From a virus, in the IMG/VR virus record IMGVR_UViG_3300027763_000093, positions 1 through 45,082 of that record: DNA of 45,082 nt. One strand, 5' to 3'. This document shows positions 1 to 45,082 of this stretch, piece after piece; position 1 is the first letter of the stretch, and each line of letters opens with the position of its first letter. The notes under the pieces were generated by a model, which searched no databases, had not been told where the DNA came from, and saw nothing but the letters and a program-made list of their open reading frames with translations. Both the position numbers and the translations under genes were made by a program.

Positions 1-16
1 TTAGCAAGGAAAAGAA

Positions 17-43
17 ATGAAAGTATACATTGGACAAAAATGA
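17..43 (+). other. Short leader-like ORF, MKVYIGQK then stop
   Basis: An ATG at 17 follows an AAGGA ribosome site at 6-10 and reads eight codons (MKVYIGQK) to a TGA at 41-43. The next gene probably begins at a TTG at 57 with a very similar peptide (MRVFIG). The first copy could be a leader peptide, a duplicated start, or the remnant of a frameshifted longer N-terminus. The stop overlaps the AAAGGA ribosome site of the next gene, so re-initiation is possible. Whether it is translated is unknown. Confidence 0.35.
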
Positions 44-56
44 AAGGAAAATAATC

Positions 57-608
57 TTGCGTGTTTTTATCGGACCTTATCGTCGACGTTGGTCGAGCCA
101 TATCCATTATGGTTATATGAACAAAAAGTATAATCACGACTGGACTGACAGCACCACAACGTTTGAGCACCTACTAGAGAAGTATGAAAACTTCTTGGAT
201 TGGATCTACAACAATACAATCAACAGAGTCTTTGACCTGTTTAAAGAACAAAAGATCAAGGTTCGTATTGATGACTATGATGTGTGGAGCATGGATGATA
301 CTCTTGCTCTTATCATTTTGCCTATGTTGAAGAAACTCAAACAACACAAGCACGGTTCAGCATATGTTGACAACGACGATGTTTCACCAGAGCTGCAGTA
401 TACACCAGATCCTGGAAATCCTGATAACCCAGACCATGACAACTTGATCGAGAAGCGTTGGACCTATGTGCTTGACGAGATGATTTGGGCATTTGAGTGG
501 AAACTTAAAAATGACTATTTGTATGACGACAGTTACAAAGACCTTCAAAAGCGGATGACCAACGGCTTCCGTTTGTTTGGAAAATATTATGAGTCTCTGT
601 GGGACTGA
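57..608 (+). CDS. Conserved hypothetical phage protein (MKVYIGPY-like family)
   Basis: A 184-residue soluble protein without membrane segments, rich in aromatic and acidic residues. The N-terminus (RVFIGPYRRRW) resembles a family of conserved hypothetical proteins I recall from marine T4-like phages that open with MKVYIGPY; no function is known to me. I prefer a TTG start at 57 because AAAGGA lies at 43-48 with suitable spacing and the family motif begins there. The open frame continues upstream to another TTG at 30, inside the leader-like ORF. The gene ends two bases before a convergent minus-strand gene. Coding status is strong; function is unassigned. Confidence 0.8.
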   Translation: MRVFIGPYRRRWSSHIHYGYMNKKYNHDWTDSTTTFEHLLEKYENFLDWIYNNTINRVFDLFKEQKIKVRIDDYDVWSMDDTLALIILPMLKKLKQHKHGSAYVDNDDVSPELQYTPDPGNPDNPDHDNLIEKRWTYVLDEMIWAFEWKLKNDYLYDDSYKDLQKRMTNGFRLFGKYYESLWD

Positions 609-610
609 GT

Positions 611-1252
611 TTATGAGTCAATGAACTCGTGATGGTTTAAGTAGAACTGACCAACTAAACTTTTATCTTTGGGCATCATTGGGTCGTCGGGGCCATCCCA
701 TCTCGTCGACTTCTTAATCATAAAGTGAATGTTCTTTGAATGAGCGAGATTGCGGGCTTTTTCTATATCTTGCTCATTAAACGAGAATGGAATGTATTGC
801 CAACGAATTCTAACATCGAATTCTTTTGAACCCATTTCAAGAATATCAATAACTTTCTCAAAATCTTCATCAGTAAAATTAACGCGATAACCGCCAACAC
901 TTCCGTAGTATCCATCGATCGCAAAGTTAACTTGGTCAGTGATGTCAAGCATCGCGAAAAGTTCGCGAAAGAATTCTTTAGTCTTTCCGGAACCATTAGT
1001 CGAGATCCAAACACTCTTACCCGCTGACTTTAGCTTCTTTACTATCCCAAGAAAGTTTGGGTGATATATTGGATCTCCATAAGAACCACTGAGGATGATC
1101 TTATTGAAATTAGAAGCGCAGTAGAAGTCGACAAGTTCCATAGTCATGTCGACGTTGGGCAGTTTCTCATTCTTTTTCATGATTGTGCGTTCACACTTGG
1201 GGCACTCGAGACGACATCTGGTAGTGAGTTCAAGAGATGCTGTTTTAGCCAT
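611..1252 (-). CDS. Radical SAM protein, core domain only
   Basis: Near its N-terminus the protein carries a CxxxCxxC motif (Cys13, Cys17, Cys20 in TRCRLECPKC), the [4Fe-4S] ligand set of radical SAM enzymes. The glycine-rich SAM-binding element appears as LSGSYGDP instead of GGEP. The protein has about 213 residues, so it holds little beyond the partial TIM barrel. The start at 1252 is chosen because ATGGCTAA overlaps the stop of the upstream gene and AGGA lies eight bases before it; a further in-frame ATG at 1270 is less likely. The upstream gene (1245-1592) supplies the auxiliary cysteine domain that the other radical SAM genes here carry in the same chain. The substrate is unknown. Confidence 0.88.
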   Translation of the reverse strand: MAKTASLELTTRCRLECPKCERTIMKKNEKLPNVDMTMELVDFYCASNFNKIILSGSYGDPIYHPNFLGIVKKLKSAGKSVWISTNGSGKTKEFFRELFAMLDITDQVNFAIDGYYGSVGGYRVNFTDEDFEKVIDILEMGSKEFDVRIRWQYIPFSFNEQDIEKARNLAHSKNIHFMIKKSTRWDGPDDPMMPKDKSLVGQFYLNHHEFIDS

Positions 1253-1592
1253 ATTCAATTTCCTGCCCATTAGTAATCATAAATGGATTTTCTTTACCCG
1301 CGTCGACTACCTGCTTCGAGCACTTGAGTTTACAAAACTTTGGTGCTTCTGATATGCCAGATTCTATGTTTCCAATCCACTCTAAAAAAGCTGGTTGTTT
1401 ATGGAACTTACCTAAGTCTGACACAGACTTTATTTTAAAGTCTTCGCCAGAAAAGATTAGTTCTTTAAATTTAGAATCGTATTGGGGAACATTGCAGCAT
1501 GGAACCCAGTGACCGGTTGCGGTGATCTGGTGTTCCCCATCAGTCTTGCATTTTGGGATTATTTGTGCGTTTCTCATAATAACCATTGACAT
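1245..1592 (-). CDS. Stand-alone SPASM/twitch-like auxiliary cysteine protein
   Basis: A protein of up to 115 residues with a Cys near the start, a GHWVPCCN motif, and a later pair in FCKLKC. The same spacing of cysteines (C, then CC, then a C-x-x-C-like pair) precedes the radical SAM core in the proteins at 2885, 3987 and 37235. I infer it binds an auxiliary iron-sulfur cluster or a peptide substrate and works with the radical SAM core at 611-1252, whose start overlaps its stop. The start is uncertain: ATGs lie at 1592, 1586 and 1577, and none has a good ribosome site. The 5' end overlaps the -35 box of a divergent promoter. Confidence 0.75.
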   Translation of the reverse strand: MSMVIMRNAQIIPKCKTDGEHQITATGHWVPCCNVPQYDSKFKELIFSGEDFKIKSVSDLGKFHKQPAFLEWIGNIESGISEAPKFCKLKCSKQVVDAGKENPFMITNGQEIEYG

Positions 1593-1614
1593 TTACCACT
1601 GTACTATATATACT
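1586..1614 (+). promoter_or_regulatory. Consensus sigma70-type promoter
   Basis: TTGACA at 1586-1591, a 17-base spacer, then TATACT at 1609-1614. It lies 20 bases before the tRNA-Arg gene and should drive tRNA-Arg, thyX and the genes behind them. The same TTGACAT-type element recurs at 23142, 33301 and 36869 and on the minus strand at 30549, so it is a genome-wide promoter class read by the host RNA polymerase. Confidence 0.82.
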
Positions 1615-1633
1615 TGTAATATAAGATTCTTAT

Positions 1634-1710
1634 GGTTCCGTAGCTCAGCTGGATAGAGCAAGAGATTTCTAATCTCAAGGTCGGAGGTTCGAATCCTCCC
1701 GGAATCACCA
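1634..1710 (+). tRNA. tRNA-Arg (anticodon UCU)
   Basis: A 77-base cloverleaf with an encoded CCA. The acceptor stem GGTTCCG/CGGAATC has one G-U pair. The D arm carries AGCTCAGCTGGAUAGAGC-like sequence, and the T arm is GGAGG-TTCGAAT-CCTCC. The anticodon loop TTTCTAA gives anticodon TCT, decoding AGA. The outermost anticodon-stem pair is an A/A mismatch. AGA is common in this AT-rich phage and likely rarer in a GC-rich alphaproteobacterial host, so the tRNA probably supplements the host pool. It is transcribed from the promoter just upstream, together with thyX, which starts 15 bases later. Confidence 0.95.
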
Positions 1711-1725
1711 TTATTGGAGACGTGA

Positions 1726-2385
1726 ATGAAAGTAGAAGTCGTAGCCGTTACTAAACCTAAAGATGATAATATTAGCGTAGATGAATTCATTGCCTATGTT
1801 GCAAGGGTTTCAAATCCAGATAATCAAAAAAATCATGAGTCTGCTCCAAAGCTTCTTAGTTACTTAATCAATAATGATCACTGGTCACCACTTGAGATGG
1901 CGCACGTAGTGATGGAAATTAATACTACACGTGACATTGCAAGACAGATTCTGCGACATCGTTCATTCTCATTCCAAGAGTTTTCTCAGCGTTATGCAGA
2001 TCCCACGAAAGACTTAGGTTTTGTTAGTCGCGAAGCTCGATTACAGGACTCAAAGAATCGTCAAAACTCGATTGAAACAGACGATGAAGAATTGCAGCAT
2101 CAATGGGCTGCGGCACAACAAACTGTAATTGCTATGGCCACCAAAGCATATGATTGGGCGATTAATCATAATATTGCTAAAGAACAAGCGCGAGTTGTGT
2201 TGCCGGAAGGATTGACTGTATCCCGCATGTATATGACTGGATCTGTTCGCTCATGGATTCATTATTGTCAACTTCGAATGGCGTCAGGCACGCAGAAAGA
2301 ACACCGAGAAGTAGCAACCGAGTGTTGGAATAATCTAATCTTGGAATTTCCATCGCTTAAAGAATTGAACCTAACTGAAAAATGA
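1726..2385 (+). CDS. thyX: Flavin-dependent thymidylate synthase ThyX
   Basis: Converts dUMP to dTMP with methylene-tetrahydrofolate and NADPH, using FAD. The ThyX signature RHRx7S is present as RHRSFSFQEFS followed by QRY. The length of 219 residues is normal for the family. The start ATG at 1726 follows GGAG. The gene sits directly behind tRNA-Arg and overlaps the next gene by ATGA, so it is part of a promoter-tRNA-thyX unit. It supplies dTMP for phage DNA synthesis, complementing the B12-dependent ribonucleotide reductase at 24277. I see no missing residues. Confidence 0.95.
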   Translation: MKVEVVAVTKPKDDNISVDEFIAYVARVSNPDNQKNHESAPKLLSYLINNDHWSPLEMAHVVMEINTTRDIARQILRHRSFSFQEFSQRYADPTKDLGFVSREARLQDSKNRQNSIETDDEELQHQWAAAQQTVIAMATKAYDWAINHNIAKEQARVVLPEGLTVSRMYMTGSVRSWIHYCQLRMASGTQKEHREVATECWNNLILEFPSLKELNLTEK

Positions 2386-2867
2386 TTACGTTTAAGAATA
2401 CTAAACTCATCGATAAACAGTCTTTTAAGCATTGCAAGTCACTGTCTGAATTCATTTTAGACAAGTTCTTTACGAAGCAGAAGCAATTAAAGATGCACAT
2501 TGACATTCACTTTGTTAAAGGATTGTTTGAAAATGAAAACAGCTTTGGTAATTGCGTATGGGAAGACGAACATCGCAGAGGTAATGAGTTTACAATTCAA
2601 ATTGAGCCAGAACAAAAGATTAACCTTCTGTTAAATACTATTGCGCATGAGATGATTCACGTAAAACAATGGGCAAAAGGCGAATACTACGAGCTCGTGT
2701 ATGAACCTAAAGTCTATAAGTTCAACGGAAAAAGAGTTGACTCTACTAAAATCGATTATTGGGATAGACCTTGGGAAATAGAAGCTAATGGTCGTGCAAT
2801 CGGACTAGTTGTTCAATGGGCTAAAAAAAATGAGATCTCTCATGAAGATTTAGTTTTTGATGGTTAA
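2382..2867 (+). CDS. SprT-like zinc metallopeptidase-domain protein
   Basis: A 161-residue protein with a clear HExxH zinc-protease motif (HEMIHVKQW) near residue 89. A downstream segment, WEIEANGRA, could give the third zinc ligand. The arrangement (TIAHEMIHVKQ, then E-A-x-x-x-A) fits the SprT/M78-like peptidase-fold proteins common in T4-like phages. The start overlaps the thyX stop as ATGA, implying coupled translation. There is no signal peptide, so it acts in the cytoplasm. The target is unknown; candidates include host DNA-binding proteins or phage assembly substrates, but this is inference. Confidence 0.8.
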   Translation: MITFKNTKLIDKQSFKHCKSLSEFILDKFFTKQKQLKMHIDIHFVKGLFENENSFGNCVWEDEHRRGNEFTIQIEPEQKINLLLNTIAHEMIHVKQWAKGEYYELVYEPKVYKFNGKRVDSTKIDYWDRPWEIEANGRAIGLVVQWAKKNEISHEDLVFDG

Positions 2868-2884
2868 TGTTTAGAAAGAAATAA

Positions 2885-4006
2885 ATGAAACCACTTTGCT
2901 ACGCACCATTTATTGGTATGTATGTATCTACTAAAAATGGATACGCGCCTTGTTGCGAATCAGAAACTTTTAAAGCCGCCGGTCCGAAGCAATTCTGGAC
3001 CGGCGAAGATTTATCTGCAATACGCAAAGACTTACTCGAAGGTAAGTTTCCAGATAGTTGCGCTATATGCATGAAGAAAGTTTCGCTTGGTTTGCAGAGC
3101 GATGTTGAATATTGGAATAATGAATATAACGCGCTTGAAAGGCCTGACATTTCGAAATTAACAGGACCGATGATTCTAGATTATAGACCATCGAACCATT
3201 GCAATCTAAAATGCAGAATGTGTGGACCTGGCGCGTCAAGTTCTATTGAAAATGAAGTCAAAGCTAATCCAGAACTTATTGAATGGTTTGGAAGACCTAA
3301 AGATGATCTTGATATACATGATCAAATGATTGAGTACATTCAAGAAATTAATTTGGTTAAAATTAAAATCATTGGCGGTGAACCAGCTATTGATCCTGGT
3401 ATATGGAAATTCATCGATGTTGTATCTAAATTTAATCCAAAACCAACATTAAAAATAACTACAAACGGAACTAGTTCAAATCCCAAATTTATTGAATTAC
3501 TTAATAGGTTTGAAAAGATTGTAATTACATTTAGCGTCGATGCAATTGGCGCCGAATACGATTATATAAGAACTAACGCTCGATGGAAAAAGACTGAGAA
3601 AAACATCTTAAATTTTATGCAAAACAAAAACAATAAATTTAGTTTTAATGTTGTTCTTACACCATTCAACATTTTTTCATTGAATCCACTCATAGACTGG
3701 TTTGACAGCCTAATGCTCAGTGGTCATAAATTCCAAGTAAACTTCATGGATTCTGACGATGCGGTGACTAGTCTATCTGCTATTCTTCCTGAGCATATTG
3801 ATGACGCACTTAACTCTTTAAATATGAAGAAGCTAAAGAACATAGATTGCGCTGAGCTTATGTACATACTAGAAAGTGCTTCATTTAACGAAAAAGCTCA
3901 CGCATCTTTCAAAGGATTTGCTGCTGCTTTAGACAAAGTCAGAAAAACTCACATCATCGATTTAGATCATAGGTTTAATAGTTACATTGAAAAAGCTCCC
4001 GTCTGA
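2885..4006 (+). CDS. Radical SAM protein with N-terminal auxiliary (twitch/SPASM-like) domain
   Basis: Residues 1-65 hold Cys5, the adjacent pair Cys23-Cys24 and the pair Cys59/Cys62, an auxiliary-cluster-like pattern. The radical SAM core follows with Cys106, Cys110 and Cys113 (HCNLKCRMC) and IIGGEP at about 163-167. Having the auxiliary domain first and the core second is the reverse of most SPASM enzymes. The enzyme should cleave SAM to a 5'-deoxyadenosyl radical; the substrate is unknown. The next gene overlaps its 3' end by 20 bases and encodes a paralogue, so the two may work as a pair. It is preceded by AGAAAGAAATAA but no strong ribosome site. Confidence 0.9.
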   Translation: MKPLCYAPFIGMYVSTKNGYAPCCESETFKAAGPKQFWTGEDLSAIRKDLLEGKFPDSCAICMKKVSLGLQSDVEYWNNEYNALERPDISKLTGPMILDYRPSNHCNLKCRMCGPGASSSIENEVKANPELIEWFGRPKDDLDIHDQMIEYIQEINLVKIKIIGGEPAIDPGIWKFIDVVSKFNPKPTLKITTNGTSSNPKFIELLNRFEKIVITFSVDAIGAEYDYIRTNARWKKTEKNILNFMQNKNNKFSFNVVLTPFNIFSLNPLIDWFDSLMLSGHKFQVNFMDSDDAVTSLSAILPEHIDDALNSLNMKKLKNIDCAELMYILESASFNEKAHASFKGFAAALDKVRKTHIIDLDHRFNSYIEKAPV

Positions 4007-5384
4007 TACATTCTGCATTCTTCCTTGGATTCACCTTAGCACAAGACCCGATGGTTTAATGCGCGTTTGCTGTACAGCAAACGCTTCATCCGTTGGGCCA
4101 ACTAATGATAAAATTCATGGCGGTCAGGTTGGCATTCTAAAAACTGAAAATGGAAAACCTAATAATTTAAACATCTCAGATTTTTTATCGAGCTGGAACT
4201 CTACGTATATGAAGAACATTCGAACGCAGATGCTCGATGGCGAAAAGCCCGCATCTTGCTTGAAGTGCTTCAAAGAAGAAGCATCCGGATATGTTAGCAA
4301 ACGCAAGTGGGAGACCGAGTATTGGTCAAAGCGTGTTGACATTGAAAGACTAGTTGACAATACTGAATGGGACGGATCCGTTCCTCCCGAGTTAGTATAC
4401 ATCGATCTTCGCTTTGGCAATAAATGTCAACTGGCTTGCGTGATGTGTAGTCCGCACGATAGTTCAAGTTGGATTAAAGATCACAAAACTATGTTTTCGA
4501 AAGTTAAGAACAAATCCCTTAAAGAGAATATGGCGTGGGATAATAAAGGTTCATATAATGGATCTAGTTATAATTGGCACAAGAATAACCCAACTTTCTG
4601 GAATCAATTCTACGAACAAATACCACACATGCAACAGATCTATTTTGCAGGTGGTGAGAGCACAATCATCGAAGAACATTATTCTATTCTAGAAAAATGC
4701 ATTGAGCTTGGTCATGCTAAGAATCTCGAGATTAGATATAACTCAAATGCTGTCGAATGGAGAGAAGATCTATTTGATCTATGGAAAGAGTTTAAACTCG
4801 TGAGGTTTCACTATTCAGTCGATGACATCTTTGCGAGAAATGAATATATCCGCTATCCGTCTAAGTGGGAGAGAACTCAGGAAGTTTTCCACATCCTTGA
4901 TAAAGAGTCGCCTGACAACACTGAAGTAACTATTGCATGTTCCGTTCAGTTCTTGAATGTTTACTACCTTCCTGAGTTTATCAAATGGAAACTTGAGCAG
5001 AACTTTCAAAAGATTAACGTCTTCCCACAAACGGGTGGTGGCGTAAACTTTCACTTCGTTTATCATCCTGCGCACCTTAACGTCAAAGTTTTACCCGCAT
5101 GGTTTAAAGCTGAAATAAGAAAGAAGTATGAGGAATTCATTCCATGGTGGGAAGCTAATTGGAAGCTCGGCGTCAAAGGCGACACGACTTTCGATGAATG
5201 GAGAGATAATAAGTATGGTGTTAAAACATTATACAGCATCCTCGATTTTATGGAAGCTGATGACTGGAGCGTACGCCTTCAAGAGACTAAAGAGTTTCTA
5301 CAATTATGCGATAACCAACGTGGAATAAGCTTTGCCGAAACGTTTCCGGAAATGAAAGATGTTTTCACTCGAAAAGATAAATAG
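3987..5384 (+). CDS. Radical SAM protein with N-terminal auxiliary domain (paralogue 2)
   Basis: A 465-residue protein. The auxiliary part shows FCILPW (Cys10), RVCC (Cys28-29) and CLKC (Cys91, Cys94). The core motif is CQLACVMC (Cys147, Cys151, Cys154) with a GGES version of the SAM-binding GGE. The start is a TTG at 3987 inside the previous gene; the first downstream ATG would remove the conserved FCILPW segment, so TTG is favoured. It is a clear paralogue of the protein at 37235, sharing CxLPW, RVCC-A, CxxC and the E-x-G-x-x-S-x-R stretch. The substrate is unknown. Confidence 0.9.
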   Translation: MKKLPSDTFCILPWIHLSTRPDGLMRVCCTANASSVGPTNDKIHGGQVGILKTENGKPNNLNISDFLSSWNSTYMKNIRTQMLDGEKPASCLKCFKEEASGYVSKRKWETEYWSKRVDIERLVDNTEWDGSVPPELVYIDLRFGNKCQLACVMCSPHDSSSWIKDHKTMFSKVKNKSLKENMAWDNKGSYNGSSYNWHKNNPTFWNQFYEQIPHMQQIYFAGGESTIIEEHYSILEKCIELGHAKNLEIRYNSNAVEWREDLFDLWKEFKLVRFHYSVDDIFARNEYIRYPSKWERTQEVFHILDKESPDNTEVTIACSVQFLNVYYLPEFIKWKLEQNFQKINVFPQTGGGVNFHFVYHPAHLNVKVLPAWFKAEIRKKYEEFIPWWEANWKLGVKGDTTFDEWRDNKYGVKTLYSILDFMEADDWSVRLQETKEFLQLCDNQRGISFAETFPEMKDVFTRKDK

Positions 5385-5412
5385 AGAATAAGATATTGTC
5401 TGGAGACACAGC

Positions 5413-6408
5413 ATGAAACTTTTTAAAGACTTTTTAGAAGAAGCTACTATTTTAGCCAGTGGGCAATCTGCCGAAAGACATACTGGAAAATACATCACGC
5501 CATATATTGCAGGTGGTTCTAAGCACGCAGAAGGTACACACACGATGGCTTCAAGTCATAGTGGAATCTCAGCCGGTGACAGCGTAACTATTCACAGTCA
5601 TAACGTAGATGAAAAAGGTGTTCATCACGTAGTTGTATCTAAGGCTGGGTCTAATCAAAAAGTCACTATCCCGACTAATAAGTTGAATAAACCAACCGTT
5701 GCAAATAACAAAGGTTTAGAGCAAGAAGGAAAGCTCGTATCTCATCTAAATAAACTTGGTCTTATGTCAGGCGGCGGTGCTGGTTCAACTGCGGGTAACG
5801 ACTTCCATCTGATCGATAAACGCGGTAATAAACAAAGTAAAATCCCCGGTTCTGCTGGTACACACTCTGAGAATGAATCTGGTCTTCATGGCGAACACAA
5901 ATCAGATATTAAAACTACCGCGTTTGGGCAGATCACATTGTCAAGACATCCGGAAACCGGAAAGTGGCACATTGACGATAAAGCTAGAGCAAAGCGTCCA
6001 GAATACGCTAAACACGTAGAGAACGCAACCGTTACTATTAATGGTAAAAAGAAGAATCTTTTACAACATCTCAATGACACGGAACCGCACGGTACATCGA
6101 ACAAGAGTGGATTCCATTCAGATCATACCGATCTTAGTCCAGCTCACTCTTATATGAGAGATCACCATGTAGATGCTGTGCACATCGATACGCATGGTAC
6201 CTATAGAGCAGGCATGAGTGAGAAGACAGATAGACATAAACTAGGGTTGCCAGCATTAAAAGGTGAGGGACGGTTTAGAGTTCGTCAGAAGACTGACAAC
6301 GCAAATAAAAGAACTGTTCAGTTTGGAATTACTAAACTCGATAAATCACCAATTAATATCGGCACCGATGAAGGTGCAAAAAACATAGCAAAGACGCTGG
6401 GACACTAA
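5413..6408 (+). CDS. Putative capsid-targeted protein with nuclease-like motifs
   Basis: The first residues, MKLFKDFLEE followed by Ala, resemble the capsid-targeting peptide of T4 internal head proteins (MKTYQEFIAE-A), where the prohead protease cuts after Glu. The remaining body of about 320 residues is rich in His, Lys and Gly. Between residues 103 and 176 I see a possible PD-(D/E)xK arrangement: Glu105, Asp130 in GNDFHLID, Glu161-x-Lys163 in GEHKSD, and Gln173 in FGQITL. This is my reading, not a database match. It is followed without a gap by a second protein of the same N-terminal type. A GGAG ribosome site precedes the ATG. It may be packaged and injected with the DNA. Confidence 0.78.
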   Translation: MKLFKDFLEEATILASGQSAERHTGKYITPYIAGGSKHAEGTHTMASSHSGISAGDSVTIHSHNVDEKGVHHVVVSKAGSNQKVTIPTNKLNKPTVANNKGLEQEGKLVSHLNKLGLMSGGGAGSTAGNDFHLIDKRGNKQSKIPGSAGTHSENESGLHGEHKSDIKTTAFGQITLSRHPETGKWHIDDKARAKRPEYAKHVENATVTINGKKKNLLQHLNDTEPHGTSNKSGFHSDHTDLSPAHSYMRDHHVDAVHIDTHGTYRAGMSEKTDRHKLGLPALKGEGRFRVRQKTDNANKRTVQFGITKLDKSPINIGTDEGAKNIAKTLGH

Positions 6409-7542
6409 ATGCTCACCTTTCAATCATTCATTACAGAAGTCAAAGCCGTTGGCACTTCAATTGAAAGTGAGCAACTAGGCCATCTCACTCATGCTAAAGC
6501 TATTGAACACGAATCACCTCAGCATCATATGCTTGGGCACGATCTAATTCGTCAATTTCACAATGCAAGAATGGGAAAATCTAACCCGGTAAAAGCCTCA
6601 CTTAAAACTGATGGCGGTGCATCTATTCACATTATCCATGACGAAAAAGGCGTGGGGGTTTCTGACAAACACAGGTTTGTGCGCGGCGTAGTTGCTCGTA
6701 CCCCAGAAGAGATTGATAAACACTTTGGTCACGCACCAGGATATGCAGCTGCTCTCAAACATGTTCTCACGCATGGTCACGAAGTAGTTAATAAAGGTCA
6801 CCACGTACAAGGTGATATGCTTTATACGCCTTCTGATGAGACTACCAAAAGAGGCGAACACACGTCTATGACGCCTAATAGGATTACCTATAAGGCTAAG
6901 ACTAAAGCTCCTCTGGGTATAGCTCTTCATACCGAATATAAAGATGGTAAGGCACAAGCACTTTCTAAAGGCGCTACTAAGAAGTCGCCTAATATCTTTA
7001 CACCTGAGCACGAGTATCATCCAGAGCCGAGCACCTATTCTGAGAAAGATCGTGCAGCAACTGAGCATCACCTGAATGCGGCTAAAGCACTTTTGACTGG
7101 TCACACCTCAAAGCACCTCACGCCTGAGCATCAGATGCACTTTGCAACCTATATTAATAGAACTACCCGTAAAGGCGAGACTCCATCTGTAAATGGATAC
7201 AAGAAGCACCTTGAAGGTGAAGGTACTAAAGCAGCGGGTAAAGTAAAGACTCCAGCTGCTAAAGAAAGAAAAGTTGCTGAGCATGCATCTTTAATATCTC
7301 ACGTTGATAAGAACGCTAGTCACTTTCAACGGTCTCTCGATATTCACCACCATCTTGAGCAAGCTACTGAACATGTTCTTAAAGGCGTTGAACACCCGGA
7401 TATGCAAACACATATTGATGGTAAAAAATCAGCCGGCGAAGGCATCGTTCTTCAGAAAGCTGGACGTCCTATTGCTAAGTTAGTTCCTAAAACAGTGTCA
7501 AATGCAATCTTGAACAATACAAGATTTAAAAAGCCAGAGTGA
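6409..7542 (+). CDS. DUF6267-like protein, capsid-targeted, ligase-like motifs
   Basis: Opens with MLTFQSFITE-V, again like a capsid-targeting and cleavage peptide. The order of conserved blocks matches DUF6267 proteins that I recall from cyanophages: KTDGG (residues 66-70), GVGVSDKHRFV, VQGDMLYT (133-140), TPNRITYK and a lone hydrophobic block with LHTEY. The KxDG block, the later EGIVL at 344-348 and the lysine at 357 resemble motifs I, IV and V of nucleotidyltransferases such as RNA and DNA ligases. Function is not established; a ligase-like fold is inference. It directly abuts the preceding nuclease-like gene. Confidence 0.78.
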   Translation: MLTFQSFITEVKAVGTSIESEQLGHLTHAKAIEHESPQHHMLGHDLIRQFHNARMGKSNPVKASLKTDGGASIHIIHDEKGVGVSDKHRFVRGVVARTPEEIDKHFGHAPGYAAALKHVLTHGHEVVNKGHHVQGDMLYTPSDETTKRGEHTSMTPNRITYKAKTKAPLGIALHTEYKDGKAQALSKGATKKSPNIFTPEHEYHPEPSTYSEKDRAATEHHLNAAKALLTGHTSKHLTPEHQMHFATYINRTTRKGETPSVNGYKKHLEGEGTKAAGKVKTPAAKERKVAEHASLISHVDKNASHFQRSLDIHHHLEQATEHVLKGVEHPDMQTHIDGKKSAGEGIVLQKAGRPIAKLVPKTVSNAILNNTRFKKPE

Positions 7543-7550
7543 TTTGAATA

Positions 7551-8474
7551 TTGGAAGATTGGTCAAAGCTTATAACCGTAAATTTTGTAGGTGGATTCTG
7601 TGGAGATTTCATCTGTTCTTTAGCATATAATAGTTATTATAACAGAGAAATATTTCTTGATGATAGAGTAACAAAAGCTACGCACATTCCAACAAATGAA
7701 AGTCTTCCGTGCTTAATATATGATGGGGAAACATTTAAAGATTTTGACTTACTAACTCACATTTATTATAATCACGATCTTTTTCAGACATTAGTTGATT
7801 ACAATGCACATATTAATAAAAACTTTGGGTTCTCAGAACTTCGGTACGAACAACTATCAAAGATATATTTAGTATGTTACGATAAAGATCGTGATGTTTT
7901 TATAAAAAACGTACAAGAATTCTGTAGATCTATAATTCCAGGTAATCTTAAAGACTTTGTAATTCTGCCACACACTACATCAGACAATAGGATTCCTGAG
8001 TTTTATTTAAGCAATATGTTTCCTAAATCTAATAATTTAACTATCGTTTGCTCAGATGATAGATTTAATAAGTATTTTCGACTTCTTGGTTATCATAAAT
8101 TCTATGGAAAATTATATAATAACGATATAAAAGAATCAATGAAGATTTGGAATTCATTTAATTCTGGATTATTATCCACTTTTCAAAGGTCGTATTTTAA
8201 AGATCTTCCAGGATCTAATGAAACTAAGATTTACATAGATAGATTCTTATTTGACTATGACGCCAGTTATATTGAAGAGATGGAAGCAATCTTTTCAAAT
8301 ATAATGAACGCTGAAATAAAATATGATAGAAATAAAATAAAAAATTATCGAGAATTGAATAGATCTATAATGGCAAAGTATCTTGAAATAGAACCCGATT
8401 TTGATCACACTAATCTTGAAAATATAAAAAAGATCAATAAATTTATGAATGATATTCACGGTGCTTCACAATAA
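7551..8474 (+). CDS. Unknown accessory protein, paralogue family A (member 1)
   Basis: A 307-residue protein without a recognised domain. Its N-terminus KLITVNFVGGFCGDFICSL parallels the proteins at 8449 and 26216 (a beta-strand, a glycine loop with G-[DE], then a helix). The C-terminus has IYIDRFLFDY followed by an acidic helix and a Y-x-x-L/M-N-x-x-[IL] segment, also seen at 8449. The layout is vaguely like phage sulfotransferase-type P-loop proteins, but I cannot confirm a P-loop. The start is a TTG at 7551 with only a weak GAGTGA site. The next gene overlaps by 26 bases. It belongs to the accessory operon leading to the tail-fibre genes. Confidence 0.75.
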   Translation: MEDWSKLITVNFVGGFCGDFICSLAYNSYYNREIFLDDRVTKATHIPTNESLPCLIYDGETFKDFDLLTHIYYNHDLFQTLVDYNAHINKNFGFSELRYEQLSKIYLVCYDKDRDVFIKNVQEFCRSIIPGNLKDFVILPHTTSDNRIPEFYLSNMFPKSNNLTIVCSDDRFNKYFRLLGYHKFYGKLYNNDIKESMKIWNSFNSGLLSTFQRSYFKDLPGSNETKIYIDRFLFDYDASYIEEMEAIFSNIMNAEIKYDRNKIKNYRELNRSIMAKYLEIEPDFDHTNLENIKKINKFMNDIHGASQ

Positions 8475-9183
8475 TCTCATAACCATAAACTATCCTCACG
8501 GTTATCATGGCGACTTAATAGCTTGTTTAATAACCAATACGCGGCCGAATCTGTCCAAAAGCCTCACTGCAACTTATACAACTCCCGGAATAATTTCAGC
8601 TTTTGGCGTAAAGAATCTCGATATCATAGTTGGGATGCACGATTCGCAAAAGAATAGAGATTTTTTCTTCAGTCAAGACACGAAGTTTGCTAAAAGACAG
8701 TGTTACTATTACATTCAGTTACAAGGCGAAGACTTTAGAGAAAACTTAAGTGATAACCTAAGACATCAGTTTTCGCATTTATACGATAAGAAAACTGTTT
8801 TTAATACGCATTATTGTAACCATCAAAATTTTCTTCCTCTTCAAGAGATATTTCCAGGATCACTTAACGTTTTTCTCACGTTAGAGAATAAGAACAATAA
8901 ACCGCTATACGATTTCTTATTCGAATATAAGATACTTAAATACTATAAGAACACTTCTGCTTACGAATTCTTTAAAGATAACTTACACAGCGAACCACAT
9001 GAAACTGAGACGCCCGTGTACGTTGATAGGTTAATGACAGAAGATGGACTTAAATACGCAAAAGAACTAGAGTCTTTATTTGACTGCAACTTTGATGCTA
9101 AACTGTTGAATAGATATAAATTAATGAACGAGCAACTGCTCATGAATAATGGATACGTGTATGAAAATCTTGATCACTGGTAA
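8449..9183 (+). CDS. Unknown accessory protein, paralogue family A (member 2)
   Basis: A 244-residue protein. NLITINYPHGYHGDLIACL matches the N-terminus of the preceding gene product, and VYVDRLMTEDG plus YKLMNEQLL match its C-terminus, so the two are diverged tandem duplicates. The ATG lies inside the previous gene (26-base overlap); a GTG at 8461 would also keep the conserved region. The function is unknown. Tight overlap with neighbours on both sides suggests coupled translation with the SDR and radical SAM genes that follow. Confidence 0.75.
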   Translation: MIFTVLHNNLITINYPHGYHGDLIACLITNTRPNLSKSLTATYTTPGIISAFGVKNLDIIVGMHDSQKNRDFFFSQDTKFAKRQCYYYIQLQGEDFRENLSDNLRHQFSHLYDKKTVFNTHYCNHQNFLPLQEIFPGSLNVFLTLENKNNKPLYDFLFEYKILKYYKNTSAYEFFKDNLHSEPHETETPVYVDRLMTEDGLKYAKELESLFDCNFDAKLLNRYKLMNEQLLMNNGYVYENLDHW

Positions 9184-9727
9184 CCCAGAGTTTGGTTTAG
9201 CTAAGTCTTTATATAAGATTTATCCAGAAGCCATGTTCGTGAGCAGACACAACGATCACGATATAACCAAGAAAAAGATTCGCGAGCATATTGCGATGGT
9301 TTCTCTAGAGTATGATGTATTCATAAACAACTCTGCGCTGCATGCTTTTAATCAGACGCTTCTTCTTGAAGAAATTTATAACGCAGCTGCGAAGATAGGA
9401 CACCAACTCCACATCATTAATGTAGGAAGCACTACTGATAAGGTGAATGGATCTCGCGTTTGGATGTATAATACTGAGAAGAAAGCTCTCAGGGATATGA
9501 ACAATACGATGGGTCTCGTTTCAAACTGGCAAAAAAGTTCGGGTCCGAAGGTGTCGTACATTAGCTTCGGTACGCTATCAAATAATCAGCATAAGCATCA
9601 AGACAGACAATGCATAGACATCGATGAAGCGGCGTCGTATATAAAATGGATAGTCGATCAACCGAGTTATCTTTCAATAAATGAAATAAGCATCGATAAA
9701 ATGCAGTGCGAGTCTTGGGATGAATGA
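9161..9727 (+). CDS. SDR-fold (Rossmann) oxidoreductase-like protein
   Basis: A short-chain dehydrogenase/epimerase-like protein of about 188 residues. It starts with MKILITGNPEFGLA, a dinucleotide-binding strand and glycine loop, has an INNSA block in place of NNAG, a serine in INVGS, and a YxxxK in MYNTEKKAL, which together form the usual catalytic set. SDR enzymes use NAD(P)H to reduce or epimerise sugars, alcohols or related substrates; the substrate is unknown here. An alternative ATG at 9149 adds four residues; I choose 9161 because the first strand follows at once. It overlaps genes on both sides. Confidence 0.8.
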   Translation: MKILITGNPEFGLAKSLYKIYPEAMFVSRHNDHDITKKKIREHIAMVSLEYDVFINNSALHAFNQTLLLEEIYNAAAKIGHQLHIINVGSTTDKVNGSRVWMYNTEKKALRDMNNTMGLVSNWQKSSGPKVSYISFGTLSNNQHKHQDRQCIDIDEAASYIKWIVDQPSYLSINEISIDKMQCESWDE

Positions 9728-10829
9728 ATTAAACTGGAGCAACTACGACTTTACAAAAATCCCATTAGACAAGATAGTAAGTATAGGTCAAAGGTCTATG
9801 CTTTATCGTGACTTATTCGTAGTCAGTTGGATCTTAGGTAGATTCTGCAATTATAGTTGCTCGTATTGCTGGCCATACGCGCATAGTCGGATTAAAGATC
9901 ATAGATCTACTGAACTGTGCCTAAAAACAGTCGATGAGATTAAGCGCCAATCTAGGTTAAATGGATTCAATAGTTATCACTTCAGTCTCTCTGGAGGCGA
10001 ACCAACGTTCCATCCTGGGTACTTAGACATACTTCAGCACTTAGCTGACGACGTTCCAAACTGTAACTATACGTCTGTTCATATGACGTCTAATTGCTCG
10101 CAGAGCATGAAGTTCTTTGAGAAGTATGTGCGTATCGCTTCGAATTTTAATCGTGTTTCGGTTACCGCGTCTTTTCACAAAGAACATCTTAACACTCCAG
10201 AGAAAGTTGCTGAGTTTGCTGATAAACTCGAGTTCTTTCAAAGTTGGGACATACAGGTTACGATCAACATGGTCATGGTTCCAGAATGGTTCTATGAGTT
10301 ATACGAAGAGGCGATGTACTTTCACGATCGCGGAATCAACGTTACTCTGAAACCACAAAGTGATCCGAAAGCTTCAGTCGTAGTTCCTGGATATACAGAT
10401 CACATGTTACAGATCTTATGGAATGGTATGCCGCAAAGATTCTTCACAGATACGAAGAAGCAAATCATTAGGCCTAAAGCAAAGCGCCATCTCGAAGATA
10501 TAGCTATCGAAAACGATAGTAAAGTTCCGCAAGACTTTCAAGTAGAACTTACCGATGAGCTCGGCAATAAATGGTACATGGATCAATCCGAAAGATTCAA
10601 CGCTTTCAACTTCAACAAATTTGAAGGATGGATGTGTAACTCTGGTTATCAGTCTTGTATCATTAGAGAACCCGATGGTACAGTTAAGAGAAGTTATAGT
10701 TGTCACGATAAACCACTCGGAAACATCGAAACCGGATTTAACTTATTTCCAAAACCCATGCTATGTACTACAAAGACCTGTGTGTCAAGTGCTGATAGCA
10801 AGATACCAAAGAGGTTAACAAATGTCTAA
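9720..10829 (+). CDS. Radical SAM enzyme with SPASM-like C-terminal region
   Basis: A 369-residue protein with the core cysteines Cys43, Cys47 and Cys50 (FCNYSCSYCW) and a canonical SGGEPT. The C-terminal 70 residues contain further cysteines (GWMC, SCII, SCHD, MLC, TCVS) with a GNI block, as in SPASM-type auxiliary-cluster domains. Unlike the genes at 2885, 3987 and 37235, this one has the usual core-first order. Its start overlaps the SDR gene by eight bases and its end overlaps the FkbM methyltransferase gene by eight bases, so these enzymes probably act in one modification pathway. The substrate is unknown. Confidence 0.92.
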   Translation: MNELNWSNYDFTKIPLDKIVSIGQRSMLYRDLFVVSWILGRFCNYSCSYCWPYAHSRIKDHRSTELCLKTVDEIKRQSRLNGFNSYHFSLSGGEPTFHPGYLDILQHLADDVPNCNYTSVHMTSNCSQSMKFFEKYVRIASNFNRVSVTASFHKEHLNTPEKVAEFADKLEFFQSWDIQVTINMVMVPEWFYELYEEAMYFHDRGINVTLKPQSDPKASVVVPGYTDHMLQILWNGMPQRFFTDTKKQIIRPKAKRHLEDIAIENDSKVPQDFQVELTDELGNKWYMDQSERFNAFNFNKFEGWMCNSGYQSCIIREPDGTVKRSYSCHDKPLGNIETGFNLFPKPMLCTTKTCVSSADSKIPKRLTNV

Positions 10830-11493
10830 CGAACAATTTACTTTTAAGCGTGTTAATGGATACGAATGTAAAGTTAGACATGAAATGGTTGATGGTGTTG
10901 ATGAATGGCTGTGGCCTTGGGACGACCAAGGACTTTGGCTTGGTCCGAGTCAAGAGTGGCCAGCTATGAAGGAGCTTATACTTGAACACTGCAAATCATT
11001 TGATACAGTCTTACAGGCCGGTGGTGCATGTGGGATGTATCCAAAACTACTTTCTAATATATTTGAAAGAGTAGTAACATTTGAACCCGATCCAATTAAC
11101 TTTTTCTTTTTATCACATAATTGTAAAGATCAAAGAATAACTAAGTTAAACGCCGTTTTAGGTAATGATAATAGATGGGCAACATTCAATTATCCTGTTG
11201 AAAACAATAGAGGTACTGGATCTGTAAGTTTTAAAGAAGACGATCCTATTTCCGGTAACACACTGATGTTCAAAGGAGACAATATTGTTTTTAAAAAATT
11301 AGATCTAATCTATCTTGACGTTGAAGGCAGCGAGTATCACGCCATTACTGGATTGATAAATAACATTAGACTGCATAAACCAGTAATTATATGCGAAAAC
11401 GCACACGCGGGCCCAATTGATTATCTAGCCAACTTTGGATATTCAGTCGTAGCTCGATCTAACTCGGATACGGTGATGAAAGTCATTGAATAA
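10822..11493 (+). CDS. FkbM-family SAM-dependent methyltransferase
   Basis: A 223-residue class I methyltransferase. The SAM-binding part is VLQAGGACGMYPKLL (residues 63-77), with an acidic strand end VVTFEPD (84-90), and DLIYLDVEGSEYHAI (161-175) is the FkbM hallmark. FkbM enzymes O-methylate sugars or small molecules. AGAGG precedes the ATG, which overlaps the radical SAM gene by eight bases. The stop overlaps the next gene as TAATG. Its place between modification enzymes and tail-fibre genes suggests that it methylates a glycan or a modified residue on the virion or host surface; this is inference. Confidence 0.88.
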   Translation: MSNEQFTFKRVNGYECKVRHEMVDGVDEWLWPWDDQGLWLGPSQEWPAMKELILEHCKSFDTVLQAGGACGMYPKLLSNIFERVVTFEPDPINFFFLSHNCKDQRITKLNAVLGNDNRWATFNYPVENNRGTGSVSFKEDDPISGNTLMFKGDNIVFKKLDLIYLDVEGSEYHAITGLINNIRLHKPVIICENAHAGPIDYLANFGYSVVARSNSDTVMKVIE

Positions 11494-12398
11494 TGGATGA
11501 AAAGAAGTTTCTAGAAAATTTTGCTAAGGCTCTTGGGGCCGAAGACACGCTTAATAAACTAGAACAAAAAGAAATTCAGCAAGAAAAAATGCTTAGGGGC
11601 ATGGCAAAACTCTTAGGTACAGAAGAGCTTTTGGAAGAAATAGAGACTAAAAAAGCTAAAGAAAAAGCGGCAATAGAAGAAAAGAAAGCAAAAGAAAAAG
11701 CAGTAATAGAAGAAAAGCGTGAAAAAGAACGTAAACTTTTAGAACAGATGAATGCTGCGCTTTCGCGTCTTGTTTCTACTGCACAACCCGAATATGAAAA
11801 AATAATCGAAGAAGAACTCAATGAAGTAATTCCTTTTGTCAATCATCCAGATAAAAGTGTTACTGAAGATATGATCGTAGTTCCTGTAGAAAAAAATCCT
11901 TTTAAACCAATTAAACCAAAACAAATAACATTTGAAGATTTACAAGCACAACCAGAACTTCCAGTTGATGATTTCGTTACAGATGCAGTTAAAAATCTTT
12001 CAAAAACTGCGACTGGTCAAATACAACAAAAAACAGATGATATTCCTGTAGGATTTAGAAGAGAATTAGATCTTATAAAAAAATCAATCGTCGATCTTCA
12101 TCTTTTTGCTTCTCGTCATTCGCAGCACGGTGGCGGCGGTGAAGTTAATTTGCGCTATCTAGATGACATTGATAGAACATCAATTGCAGATGGATTATTT
12201 TTAAAATATGATGCGGAATCTAAAAAATTCGTATTCGCCGCTCCTTCAGGATCGGCTACAACACTAGAAGGTTTGACTGATATTGTTATCACCGATAAAT
12301 CCGATGGTGCTATCATACAATATGATGTCAATGATAATAAATACCATATAAAACAACTAGCACTTATAACATCAACTATAGATTCAGGAATTTTTTAA
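11493..12398 (+). CDS. Virion structural protein with coiled coil (tail-fibre module)
   Basis: A 301-residue protein. Residues 1-90 are a charged coiled coil with two near-identical repeats (AKEKAAIEEKK / AKEKAVIEEKR). The middle is Pro/Lys-rich, and the C-terminus holds LEGLTDIVITDKSDGAIIQYD. That last block (a Ser/Asp-rich loop then G-x-x-[IL]-x-Y-D) is typical of tail-fibre-associated proteins in marine T4-like phages. It is followed directly by two fibre genes. It probably forms a trimeric stalk or neck/tail-fibre connector. The start is set by the TAATG overlap with the methyltransferase gene. Confidence 0.75.
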   Translation: MDEKKFLENFAKALGAEDTLNKLEQKEIQQEKMLRGMAKLLGTEELLEEIETKKAKEKAAIEEKKAKEKAVIEEKREKERKLLEQMNAALSRLVSTAQPEYEKIIEEELNEVIPFVNHPDKSVTEDMIVVPVEKNPFKPIKPKQITFEDLQAQPELPVDDFVTDAVKNLSKTATGQIQQKTDDIPVGFRRELDLIKKSIVDLHLFASRHSQHGGGGEVNLRYLDDIDRTSIADGLFLKYDAESKKFVFAAPSGSATTLEGLTDIVITDKSDGAIIQYDVNDNKYHIKQLALITSTIDSGIF

Positions 12399-13880
12399 AT
12401 GTCAGGTCCACCAGCAAATAAAATTCAAATTAAAAGATCGGTTTCTAACGCCGTAGTTACCGGATTATCAAACGGTGAATTAGCGTTTACACAAGTAAGT
12501 AACACATTGTTCATTGGATTGCCAGACGGTTCTGGCGTTGTAGCTATTGGCGGGGCTAGATATCCTGGTACGTTAACTGCAAACCAAGCGCTTGTTGCTA
12601 ACTCGTCTTCTGCAATTGATAAAGTCATTGTTGCAAACGCAGTTATTACGTCAATATATGCTAATGGCGCAGTAGGTACTACTAGTCAAATTCTTGGATC
12701 TAATTCATCGGGCGGACTTTTTTGGCGTGATGCTGGGTCTCTTGGTACAAACGTTGATTCTCAATTTGCTTGGACTAATACACAAACGTTTTCTAATACC
12801 ATTACATTTAATGGCGCCGTTTTAGCTAATACTGTTAATTCTACGTCATATACTGTAGGAACAACTTTCACAGCAAACTCAACAGTTGTTAATGCTGTTT
12901 CTTATTATGCTGGAACTTTACTTGTTGCAAATAGTACTGTATCTAATGCAACACATCTAGGTGGAACAGCCGCTTCAGGATATCAAACAACAGCGGGATT
13001 ATCTGCTAACGTTGCAACTCTTGCTGCTAACGCTGCTACTTATCTAAACGGTAAGACTGAAGGCAATCTTAATGTCAATAATGCTCTAACAGCAAACGCT
13101 ACTACTTACGTAAACGGCAAAACGGAATCTAACCTAAACGTTAATAATGCGCTAACAGCAAACGCTGCTAGTTATCTAGGTGGTAATACTGCTTCAGATC
13201 TTCGTACATATTCTGAAACAACTGCAGGAAATGCTTATACTTGGGCGATGGCAAACACGTTGTCTCGCAATGGTTCTTATACCGGCAATAATACACTCGG
13301 TGGAACAAACACCGTTATTTCTAGTAACTTGGCTATTTCAGGATCTATTCTTTCAAATATTGTTCCCGCGGCAAACGTTACATATAATCTTGGTAGTACC
13401 GGATTAAGATATAATCAGATATTCTCATCTAACGTTACCGCAGAATATATCACAGTAGGAAAAGATCTTTCTGTGTCTGGTAACCTATATGTTACGGGCA
13501 CCGTTGCTTACATCAACACAACATCTTTTTCCACGACTGATTCGCTGCTACAATTTGCATCAAATAACACAGTTACAGATGTTCTTGATATTGGTTTCTT
13601 TGGTCAGTATCTGGATACTGCAACTGTAAAATATACGGGTCTATTTAGAGATGCTACTGATGGCACATATGCATTATTTGCTGGCTTAACAGAGGCTCCA
13701 TCCGCCACAGTAAATACTGCTGCAGCATCATATGGTTATGCAAGCTTGAAAACATATATAACTTCAAGTGCTCTTATAGCAAATTCGACTCAGACAAATA
13801 TCACCGCAAATTCGACTATATCTGTTGCAATTACTGCAAATACATTGAGCTTTGATAATATAGACGCCGGAACATTTTAA
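12399..13880 (+). CDS. Tail-fibre protein with Mtd-like N-terminus
   Basis: A 493-residue protein. The first 50 residues (IQIKRSVSNA...NGELAFTQ..NTLFIGLPDG) match the N-terminal attachment domain seen in Mtd-like tail fibres. The rest is low-complexity, rich in Ala, Asn, Ser, Thr and Val, with repeats of the type TANSTVVNAV, VANSTVSNATHLGGTAASGYQTTAGL and NVNNALTANA. Such beta-rich repeats fit a fibrous trimer. A 60-residue segment is shared with the next gene. It starts one base after the previous stop and lacks a clear terminator. Fibre function is strongly suggested by position and composition; the receptor is unknown. Confidence 0.85.
   Translation: MSGPPANKIQIKRSVSNAVVTGLSNGELAFTQVSNTLFIGLPDGSGVVAIGGARYPGTLTANQALVANSSSAIDKVIVANAVITSIYANGAVGTTSQILGSNSSGGLFWRDAGSLGTNVDSQFAWTNTQTFSNTITFNGAVLANTVNSTSYTVGTTFTANSTVVNAVSYYAGTLLVANSTVSNATHLGGTAASGYQTTAGLSANVATLAANAATYLNGKTEGNLNVNNALTANATTYVNGKTESNLNVNNALTANAASYLGGNTASDLRTYSETTAGNAYTWAMANTLSRNGSYTGNNTLGGTNTVISSNLAISGSILSNIVPAANVTYNLGSTGLRYNQIFSSNVTAEYITVGKDLSVSGNLYVTGTVAYINTTSFSTTDSLLQFASNNTVTDVLDIGFFGQYLDTATVKYTGLFRDATDGTYALFAGLTEAPSATVNTAAASYGYASLKTYITSSALIANSTQTNITANSTISVAITANTLSFDNIDAGTF
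12866..13030 (+). repeat. Segment shared between two tail-fibre genes (copy 1)
   Basis: This stretch encodes TANSTVVNAV, then a tyrosine-rich turn, LLVANSTVSNATHLGGTAASG and YQTTAGLSANVATLAAN. The same protein sequence, with mainly synonymous differences, is encoded at about 14797-14961 in the neighbouring gene. A weaker third copy starts at about 15945. Such blocks allow recombination between fibre genes. Confidence 0.75.
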
Positions 13881-13924
13881 CATGATCTAACCTTGCAGTA
13901 TATACTGCGTTATGAGGATGCCAC

Positions 13925-16900
13925 ATGGCTCAAAATCGAATTCAAGTAAAACGTACTTCCACGTCTGGAAGAACGCCTAATACAACTAGCTCAGCAAATG
14001 GTCAATATATTGCTGCGGGTGAATTGGCTCTGAATATGACCGACAAGACGTTTTTTACGTCTGACGGCACAAACTTAATTTATGTCGGTTCAAACGTTAA
14101 TTCGCTTGCCGTAGGCACGACAATAACAGTTAATGGAAGTGTAGGTACTGCTGGTCAAGTTCTAACATCAGGTGCGGGTACTAACGCATACTGGTCAACA
14201 CCCACAACTGGAACTGTGACTTCTGTTGCGACTGGTAATGGTATGACCGGCGGTCCTATTACTAGTACAGGAACTGTATCAGTTGTCGCTAATAGTGGAA
14301 TCGTTGCGAACTCTACAGGTGTTTTTGTCAATCCGAATACAGGTATAGTTTCAAACGCTACAGGTGTTTATGTTAATGCTACATATATTGCAACTATCAG
14401 CGCAAATAATGCTTCATTTCTAGGCACAGTTGCTGCTGCATCATATGTTCAAAACACTGATTCTAGAACTTTATCCGGAAACCTCGTTATATCTGGTACA
14501 AGCTTTACACCATCATCAAATACTATTTTATTAGGAAACTCAACACAACGCTGGGTTCTTTCAGCCAATACAGGTAGTTTTAGCGGAGCAGTTTCTGGCA
14601 TTACTACGCTTGATGCTGGTAATACTACGATCACTGGATTTGCTAACGTCACATCCACAATCCAAGGCGGTTCTAGTTTAGCAATTGCAGGAGCTCTATC
14701 GGGCGTTACTACAGCTGCGATGGGCAACACAACTATCACTGGATTTGCAAATGTATCAACTTCAGTAAACTCTGCGTTATTAACTGTTGGGGCAGCATTC
14801 ACGGCAAACTCAACAGTTGTTAACGCAGTCACATATTATTCTGGAACATTATTAGTTGCAAATAGCACTGTATCGAATGCGACACATTTAGGTGGAACTG
14901 CTGCTTCAGGTTATCAAACGACCGCAGGTTTGTCTGCTAACGTTGCAACTCTTGCTGCAAACAACGCATCATATTTGGGCACTGTTGCTGCTGCTTCATA
15001 TGTTCAAAATACAGATAGTAGAACATTAAGCGGCAACTTAAACTTTACTGGTGCTAATCAATATTTTAGTACAGCACTATATGTTGGTGCCAATGCCGGT
15101 ATAAATGCGACAGCTCATTATATTGGTAATAGCACAGTATTTGCAAACGTAACTGCAGGACAGTTAATTTTCTCATCTAATAGCACTAATACTTCAACAA
15201 TTAATAGCACATCATTCACTGGCACAGCTAACAATGCATCTTATCTTGCAAATGTTGCAGCAGCTAACTATGTTCAGAACACCGATAGTAGAACATTAAG
15301 TGGTAACTTAAACTTTACGGGCGCTAATAGTTATTTTTCTGGCAAGACAACTCATGCAGCTAACCTTGTATTAGCCGCTGGCATTGATGTTATTGATTCT
15401 ACTGCTTCACGCGGAACCGCGGGGCAGGTTCTAACATCTAATGGAACTGGTAACATATATTGGTCAACTATTTCTGCTGGTGTGAATACAACCGCGCAAT
15501 ATACGTTTTCTAATACTATAACATTTTCTAATACAATAACTGTTGCTAATATATCTGCTAATGGAACTACTGGTACTTCAGGACAAGTATTAGTTTCTAA
15601 TGGTACGTCACTATATTATGCCAATAGCGTATCAGCTACCATTTATTACGCAAATGGATCAGTTGCTTATCAAAGTATAAGTTCTTCAGTGACTCCTACT
15701 GGCAGTAATACTGAATTATACTTTAATGATTCTGGATCAATTAATACTAATGCATATTTAACATTTAATAAATCCACTTCAACATTAACAGTTAACAATA
15801 TTACCGTTCCCTCTAACTCTACCGTTAATGTTGTAATAACTGCTACGAGTATTACGTTATCTAATACAACTGCGGTTCCATGGATTGCTAACACAATTGG
15901 TGCATATCATACTGGAACTATTAATGCTGCATCGCATACAGTAGGAACATCATTTACAGCAAATAGCACATTGGTAAACGCTGTATCACTGCTATTAAGT
16001 ACTAATACCGCAACAATTGGTACTGCTGCATATCATGTTGCTAACGGGAATTTCGGTGTTGGGACGTCTTCGCCTAGTGCCAAAATGCATCTTGCAGATG
16101 AAAATAATGCAGGTTGGAGATATGATCAATACAATACCAGCGATGGAACCAACTTTAGAAATTATAGAGCAAGAGGAAATATAGCATCACCAACCGCAGT
16201 TCAAAGTGGCGATAGATTGGGGTCATTCCTTGGTGGTGGGTATGGTGTAACTGGTGGTTTTAGTGGTCCTAATGGCGGTATGTCTATCTGGGCCGCTGAG
16301 ACTTATACGGGAACTGCAGCTGGAACATATTTAACATTTAGTACTGCTGCTACAGGTTCAAACCCAGCTGGTGGTGGAACCGAACGTATGCGTATTGACG
16401 CCGCTGGCGCCATAACTCAACTTAATGCTACATCTGGCCAAGGTGCTATCATTGGTGAACAAACGTTCCGCTTACCTTCTAACCTCACTGCAATCGGTCC
16501 AACCATTGCTGACTTCTTTGGTGCAACATCATCCATATCTTTGGAAGCATCATCTGTTTATGAGATTCGTGCATATTGTATGTTTGCGAAGACTACCGCC
16601 GGAACTGCTACATGGACTTTAACATCATCTTCTGCTCCTACACTTGTAGTAGCAACATATCTAGGATCTCCAATTACAGGTCTTGCTGCAGGTGCAATAA
16701 CTTCAGGATTTGCTTCAGCGGCGGCATCACTTACAACTGCATTTGCTGCGACCGGTTCATTAACAACGGGTGTTAACCACGCATTCCAATTTACCATTCA
16801 AGTTATTACTAACGCAGCAACAAACTTTAGGTTTCAACTAACACAGAGTGCTGGTACTGCTACACCATCTAATGGTTCGTATTACACAGTGAAGAAGATC

Positions 16901-16927
16901 AGTGCTTCAACCGGCACATTCGTATAA
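13925..16927 (+). CDS. Large tail-fibre protein, repeat-rich, Mtd-like N-terminus
   Basis: A 1000-residue protein and the largest in the window. Residues 1-55 (IQVKRTSTSGRTP...GELALNMTDKTFFTSDG) form the same attachment-like domain as the preceding gene. The middle (about 60-700) is a run of Ala/Asn/Ser/Thr repeats, including three copies of a block with NAS[FY]L.TVAAASYVQNTDSRTLSGNL. Residues 715-820 (FGVGTSSPSAKMHL, GTNFRNYRARG, GGGTERMRIDAAG) resemble the C-terminal part of phage fibres that carry GTxxP-type and MRIDxxG blocks. The last about 150 residues form a distinct hydrophobic, beta-rich head that is a good candidate for receptor contact. A GAGGA site precedes the ATG. Confidence 0.88.
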   Translation: MAQNRIQVKRTSTSGRTPNTTSSANGQYIAAGELALNMTDKTFFTSDGTNLIYVGSNVNSLAVGTTITVNGSVGTAGQVLTSGAGTNAYWSTPTTGTVTSVATGNGMTGGPITSTGTVSVVANSGIVANSTGVFVNPNTGIVSNATGVYVNATYIATISANNASFLGTVAAASYVQNTDSRTLSGNLVISGTSFTPSSNTILLGNSTQRWVLSANTGSFSGAVSGITTLDAGNTTITGFANVTSTIQGGSSLAIAGALSGVTTAAMGNTTITGFANVSTSVNSALLTVGAAFTANSTVVNAVTYYSGTLLVANSTVSNATHLGGTAASGYQTTAGLSANVATLAANNASYLGTVAAASYVQNTDSRTLSGNLNFTGANQYFSTALYVGANAGINATAHYIGNSTVFANVTAGQLIFSSNSTNTSTINSTSFTGTANNASYLANVAAANYVQNTDSRTLSGNLNFTGANSYFSGKTTHAANLVLAAGIDVIDSTASRGTAGQVLTSNGTGNIYWSTISAGVNTTAQYTFSNTITFSNTITVANISANGTTGTSGQVLVSNGTSLYYANSVSATIYYANGSVAYQSISSSVTPTGSNTELYFNDSGSINTNAYLTFNKSTSTLTVNNITVPSNSTVNVVITATSITLSNTTAVPWIANTIGAYHTGTINAASHTVGTSFTANSTLVNAVSLLLSTNTATIGTAAYHVANGNFGVGTSSPSAKMHLADENNAGWRYDQYNTSDGTNFRNYRARGNIASPTAVQSGDRLGSFLGGGYGVTGGFSGPNGGMSIWAAETYTGTAAGTYLTFSTAATGSNPAGGGTERMRIDAAGAITQLNATSGQGAIIGEQTFRLPSNLTAIGPTIADFFGATSSISLEASSVYEIRAYCMFAKTTAGTATWTLTSSSAPTLVVATYLGSPITGLAAGAITSGFASAAASLTTAFAATGSLTTGVNHAFQFTIQVITNAATNFRFQLTQSAGTATPSNGSYYTVKKISASTGTFV

Positions 16928-16973
16928 GGAATATAGTATACTATGCTAATGGATCACAAGCATACCCATAGAA

Positions 16974-16981
16974 TATAAATA
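16974..16981 (+). promoter_or_regulatory. T4-type late promoter (TATAAATA)
   Basis: TATAAATA, the late promoter element used by T4 with gp55/gp33-modified RNA polymerase, lies 20 bases before the ATG at 17001. It lies in the 73-base gap after the large fibre gene. It should drive the nucleotidyltransferase to Dps block late in infection. There is no TTGACA box at the expected distance. Confidence 0.7.
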
Positions 16982-17000
16982 TAATAAAGAAGAGAGTAAC

Positions 17001-18401
17001 ATGGCAGATACTGAAAACACAACTGATAACGCTGAAATTCCCGATAACAAAAAAAGCGGAAAGAAGCTTACATCTAAAAAAGTCAGTGATGACATCGAAA
17101 AGAAAGGTGTTACGATTAGTGGCGGAAAGCCTAATCCGATTAACATCAATCCGGTTGTAGAACAGACTGAAACCACTGCGGTGACTAACCTCAATATGAG
17201 GGCGCAACCCCCACACAAAGGGCATGCACTAATAATCAAAGCTGTTGAAGACGAAGCAAAAAAAGTCGGTGGTTCTGCCCACATAGTTACTTCTCACTCA
17301 CAGGGTGATGAAAAGAATCCTATTCCGACTGCAAAGAAAGTCGGTTACATTAAGAAGATGGCTTCACCTGGAACTCACGTTTCAGCAACATCGAGAGAAG
17401 CACCAAGCATATTTCATACGGCAGTTAAATTGAATCGCCACGCACATCATTTGGTAGTAGTGGCTGGTTCAGATCGTGCCGGAGAATATGAGAAGCTTCT
17501 TAATAAGTATAATGGTAAAGAAGGCCCACACGGAATTTATAACTTTAAGTCAATTACGGTTAAGTCAATAGGACGCGATCCGGATGCTCAAGGAACAGCT
17601 GGAGTTTCTGGAACAAAGATGCGCGAATACGCTAAGAATGGAAATATAGCCGGATTTAAATCTGGACTTCATCCAGATCTTCATCAGCATGCTGAAGAAA
17701 TGATGAACGACATTAATAGTGCAAGTAAAAAGAAAATGAAAGAAAGCATCGATAATCTTTTTGGCGAAACATTCATTGACACAGATGATACTGTTAGAGT
17801 ACTCGAAGCTATTGAAGCACTTCTTAACTTAGATGAAGGAAATAGTCTCTGGGATAACATCCACGCAAAGCGCAAAAGAATCAAAGCCGGATCTGGAGAG
17901 CGCATGCGCAAGCCAGGTGAAAAAGGCGCGCCCAGTGCTGCAGATTTAAAAAGTGCTCAAGAGTCAATGGAGATTGATGAAGAAGCTGACACGGGTTTAG
18001 CTGCAAAGTCAAAGAAGTCTGGTATATCACTGAGCACTTTGCGCAAAGTGTATAACCGTGGAATGGCTGCTTGGAACTCTGGTCATAGGCCAGGAACTAC
18101 ACCTCAGCAATGGGCCATGGCTAGGGTGAATTCTTACATCACCAAGGGTAAAGGTACATATGGCGGAGCAGATAAAGACCTTCACGAGATGGAAGAGAAC
18201 TACTCTTCGAGTAACCCAAAATATCACGCGGGACTAAACGCTTCAACCAAAGCAGCGCGCGTTGCTCATTGGAAACGTGCCGATAAAATGTCAGATCGCG
18301 ATCCACGAGCATACGAACCAGCGCCTGGTGATGCAACCACAAAGACTAAACCAAGCAAATACACGAAACTCTATAATAAGATGTATGGCGATAAAAAATG
18401 A
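17001..18401 (+). CDS. Multidomain protein: HxGH nucleotidyltransferase plus conserved phage C-terminal domains
   Basis: A 466-residue protein. Residues about 60-230 form a cytidylyltransferase/NMN-adenylyltransferase-like domain, with PPHKGH (70-75), VVAGSDR (153-159) and VSGTKMR (202-208, counterpart of ISSTxxR). Residues 280-320 (SLWDNIHAKRKRI, GSGERMRKPGEKG) and 341-395 (GISLSTLRKVYNRGMAAW, GHRPG, QWAMARVNS) resemble small DUF5872/DUF5824-type domains common in marine phages. The end (PKYHAGLNASTKAARVAHW, KPSKYTKLYNKMYG) is another conserved phage block. These often occur as separate proteins. The nucleotidyltransferase substrate (NMN, pantetheine or other) cannot be told from sequence. 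An AAGAGAG site precedes the ATG, and a late promoter lies upstream. Confidence 0.85.
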   Translation: MADTENTTDNAEIPDNKKSGKKLTSKKVSDDIEKKGVTISGGKPNPININPVVEQTETTAVTNLNMRAQPPHKGHALIIKAVEDEAKKVGGSAHIVTSHSQGDEKNPIPTAKKVGYIKKMASPGTHVSATSREAPSIFHTAVKLNRHAHHLVVVAGSDRAGEYEKLLNKYNGKEGPHGIYNFKSITVKSIGRDPDAQGTAGVSGTKMREYAKNGNIAGFKSGLHPDLHQHAEEMMNDINSASKKKMKESIDNLFGETFIDTDDTVRVLEAIEALLNLDEGNSLWDNIHAKRKRIKAGSGERMRKPGEKGAPSAADLKSAQESMEIDEEADTGLAAKSKKSGISLSTLRKVYNRGMAAWNSGHRPGTTPQQWAMARVNSYITKGKGTYGGADKDLHEMEENYSSSNPKYHAGLNASTKAARVAHWKRADKMSDRDPRAYEPAPGDATTKTKPSKYTKLYNKMYGDKK

Positions 18402-18739
18402 AAACTTTCAAGCAATTTAAAAAAGAAGGCTGCGGTGAAGATTGCGAGTGCATGAAAGAATCAATAGAAGAAGCTGCTATTGATTCAAAAGGCTTTCGTA
18501 GTTCTACTGGTGGTCTGACTCAAAAGGGCCGTGATTACTATAATCGTAAGACTGGTGGCAACCTTCAAGCTGCCGTTACCACAGAGCCTTCAAAATTAAA
18601 GAAGGGATCTAAAGCAGCAAATCGTCGTAAATCTTTCTGCGCGCGTATGGGCGGAATGAAGAAACGTCTTACTTCAGCTAAGACTGCAAATGATCCCGAT
18701 TCAAGAATCAATAAAGCTTTAAGAAAGTGGAACTGCTAA
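18398..18739 (+). CDS. DUF6321-like protein with capsid-targeting-like N-terminus
   Basis: A 113-residue basic protein. The N-terminus MKTFKQFKKEG resembles the capsid-targeting peptide family, and SIEE-A near residue 26 fits a prohead protease site (I-x-E before Ala). Residues 36 onward (GGLTQKGRDYYNRKTG, PSKLKKGSKAANRRKSFCARM, RINKALRKWNC) match the DUF6321 pattern known from phages and some bacteria. Its high Lys/Arg content suggests nucleic-acid contact. It overlaps the preceding gene by ATGA and the Dps gene by one base. Packaging into the head is inference. Confidence 0.82.
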   Translation: MKTFKQFKKEGCGEDCECMKESIEEAAIDSKGFRSSTGGLTQKGRDYYNRKTGGNLQAAVTTEPSKLKKGSKAANRRKSFCARMGGMKKRLTSAKTANDPDSRINKALRKWNC

Positions 18740-19167
18740 TGCTTATAGATCAAATGAAAGTCGTTCATGCGACTAATTTCTCGTTTTACCTTAAGGCCCA
18801 TTTCTTTCACTGGAACGTAGAAGGACCATTCTTTCCACAACTCCACGAATTATTTGGTAATATCTACGAAGACGCGCAATTAGCGGTTGATAATATCGCG
18901 GAACATATTCGCTCGATTAAGGGTTATGCACCTGGATCATTTTCAAGATTAGCTGCTGATTCAAAGATCGCCGATCAAGTAGAAGTTCCCCAAGCATTAC
19001 CTATGATTAAGATGCTCAGCGAAGATAATGACATTCTGATAGTTGAATTGTTTAAAGCTCAAAAAATGGCAGAAGTCGATAGCGAATTGGGTCTTGCTAA
19101 TTATCTTCAAGATCGCATTGACGCACACAAGAAGCATGGCTGGATGCTTAGAGCAACTTCGAAATGA
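18739..19167 (+). CDS. dps: Dps-like ferritin (DNA protection during starvation)
   Basis: A 142-residue four-helix ferritin-like protein. AHFFHWNVEGPFFPQLHELF is the Dps signature. The ferroxidase ligands His24, His36, Asp51 and Glu55 are all present (HWNV, LHEL, VDNIAEH). Dps oxidises Fe(II) and can shield DNA from peroxide. The protein is slightly shorter than bacterial Dps and lacks a long basic N-terminal tail. The ATG at 18739 overlaps the previous stop as TAATG; an in-frame GTG at 18727 is less likely. The next small ORF overlaps its stop as ATGA. Confidence 0.9.
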   Translation: MLIDQMKVVHATNFSFYLKAHFFHWNVEGPFFPQLHELFGNIYEDAQLAVDNIAEHIRSIKGYAPGSFSRLAADSKIADQVEVPQALPMIKMLSEDNDILIVELFKAQKMAEVDSELGLANYLQDRIDAHKKHGWMLRATSK

Positions 19168-19319
19168 TCATAAAAAAACCTATTAAGCCAGTTGATTCTC
19201 CAGTAAAAGAAAATCTATCTATAAATAAAGATATGATAAGGCCAAATAACATAGAAGACAAAAGCATAGCTTATAAGTCTTCGTCATATATTAGAGATCT
19301 ATTAGGAGAAGGAAAATAA
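19164..19319 (+). CDS. Small unknown ORF (51 aa)
   Basis: An ATG at 19164 overlaps the Dps stop (ATGA) and the frame stays open for 51 codons to a TAA at 19317-19319, filling nearly the whole gap before the next gene. The peptide begins MIIKKPIKPVDSP and ends YIRDLLGEGK, and is hydrophilic and lysine-rich with no cysteine. Codon use and the ATGA junction match the neighbours, so it is probably translated. No family is recognised. A TATAAATA element lies within it. The ribosome site AGGAGAAGGA near its end serves the next gene. Confidence 0.6.
   Translation: MIIKKPIKPVDSPVKENLSINKDMIRPNNIEDKSIAYKSSSYIRDLLGEGK
19220..19227 (+). promoter_or_regulatory. Possible late promoter (TATAAATA) inside small ORF
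   Basis: TATAAATA lies about 100 bases upstream of the abundant structural gene at 19323. A T4-type late promoter here would let that gene be expressed independently of the Dps block. A chance match inside AT-rich coding sequence cannot be excluded. Confidence 0.45.
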
Positions 19320-19322
19320 AAC

Positions 19323-20384
19323 ATGGCACTCTGGGGTAATAACGACTCTAAGACCGCTTCGGGCTACGCGAACATTAGTTCGAATGGTTTCGTGAACGGC
19401 ACATCTTCAACATTTCAAACTCAAGCGAGGGTTGGCGATTTTATTTCTATGGCCAACAACGACTATATGATCATATCGATCACGTCAAATACAGCCGCGC
19501 AAGTAGTTGGACCATCACAATCAACTACTGTTACGGCGCAAGCAAACGCAGCTTACGTTCTTAGCGAAAAGCCAAAGTATGGTTTACTTGACGACGGGTA
19601 TCATAACCAAGGATATTCATCTGGGACTACGAATACCATTTATGGTATGGATACTACTGAATCAAGCGTAACAAATGGCGCTATTCGCGAAGTAGTATTC
19701 ACTAGTTATGGTTCAGGTTATCAGTCTAATGCTACTCTTACTCTTACTGGTGGTGTTGGTAATACTGTGGCTGCTACTGGTAACGCCCAATCAAACTCAT
19801 CTGGTCGTATCGCAGCAATCAACTTTACGAACAATGGAATTGGTTTTACAATCGCGCCAACCTTGACTGTTGCCGCACCTGGCCCCATTTACTTCAACGG
19901 TAACGTTACATCTGGTGCAATTGTTCTCGGTAACGCAACATCGAGCTCTACTACGCAAAAACTAGATAACGGATACATTGTTACTGGTGCAACAAATACT
20001 GCATTCTTAGCAAACGGCGATATCATCACGTATCTCGTTCAAGCCGGTAATACGGCGATTGGTGGATTAACAAATAACACTTCTTACTATGTATATACAA
20101 TCAACTCGACTGCTATTCAATTGTATAATCTCGGTGGTATTACGGGTACTTATATCAACATTTCATCTGTTGGTACTGGTCCTCAAGCTAACCATTCGCT
20201 TACTGGTACAACTGCAGTTGTTGCTCCAATGCTTTCGGGTGTCCATCAAGGAGATCACGCTGGTTGGGTAAGACGTATCGTTGGTACTGGCGGACGTGCA
20301 GGTCGTATTACGCACGAGACTCTTGTAGCAATGGGCTCTATTGCTGGCGATGCTAATGACGACAACGTAATGCCTGACGCATAA
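19323..20384 (+). CDS. Virion structural protein (MALWG family)
   Basis: A 353-residue protein. The N-terminus MALWGNNDSK and the C-terminus (GDHAGWVRRIVGTGGRAGRI, ETLVAMGSIAGDANDD, MPDA) match a family of virion structural proteins from marine T4-like phages, most of which are shorter. The interior is Gly/Thr/Asn-rich beta structure (residues 130-300) with a YGSGYQSN...LTLTGGVG block typical of beta-helical or fibre decoration domains. A strong AGGAGAAGGA site lies just upstream, fitting high expression. I infer a decoration or tail/head surface protein with an inserted domain; the exact position in the virion is unknown. Confidence 0.8.
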   Translation: MALWGNNDSKTASGYANISSNGFVNGTSSTFQTQARVGDFISMANNDYMIISITSNTAAQVVGPSQSTTVTAQANAAYVLSEKPKYGLLDDGYHNQGYSSGTTNTIYGMDTTESSVTNGAIREVVFTSYGSGYQSNATLTLTGGVGNTVAATGNAQSNSSGRIAAINFTNNGIGFTIAPTLTVAAPGPIYFNGNVTSGAIVLGNATSSSTTQKLDNGYIVTGATNTAFLANGDIITYLVQAGNTAIGGLTNNTSYYVYTINSTAIQLYNLGGITGTYINISSVGTGPQANHSLTGTTAVVAPMLSGVHQGDHAGWVRRIVGTGGRAGRITHETLVAMGSIAGDANDDNVMPDA

Positions 20385-20410
20385 TAAGTAATAATATAGG
20401 GTGAACCACT

Positions 20411-20905
20411 ATGACAGACACTAAGATCTCAGAACTCACTGCCGCTACTACAATAGCGAATGGTGACTTGATACCAATTGTGTCTGACCCAACTGGTTCA
20501 CCCATCACTAAAAAGATTACTTATGGTAACTTCTTTGCGAATGTCGTTTCTAACACAAAGTTTTCTAATACAGTAACATTTGCTAATACAGTTACTTTTA
20601 CAAATACAGTTACATTTTCAACTAATACTTTGAATCTTGGATCATCAACAAATTCTGCTAATGGGTTCACATATCTTCCAAATGGATTCAAGATAAATTG
20701 GGGATGGGTTTCAGCCAATGCAACAGCCGGCAATGTTATATTCTCATCTGCATATACAACAAACGTATACGTTGTAACAGCAACAAGCAATTCAGCTGTC
20801 ACAACATACCAGGCGGCAGTAATAAGTCAAAACAGCACTTTTGCTGCAATTAGAACCGCAAACACTATATCAACTAATGTATTCTGGCAGGCAATAGGAT
20901 ACTAA
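20411..20905 (+). CDS. Small tail-fibre-like protein
   Basis: A 164-residue protein. The N-terminus KISELTAATTIANGDLIPIV followed by TKKITYGNFFANV is a common attachment motif of phage fibres. A TVTFANTVTFTNTVTF hexad-like run forms a short stalk. The C-terminus (YLPNGFKINWGWVSANATAG...FSSAYTTNVYVVTATSNS) resembles receptor-binding heads of many tail fibres (NGxKIxWG, then a FxxAYxxxxYxV strand). It lies directly behind the MALWG-family structural gene. It may be a short fibre or a decoration protein. Confidence 0.8.
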   Translation: MTDTKISELTAATTIANGDLIPIVSDPTGSPITKKITYGNFFANVVSNTKFSNTVTFANTVTFTNTVTFSTNTLNLGSSTNSANGFTYLPNGFKINWGWVSANATAGNVIFSSAYTTNVYVVTATSNSAVTTYQAAVISQNSTFAAIRTANTISTNVFWQAIGY

Positions 20906-20923
20906 TAAAAAGAATAATGCAGT

Positions 20924-21313
20924 ATGGATAAGCTTGATGCTTCTAACTTTCTACTTTACGCCGCAAAACACTATGACAATCCACAATGCTTTGATACTAT
21001 AGAATTTTACGAAGATCTAAAAAGATTTAAGTACATAAAAAGACTTCTTAATAGGTATGTTGAAGACGGTGATCTAAAAGAAAGACTAGTTCTTAATCAC
21101 ATTGTTGTGCTATTCAATCTTTTTGGTGTACATGCAACTGTACGTATGTTATTTTTTAAGTGTGATGGACTGGAAAAATGTTTAGTTCCGTTTCTAATCG
21201 CGTTAAATAATTTACCAGAACGTGTTGAGAATATCGGATTAGATAATAGAACTATATTAACCTCTGATATAGAGATTGATCAGAACATAATAAACGCTTT
21301 AAGGAATATCTAA
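20924..21313 (+). CDS. Conserved T4-like protein (DUF7207-like)
   Basis: A 129-residue protein. MDKLDASNFLLYAAKHYDNP, the block with EFYEDLKRFKYIKRL and the NHIVVLFNLFG block match a family conserved across many T4-like phages (DUF7207 as I recall it). No catalytic motif is visible. It lies one base upstream of the start of the next gene, in the same order seen in other T4-like phages. The function is unknown. Confidence 0.8.
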   Translation: MDKLDASNFLLYAAKHYDNPQCFDTIEFYEDLKRFKYIKRLLNRYVEDGDLKERLVLNHIVVLFNLFGVHATVRMLFFKCDGLEKCLVPFLIALNNLPERVENIGLDNRTILTSDIEIDQNIINALRNI

Positions 21314-22486
21314 ATGGCCGTCATGGATATCTATATGATTTACCAGTTCATCAGAAGACTGGTGACGCCATTCACTGAGATGCCTGCTTACAGAGCCGGA
21401 ATCATCGATAATCAGGGTAGGTTCCTTAAGAAGAAAGCTCAATTCACGCCTGCTGATAATAGAGCCTGTGGTTATTTCGACATTCTTGTCATCAACCTCA
21501 AACGCCTCATCGCAAAGATTCCTGGCGGAAAGTCTCAACTCGCTTCTTACGCTGCTGCTTTGTTATTGACTAGGACTTATGAGTCTTACCAAAAAAATCC
21601 GACTGATACTCTCTTTAGCCTCGAAGAAGAATTCTATAAGACTTACGAAGAAGTTCAAAATCTTAGTGAAGATGTTCCGATGAACTCGACTGCAGTCATG
21701 CCAGATAAGACGGTAGTCAGACCAGCTGCTGCAAATAAGTATAAACTCAAGAACTTTATAGCTCAAAGAAAATTAAAAAAAAAGTTGAAGGAAGAGACGA
21801 CTCTTCAGTATCATCCGGAACTCAACCCGAAACTATGGCAAGACGGTAAACTCAAAGAAGAAGTTCGCGGAAAGCTTTTGCAGATCGCTACTACTTGGAT
21901 GAAGTTTGCTAACATTGATCCAAAGATCGTAGTCGATATCATCGTTACTGGTGGTAACGTAAACTTCAATTATACGCCTTTGTCGGACATCGACTTACAC
22001 ATTGTAATTTCTCGTGACGCGTTTAGTCCTAATAGAGCACTGACGGACGACTATCTTCAAGATAAGAAGATTCTTTGGACACTATCGCACCAAGACATAA
22101 ACATCTATGGCTATCCGGTTGAGCTGTATGCTCAAGATGTGAATGAACAGCCCCACGAGAATCAAGGCGTCTATTCAGTTCAGAGAGACGAATGGATCGC
22201 CATGCCAATGAACATTGGCATCGATTTTGCAAGTGATAGACACTTACAGAAAAAAGTACAATTCTATAAAGATCTTATTGATAAGATGATCTCTCAACAA
22301 GCAACCGATGGTTCGCTTGATATGATAAAGCAAAAGATTAGAAAAATGCGTGGAGACTCCATCTCTAAGTCGGGTGAGTTCGCCTTTGGTAATCTTGTTT
22401 TCAAGGAGCTCAGGAATCAGGGTTACTTAGATAAGATGGATATGTATCAAAAATCAAACCAAGATAAGGCTCTGTCACTATCATGA
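21314..22486 (+). CDS. Conserved T4-like protein with Pol-beta-type nucleotidyltransferase motif
   Basis: A 390-residue protein. Residues 1-90 (MAVMDIYMIYQFIRRLVTPF, FTEMPAYRAGIIDNQGRFL, KIPGGKSQLASYAAALLL) match a conserved T4-like family of unknown function. Residues about 210-235 hold DIIVTGGNVNF...PLSDIDLHIVI, a Gly-Gly-x-x-N then D-x-D pattern of the Pol-beta nucleotidyltransferase fold. The two parts are often separate genes, so this could be a fusion. The acidic pair (D-I-D) is intact, so activity is possible. The gene is coupled to the inner spanin gene by an ATGA overlap. Confidence 0.78.
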   Translation: MAVMDIYMIYQFIRRLVTPFTEMPAYRAGIIDNQGRFLKKKAQFTPADNRACGYFDILVINLKRLIAKIPGGKSQLASYAAALLLTRTYESYQKNPTDTLFSLEEEFYKTYEEVQNLSEDVPMNSTAVMPDKTVVRPAAANKYKLKNFIAQRKLKKKLKEETTLQYHPELNPKLWQDGKLKEEVRGKLLQIATTWMKFANIDPKIVVDIIVTGGNVNFNYTPLSDIDLHIVISRDAFSPNRALTDDYLQDKKILWTLSHQDINIYGYPVELYAQDVNEQPHENQGVYSVQRDEWIAMPMNIGIDFASDRHLQKKVQFYKDLIDKMISQQATDGSLDMIKQKIRKMRGDSISKSGEFAFGNLVFKELRNQGYLDKMDMYQKSNQDKALSLS

Positions 22487-22866
22487 TCAAACTAGCATTA
22501 AGATTATTTGCGGGTGGATCTTCCCTCCCATTAATCATTGGTGGTGTGTTTGCTCTCATTGCGGCCACGGGTGGCTGGTTACTATATCACGATAGCAAGA
22601 TTTGGAATAAAGCTTTAGAGTCTTTCAATCAAAAGCAAGAAGCTCTGGTAGAACAAAAGAATCAAGAATTCCAAGAGAAGACCGTAGTTATAGATAATAC
22701 GGCTACGAGGATCCGCGATGCAATCGCGCAATACGAAATAAAGACTACTGAAACCTCGGAAGATATTATGAAAAATGTTGAAGGTGATGGAGCTAAACCC
22801 GCTTCACAATACTTGAAAAGCCTAGTGAAGCAGCTCGAGGCTGCATATGGGGATAAAAAGAAATGA
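22483..22866 (+). CDS. Inner-membrane spanin (Rz-like)
   Basis: A 127-residue protein with one N-terminal membrane segment (about residues 14-36, LPLIIGGVFALIAATGGWLL) followed by a long charged coiled coil, the layout of Rz-type i-spanins. It is immediately followed, with an ATGA overlap, by a small lipoprotein gene, giving the classic two-gene spanin arrangement. Together they span the periplasm and fuse inner and outer membranes at the end of lysis. The start overlaps the preceding gene as ATGA. Confidence 0.85.
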   Translation: MIKLALRLFAGGSSLPLIIGGVFALIAATGGWLLYHDSKIWNKALESFNQKQEALVEQKNQEFQEKTVVIDNTATRIRDAIAQYEIKTTETSEDIMKNVEGDGAKPASQYLKSLVKQLEAAYGDKKK

Positions 22867-23138
22867 AGAAAATTCTAGTAGTTTCCTGTTTTCTTCTTGC
22901 TGCTTGTCAGTCGACTGAAGTCAAGCTTGTAGCTCCAGAATATAAGATAGTAAAAGCTCCAGCGAGTCTATATGTTTGTCCAGTAGAGAAAAACTTTCCA
23001 AAAGATGATACATTGACCGATCAGCAAGTCGGTGCTCTTATCTTGAAACTCCAAAAAAATAACATAACTTGTAAGAACTCTTTAAATTCGATACAGAACT
23101 TCTATGATGAAGCCGAAAAGACAATAAACGCAAAATAA
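22863..23138 (+). CDS. Outer-membrane lipoprotein spanin (Rz1-like)
   Basis: A 91-residue lipoprotein. The signal peptide MKKILVVSCFLLAAC ends in a lipobox (LLAAC), with Cys15 as the lipidated residue; QST follows, compatible with outer-membrane sorting. The mature part is only 77 residues, the usual o-spanin size. It overlaps the i-spanin gene by ATGA. Other cysteines (CPV, TCK) could form a disulphide. A Gram-negative host follows directly from this gene pair. Confidence 0.85.
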   Translation: MKKILVVSCFLLAACQSTEVKLVAPEYKIVKAPASLYVCPVEKNFPKDDTLTDQQVGALILKLQKNNITCKNSLNSIQNFYDEAEKTINAK

Positions 23139-23141
23139 CGG

Positions 23142-23169
23142 TTGACATTTACGTCAGCAGTTGTATAAT
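23142..23169 (+). promoter_or_regulatory. Sigma70-type promoter upstream of primase
   Basis: TTGACA at 23142-23147, a 16-base spacer and TATAAT at 23164-23169, in the 61-base gap after the spanins. It starts 31 bases before the primase ATG and probably drives the primase-reductase-RuvC-glutaredoxin block early in infection. The initial TTGACATTTA is shared with the promoters at 1586 and 36869. Confidence 0.82.
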
Positions 23170-23199
23170 AGTTCTATAGTCTAATAAAAGGTTGAGTCA

Positions 23200-24234
23200 A
23201 TGAGTTCGTTATGGATCGATCAAAAGTATGCTTCTTTAATTGGATTGCAACTAGAACAGTTCAAAGTAGTAAAGAGTAAGCCATACAACGCGAAGTTCAG
23301 ATGTAACGTTTGCGGCGATAGTCATACTAGCAAGAATAAGACACGCGGTCACTTCTATGAGCGCAGTGATCATATAAACTTCAAGTGCTTCAACTGCGGG
23401 TTTAGCACTTCACTCTCCAAATATATCAAAACTTATAATCCATCTCTCTATTCCGAATATCGATTAGAGTTGATGCGTGAAAGCGGGCAAGAACCGGTTA
23501 AATTCGAGTCTGATATATCTAAGTTCTCTCAACGTCGCGTCGATAAATTCGATCCAATGAAAGAACTTAAGAAGATCTCTCAACTCAGTCCAAATCATCC
23601 TGCAAAAAAATATGTAGTTGCTAGGAATATTCCTTCGAATCAGCACTACAGGATATACTACTCAGATATATACTATACGTGGGTAAACTCAATCATTCCA
23701 GGAAAGTTTAGCGAAAGCGCAGTTAAGGCAGACGAGCCTAGAATTGTTCTTCCGTTCATCGATTCTAATGGATATGTATTTGGGTTTACGGGTCGCGCGA
23801 TAAAACCAAATTCTAAAGTTAGATATGTCAGCATTATATTAGATGACAGTAAGCCTAAACTGTTTGGCCTAGATGAGATTGACAAGACTAAGAGGGTATA
23901 TATCGTTGAGGGACCTATAGATAGTTTATTCCTCAGTAACTGCGCAGCTATGTCTGGTGCTGACGCCGACTTGACGCCTTTGGGTGATCCTAGAAACGTT
24001 ACAATAGCTTATGACAACGAACCTAGGAATAAAGAAATTGTAAAGAGGATGCACCGCGCGATTGATCAGGGTTATGGTGTGTGCTTCTGGCCAGACTACA
24101 TAAATGAAAAAGACGTGAACGATATGGTTAATAAACTTGGGTATAATGGATCTGAAATACAAGCTATCATAGATCAAAATACTTATAGTGGCTTATTCGC
24201 TAAGATGAAAATTGCTTCATGGAGTAAAGCATGA
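23200..24234 (+). CDS. 61: DNA primase (T4 gp61-like)
   Basis: A 344-residue DnaG-type primase, matching the length of T4 gp61. The zinc ribbon is Cys35/Cys38 (CNVCGDS) and Cys63/Cys66 (CFNCGF). A TOPRIM core follows with IVEGPIDSLFLSN (catalytic Glu) and VTIAYDNEPRN (acidic pair). It makes RNA primers for lagging-strand synthesis together with a gp41-type helicase, which is not in this window. AAAGG lies upstream of the ATG. It leads an operon with the class II ribonucleotide reductase. Confidence 0.92.
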   Translation: MSSLWIDQKYASLIGLQLEQFKVVKSKPYNAKFRCNVCGDSHTSKNKTRGHFYERSDHINFKCFNCGFSTSLSKYIKTYNPSLYSEYRLELMRESGQEPVKFESDISKFSQRRVDKFDPMKELKKISQLSPNHPAKKYVVARNIPSNQHYRIYYSDIYYTWVNSIIPGKFSESAVKADEPRIVLPFIDSNGYVFGFTGRAIKPNSKVRYVSIILDDSKPKLFGLDEIDKTKRVYIVEGPIDSLFLSNCAAMSGADADLTPLGDPRNVTIAYDNEPRNKEIVKRMHRAIDQGYGVCFWPDYINEKDVNDMVNKLGYNGSEIQAIIDQNTYSGLFAKMKIASWSKA

Positions 24235-24276
24235 AGACTAAAAAATATAATTGCAATAAAGAAAGAGCAAAAAAAT

Positions 24277-26205
24277 ATGTCTAACTTCCTTCCAACCCTT
24301 TACCAAGAATTCATCTATAAAAGCCGTTATGCTAAATTTCTAGACAAAGAAGGCCGCCGCGAGAACTGGGATGAGACAGTTGGACGCTACTTCGATTATA
24401 TGGAAAAGCACCTTAAAGAATTTTGTGGATATATTCTAAGCGCCGATTCCAGGAAAGAATTAGAACAAGCAGTTCTCAGTCTTGAAGTGATGCCTTCGAT
24501 GCGCGCTTTAATGACTGCGGGTCCCGCTTTGGATCGCGATAACACCTGTGCATATAACTGTTCGTATGTTGCAGTTGATGATCCTAAGGCATTTGACGAA
24601 ACCCTACTCATCCTTATGAATGGAACTGGTGTTGGCTTCTCAGTTGAGCGCCAATATGTTAATAAACTTCCAGAAATTCCGGAAAAGCTTTTTGAATCAG
24701 ACACAACAATTATCATTAAAGACTCCAAAGAAGGTTGGGCTAAAGGATATCGCCAGCTGATGGCTTTGCTTTATTCTGGTGAAATTCCAAAGATTGATCT
24801 ATCTTTACTTCGACCAGCTGGCGCTCGTCTTAAAACATTTGGTGGTCGTTCGTCTGGCCCAGGACCACTTGACGATCTGTTTAAGTTTACAATCAAGATG
24901 TTTAAGGCTGCTGCAGGTCGTAAGTTGAATTCACTTGAGTGCCATGACATTATGTGTAAGATTGGCGAAGTCGTTGTTGTTGGCGGCGTTCGCCGTTCTG
25001 CTATGATCTCTCTTTCTAACCTTACTGATGAGCGCATGCGTGGAGCTAAGAATGGTTCGTGGTGGGAAACTAATCCACAGCGTGCACTTTCGAATAACTC
25101 GGCAGCTTACACGGAGAAGCCAGAGATTGGTACTTTTATGCGTGAGTGGATTTCTCTATACGACTCTAAGTCTGGTGAGCGTGGTATCTTTTCCCGCGTA
25201 GCTTCGAAAAATCAAGCTGCTAAGTTTGGTCGCCGTGATCCAAATCACGATTTTGGAACTAATCCATGCTCAGAAATTATCCTTCGTCCAAATCAATTCT
25301 GTAACTTGACGGAAGTCGTAGTTAGAGGTTCAGACAGCGAAGGTGATTTGATTCGTAAAGTTAGACTCGCCGCACGTCTTGGCACCATTCAGTCGACTCT
25401 GACACGGTTCCCCTATCTTCGCAAATCGTGGACGGTGAACACTGAAGAAGAGAGATTACTTGGCGTTTCGCTTACTGGTGTCATGGATCACGCTTTGATG
25501 AATGGAAAAGTTGGCATCGTGAAACTAAAGTCTACTCTCGAAATGCTGCGTGCGGCCGCGGTTGTATCAAATGAAGAGTTAGCATCTGATATTGGTATTC
25601 CACCATCTGCGGCTGTTACTTGTGTTAAGCCATCCGGAACTGTATCTCAATTAGTTGACTCAGCGTCAGGTGTTCATGCTCGGCACTCTAAGTATTACAT
25701 TCGTACAGTTCGTGGAGACAATAAAGATCCACTTACGCAACTTATGAAAGACTATGGGTTCCCCAATGAACCAGACGTTATGAAACCCGATTCAACTACG
25801 GTGTTTTCATTCCCACAGAAGTCTCCTGAAGATGCTGTAACACGGAATGATATGTCAGCCATAGAACAACTGAAGATGTGGATGATTTATCAGGAACACT
25901 GGTGCGAGCATAAGCCTTCAGTAACAATTTCTGTTAAAGAAGACGAATGGATGGATGTTGGCGCTTATGTTTATGCGAACTTTGATAAGATCTCTGGCAT
26001 CTCATTCTTGCCCCACAGTGATCACGTTTATCGTCAAGCGCCGTATCAAGATTGTACTGAAAGCGAATACGAGAAACTAGTTTCTTATATGCCTAAAGAA
26101 ATTAACTGGTTGGATTTGTCTAAATACGAACAGGAAGATAATACAAAAGGTTCGCAAACCCTAGCTTGCGCAGCCGATGGTTGTGAAATCGTTGACTTGA
26201 ATTAA
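24277..26205 (+). CDS. nrdJ: Adenosylcobalamin-dependent ribonucleoside-triphosphate reductase (class II)
   Basis: Reduces NTPs to dNTPs using B12. Residues include CAYNCSYV (first redox cysteine region), NGTGVGFSVER, NPCSEIILRPNQFCNL (thiyl-radical cysteine and second redox cysteine) and VKPSGTVSQL. The C-terminal shuttle pair is in ACAADGC. At 642 residues it is shorter than the monomeric class II enzyme of Lactobacillus (about 740), so some regulatory sequence may be reduced. The host must make or import B12. A glutaredoxin lies nearby at 28084 and ThyX at 1726, which completes a dNTP supply set. The start ATG follows AAAGAGC with an AT-rich leader. Confidence 0.95.
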   Translation: MSNFLPTLYQEFIYKSRYAKFLDKEGRRENWDETVGRYFDYMEKHLKEFCGYILSADSRKELEQAVLSLEVMPSMRALMTAGPALDRDNTCAYNCSYVAVDDPKAFDETLLILMNGTGVGFSVERQYVNKLPEIPEKLFESDTTIIIKDSKEGWAKGYRQLMALLYSGEIPKIDLSLLRPAGARLKTFGGRSSGPGPLDDLFKFTIKMFKAAAGRKLNSLECHDIMCKIGEVVVVGGVRRSAMISLSNLTDERMRGAKNGSWWETNPQRALSNNSAAYTEKPEIGTFMREWISLYDSKSGERGIFSRVASKNQAAKFGRRDPNHDFGTNPCSEIILRPNQFCNLTEVVVRGSDSEGDLIRKVRLAARLGTIQSTLTRFPYLRKSWTVNTEEERLLGVSLTGVMDHALMNGKVGIVKLKSTLEMLRAAAVVSNEELASDIGIPPSAAVTCVKPSGTVSQLVDSASGVHARHSKYYIRTVRGDNKDPLTQLMKDYGFPNEPDVMKPDSTTVFSFPQKSPEDAVTRNDMSAIEQLKMWMIYQEHWCEHKPSVTISVKEDEWMDVGAYVYANFDKISGISFLPHSDHVYRQAPYQDCTESEYEKLVSYMPKEINWLDLSKYEQEDNTKGSQTLACAADGCEIVDLN

Positions 26206-26215
26206 GGATATTCGA

Positions 26216-27031
26216 ATGTACGAAGGTCTTACTATAGTTCAATACGACCGTGGTAACATGGGAGAATTCGTGTGTCTCTCATTATATAAAAAGATCTTCG
26301 GAACAAACGTCTATTTCGAAAAAAGAAAGAACGATCTTGGCTGGAGCTTCCAGAATATTGATGGATCTCTTGATAGTCTTCTATACGACTATCATAGAGA
26401 TTCTATTGATTCTGTTACTCTACAAGAATATGTATTTAATTCTAGCGTTTATGAAAACTTATTGGCTGAAAACTATTCAGAAGCTCGTAAGATCTTAAAC
26501 GCTATGATTAACTATAGAATAGATAATCCAGACTGTCATCCAGAAAAAATAGACATGTTTAATATCAGTGATCCAAATTACAGTTATAACCCCTTTAAAC
26601 GTGTTTTAACTAGGATTCACAATTTCGATAATTTAGATCTTAACATTGCTTTTCCAGGTGCTGAGATTATAAACGTTTATTGTAGACCTGAAAAGAGATG
26701 GATATTTAAGTTTCTTTATATGTACAAGAAACATAAAGATTCTCCAGAAGATAGCATGGGAAGATTTTCTCAAGGTTTCGATAAATTTTGGGAATTTAAC
26801 TGGAATACAAATTTAGTTCCAAAAGAAGGTGCAATCAATTTAGATTGTTATAACATCTTTCTTGGAAAAACTGATTACTTTGGCAGTGAATTTGATGACG
26901 TTTTTTATAAGAATTCTTATGAAAATAAAACGATGTTAGAATATTATGGATTAGACTATACAAGAGATAATGTAAGCAGTGAAGAGCTTTGTGGAATCAT
27001 AAAAGGCGTTTATGCCGACTACTTAAAATAA
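26216..27031 (+). CDS. Unknown accessory protein, possible diverged member of family A
   Basis: A 271-residue protein. Its N-terminus GLTIVQYDRGNMGEFVCLSLY follows the same strand-glycine loop-[DE]-helix layout as the proteins at 7551 and 8449 (LITxNxxxGxxGD). A central INVYCRPEKRWIFKFLYMYKK block resembles the NVFLTLENKN...FLFEYKILKYYK region of the 8449 protein. The homology is plausible but weak. It sits between the reductase and an acidic protein gene, so it may be an insertion. AAGGA precedes the ATG. The function is unknown. Confidence 0.72.
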   Translation: MYEGLTIVQYDRGNMGEFVCLSLYKKIFGTNVYFEKRKNDLGWSFQNIDGSLDSLLYDYHRDSIDSVTLQEYVFNSSVYENLLAENYSEARKILNAMINYRIDNPDCHPEKIDMFNISDPNYSYNPFKRVLTRIHNFDNLDLNIAFPGAEIINVYCRPEKRWIFKFLYMYKKHKDSPEDSMGRFSQGFDKFWEFNWNTNLVPKEGAINLDCYNIFLGKTDYFGSEFDDVFYKNSYENKTMLEYYGLDYTRDNVSSEELCGIIKGVYADYLK

Positions 27032-27042
27032 GGGAAAACTAA

Positions 27043-27315
27043 ATGCATATTAACGATATCGTCACTCTTGTTTCTGAGATCGTCAAAGACGAAGTTACAA
27101 GAAAAGAGATTTATACTAGAATCCTAGAACAATCAGACGAGTATGACCTCGAAGGAGTTGAACTTGGGATTGATGATATTTTCGATGTAATTTACGAAGA
27201 TTATGTTGAAGAAGATGAAGAAGAATTCGAAGAAGATAAAGACTACGAAGACGATGGAGAAGATAGTTCATCTGAGTGGGACGAATATGTAGAGGAAGAA
27301 GCTAGGCAAGAATGA
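27043..27315 (+). CDS. Small acidic protein
   Basis: A 90-residue protein. Residues 1-50 look helical, and residues 52-90 are almost entirely Glu and Asp (EEDEEEFEEDKDYEDD). Such acidic tails often mimic DNA or bind basic proteins, but nothing specific is recognised. GGGAAAA precedes the ATG, and the stop overlaps the RuvC-like gene by four bases. Confidence 0.75.
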   Translation: MHINDIVTLVSEIVKDEVTRKEIYTRILEQSDEYDLEGVELGIDDIFDVIYEDYVEEDEEEFEEDKDYEDDGEDSSSEWDEYVEEEARQE

Positions 27316-27866
27316 GAATAATAGGCGTTGACTATAGCCTAAGTTCTCCGTGCGTGTGTGTTTTCGAAGGTGATTCTTTCACCTTCGAAAATTGCAAATT
27401 TTATTATTTGACGAATAATAAAAAACATGATATAGATAGTAATAACATACTAGGTGACCTATTTGAAGAATATGATTGCAATGAGAATAGATACTTCAAT
27501 ATAACAGATTGGGTATTGACAAAACTTAAAGAATGTGATAATGTATATCTTGAAGGTTATTCAATGGGTTCGACCGGTATGGTATTCAGTATAGCTGAGA
27601 ACGCCGGTTTATTAAAGCACTATTTGTGGAAAAGAAAACTAGAATATCATGTTGTAGCTCCGACCGTAATTAAAAAGTTCGCAACCGGTAAAGGAAACGC
27701 GAATAAGGAACGACTACAAGAGTGCTTTATAGAAGAGACTGGTGTTGATATCAAGAAGATGTTGAATATGACTGAGAAACAATGGAATCCATCTTCCGAT
27801 ATTATCGACGCATATTACATAGCAAAATACGGATACACACAGGAGTTAAGCCATGAATTTAATTAA
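27312..27866 (+). CDS. RuvC-like Holliday junction resolvase
   Basis: A 184-residue RNase H-fold nuclease. The catalytic acidic residues appear as IIGVDYSLSS (Asp6), VYLEGYS (Glu), and a C-terminal SSDIIDAYYIAK (Asp pair), with the TVIKKFATGKGNANKERL helix before it, as in RuvC-type resolvases of cyanophages. It should cut four-way junctions in recombination-dependent replication or packaging, where T4 uses endonuclease VII. It overlaps the acidic protein gene at its start and the next small gene by 14 bases. Confidence 0.88.
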   Translation: MRIIGVDYSLSSPCVCVFEGDSFTFENCKFYYLTNNKKHDIDSNNILGDLFEEYDCNENRYFNITDWVLTKLKECDNVYLEGYSMGSTGMVFSIAENAGLLKHYLWKRKLEYHVVAPTVIKKFATGKGNANKERLQECFIEETGVDIKKMLNMTEKQWNPSSDIIDAYYIAKYGYTQELSHEFN

Positions 27867-28071
27867 AATAATTAGAGATCTTATAAGATCAATTTCTAAG
27901 AAAGAAATTGAATTTATTAAACAATCGTTTGAAGAAGATAAGAAAAGAATAGAAAAAGATAATGAAGCTTTAGTTGAAGCATTGAGACAAGATCTCATGA
28001 GAGCTGAAACGAAAGAACACGTTTGCACTTGTGATAAGCAGACTCGAAAAAGAAAGCCTCCTAGAGCGTAA
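27853..28071 (+). CDS. Small coiled-coil protein
   Basis: A 72-residue protein beginning MNLIKIIRDLIRSI, with a predicted amphipathic helix and an E/K-rich coiled coil, then CTCDKQTRKRKPPRA, a Cys pair and a basic tail. The overlap with the resolvase gene is 14 bases. The function is unknown; it could assist the resolvase by binding DNA through its tail, which is speculation. Confidence 0.65.
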   Translation: MNLIKIIRDLIRSISKKEIEFIKQSFEEDKKRIEKDNEALVEALRQDLMRAETKEHVCTCDKQTRKRKPPRA

Positions 28072-28083
28072 GGTATACCTATA

Positions 28084-28332
28084 ATGATTGATGTCTACGG
28101 AAAAGAGGGTTGCAACTATTGCGCCCTTGCAAAGAAGCTTCTCGATGAAAGAAAAATTAAGTATAACTACATTCAACTAGGTGTAGATATAACTATTCTA
28201 GAATTTCAAGAAAGGTTTCCCGCACAAAGAACTGTTCCCGTAGTTGTTGCTCATGGGATGAAAATTGGTGGATATAACGACTTAGTCGGGTATCTCGAAG
28301 AAACAAGTGGTGGATACGCACATGATATCTAA
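28084..28332 (+). CDS. Glutaredoxin
   Basis: An 82-residue thioredoxin-fold protein. The active site is GCNYCALAKK (CxxC near residue 10), and the cis-proline TVPVV and GGYNDL motifs are present. It should use glutathione to reduce disulphides, probably including the reductase encoded at 24277. The next gene starts inside its last codons. It is the normal size for phage glutaredoxins. Confidence 0.92.
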   Translation: MIDVYGKEGCNYCALAKKLLDERKIKYNYIQLGVDITILEFQERFPAQRTVPVVVAHGMKIGGYNDLVGYLEETSGGYAHDI

Positions 28333-28573
28333 GCAAGAGATTACAGAGGCTCTTAGTGAAAGAGTAGTAACTGTTAAGTTTAAGAAAGTGAACGGCGAAG
28401 AGCGCATTATGCTGTGCACACTTCTGAGTTCAATAGTTCCAAAGATTCACAGTGAACCAGACAGAATCGAAAAAGAACGCAAAGAAAACCCAGACGTAGT
28501 TGCTGCTTGGGACGTAGAGAAAAAAGGTTGGCGATCTTTCAGAATAGACTCCATTTTAGAAATTAATAAATAA
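28322..28573 (+). CDS. WYL_2/Sm-like SH3 beta-barrel family protein (DUF2693)
   Basis: An 83-residue protein with VTVKFKKVNGEERIMLCTL and AAWDVEKKGWRSFRIDSI, the conserved pattern of the WYL_2/DUF2693 family of small beta-barrel phage proteins that often bind nucleic acid. I place the start at the ATG at 28322, overlapping the glutaredoxin stop by 11 bases; a GTG at 28307 is less likely. The function is otherwise unknown. Confidence 0.82.
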   Translation: MISKQEITEALSERVVTVKFKKVNGEERIMLCTLLSSIVPKIHSEPDRIEKERKENPDVVAAWDVEKKGWRSFRIDSILEINK

Positions 28574-28590
28574 TCTGTGATGGAATCAAA

Positions 28591-28620
28591 TTGAAACGGC
28601 AAAATCTTTTTTGATATATA
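28591..28620 (+). promoter_or_regulatory. Possible promoter before membrane protein gene
   Basis: TTGAAA at 28591-28596 and TATATA at 28615-28620 are 18 bases apart in the 73-base gap. The region is very AT-rich (ATATAAAATATAAAAATAAA), so the -10 position is not certain, and a degenerate late promoter is also possible. Confidence 0.4.
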
Positions 28621-28646
28621 AAATATAAAAATAAAAAGAGAGTTCA

Positions 28647-28982
28647 ATGCCAGACTTTATTTCCACGTCTCTAATGGCGAAATTAATATCGGGTCTCGGT
28701 GGTTTAATCGGTGGAGCGGCTTTTATGGCTTTCTACAAACCAAGTAACGTATGGGATGCGGCCATACGTTCTGGACTAAGCGTTACATCGGCTATTGTTT
28801 TTTGTCCTCCTATTATTGATTATTTTCAAGTACCAAATACGATGGAGTACCAAATGGCTCTATCAGTTGGACTGGGTTTCGTTTCTTGGAGTTTAATTTC
28901 TCTGATAGCGAGATTCTTGATTAATATTCAGGACGAAAAAGTAAACATAAAACTACCCGACTTTCTTGAAAAAAAGAAATAG
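28647..28982 (+). CDS. Small membrane protein, possible holin
   Basis: A 111-residue protein with three hydrophobic stretches: about residues 11-30 (KLISGLGGLIGGAAFMAF), 40-58 (GLSVTSAIVFCPPII) and 69-93 (MALSVGLGFVSWSLISLIAR). The C-terminal tail is charged and ends DFLEKKK. Size and layout suit a holin, but it is not next to the spanins, and no endolysin is seen in the window. GAGAG precedes the ATG. It could instead be another inner-membrane accessory protein. Confidence 0.7.
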   Translation: MPDFISTSLMAKLISGLGGLIGGAAFMAFYKPSNVWDAAIRSGLSVTSAIVFCPPIIDYFQVPNTMEYQMALSVGLGFVSWSLISLIARFLINIQDEKVNIKLPDFLEKKK

Positions 28983-29001
28983 CAACCTATAGGATTTTAT
29001 T

Positions 29002-29934
29002 ATGAAAGAAGTGAATGAGTTAAATGTGAATGCTAGAGGTGGTACGGAGCTTATGCAGGAACGACTGCACAAAACGTTGCCCGCTGATCTTCTAAGCAAG
29101 TTTCAAATCATTCCATCGAGGGTACGAGATCTAGACCCTGATAAGAAAGCCATTCTTTGGCTTCACGACCTTCCCAACGATCCAGAATCCCAGCACTTAA
29201 AAGATCCGGCTTTGAGAAAGCGATTCTCAAAGATCGTTGCAGTTTCGAATTGGCAACTGCAGATGTACAATCTGATCCTTGGGGTTCCATATAATGAGTG
29301 CGCTGTGATTAGAAATGGGATCACTCCTATCGAAATTGATAAGAAAAAATACGATGGTAATGCTATTAGAATTATCTATCATACGACGCCTCATCGTGGT
29401 CTTGAGATCCTCGTTCCAGTTTTCGAAAAACTGTGTGAGACTCATCACGATATCATTCTAGAGGTATTCTCGAGCTTTAGCATATATGGCTGGAGTCAGC
29501 GGGATGCACCATACGAACACCTGTTTGAACGCTGTCGGAAACATCCAAGGATCAACTATCATGGGGCTGTCTCTAATGAAACAATTAGAGAAGAGCTTAA
29601 GAAATCTCACATTTTTGCTTATCCTAGCATTTGGCCTGAGACTTCGTGTCTAGCTGCTATCGAAGCAATGAGTGCTAAGAACATAGTAGTCTGCCCGAAC
29701 TACGCAGCCCTACCTGAGACGACTGCTGGTGTCTCAATGATGTACCAATGGAATGAGAATCCAAACGATCATGCTGGTGCTTTCTTCCACGTTTTAGACG
29801 CAGCTATTCGCAGCATAAAAGAAAATGGCCCAGACGAGAATCGCCTAGGCTTTCAAAAGTCTTATGTAGACAACCTCTTTAATTGGGAAGAGGTTGTCTC
29901 AAAGCAATGGGAACACCTGCTTAGGCAGACTTGA
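29002..29934 (+). CDS. Glycosyltransferase (GT-B, GT4-like)
   Basis: A 310-residue protein. The N-terminal domain begins with ARGGTELM (donor/acceptor loop), and IVAVSNWQLQ and RNGI are typical of GT-B enzymes. The C-terminal domain has IYHTTPHRGLEILVPVFEKL, a YHGAVSNE turn, and SIWPETSCLAAIEAMSAK with the E-x7-E nucleotide-sugar site. The final NLFNWEEVVSKQW is a common GT end. It should transfer a sugar to DNA bases, a protein or a host glycan; the acceptor is unknown. It converges with the next minus-strand gene and overlaps it by 14 bases. A 12-bp hairpin lies in its last codons. Confidence 0.88.
   Translation: MKEVNELNVNARGGTELMQERLHKTLPADLLSKFQIIPSRVRDLDPDKKAILWLHDLPNDPESQHLKDPALRKRFSKIVAVSNWQLQMYNLILGVPYNECAVIRNGITPIEIDKKKYDGNAIRIIYHTTPHRGLEILVPVFEKLCETHHDIILEVFSSFSIYGWSQRDAPYEHLFERCRKHPRINYHGAVSNETIREELKKSHIFAYPSIWPETSCLAAIEAMSAKNIVVCPNYAALPETTAGVSMMYQWNENPNDHAGAFFHVLDAAIRSIKENGPDENRLGFQKSYVDNLFNWEEVVSKQWEHLLRQT
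29868..29899. terminator. Strong hairpin at the end of the glycosyltransferase gene
   Basis: AGACAACCTCTT at 29868-29879 and AAGAGGTTGTCT at 29888-29899 form a perfect 12-bp inverted repeat with an eight-base loop. It sits inside the end of the glycosyltransferase gene, just before two convergent genes meet. There is no U-tract, so intrinsic termination is doubtful; protection of 3' ends or a bidirectional block is also possible. Confidence 0.45.
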
Positions 29935-30490
29935 ACCGTTCAACTGTATCAGCATTGATAGGCTCAACAGCGCGGATAGACTCAATAGCTTCAGCACGCT
30001 TCCGCGCTACAGCTTTGATAGTCTCAAGGTTCTTAGCCTTGATAGCGGCGATACGCTCAGCTGCTGCTGCAACCTCATCATTCTTAGCTTTTACGTGAGC
30101 TGAATTAGCTTTCTTCGCGAGGCCATGGGGATACTTGACAGTCTTAACATCGTGAGGAGTCGTAGTCACAATTCCAAAGATGTCACGATAGAGGTGCCCT
30201 CCAACAAAAGCAATATGTTGCGCATCGTCTGCACCTGCTTCAAAATAGGTATAAGACTTAGTGTGCTTAACTACTTGGTAGCCTTTGCAAACTAATGCAA
30301 GGACAATTGCTTCGCGCAAAGCCGCCGAAGTACCAGAGCCAATAATCACGCGACCGGTCTTATAGTTGAACTCGATTTTACCCCAGTTCTTGGTTTTGAT
30401 AAACAAGACTGAAGATCCTTGCTTTTGAACTTCACCAAGGTCCGAGTTAACGGCGATGAATTTTTGAACGTCGAAGTCAGATTTGGCCAT
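29921..30490 (-). CDS. Unknown protein with Ala/Glu/Lys-rich helical tail
   Basis: A 189-residue minus-strand protein. Residues 1-110 look mixed alpha/beta (IKTKNWGKIEFNYKTGRVII, a glycine-rich SGTSAALREA segment). Residues 115-189 are a helical, Ala/Arg/Lys/Glu-rich stretch with a repeated ERxxAIKAK-like pattern. No family is recognised. AAAGGAATG precedes the ATG by a short gap. The consensus minus-strand promoter at 30521-30549 lies directly upstream, so the gene is probably expressed early and strongly. The 3' end overlaps the convergent glycosyltransferase gene by 14 bases. Confidence 0.8.
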   Translation of the reverse strand: MAKSDFDVQKFIAVNSDLGEVQKQGSSVLFIKTKNWGKIEFNYKTGRVIIGSGTSAALREAIVLALVCKGYQVVKHTKSYTYFEAGADDAQHIAFVGGHLYRDIFGIVTTTPHDVKTVKYPHGLAKKANSAHVKAKNDEVAAAAERIAAIKAKNLETIKAVARKRAEAIESIRAVEPINADTVERFKSA

Positions 30491-30520
30491 GATACATTCC
30501 TTTGTTTGGCTTACTCATAC

Positions 30521-30549
30521 AGTATATCTTATCTAGAACAAAATGTCAA
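30521..30549 (-). promoter_or_regulatory. Consensus sigma70-type promoter, minus strand
   Basis: On the minus strand, TTGACA (complement of 30544-30549), a 17-base spacer and TATACT (complement of 30521-30526). These are the same boxes and spacing as at 1586-1614. It is 30 bases upstream of the minus-strand gene start at 30490. Confidence 0.82.
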
Positions 30550-30580
30550 CTAGAAAAATGCTTTTTTACAAAAAAATATT

Positions 30581-30610
30581 TTCAGAAGACTGCACTTTTC
30601 TGTGTACAAT
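30581..30610 (+). promoter_or_regulatory. Weak candidate promoter, plus strand
   Basis: TTCAGA at 30581-30586, 18 bases, then TACAAT at 30605-30610, in the divergent gap of 154 bases. It could drive the block of small genes starting at 30663. The -35 box matches only four of six consensus positions. Confidence 0.4.
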
Positions 30611-30662
30611 CCATAGAAAGTTTGATAATATCTAAGAGTAAGGTATGGCAAAGGAAACCATC

Positions 30663-30980
30663 ATGATCGCGATCTACCAAATCCCTCTTAATGGCGTTTT
30701 TACTGATCCTGCAGTTCTTGCTGCAAAATCCGACCTAATGCTCGGCTTCAATCGTTGGAAAGACGATTACTCAAAGATGTATGTTCGCACTTACGAAGTT
30801 GATACTGACGATCTTGAGAAAGCTTTTGAGTCTACCAACCTGTGGGAAGACTATAGTGTTGTTAAACTGCGTAAAGGTTCTTCGACTTCTGTTGGTGACA
30901 TCGCGGTGAAAGATGGTAACTGTTATTTCTGTGACACTTTTGGTTGGGTAGCTCTTGGTAAGTATGAAGGGATGAACTGA
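30663..30980 (+). CDS. Unknown small protein with SVGD motif
   Basis: About 105 residues. The C-terminal block STSVGDIAVKDGNCYFCDTF followed by GWVAL resembles a widespread small phage/plasmid family that ends S[MV]SVGD-x-x-x-DG-x-x-x-x-x-D-x-G-[FW]. The N-terminus starts IYQIPLNGVFTDPAVLAAK. I favour the ATG at 30663, where AAGGA lies seven bases upstream; an in-frame ATG at 30645 would add six residues. The function is unknown. Confidence 0.72.
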   Translation: MIAIYQIPLNGVFTDPAVLAAKSDLMLGFNRWKDDYSKMYVRTYEVDTDDLEKAFESTNLWEDYSVVKLRKGSSTSVGDIAVKDGNCYFCDTFGWVALGKYEGMN

Positions 30981-30982
30981 TA

Positions 30983-31213
30983 ATGACTACTGTTAAGTAT
31001 GAGATCACCGTTAACGAAAGCGAAACTTACGTAAGTGCCGAGGAATGGAATGAAACGTACGATACGCTTGAGCAGGCATTAGCTCGCGTTGAAGATATTA
31101 AAAAGAAAAACTCGAGTCGATCGATGAATGATCGCAATTATAGCCTCGAAGTAGTGGGTGGCACTGAAGGTATCAGAAAAGTACCTATTGACAAATACAC
31201 TCAGATGTGGTAA
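30983..31213 (+). CDS. Unknown small protein
   Basis: A 76-residue protein, mostly hydrophilic, without cysteines. It has an apparent beta-strand pair (YEITVNESETYVS, YSLEVVGGTEG) around a helix (DTLEQALARVEDIKKK). No family is recognised. It begins two bases after the preceding gene and is followed by a conserved T4-like gene. Confidence 0.7.
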   Translation: MTTVKYEITVNESETYVSAEEWNETYDTLEQALARVEDIKKKNSSRSMNDRNYSLEVVGGTEGIRKVPIDKYTQMW

Positions 31214-31248
31214 TATCCATAATGGATGCACGTGAAAGGTTGAAATAG

Positions 31249-32355
31249 ATGGCAAAGTCTCTTCTCTCAGTTCGTAGAGCAAAGAAGCCAAAGATCACTC
31301 GATCAGAAGCTTACATCGTTAACGTAAAGTATCTTGGGGAAGAACCCGACTCAACAAATCTTAAGACTCAGGGCGACTGGGCAAAGGCTTTTAGTTGGTA
31401 TCACAGCATGTGCACTCGTGAAGAAGCACGGCAATATCTCAAAGATTACTTTGAGAACGATAAGAGTATGCTCAGTAAGATCTCTAAGATCCCGGATGCC
31501 CATGTACCATATACTGCGGCATGGCAGTGTCGTATCTGGAAGCGCATTGGTTTACCAGTCGATGTTGATTCACTTGCTCGGGTTCATCGATGGATTGAAG
31601 AAGCTTCGAGTTTTGCTAAAGAAGATAAACCTAAGGAAGATCGACCAGATCGACCAACGATCCAAGACCGTATCAGAGAAAAAATATCTGATACGATTGG
31701 TGAAATTGAATCTCTGTACGATGCCGGTATGCCTGAAGATCTATATACGTGGCTACAGAAGAAAGAGATTCCGGCGATGTATACCACTAAGATTGTGGAA
31801 TACTATACACCATTCTTAGAGGAGATGAAGCTGGCAGCCGCTGGTAAGATTGAAGGGTACCATTCTTGCACGAAGAAGTATCTCAACGATCAAGTCAGCA
31901 TGCTTCAGAAGATGATTGACGATGCCCAGCGTTATGGTGGAAACGTCAAGAAAGCTCGCGCTCCTCGAAAAATGAAAGCGCCAACAACTGAAAAACTGAT
32001 GAAGTATTTCATTCATCAGAAAGAAAGTACTGAATACAAGTTACAGTCAGTCGATCCAGAAAAGATCATTGGTGCTCAAGAACTCTGGACCTTCAATACT
32101 AAGTACAAAACTCTTAGTGTGTTTAGAGCTCGTGGACCAGCAGGTCTAAGTGTGCGGCGTACTACCATCGATGGTTTCGATGCTGATACTTCCATAACCA
32201 AGAATGCTGGCCGTAATCACGAGGAAGTGCTGAAGCGAGTTCTTACAGCCGGAAAGATTGTGTTACGTAAGCTCATGGATGAAATCAGTACAAAGCCAGG
32301 AAAGCTATCTGAGCGCATCAATGAAAACACGATCCTATTGAAGATTATTCAATAG
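31249..32355 (+). CDS. Conserved T4-like protein of unknown function
   Basis: A 368-residue protein. The C-terminal region (LWTFNTKYKTLSVFRARGPAG, RRTTIDGFD, a K-x-x-L...LMDEI, ERINENTILLK) matches a conserved family in cyanophages and other marine T4-like phages whose role is not known. The middle (residues 120-150) is basic and charged. GAAAGG precedes the ATG. It converges with a methyltransferase gene and overlaps its end by 11 bases. I see no catalytic motif. Confidence 0.8.
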   Translation: MAKSLLSVRRAKKPKITRSEAYIVNVKYLGEEPDSTNLKTQGDWAKAFSWYHSMCTREEARQYLKDYFENDKSMLSKISKIPDAHVPYTAAWQCRIWKRIGLPVDVDSLARVHRWIEEASSFAKEDKPKEDRPDRPTIQDRIREKISDTIGEIESLYDAGMPEDLYTWLQKKEIPAMYTTKIVEYYTPFLEEMKLAAAGKIEGYHSCTKKYLNDQVSMLQKMIDDAQRYGGNVKKARAPRKMKAPTTEKLMKYFIHQKESTEYKLQSVDPEKIIGAQELWTFNTKYKTLSVFRARGPAGLSVRRTTIDGFDADTSITKNAGRNHEEVLKRVLTAGKIVLRKLMDEISTKPGKLSERINENTILLKIIQ

Positions 32356-32905
32356 CAATAGTTTTAAGAGGCCCAAGATCAAGTTCAGTGGGATAGGCAG
32401 ATACCAACATAGATCCACCAGCAACTATAATGTTGTTAATGTTATGTTGTGAAATCTTACTATCCCACCATTCTTTACTATTCATATTAACACTTATAGA
32501 ATTTCCATCTTCGAAAACTTTTTTCGAAGGCCAATGGCGTATTACTATGTAGACGAACTTAGTTGCGCGACTAAAGATATCGGTTAATACCTGGTCGATT
32601 TCTTCTTCGGGAACTAGATCAAGCATATCCATACATAAAACGCCATCATACTTTTTGTCTTGAAGTGTTTTAAATTCTGGAATAGCAAAATCATAACAAT
32701 CAACACTCACGTTCCAATAAGAATTTGTCATGAGCGTGGAATATTGGTGTCCTTTTCCAGAACCATAGTCTAATAGAGTCAAACTGTTAGTCATCTCTAT
32801 AAGTGTTTTCACCCTATTTACATGGCTTTTAAATAACTTACCATTGCCCATGAAAAAATTATCATCTTGAGCGTGATGGTAAGTGTAGTATTGTTGATAT
32901 TTCAT
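32345..32905 (-). CDS. Class I SAM-dependent methyltransferase
   Basis: About 186 residues. LTLLDYGSGKGHQY is a SAM-binding motif I, VDCYDFAIP is the acidic strand end, and GVLCMDMLDLVPEEEI follows, as in small-molecule or tRNA-like methyltransferases of the Bin3/TrmB/UbiE type. The substrate is not evident. I place the start at 32905 with GGAG seven bases upstream; the open frame extends to 32953, but that extension covers the promoter. It is transcribed divergently from the 32966 gene via a palindromic late promoter. Confidence 0.85.
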   Translation of the reverse strand: MKYQQYYTYHHAQDDNFFMGNGKLFKSHVNRVKTLIEMTNSLTLLDYGSGKGHQYSTLMTNSYWNVSVDCYDFAIPEFKTLQDKKYDGVLCMDMLDLVPEEEIDQVLTDIFSRATKFVYIVIRHWPSKKVFEDGNSISVNMNSKEWWDSKISQHNINNIIVAGGSMLVSAYPTELDLGPLKTIAIE

Positions 32906-32925
32906 TTTAGATCTCCAAGGAAAGA

Positions 32926-32943
32926 CTATAAATATATTTATAG
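32926..32943. promoter_or_regulatory. Back-to-back late promoters (18-bp palindrome)
   Basis: TATAAATA on the plus strand at 32927-32934 directly abuts its reverse complement TATTTATA at 32935-32942. With the flanking C and G this is a perfect 18-bp palindrome. It sits between the divergent methyltransferase and the 32966 gene, with each ATG about 25-30 bases away. Both halves match the T4-type late promoter core. Confidence 0.75.
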
Positions 32944-32965
32944 TCCCATACACACAAAGGTTAAA

Positions 32966-33304
32966 ATGAAAGACAACGTCATCAAATTCCCTAATAAAAA
33001 TGGTTTCGACGGCGTATTACCACATACTGAAGAACACGTAATTCAAGTGCGTCAAGATTTTTGCGACGATGTTGTGTCAGATGCATTAGACGCAATCGTG
33101 GCCGTATTCGCCAGTTATGGCATAGTTTCTCGTGGAGACGTTGATTCTATAAGAGATGTTATTTTTCTAGAAGAGACTCTAAAAGCATATGCTTATCGTT
33201 ACAAAGATATAGAACACGGTTTACATGAACTTATCGATAATACGATAACTATTTCTCCGGAAATTATTAAGCAAATAGAAGAAAAGTATACACAAACCGA
33301 TTGA
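32966..33304 (+). CDS. Unknown protein
   Basis: A 112-residue protein starting MKDNVIKFPNKNGFDGVLP. The rest is helical and acidic (RDVIFLEETLKAYAYRYKDIEHGL, ITISPEIIKQIEEKYTQTD). No family is recognised. The ATG at 32966 follows AAAGG at 32956-32960; the long upstream open frame is a shadow. It is driven by the plus-strand half of the palindromic late promoter. The stop overlaps the -35 box of the RNase H promoter. Confidence 0.75.
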   Translation: MKDNVIKFPNKNGFDGVLPHTEEHVIQVRQDFCDDVVSDALDAIVAVFASYGIVSRGDVDSIRDVIFLEETLKAYAYRYKDIEHGLHELIDNTITISPEIIKQIEEKYTQTD

Positions 33305-33329
33305 CATAACTTACGATCTGTTATATAAT
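33301..33329 (+). promoter_or_regulatory. Perfect consensus sigma70-type promoter for RNase H operon
   Basis: TTGACA at 33301-33306, a 17-base spacer and TATAAT at 33324-33329, the exact bacterial consensus. It overlaps the stop of the upstream gene and starts about 30 bases before the RNase H ATG. It should fire at once after infection and drive the RNase H, DUF6433, PhoH and exonuclease block. Confidence 0.88.
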
Positions 33330-33360
33330 ATGTATATTATAGATTGAATGGAAACACATC

Positions 33361-34203
33361 ATGATTATCGTAGATTTTCATCAGGTTATGATAGCCAACC
33401 TGATGACCCAACTTGGCAACCACACGAACGCCCCGATCGAAGAAGGCCTGTTTCGACACATGGTCCTCAACTCACTTAAATCTTTTCGCCAGAAGTTTAA
33501 AGAATACGGCGATATGGTTATTGCTTGTGACGATAGGAACTACTGGCGTAAGCAAGTCTTCCCTTACTATAAAGCAAATCGCAAGAAAGCTCGCGATAAG
33601 TCTGAGATTGATTGGAATACGATCTTTGAATATTTCGGTAAGATTAAAGCCGAAATTCGTGATAACTTCCCGTATCGTATGATACAAGTCGACTCTGCTG
33701 AGGCAGACGACGTTATCGCAACTCTTGTCAATCAATTCCACGACAATGAGAATATCTTAATCCTCTCAGGTGATAAAGACTTTGTTCAGCTTCACCGGTT
33801 TAAGAATGTTAAGCAATACGATCCGGTTCGCAAGAAGTTTATCACGCATGACGATCCCACTAAATTCTTGTTTGAGCATATCATGAAAGGCGATGCCGGC
33901 GACGGCGTTCCCAATATTCTGTCGGATGATGACACGTTTGTTACTGACAAGCGCCAGAAACCCATGACTCAGAAGCGCATCGATGAAGCGTATAATGATT
34001 ACTTTGGTAAGTCTCTGTCTATTTTCGATCGCAACTTCCTTCGCAATAGGCAACTCATCGACTTAAACTTTATTCCCGATAACATCAAGAATGAAGTATT
34101 AAATAAATATGAACAGGAGTCCGGTAAAGACAGAAGTAAACTGTTTAACTACTTCATATCGTATAAGCTTAAAGGCATGATGGAATCAATTGGAGATTTT
34201 TAA
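33361..34203 (+). CDS. rnh: RNase H / 5'-3' exonuclease (T4 rnh-like)
   Basis: A 280-residue FEN-family nuclease. The acidic residues appear in IIVDFHQV, ACDDRNYWR, DSAEADDVIATL and LSGDKDF, with KGDAGDGVPNI as the helix-3-turn DNA-binding element. It removes RNA primers from the lagging strand in T4. The length is slightly below that of T4 RNase H (305). It is followed by the DUF6433 gene in T4-like synteny. A consensus promoter lies directly upstream. Confidence 0.93.
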   Translation: MIIVDFHQVMIANLMTQLGNHTNAPIEEGLFRHMVLNSLKSFRQKFKEYGDMVIACDDRNYWRKQVFPYYKANRKKARDKSEIDWNTIFEYFGKIKAEIRDNFPYRMIQVDSAEADDVIATLVNQFHDNENILILSGDKDFVQLHRFKNVKQYDPVRKKFITHDDPTKFLFEHIMKGDAGDGVPNILSDDDTFVTDKRQKPMTQKRIDEAYNDYFGKSLSIFDRNFLRNRQLIDLNFIPDNIKNEVLNKYEQESGKDRSKLFNYFISYKLKGMMESIGDF

Positions 34204-34205
34204 AA

Positions 34206-34622
34206 ATGACAAAATACAGTGTAGCTGATATTTTAAAGAAGTGCAGTGAGTACAAGAAAAAAGAAGAACGGGTCGAAGCTCTTCGCGTTAACTGCAATGA
34301 AGCATGTAAAATCATCTTGCAATACATGTTTCACCCCGATGTAAAGTTTGCTTTGCCTGAAGGTAAACCACCTTTCAAATACTCAGAATTCGAAGAGCAT
34401 AATATGCTTCACACTGAAGCTAGGCGGCTTTATTTATTTCTTGAAGGTGTTAATTCGGATATGAAACCGGTAAAGAGGGAAAGGCTTTTCCTTGACATTC
34501 TTCAATCAGTAAATCCAGAAGACGCCGATCTTTTGATTGCAATGAAAGATAAGAAGAGTCCATTCCCAGGACTTACTAAAGACGTAGCAATAGCAGCCTT
34601 TCCGGAGATCTTTCCAAAATGA
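34206..34622 (+). CDS. DUF6433 family protein
   Basis: A 138-residue protein. ILKKCSEYKKKEERVEALR, FALPEGKPPFKYSE, VKRERLFLDILQSVNPEDA and KDKKSPFPGLTKDV match the DUF6433 family conserved in T4-like phages, where it often lies near RNase H (in T4 the neighbour in this position is dsbA). The function is unknown. It starts two bases after rnh and overlaps the next gene by ATGA. Confidence 0.85.
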   Translation: MTKYSVADILKKCSEYKKKEERVEALRVNCNEACKIILQYMFHPDVKFALPEGKPPFKYSEFEEHNMLHTEARRLYLFLEGVNSDMKPVKRERLFLDILQSVNPEDADLLIAMKDKKSPFPGLTKDVAIAAFPEIFPK

Positions 34623-34804
34623 ATAGCTCGGGTGACTTTAAAAAGTTATCTTATAAGAATAAAAAGAAAGATACTCATGTTCAAGAAGAATCTGTATCGT
34701 TCAAAGAAGTAAAACAACACTACTACGAAAAATATCGTAGAAACTATGACAATGCTCTTAGGTCAAAGAACCTTTCGCGCATCTTGTCTTATGATGAGGA
34801 ATAG
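34619..34804 (+). CDS. Small unknown basic protein
   Basis: A 61-residue hydrophilic protein, rich in Lys, Tyr, Asn and Glu, with no cysteine or hydrophobic core. Tight ATGA overlap with DUF6433 and an immediate next gene support coding. No family is recognised. Confidence 0.65.
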   Translation: MNSSGDFKKLSYKNKKKDTHVQEESVSFKEVKQHYYEKYRRNYDNALRSKNLSRILSYDEE

Positions 34805-34993
34805 ATGGAAAATATTGGATTCGCTGTCTGCTATACACTTCTCATGATGGCCGTATCAGCTTACTATTATTTTCGAGGTAAAAGAGCAGGTATCGCTGAA
34901 GCATGCATGGTCTTTAAAGCTAAAGAACCAAAAGCTTTTATTAGTATGAAAAACAAACTCGCTGAGGACTTAAATGACAGAACAGAAGATTGA
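34805..34993 (+). CDS. Small single-pass membrane protein
   Basis: A 62-residue protein with a hydrophobic segment at residues 5-23 (GFAVCYTLLMMAVSAYYYF) followed by a charged cytoplasm-like tail. It begins directly after the previous stop, with GAGGAATAG as ribosome site. No lipobox and no Cys motif. The next gene overlaps by 20 bases. The function is unknown. Confidence 0.7.
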   Translation: MENIGFAVCYTLLMMAVSAYYYFRGKRAGIAEACMVFKAKEPKAFISMKNKLAEDLNDRTED

Positions 34994-35162
34994 AACTACT
35001 GGCCCAAGCTTCATCGATGAAGTTTATAAAAATCCAGTCGAAAAAGAAAATAAAAAAATTCTATCTGAATTTGTGATCCAAGATATGATTTCGCAAGGTT
35101 TAGATCCTATAAATAAAAATGACATCCAAACTTATTGGGCGTCAAAAGGTATAGGCGAATAA
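34974..35162 (+). CDS. Small unknown protein
   Basis: A 62-residue soluble protein (MTEQKIETTGPSFIDEVYKN, then a helix EFVIQDMISQG). It overlaps the membrane-protein gene by 20 bases. GAGGACT precedes the ATG. A TATAAATA sequence at 35108-35115 lies within its last codons, which may be chance. No family is recognised. Confidence 0.65.
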   Translation: MTEQKIETTGPSFIDEVYKNPVEKENKKILSEFVIQDMISQGLDPINKNDIQTYWASKGIGE

Positions 35163-35168
35163 ACACTG

Positions 35169-35408
35169 ATGGCAAACTATACATTCTTAGATAAACTAAT
35201 CAACGAACAGTTTGACATCAGTATGAATATATCTGAGCTGGATAACTATAAAGCTCAAAATCCCCACTTACAGCAGATCATCAAGTGTGCACCCGGTTTA
35301 GCCGATCCAACCCGATTAGGACTTAAAAAGCCTGATTCGGGTTTTCGTGATGTTTTACATAGGATCAAGAAAGCTAGTGGTAGGAGTAATAAGATTAACA
35401 CTTGGTAG
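35169..35408 (+). CDS. Small conserved-looking protein
   Basis: A 79-residue protein. The N-terminus has a helical FLDKLINEQFDIS stretch and the C-terminus is FRDVLHRIKKASGR followed by a SNKINTW end, a shape I associate with small conserved proteins of T4-like phages, though I cannot name the family. The next gene (PhoH) starts 12 bases after its stop. Confidence 0.7.
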   Translation: MANYTFLDKLINEQFDISMNISELDNYKAQNPHLQQIIKCAPGLADPTRLGLKKPDSGFRDVLHRIKKASGRSNKINTW

Positions 35409-35419
35409 AAGGATACCAC

Positions 35420-36214
35420 ATGGATAGGCCATCTCGCGCTGAAAGAAGATCACAAAAAGTACAGAGAGTACACGTCAGGCAAGATCAAGAAAAGAAAAAC
35501 CTTTTAGAGTTAACTACAGTAACACCAAAAACTCACAATCAGGAAAACATTTTCAACGAGTTCTATAACGGAAAGAACTTACTTATCCATGGATTACCGG
35601 GAACAGGAAAATCGTTCCTATCAATGTATCTAGCGCTAAACGAACTTGCGCAATACGACGAACTAAAAAGAATAGTTATCATCAGATCAGTCGTACCTTC
35701 GCGCGACATGGGTTTCCTTCCCGGATCTATTAAGGAAAAATCAGCAGTATACGAAGCGCCTTATAAAGCCATTTGCCAAGAACTCTATGGCCGCGGCGAT
35801 GCGTATGAGTTGATGAAAGCTAAAGGAATCATTGAGTTCACCACCTCTTCATTCCTTCGTGGCATCACCATCGATAATTCTATAGTTATAGTAGATGAGT
35901 GCCAGAATATGACTTACCACGAACTGTGTACTATTGTTACGCGCATGGGCAAACACTCAAAGATAGTGTTTTGCGGAGACTACAATCAGAGTGACCTAAA
36001 GTATGATGACGATAAATCCGGAATCATACACTTCATGAAAATCATTGCTTCGATGAAGCGATATTTTGCAACCATTGAAATGAACGTAGATGACATTGTT
36101 AGATCAGGACTCGTTAAAGAGTTCATCATTAGAAAAAACTCGTACGAGAATCCAAGGGTTGTCGTCGTTCCATCCTCTTACCAAAACTCTGGAGATCAGA
36201 AAGTCTTTCACTAA
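35420..36214 (+). CDS. phoH: PhoH-like ATPase
   Basis: A 264-residue P-loop ATPase. Walker A is GLPGTGKS, Walker B is IVIVDECQNM, and the motifs IIRSVVPSRDMGFLPGSIKEK and FCGDYNQ are those of PhoH. PhoH proteins are thought to act on RNA in phosphate-stress or RNA metabolism; the phage role is uncertain. The start at 35420 has AGAAGGA upstream; the frame also opens from a TTG at 35402. The next gene overlaps its 3' end, by 125 bases if its ATG is real. Confidence 0.92.
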   Translation: MDRPSRAERRSQKVQRVHVRQDQEKKNLLELTTVTPKTHNQENIFNEFYNGKNLLIHGLPGTGKSFLSMYLALNELAQYDELKRIVIIRSVVPSRDMGFLPGSIKEKSAVYEAPYKAICQELYGRGDAYELMKAKGIIEFTTSSFLRGITIDNSIVIVDECQNMTYHELCTIVTRMGKHSKIVFCGDYNQSDLKYDDDKSGIIHFMKIIASMKRYFATIEMNVDDIVRSGLVKEFIIRKNSYENPRVVVVPSSYQNSGDQKVFH

Positions 36215-36872
36215 GATCGAAACATCGATTAAAAGTGTTGAACTAGAACAAATAAACACCGACACCGGCAGGTTCTATAAGACTCCTGCCGGTCTTTTAT
36301 ACCCATCAGTCACCACTGTGACTGGAGTTCTTGGTCGAGCAAGCATACAAGCTTGGCGAAAGAAAGTCGGTGAGGATGAAGCAAATGCTATCTCACACAC
36401 TGCTGCTAATCGCGGTACAAGAATCCACCAACTCGCAGAAGACTATATCAATGGCGATGACATCGAAGTGGAAAAGTACTCGATGCAAGATGCTGAGATG
36501 TTTGAAAGTCTAAAGCAGGTTTTAGACGAAAAAGTTGATAACGTTAGAATGCAAGAAGTTCGGATGTATTCAGACTATATCAGAATGGCTGGTACCGTTG
36601 ACATGGTATCCGACTTCGAAGGAAAAAGATGTATCGTTGACTTCAAGACTTCTAGGAAGCTCAAGCGACCATCGGACATTCTTAACTATTATTGTCAAGC
36701 TACTGCTTATGCGATTATGTTTGAAGAGATGACTGGGATTGCTGTTCCTAGATTTGCTATCGTGATTGCAGTAGATGGCGAAGGGGTTCAGATCTTTCGT
36801 GGAAAAAGAGACGACTACGTAGAATCTCTTTTAACGTTAAGAAAACAGTACGACGATGAAAATAGTTGTTGA
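36090..36872 (+). CDS. RecB-like PD-(D/E)xK exonuclease, start uncertain
   Basis: The functional part spans TDTGRFYKTP and PSVTTVTGVL, through GTVDMVSDFEGKRCIVDFKTS (catalytic Asp and D-x-K), to the YCQATAYA helix, as in phage exonucleases of the Cas4/RecB type. Related proteins begin about 10-12 residues before the TGRFY motif. The only ATG is at 36090 deep inside phoH, and the intervening residues look like a shadow frame. No ATG, GTG or TTG lies in the right place, but ATC (36216) and ATT (36228) do. A +1 shift from phoH is another possibility. It probably processes DNA ends for recombination. Confidence 0.85.
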   Translation: MTLLDQDSLKSSSLEKTRTRIQGLSSFHPLTKTLEIRKSFTKIETSIKSVELEQINTDTGRFYKTPAGLLYPSVTTVTGVLGRASIQAWRKKVGEDEANAISHTAANRGTRIHQLAEDYINGDDIEVEKYSMQDAEMFESLKQVLDEKVDNVRMQEVRMYSDYIRMAGTVDMVSDFEGKRCIVDFKTSRKLKRPSDILNYYCQATAYAIMFEEMTGIAVPRFAIVIAVDGEGVQIFRGKRDDYVESLLTLRKQYDDENSC

Positions 36873-36899
36873 CATTTATAGATGCTTATGTTATAAATA
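36869..36899 (+). promoter_or_regulatory. Promoter for the tmRNA (sigma70 type, overlapping late box)
   Basis: TTGACA at 36869-36874, a 17-base spacer, then TATAAA at 36892-36897; the same bases extend to a T4-type late box TATAAATA (36892-36899). Transcription would begin at about 36904-36906, just where the tmRNA acceptor piece starts. The -35 box lies within the last codons and stop of the exonuclease gene. Confidence 0.82.
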
Positions 36900-36903
36900 A
36901 CTA

Positions 36904-37225
36904 GTGATGTTGATATTCACTGAACACGTTCTGGACTCGGGTGCGAATCCCGACACCTCCACCACGGATACACTAGTCAGCACTGTGAGAAGCGCAGATC
37001 TCGACGAGACTAGAACATGGTTTGAATCCAAACTAGTGTATCTTTGCTGGGGGTGAGTTAGGATCGACAGGCGAACTAGGCAGGATGGAGTCACCGGGAT
37101 CTAAGCTCCGTTAACGCGAAGAAAACTACAGTTGCAAACGATAACTTTGCTCCTCAGGCTTACGCACTAGCTGCATAAGCACTTGGGTATGGCTCCACCT
37201 AGAAACAGAACGGGCCGCTTCACTT
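36904..37225 (+). ncRNA. ssrA: Circularly permuted two-piece tmRNA
   Basis: The acceptor piece comes first: T stem TCGGG-TGCGAAT-CCCGA at 36937-36953, acceptor strand CACCTCC at 36954-36960 and ACCA at 36961-36964. A spacer follows, flanked by an 11-bp inverted repeat (GATACACTAGT at 36967-36977 with 37032-37042). The coding piece starts with GGGGGTG at 37049-37055, which pairs with the acceptor strand and gives a G3-U70 alanine identity pair, then GATCGACAGG. A PK1 stem (GGAG/CTCC at 37087-37109) precedes the tag. The tag is at 37134-37178: GCA resume codon, then ANDNFAPQAYALAA and stop. CGTTCTG at 36927-36933 pairs with CAGAACG at 37206-37212, joining the pieces. Ends are approximate. Confidence 0.94.
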
Positions 37226-37234
37226 TGGAATCAC

Positions 37235-38557
37235 ATGAAAACATTTTGTCCACTACCATGGAATGGCGTATCAGTAAGAAACAATGGTGACCTTCGTGTC
37301 TGCTGTAACGCAAATTCATATAGTAAGAACCGAGGAATTCTTCGAAAGAAGGATGGCAGTGCCTACAACGTAGGTCGTGACGATATAAGCGAGTCACGTA
37401 ATTCTGAAGTTCTAAAAGACATTAGAGCATCGATGATCAATGGCGAATGGCATGAAGAGTGCACTCGTTGTAAGCTTGAAGAAGAAACCGGTATCAAATC
37501 ACGCCGCGAATACGAGAATCAACAATGGCCTAACGTAGAAAAAGAAGTCTTAATTAAGACTGAAGACGATGGATCTATTGACGTCAATGATGTAAAATTA
37601 GATTACTTCGATTTGCGTTATGGAAATTTCTGTAATCTTAAGTGCAGAATGTGTGGACCAACTGACTCGCATATGTGGTACGGCGATTTTGTAGAAACTA
37701 GTGGTCATACCAGATTTACAGACTCACATGGTAAAGTTCAGTTAACAAAGAACGCTAAAGGTAAATGGTCTACGAGTGACTATGATTGGTTTCAGGGTTC
37801 TAACTTCTATTGGGATCAATTTGAAAAGCATACAAAGAACGCGACTAAGTTCTACATTGTAGGTGGTGAACCATTAATCATCGAAGAACACATTCAATCT
37901 CTTGAGCGTCTCATTGCTTCAGGTAGAGCTAACGAAATAGAGATTGAGTATAACACTAACTTGACCAACGTTACTGAGAAGATGATTGAGATTTGGAAGA
38001 ACTTTAAAGAGATCCGGATCGGCGCTTCAATCGATGGTTATGGTGCAGTATTCGACTATCAGAGGTTTCCGGCTAATTGGGAACAGGTGTATAAGAACCT
38101 AAAAAAACTTGATTCTACACCAGGACTAAACTTATCAGCTTGGCTCGCATATACTATAACGCCGTTTAACATCCTTCATCTTCCTGAATTCATGAAGTGG
38201 AAGTTAACAGAGTCTGGGCTAAATAAGTTCAACACGATAAAGCAATATAGGAAGATTATTAGTCACCATATGTGCCATAAACCTAGTCACTATAATGTTA
38301 AGTGTTTACCCGACGAGTTTAAAAAACTAGTTGACAAGAAGTTTGATGAGTATAAAGACTGGGCGAAACATAAACAACCTGAGGTTATATCTTTACAATT
38401 CATTGCGTTGCTAGATGGAGTGTCTAGTTTTATGAATGCTGAGAGTTACCATGACGAACACTTTCCTAAATTCGTCGACCTAACAAAGAAACTTGATGTT
38501 TTGCGTGGACAAAATATCTTAGACGTAGTACCAGAGTTTGAGGAGTATTTCAAGTGA
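37235..38557 (+). CDS. Radical SAM protein with N-terminal auxiliary domain (paralogue 3)
   Basis: A 440-residue protein. The auxiliary part has FCPLPW (Cys5), RVCC (Cys23-24) and CTRC (Cys76, Cys79); the core is CNLKCRMC (Cys133, Cys137, Cys140) with IVGGEPLIIEE. It is closest in this window to the protein at 3987. It lies directly behind the tmRNA coding piece, with only GGA as ribosome site, and overlaps the start of the gp33-like gene (GTGA). It therefore interrupts the usual T4-like exonuclease/33/59/32 order, suggesting insertion. The substrate is unknown. Confidence 0.9.
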   Translation: MKTFCPLPWNGVSVRNNGDLRVCCNANSYSKNRGILRKKDGSAYNVGRDDISESRNSEVLKDIRASMINGEWHEECTRCKLEEETGIKSRREYENQQWPNVEKEVLIKTEDDGSIDVNDVKLDYFDLRYGNFCNLKCRMCGPTDSHMWYGDFVETSGHTRFTDSHGKVQLTKNAKGKWSTSDYDWFQGSNFYWDQFEKHTKNATKFYIVGGEPLIIEEHIQSLERLIASGRANEIEIEYNTNLTNVTEKMIEIWKNFKEIRIGASIDGYGAVFDYQRFPANWEQVYKNLKKLDSTPGLNLSAWLAYTITPFNILHLPEFMKWKLTESGLNKFNTIKQYRKIISHHMCHKPSHYNVKCLPDEFKKLVDKKFDEYKDWAKHKQPEVISLQFIALLDGVSSFMNAESYHDEHFPKFVDLTKKLDVLRGQNILDVVPEFEEYFK

Positions 38558-38790
38558 AAATTAACAATCTTAAAGTTCCGTTAGAGATGATCCAAGAGAT
38601 TGAAACTCTAGTTAATAATACAACACTCGATTACATCGATGCAGTCGTATTTTATTGTGAAAAGAATAATCTTGAAGTAGAGACTATGGCGGAGATCATT
38701 AAACATAATTCTGCTATGAAGTCAAAGATACAACTCGAAGCAGAAACACTAAAGATGGTTAAGAGGACTTCAGCACGTCTGCCAATATGA
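38554..38790 (+). CDS. 33: Late transcription coactivator (T4 gp33-like)
   Basis: A 78-residue helical protein. The block LDYIDAVVFYCEKNNLEVET, then MKSKIQLEAETL and the end SARLPI match my memory of cyanophage gp33 sequences, and the order gp33-gp59-gp32 is that of T4. In T4 gp33 links the sliding clamp to RNA polymerase for late transcription with gp55. The start is a GTG overlapping the radical SAM stop as GTGA. The stop overlaps gp59 as ATGA. Assignment is by synteny and motif memory. Confidence 0.8.
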   Translation: MKINNLKVPLEMIQEIETLVNNTTLDYIDAVVFYCEKNNLEVETMAEIIKHNSAMKSKIQLEAETLKMVKRTSARLPI

Positions 38791-39368
38791 CCCAGTTTGA
38801 AGCTTACCAACTATACAACGCGATCAACTTGCACTTCACGCAAGCTAGTTACGATTATCACATGTATCGCGGAAAGACTCGAGTGACTGAACACTCTCTC
38901 GACATCCGACCTGATAAGTATATGTTCTATAAATTGTCAAAGCACGAAGATCCAATCACCTATCTTGTATCAAACTTTTCAGAGAACTCTAAATTCTATT
39001 CGCGTGATATGTTTAGTGCGCAATCAGATCTCAATTATAATAACTTCATAAAACGACAACAAGCCTTGACATATCAGTTTGAATGTGATATAGATAATCT
39101 ATTAGAAGAATTCGATAAGAACTTTGAAGTGCCGGCTGGAGACTACCCGCATCTTCTCAAGTTGTTAACCCGTAAAAAGATAAGCAAAGAGACTTTCATC
39201 ATCATCCAAGACTGCGTTCGCTTCTTTGGTAGATGGAACAAGCAGATCACCGACACGGTGCTCTGGCCTAAAATCGCGATGAATTGTAAGAAGCTTCACC
39301 CCTTCTTGACTTATGATCACGATAAATATCGTGGGATCTTGAAGAACAAGTTCTCACAATCGTCGTAA
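38787..39368 (+). CDS. 59: Helicase loader (T4 gp59-like)
   Basis: A 193-residue protein. FEAYQLYNAINLHFT, DIRPDKYMFYKLSKHED, FYSRDMFSAQ and a helical C-terminal half match gp59, which loads the gp41 helicase at forks with gp32. It lies between the gp33-like gene and gp32 as in T4, and starts as ATGA with gp33. The length is slightly below T4 gp59 (217). Confidence 0.9.
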   Translation: MTQFEAYQLYNAINLHFTQASYDYHMYRGKTRVTEHSLDIRPDKYMFYKLSKHEDPITYLVSNFSENSKFYSRDMFSAQSDLNYNNFIKRQQALTYQFECDIDNLLEEFDKNFEVPAGDYPHLLKLLTRKKISKETFIIIQDCVRFFGRWNKQITDTVLWPKIAMNCKKLHPFLTYDHDKYRGILKNKFSQSS

Positions 39369-39381
39369 ACAACGTAACATC

Positions 39382-40308
39382 ATGGAAAATAAAAAAATGG
39401 CTACATCGTTCGATACACTTAAACAGAATCGTAAGTCTGCATTTGACAAACTCACTGTCGAGATCGATAAACTAAATACTAAGCGTCAGGACTCTTCTGA
39501 AGAAAATTATTGGAAGCCTGAGGTCGATAAAGCCGGCAACGGATATGCAATCATTCGCTTCCTGCCTCCTCCTCAGGGCGAGGACGTTCCATTCGTTCGT
39601 ATTTGGGATCATGGCTTTCAGGGCGATGGTGGTTGGTACATCGAAAAGTCTCTGCGGACTCTTGGTAATCCCGATCCAGTTGCTGAACTCAATAACAAGC
39701 TTTGGAACTCGGGTGTAGAATCCGACAAAGAAATTGCTCGTAAACAGAAGCAGCGACTTGCCTATCACTCAAACGTATACGTTGTTAAAGACACTGCGAA
39801 CCCAGCAAACGAGGGTAAAGTGTTCCTGTATAAGTATGGTAAGAAGATCTTCGATAAGATCAATGAGGCTATGCACCCACAGTTTGAAGGTGAAGTAGCA
39901 ATTAACCCATTTGATCTTTGGGAAGGTGCAAACTTTAAGTTGAAGATCCGCAACGTCGAAGGCTATCGGAACTACGATAAGTCTGAGTTTGACGATCCGG
40001 CACCATTGCTCAACGACGATGATAAGCTTGAAGCTGTCTGGAAGTCTGAGTACTCACTTACCGAACTCGTCGATCCTAAGAACTTCAAGTCTTATGATGA
40101 ACTCAAAGCGCGTTTATCTCGAGCGCTTGGTGTAGGTATTGAGGCTGCTCGTGCGGCTGGTCCTAATTCTAGAGAGGAAGAAGCTTTCCCAATTCCGCAA
40201 AAAGCTACTACCGCACCGAAGGTTGAGACGGCAGCTTCTTCGTGGAATAGTTCATCAGATGACGATGACGATGACTTGAGTTTCTTCAAGAAGATGGCAA
40301 AAGATTAA
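39382..40308 (+). CDS. 32: Single-stranded DNA-binding protein gp32, without zinc ligands
   Basis: A 308-residue protein with the gp32 fold: a cooperative N-terminal helix (SFDTLKQNRKSAFDKL), the core block YAIIRFLPPPQGEDVPFVRI, GGWYIEKSLRTLGNPDPVAEL, then YHSNVYVV and INPFDLWEGANFKLKI, and an acidic tail (DDDDDDLSFF). In T4 the core has a zinc finger (one His, three Cys). Here WYIEKS and DPVA replace WYIENC and CPVC, and the protein has no cysteine. It coats ssDNA and links to gp59. The ATG at 39382 lacks a good site; an ATG at 39397 (MATSFDTL) is an alternative. Confidence 0.93.
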   Translation: MENKKMATSFDTLKQNRKSAFDKLTVEIDKLNTKRQDSSEENYWKPEVDKAGNGYAIIRFLPPPQGEDVPFVRIWDHGFQGDGGWYIEKSLRTLGNPDPVAELNNKLWNSGVESDKEIARKQKQRLAYHSNVYVVKDTANPANEGKVFLYKYGKKIFDKINEAMHPQFEGEVAINPFDLWEGANFKLKIRNVEGYRNYDKSEFDDPAPLLNDDDKLEAVWKSEYSLTELVDPKNFKSYDELKARLSRALGVGIEAARAAGPNSREEEAFPIPQKATTAPKVETAASSWNSSSDDDDDDLSFFKKMAKD

Positions 40309-42386
40309 AACCCGTTACGCCTATCCGCTTTACCGTATAGTCTTGCATCAAAAGGATTATTCGGAGCACTAGGACTACCAACGCCTGGGGAACTTTGATT
40401 AGATCCTCCGGCGTTACCCTGTCCTGTAACTGTAGTATTATCGCCTTGATTAATTATGGTAACATTTGAAGAAGTGCTTGTTGGAGTGTCAACCGCGGCG
40501 ATTGTTTGTTGATTTAATTTTTGTGCTGGAATAACAGTTACGATTGGTTCTGCTGAATCATCGCCAGTATCAACTGGTGTTGTATTTTGTTGCTGGCTTA
40601 GTCTTTGTTTTTCGACTTGAGCTTGGACTTGAGCTTGGTATATTTTCTCACGCTCCAACCTTTTAGCTTCTGTTTCAGCATTGATTTTATCGCGATTAGC
40701 TTTAGCTAAAGCTAATCTCTCATCTCTAGCTTTTGCTTCTTCGCTGCTAAGACCAAGCGCGGCCCTTGCTCTAAAACCTTGAGGGGCAGCTTTATTAGCA
40801 GCCTGATATTCTTCTTCTGCCGCGGCACGTGCAGCATTCTCTTCTGCTGTAAATCTTCCTGTAAGTAAATCTCTCTTAGTGGCTTCGGTGTCTGAGTAAA
40901 TATAGCCCCCGGTTAAAGAACTGAGTGCATTTCGTGTTAATGCAGCTCCCGCGGAAACAACTTCACCAGTTACTTTACCAACCTCTTCTAAAACTGGTTT
41001 GGCTCCAGTAGCTTCAGCTGCGGCCCGCAATCCCGCGTCAGTTGCCATTCCAACAGCAGTACCAATTACAAATCCGCCAACCGGAGAAGTAACTGGGGTA
41101 GCGGCCACCCCAGCTATACCTCCAGCTATACCAGCTCCAGCTCCTACAGTACCTTCATAAGCAGCGATTTGACCGCGAACTCCTGCTATGAAAAAATCGA
41201 TTTCTTTAAATGCTAATACGGCTTCATCCTCGGTTATTTCACCATTGGCGAGTTGCTTTTGAACTTTTCCTTTAGCTTCTTCAGCCTGTGCAAGATCTCC
41301 ACTAGAATACATCGCAGCAATAATATTAACTGCTGCGCCAAGAGCAGCTGCACCTTTAAGTACTTTACCAACGCCAACACCAGTTTCGGGCGTTGGGACC
41401 GGCGCGCGGGTTATAGTTCCGGGTTTCTTTAAACCTAAAGCCGTCGCCTCCGCATCTTTAACAAAATTATTAGTTAGACGATTTTTAAATCTTTTTGTTT
41501 TTTCATCATAATAAACGTTTTCTTTAACTAGAGGTTTTGGTGCTGGTCTTACTTCTTCTGCGGGAGTAGGGGCTCTTGGTTCAGCTCCACTACCTCTACT
41601 AACCCTAGGTGTTGTCTTTTTTGCTTTATCAGCTGCGGTTGGTTTTGTATCAGATTCTACACCAGTAACCCCCTTAGGTGTTGTCTTTTTTGCTATATCA
41701 GTTGCTCGTGGTTTTGTATCAGATTCTACACCAGTAACCCTCTTAGGTTTTGGCTTTGGTACTTCTTCTGCGGGAGTAGGGGCTTTTGGTTCTGCACCCG
41801 CACCTCTACCAAAAATTACTTTTGCAGTCTTCACAGTTCCGAAAGCTGCCGCGATGGATCCTATAGCTTTTGCAACAGCATCTGCGATAGTTGATCCGCC
41901 ACCATCATCACCGCCACCATTACCAGTATTTGTAATAGGAGCAATCTGACTAGGTTGAATACGATTTTGCTTATCAAAAAGCTTTTCCAACTTATCGTTT
42001 AGTTTATTACTATCAAGTGAATTTCTTAACAATAAGTTTTGAAGAAACTCATTATTGCTTTCAAAATACTTATTGCTTGCAGATAATAGATTATTTAGAA
42101 AACCATTAGTTTGCTTAGTAAGAGTTATAAGTTCTTTCTGCCCAGACTTTAAGTCTTTAATGTTTTGATTAGCTACTTTGGAGATCTCAACGCCTTCTTT
42201 TTGAGATACGGCGGTTTGTTTTGTTATCTTTCCAGTAGCTTGAGCAGTCTCGAGCGTATCTTTCATGGTCTTAGACAGACCGATCTTCAGATCTTGTATA
42301 GCCGCTGCAGCAGCTTGTTGTGCACGCGGACCACCTTCGCGCATCAGCTGTTCAAGAATCTGTTCGCCTGTCTGTTTAATAGCCAT
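40305..42386 (-). CDS. Tape measure protein (tail length determinator), putative
   Basis: A 693-residue protein, directly behind the tail assembly chaperone and its frameshift extension, the usual place of the tape measure gene. Residues 1-140 are helical (IKDLKSGQKELITLTKQTNG, LDSNKLNDKLEKLFDKQ). Residues about 190-285 are a Pro/Lys/Glu-rich repeat region. Residues 340-470 hold hydrophobic Gly/Ala helices (GAGAGIAGGIAGVAATP, GGFVIGTAVGMATDAG) likely to contact membrane on injection. The C-terminus is Gln/Ser/Asn-rich. T4 gp29 is 590 residues. It ends convergently with gp32 (4-base overlap). The assignment rests on position and composition. Confidence 0.75.
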   Translation of the reverse strand: MAIKQTGEQILEQLMREGGPRAQQAAAAAIQDLKIGLSKTMKDTLETAQATGKITKQTAVSQKEGVEISKVANQNIKDLKSGQKELITLTKQTNGFLNNLLSASNKYFESNNEFLQNLLLRNSLDSNKLNDKLEKLFDKQNRIQPSQIAPITNTGNGGGDDGGGSTIADAVAKAIGSIAAAFGTVKTAKVIFGRGAGAEPKAPTPAEEVPKPKPKRVTGVESDTKPRATDIAKKTTPKGVTGVESDTKPTAADKAKKTTPRVSRGSGAEPRAPTPAEEVRPAPKPLVKENVYYDEKTKRFKNRLTNNFVKDAEATALGLKKPGTITRAPVPTPETGVGVGKVLKGAAALGAAVNIIAAMYSSGDLAQAEEAKGKVQKQLANGEITEDEAVLAFKEIDFFIAGVRGQIAAYEGTVGAGAGIAGGIAGVAATPVTSPVGGFVIGTAVGMATDAGLRAAAEATGAKPVLEEVGKVTGEVVSAGAALTRNALSSLTGGYIYSDTEATKRDLLTGRFTAEENAARAAAEEEYQAANKAAPQGFRARAALGLSSEEAKARDERLALAKANRDKINAETEAKRLEREKIYQAQVQAQVEKQRLSQQQNTTPVDTGDDSAEPIVTVIPAQKLNQQTIAAVDTPTSTSSNVTIINQGDNTTVTGQGNAGGSNQSSPGVGSPSAPNNPFDARLYGKADRRNGF
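41530..41820 (-). repeat. Mirror-ordered repeats inside tape measure gene
   Basis: On the coding strand the order is A-B-B'-A': a block with AEPKAPTPAEEV, two blocks with TGVESDTKP followed by a [KT]-rich spacer, and a second block with AEPRAPTPAEEV. The DNA repeats are close enough to mediate deletion or expansion, which would change tail length. Confidence 0.7.
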
Positions 42387-42388
42387 TA

Positions 42389-42565
42389 TTACTTCTTCTG
42401 ATTCTGTTCTTCTATATAGTTAGCTAACATATCGATAAAAAGATCCCTTTCATAGGGATACATATCATTCCAATCCGACATACTATATTTATGGTGTTGA
42501 ACCATAGAAAACATTGTTTTATAATAGACCGAAATACTACTGTATCCGGTCAGAATATAAAAAAA
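42389..42565 (-). CDS. C-terminal frameshift extension of tail assembly chaperone (gp26/51-like)
   Basis: At the T7 slippery run (complement of 42559-42565), shifting by -1 from the gp26-like frame (GAT TTT TTT ATA) opens a frame of 56 codons that ends at a TAA (42389-42391), two bases before the tape measure ATG. Its peptide runs through MVQHHKYSMSDWNDMYPYER and ends YIEEQNQKK, a helix-rich shape like the T part of lambda GT. No ribosome site marks an independent start, although internal ATGs exist. The frame fills the whole gap. This is an inferred programmed frameshift. Confidence 0.72.
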   Translation of the reverse strand, partial: FFYILTGYSSISVYYKTMFSMVQHHKYSMSDWNDMYPYERDLFIDMLANYIEEQNQKK

Positions 42566-43284
42566 TCTTTTAGGCCCTTCATCACAACAGTCTTATTAAC
42601 TCCACTCGGCATAGCCACAATAACTTCGTGTTCTAATGATGGTAGAGTATCAAAAAAATTGCGAATATGATTCATCGTATCAGCAGGTAACGAAGAGATG
42701 AATTGATTAAGTTCATCTTTCGTAAATTCTGAACGATTGTATACTTTATCAGCATCATAAATTGATTCAACACATTCTAAGAATACATCGTAGATGTATT
42801 CATCAATTTTAGAGCTATTAAACTCTTCTTTCTGAATCATATCTTCGAGTTTTAACATGTGAGTCACACTGGGGTAGTTCATCTTAATCCCCATGTCTTC
42901 GTTAATCTTGATAGTATTTGAATGCTCAGGATTAAACTTGACTTTCACTTGTTCAATATCAACACTAAATGGAACGCGAACCACTTTACTATCAATCTCT
43001 TCGCTATAGTTTAACTCAATAATGTTACTGACCGACACTTTACGAATGTTTAAGAAAAGATACTCAATGTCAAACATCGCGAATTTTTCAACATCGATGT
43101 CTTCAAAAACACAGTTATTGATGATTTGCTTGATGGTTCCTATAATCTCATCAACATCATTAGACAACTTCATAATTAGAAGAAGCTTTTCTTCTTGAAC
43201 TGTGTAAGGTCTATATGAAATCTGTGCACCAGTAGATGGCACGCTGATTTTGAATACGGGGTGTTTAATAGTTGGTAAAGGCAT
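42550..43284 (-). CDS. 26: gp26/gp51-family tail protein (tail assembly chaperone, G-like)
   Basis: A 244-residue protein. The block ISYRPYTVQEEKLLLIMKLSND and the later IRNFFDTLPSLEHEV match the T4 baseplate hub family (gp26/gp51). The gene lies between a tube-like gene and the tape measure gene, the exact place of lambda G/GT, so it is likely a tail assembly chaperone. The unshifted frame ends DFFIF at a TGA (42550-42552); a -1 shift at the T7 run adds 56 residues. It is also plausible as baseplate protein, since in T4-like phages these proteins are related. Confidence 0.85.
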   Translation of the reverse strand: MPLPTIKHPVFKISVPSTGAQISYRPYTVQEEKLLLIMKLSNDVDEIIGTIKQIINNCVFEDIDVEKFAMFDIEYLFLNIRKVSVSNIIELNYSEEIDSKVVRVPFSVDIEQVKVKFNPEHSNTIKINEDMGIKMNYPSVTHMLKLEDMIQKEEFNSSKIDEYIYDVFLECVESIYDADKVYNRSEFTKDELNQFISSLPADTMNHIRNFFDTLPSLEHEVIVAMPSGVNKTVVMKGLKDFFIF

Positions 43285-43295
43285 AAATTACTCCA

Positions 43296-44060
43296 TTATC
43301 TAAGTGATGATGCAAACGCGTCAATTCCTGAAATTAGCGCTGATGGGTTTCTTCTACCATTTTGAAGAAGGTTTAATCCGAACGCAAAAGAACCGCCTGC
43401 GTTAAATCGGTTTTCTGCATTGTTGGAAGCTTGAAGTCTTTGCGCTTCGGCACTGTCCATAGTCGAAGCCGGAATAGCTTTTGTATCCCAATTGTTATAT
43501 GCAAAAGCTACTGGTAATCTGGTGAGAGTATCGTTTTGTTCCCAACCAACGTTGATGTTTCCAAGAGTCATTGGAAAAGCTCTTGTTAATGTATACTTCA
43601 TTATCTCGCGACCATTAGGGCCGCCGACTGGATCTAAGAAGTGAATTTCGATAACACCTTCGTATTCTTCTGGATAAGCAAACTCGCCGTAAGCTAGGTT
43701 AGACCCTTGCATAACTCCGCCCTGATCAACACTAAAGTTATAGACCATTGATATCCACTTCTGAAAGAAGTCGAGAACCTTACCGTCTGAGTCTACTAAG
43801 AATGACATTTCGACTGGATTAAACGAGGTGTCGTGTGGTCTGTTTTCACTAGTTCCGTAACCAATTGGCTTAACTGTTTGTGTTGAGAAATTAAATCCAG
43901 GAAGCGCTGCGGTGTCGCAGAAAAAGTGTGCTTCCTTTGGGTAACTCATTCCCTGAAGTGCTTTAGGCACCTTCGAGATCATAACGTAAAAGTGGGAAGG
44001 CTTCGCGAGCCCCCCTCTCCTATTGATAGCCGACGTCATGTCTTTTATGTTGAATGCCAT
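43296..44060 (-). CDS. Tail-tube-fold protein (gp19/gp54-like)
   Basis: A 254-residue protein. PSHFYVMISKVP, RPHDTSFNPVEMSFLVDSDG, VLDFFQKWISMVYNF and YEGVIEIHFLDPVGG with an AFPMTLGNINVGWEQND block follow the tube-protein pattern of T4 gp19 and gp54. At 254 residues it is longer than gp19 (163) and shorter than gp54 (320), so it may be the tube initiator at the baseplate or a tube protein. It precedes the chaperone, as tube genes do in most tailed phages. It starts as TAATG with the upstream gene. Confidence 0.8.
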   Translation of the reverse strand: MAFNIKDMTSAINRRGGLAKPSHFYVMISKVPKALQGMSYPKEAHFFCDTAALPGFNFSTQTVKPIGYGTSENRPHDTSFNPVEMSFLVDSDGKVLDFFQKWISMVYNFSVDQGGVMQGSNLAYGEFAYPEEYEGVIEIHFLDPVGGPNGREIMKYTLTRAFPMTLGNINVGWEQNDTLTRLPVAFAYNNWDTKAIPASTMDSAEAQRLQASNNAENRFNAGGSFAFGLNLLQNGRRNPSALISGIDAFASSLR

Positions 44061-44650
44061 TATAGTCTTCTTGTCATTTTCTGAGAGTCGTTAAAGACGG
44101 TTCTCTTATTTACGTTGAATCTTTCAAGTGGTAGGAATAAAGCAATGTCCCATTCATTTGATGGTACTAAAAGAAACCTAGTTCTTAAATGAGAATACAA
44201 GTATTTCTTAACACACGGTGCAACTAATTTGCTTCTAGAAACACTATTAAGAAGGTCGTATGACATTCTCAGTCTAGTTTTTTCATCGAATTTATTATTA
44301 GTCGCTAAGTTGTATAGTGAGTCCATTAACCTAGCACGAAGAAGATGTGGAAGATAGTGCATGTTTATTCCCATGAATCCATCGTTCTGCACGGAGAATG
44401 GAAACACAAGAGGAAACCTATCGAAGTATGGGAGCGTATCTTTATGCTTTGCGTCATACACGAACATATACATATATCCCGGCATTGGAATACGCCGTTG
44501 GAGTTCAGCGTTATTATTAATCAGTTTATTCTCGTTTATCCTCGAAATGGATCTAGCAGTCTCGCGAAACCAGTCACGCGAATCTATAAATCCTGGTCTA
44601 GCAAAGTTCTGCCTACCCTGTTCAAGAATGTCAGTAAATAGTTGAGCCAT
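44060..44650 (-). CDS. Conserved T4-like virion-associated protein
   Basis: A 196-residue protein. The core (MPGYMYMFVYDAKHKDTLPY, FDRFPLVFPFSVQNDGFMGI, NMHYLPHLLRARLMDSLYNL, EWDIALFLPLERF) matches a conserved T4-like family I remember from marine phages but cannot name with a T4 gene number. It lies between gp4 and the tube-like protein, and overlaps both by TAATG. Possible roles are tail or head-tail assembly. Confidence 0.8.
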   Translation of the reverse strand: MAQLFTDILEQGRQNFARPGFIDSRDWFRETARSISRINENKLINNNAELQRRIPMPGYMYMFVYDAKHKDTLPYFDRFPLVFPFSVQNDGFMGINMHYLPHLLRARLMDSLYNLATNNKFDEKTRLRMSYDLLNSVSRSKLVAPCVKKYLYSHLRTRFLLVPSNEWDIALFLPLERFNVNKRTVFNDSQKMTRRL

Positions 44651-45082
44651 TACTTGATGCCTATCTCTTTTTCGCTCATAATCTTAAACTGCCAATTCCT
44701 ATCTCTGCAATACTCATTAGCAGCTTTCCATTTAGCCTGATTAATTCCATACTGAAAAACTTCTTTGATATATCTACGTGGATGAGTTGGATTCTTCCTA
44801 GGTTCCATAGTCTGAATAAAAGGCTTAACTTCAATCATTATAGTTAATATTTCACCATTCTTATCACGCATTTGTATGATAAAATCGGGAAAGTATCTGT
44901 GCATTCTATTATCAGCCGGAGAAAGATATGGTATTGCTAGTTCTTCTGAACTCCATTGTAATACATCTGGATGACTATCGAAATACCTCATCATCTTAAG
45001 TTCCCACGAACTACGATATATTATATTATTCGGATCACCAGCATATTTTAATGGCTGCTTAGGTATGAATCTTCCTTTATAA
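44650..45082 (-). CDS. 4: Head completion protein gp4 (5' end beyond window)
   Basis: The frame is open to the window edge, so the gene is partial. In the edge codons I read YKGRFIPKQPLKYAGDPN followed by NIIYRSSWELKMMRYFD, then IPYLSPADNRMHRYFPDFII, MIEVKP, WKAANEYCRD and FKIMSEKEIG. These match gp4 of T4-like phages, a nuclease-like head completion protein that prepares the packaged head for tail joining. The D and E-x-K spacing (PDF...IEVKP) suits an endonuclease fold. The start lies upstream of 45082. The stop overlaps the next gene as TAATG. Confidence 0.9.
   Translation of the reverse strand, partial: YKGRFIPKQPLKYAGDPNNIIYRSSWELKMMRYFDSHPDVLQWSSEELAIPYLSPADNRMHRYFPDFIIQMRDKNGEILTIMIEVKPFIQTMEPRKNPTHPRRYIKEVFQYGINQAKWKAANEYCRDRNWQFKIMSEKEIGIK

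Follow-up and report, generated by a model that had tools for sequence, protein, structure and literature searches.

Permuted tmRNA has been published in the aquatic phages Melnitz (OM43) and Mosig (SAR11), and two-piece molecules make up 53 of the 133 distinct phage tmRNA structures described, 50 of these 53 coming from marine or aquatic phages (PMC9004378). The tmRNA database holds 79 phage sequences (PMC11915505), tmRNA occurs in huge phages, some of which also have SmpB (PMC7162821), and lytic Bradyrhizobium phages have tmRNA as well (PMC12656738). Phage-borne two-piece tmRNA is already known, and the copy analysed here, in a metagenomic virus record of 45,082 nucleotides (IMGVR_UViG_3300027763_000093; the whole stretch is hereafter the window), is a further case. 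What we add is its near-universality in one phage group, its promoter and its apparent exchange between phages, points which were not found in the literature searched, although this is no proof of newness.

The window gene resembles those of Melnitz and Mosig in being a two-piece tmRNA of alphaproteobacterial type, carried by aquatic myophages of T4-like make-up. However, Melnitz and Mosig carry a glutamine riboswitch together with the tmRNA, whereas the Rfam scan of the window gives the tmRNA and one tRNA only. Their tmRNA lies upstream of a transcription coactivator and that of the window follows an exonuclease and precedes a radical SAM gene, and tmRNA was present in 17 of 47 contigs of their group compared to 53 of 56 loci in the group of the window.

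A complete two-piece tmRNA gene

A preliminary description of this DNA had proposed a permuted two-piece tmRNA, acceptor piece first, where no ORF is found, and had suggested a search with the alphaproteobacterial covariance model. Indeed, ARAGORN called a permuted tmRNA (36871-37269) with the tag ANDNFAPQAYALAA, and in Rfam searches of the entire window both RF04321 (tmRNA_permuted; 108.9 bits, E 1.8e-20) and RF01849 (alpha_tmRNA; 100.9 bits, E 1.6e-26) matched over their full length and above their curated cut-offs of 47 and 50 bits, respectively. Together, ARAGORN and the two models place a complete circularly permuted gene at about 36865-37222, and no ORF of at least 80 aa lies between 36873 and 37234. 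The acceptor piece (T arm, CACCTCC, ACCA) is followed by an 84-nt spacer and then by the coding piece (Table 1). The alphaproteobacterial type is borne out by the order of the pieces, the score above the Rfam cut-off, the G3-U70 pair, P2 and a tag frame with a stop.

Table 1. Features of the tmRNA locus in window coordinates
Feature	Position	Strand	Basis or remark
Upstream neighbour, PD-(D/E)XK exonuclease (PF12705, phrog_298)	36090..36872	+	
Promoter, TTGACA-N17-TATAAATA	36869..36899	+	Single window match, kept in relatives
Acceptor piece	36906..36964	+	Rfam, ARAGORN, covariation; 5' end estimated from promoter
Acceptor-piece elements	P2 3' strand 36927-36933; T arm 36937-36953; CACCTCC 36954-36960	+	T loop TGCGAAT
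Encoded ACCA	36961-36964	+	Read directly
Intervening spacer, 84 nt	36965..37048	+	12-bp closing stem prolongs acceptor stem
Coding piece	37049..37222	+	Rfam, ARAGORN, covariation; 3' end is an estimate
Coding-piece elements, in order	GGGGGTG 37049-37055; D-like loop; P2 5' strand 37068-37073; PK1 region; tag; 3' pseudoknot	+	
Tag frame ANDNFAPQAYALAA and TAA stop	37134..37178	+	ARAGORN
3' H-type pseudoknot	37183..37217	+	S1 TTGGGT:ACCTAG, S2 TGGCTC:GGGCCG, linker AAACAGAAC
Downstream neighbour, radical SAM/SPASM protein	37235..38557	+	Domain match; ATG at 37235

With alphaproteobacterial chromosomal tmRNA (RF01849; Caulobacter) the gene shares its order, the acceptor and T arms, P2, a tag of the form ANDN...AA and the AACAGAA linker in the 3' pseudoknot. 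It differs in its T loop TGCGAAT, which was absent in the 46 bacterial copies compared, and in the distance from tag to AACAGAA (25 nt, against mostly 30-90 in bacteria). It also scores lower with RF01849 than almost all of the bacterial copies that pass the cut-off in 142 alphaproteobacterial genomes (mostly 160-310 bits), which leaves room for a change in some of its activity.

By its core genes (gp32, gp59, RNase H, primase and tail tube) the phage belongs to the T4 superfamily; gp59 and gp32 lie beyond the radical SAM gene. The phage is distant from isolates, its tail tube being 32% identical to the best among the matches listed. Stenotrophomonas phage DLP6 was the top-ranked tail-tube match, and a search for close DNA matches among isolate phages gave no more than a patch of 76% in Sinorhizobium phage Phosso.

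Near-constant presence in a T4-like group

We collected 80 loci through the neighbouring phoH gene, 56 of which reach at least 2.6 kb past phoH and form the denominator used here. The tmRNA was found at the same genomic place in 53 of these 56, a count of loci that are partly redundant and not all independent: 37 were found by script, 14 have a tmRNA whose tag is longer and which had escaped the stricter script, and two (L258 and L262) were found by Rfam. In L251 and L285 the copy is damaged or incomplete, and L299 has no tmRNA. Among five isolates near the phage, a permuted tmRNA is present in DLP6, RHph_I1_18 and BUCT-ZZ01, and absent from Cr30 and phiM12. In this T4-like group the tmRNA is nearly a core gene, with a single genomic position. 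Two-piece tmRNA is here characteristic of a phage group and no mere curiosity: almost all sampled members of this widespread group keep it, with a variable tag and no SmpB of their own found, which speaks for a benefit of ribosome rescue to the phage during infection of aquatic bacteria.

This distribution also bears on the quality of the assembly. As a virus record from metagenomic data, the window might be a chimera in which host DNA was joined to a phage contig; however, the same junctions occur in a second contig (L003/L096) and the 53 loci come from many metagenomes, and we regard the probability of such an artefact as practically negligible.

Conserved helices and the position of P2

The neighbouring exonuclease was used as bait to collect 53 related viral loci, after which nine phages were compared piece by piece; a wider set of 39 distinct tmRNA loci was obtained via phoH. 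The acceptor stem was paired in 63 of 63 cells in the nine phages and 273 of 273 in the 39 loci, and the T stem in 45 of 45 and 195 of 195, respectively, although percentages from the wider set lean high since its script demanded at least 4/5 T-stem and 6/7 acceptor pairs. This filter did not, however, produce the variety of pair types, and several occur at variable positions of both stems in the 39 loci. The alanine G3-U70 pair is present in the window and invariant in all 39.

The spacer is closed by a stem (36966-36977 with 37032-37043) that the preliminary description had recognised as an 11-bp inverted repeat; the repeat is there, but it measures 12 bp with one G-U. All 90 cells of this stem were paired in the nine phages, with changes on both sides at 6 of 10 pairs, and a stem of at least 8 bp was found in 34 of the 39 distinct loci compared to 2.7% in shuffles. 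The fold of 36947-37066 had a z of -3.5. Both stems of the 3' pseudoknot, with changed letters, were found in all eight relatives of the nine-phage comparison. A cloverleaf-like fold of the spacer, with a T-arm-like GGTTTGAATCC, was considered as a tRNA; Rfam is blank there and the motif is by eye absent from the spacers of relatives, and the shape was taken as chance.

Two pairings between the halves had been put forward earlier. That of GGGGGTG with CACCTCC, including G3-U70, holds, whereas that of CGTTCTG with CAGAACG (37206-37212) is not a conserved helix: only 78% of its cells were paired in the nine phages, its seventh pair failed in 8/8 relatives and further pairs were lost in some. Instead, CGTTCTG (36927-36933) forms the standard P2 with CAGGCG (37068-37073) beside the D-like loop, in a register that runs from C37068 to G37073 against G36933 to C36927 and leaves U36930 bulged. 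In the nine phages 52 of 54 P2 cells (96%) were paired, with one pair changed on both sides, while slid versions reached at most 52%. CAGAA is part of AACAGAA, the conserved linker of the 3' pseudoknot, and the match to CAGAACG is a coincidence with this motif. By sequence comparison, the parts of the tmRNA are conserved and covary across the T4-like phage group.

A conserved promoter

The sequence TTGACA-N17-TATAAATA upstream of the acceptor piece has a single match in the window, where shuffles predict 0.01. The -35/-10 spacing is identical in aligned relatives, and TTGACN-N15..19-TATANN lies upstream of the tmRNA in 29 of the 39 distinct loci. The gene had been credited with a sigma70-type promoter of its own. 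An own and conserved promoter is supported and its -35 is sigma70-like, but a strict sigma70 scan misses it because the -10 is TATAAA. The -35/-10 pair speaks for an early phase of transcription by the host RNA polymerase; a late phase could come in addition from TATAAATA, which coincides with the consensus of T4 late promoters. The tmRNA and the radical SAM/SPASM gene are probably co-transcribed, judging from the 13-nt gap between them.

These features can be set against the idea that the gene is a functionless fragment of host DNA, for instance an attachment-site remnant of imprecise excision. Although tmRNA genes often serve as integration sites (PMC11915505) and remnants have been found in prophages (PMC9004378), the gene is complete with its promoter, its helices change on both sides and it keeps the same place in distant phages; moreover, no tyrosine integrase was found in the window or in 14 related records, among them one of 157 kb. 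A host remnant is therefore very unlikely.

Probable replacement by recombination

The tmRNA and its flanks give discordant relationships. Compared with its close relatives L005-L007, the window has flanking genes of 76-88% amino acid identity and flanking DNA of 74-75% identity, whereas the tmRNA is 66-68% identical in the acceptor piece and 61-66% in the coding piece, the latter figure counting gaps and having a shuffled control of 50%. A gap-ignoring identity measure was dropped, since it masks this discordance. Between L006 and L007, the tmRNA is 96-98% identical and the flanks 88-92%. Conversely, the window tmRNA is 93% (acceptor piece) and 83% (coding piece) identical to that of L075, a phage whose gp59 and gp32 proteins are only 35% and 56% identical to those of the window. 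A tree joined the window and L075 with support of 100/99; it rests on about 200 columns, has weak deep forks and uses a viral sample partly picked by T-arm pattern, so that only this pair is relied on. The two sides of the comparison have the promoter and the outer spacer stem in common.

High identity to a distant phage, set beside divergence from close ones, speaks for recombination at this locus; in the simplest reading, the window tmRNA was probably replaced in place by one from a distant phage lineage. Exchange may also involve single pieces: L249 has an acceptor piece and spacer that are nearly those of L244 and the start of the coding piece of L246, with a G-U left in the acceptor stem, and looks like a piece-level recombinant. 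Rather doubtfully, one could go further and propose a core tmRNA that keeps a fixed place while its acceptor and coding pieces are exchanged between distant phages, with a different tag for each phage, the exchange being driven by selection on the tag or on fit to the SmpB and proteases of the host. The apparent swapping supplies natural variants for testing the purpose of the phage tag.

The tag and a proposed role in ribosome rescue

The tag ANDNFAPQAYALAA has a degron-like end before its TAA stop. Across the group (phoH-locus set), tags end in [L/F/I/V]AA and vary in the middle, as expected if the degron is used. Fifteen relatives (L240, L244-L248, L254, L255, L263, L277, L279, L281, L286-L288) share the tag ASNDNVPYSAMK[I/V]AA, and many of these tags are preceded in frame by an additional stretch starting with GCA, which makes their resume codon uncertain. 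An ANDN-style alphaproteobacterial tag had been noted before; the host-like ANDN...ALAA build stands and the tag is unusual, yet it bears no sign of special targeting. A host search with the pattern ANDNFAPxAxALAA matched no genome, and relaxing the pattern brought up 11 contigs, most of them from Hyphomicrobiales MAGs and with ANDNFAPVALAA, a likeness too distant to name these bacteria as the host. When the coding piece was compared by BLAST with 385 alphaproteobacterial genomes, nothing beyond short weak matches came up.

We consider it likely that this is a working alphaproteobacterial-type two-piece tmRNA gene, processed by the host and rescuing ribosomes, and probably replaced from a distant lineage. 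From established tmRNA biology, the phage promoter would yield one precursor RNA, in which host RNase P would cut before G37049, using as substrate the acceptor stem prolonged by the spacer stem, and host 3' processing would cut after the encoded CCA. The two pieces, held together by the acceptor stem and P2, would be charged with alanine by the host AlaRS at the G3-U70 acceptor, and, in the infected cell, host SmpB would bring the tmRNA to ribosomes that have stalled on a broken or non-stop mRNA. The unfinished chain would then receive ANDNFAPQAYALAA and pass to host ClpXP-like proteases, and the ribosome would be recycled and return to translating phage mRNA. Neither the window nor 23 other phage or virus records, many of them fragments, yielded an SmpB gene, so function would need host SmpB. 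Rescue of stalled ribosomes is the likeliest role. The AT-rich phage mRNA first suggested as a motive is a weak one given a window GC of 38-41%.

Alternatively, the phage tmRNA could be charged and enter ribosomes but, instead of providing extra rescue, mainly compete with host tmRNA or couple phage timing to how many ribosomes have stalled. Inhibition of E. coli tmRNA is known for a mycobacteriophage tmRNA, the tag-less one of DS6A (PMC11915505), and a role in sensing and lysis has been stated for huge phages (PMC7162821). However, every intact copy read keeps the tag frame, the resume region and the degron-like end, for which a pure decoy would have no use, and we hold a decoy or modulator to be unlikely.

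Further observations

Other tmRNA copies were met during the searches. Stenotrophomonas phage DLP6 carries an unannotated permuted tmRNA (KU682439.2:102838-103059; our L126 and L161) with 136.8 bits to RF04321 and the tag ANDDSFAPMAIAA; the DLP6 paper makes no mention of tmRNA. Like the window, DLP6 is a T4-superfamily phage with a permuted tmRNA, but its copy fits the beta model (beta_tmRNA, 103.7 bits) and adjoins a tRNA cluster. The host group of DLP6 is generally held to have a one-piece tmRNA, so that gene form and host would be mismatched. A permuted tmRNA with the tag ANDNFAPSGYALAA lies on a contig filed in a Muricauda MAG (L113, NHBR02000136.1); its ORFs, which we take to encode clamp-loader-, clamp- and RegA-like proteins, make a mis-binned fragment of a T4-like phage probable. 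One bacterial genome has a second, weaker tmRNA (L214, G139:C5:288509-288849) with 72.8 bits against 235.7 for its main copy, and the T loop TGCAAGT and short 3' region of this second gene are phage-copy-like, which suggests that it is possibly a prophage copy.

Within the window, radical SAM/SPASM-like ORFs are present in a number unusual for one phage fragment (611-1270, 1245-1592, 2885-4006, 3987-5384, 9720-10829 and 37235-38557, the domain test covering the last only). The sole other RNA gene found by ARAGORN and Rfam is a tRNA-Arg (TCT) at 1634-1710, and Melnitz also has a tRNA-Arg(TCT) (PMC9004378).
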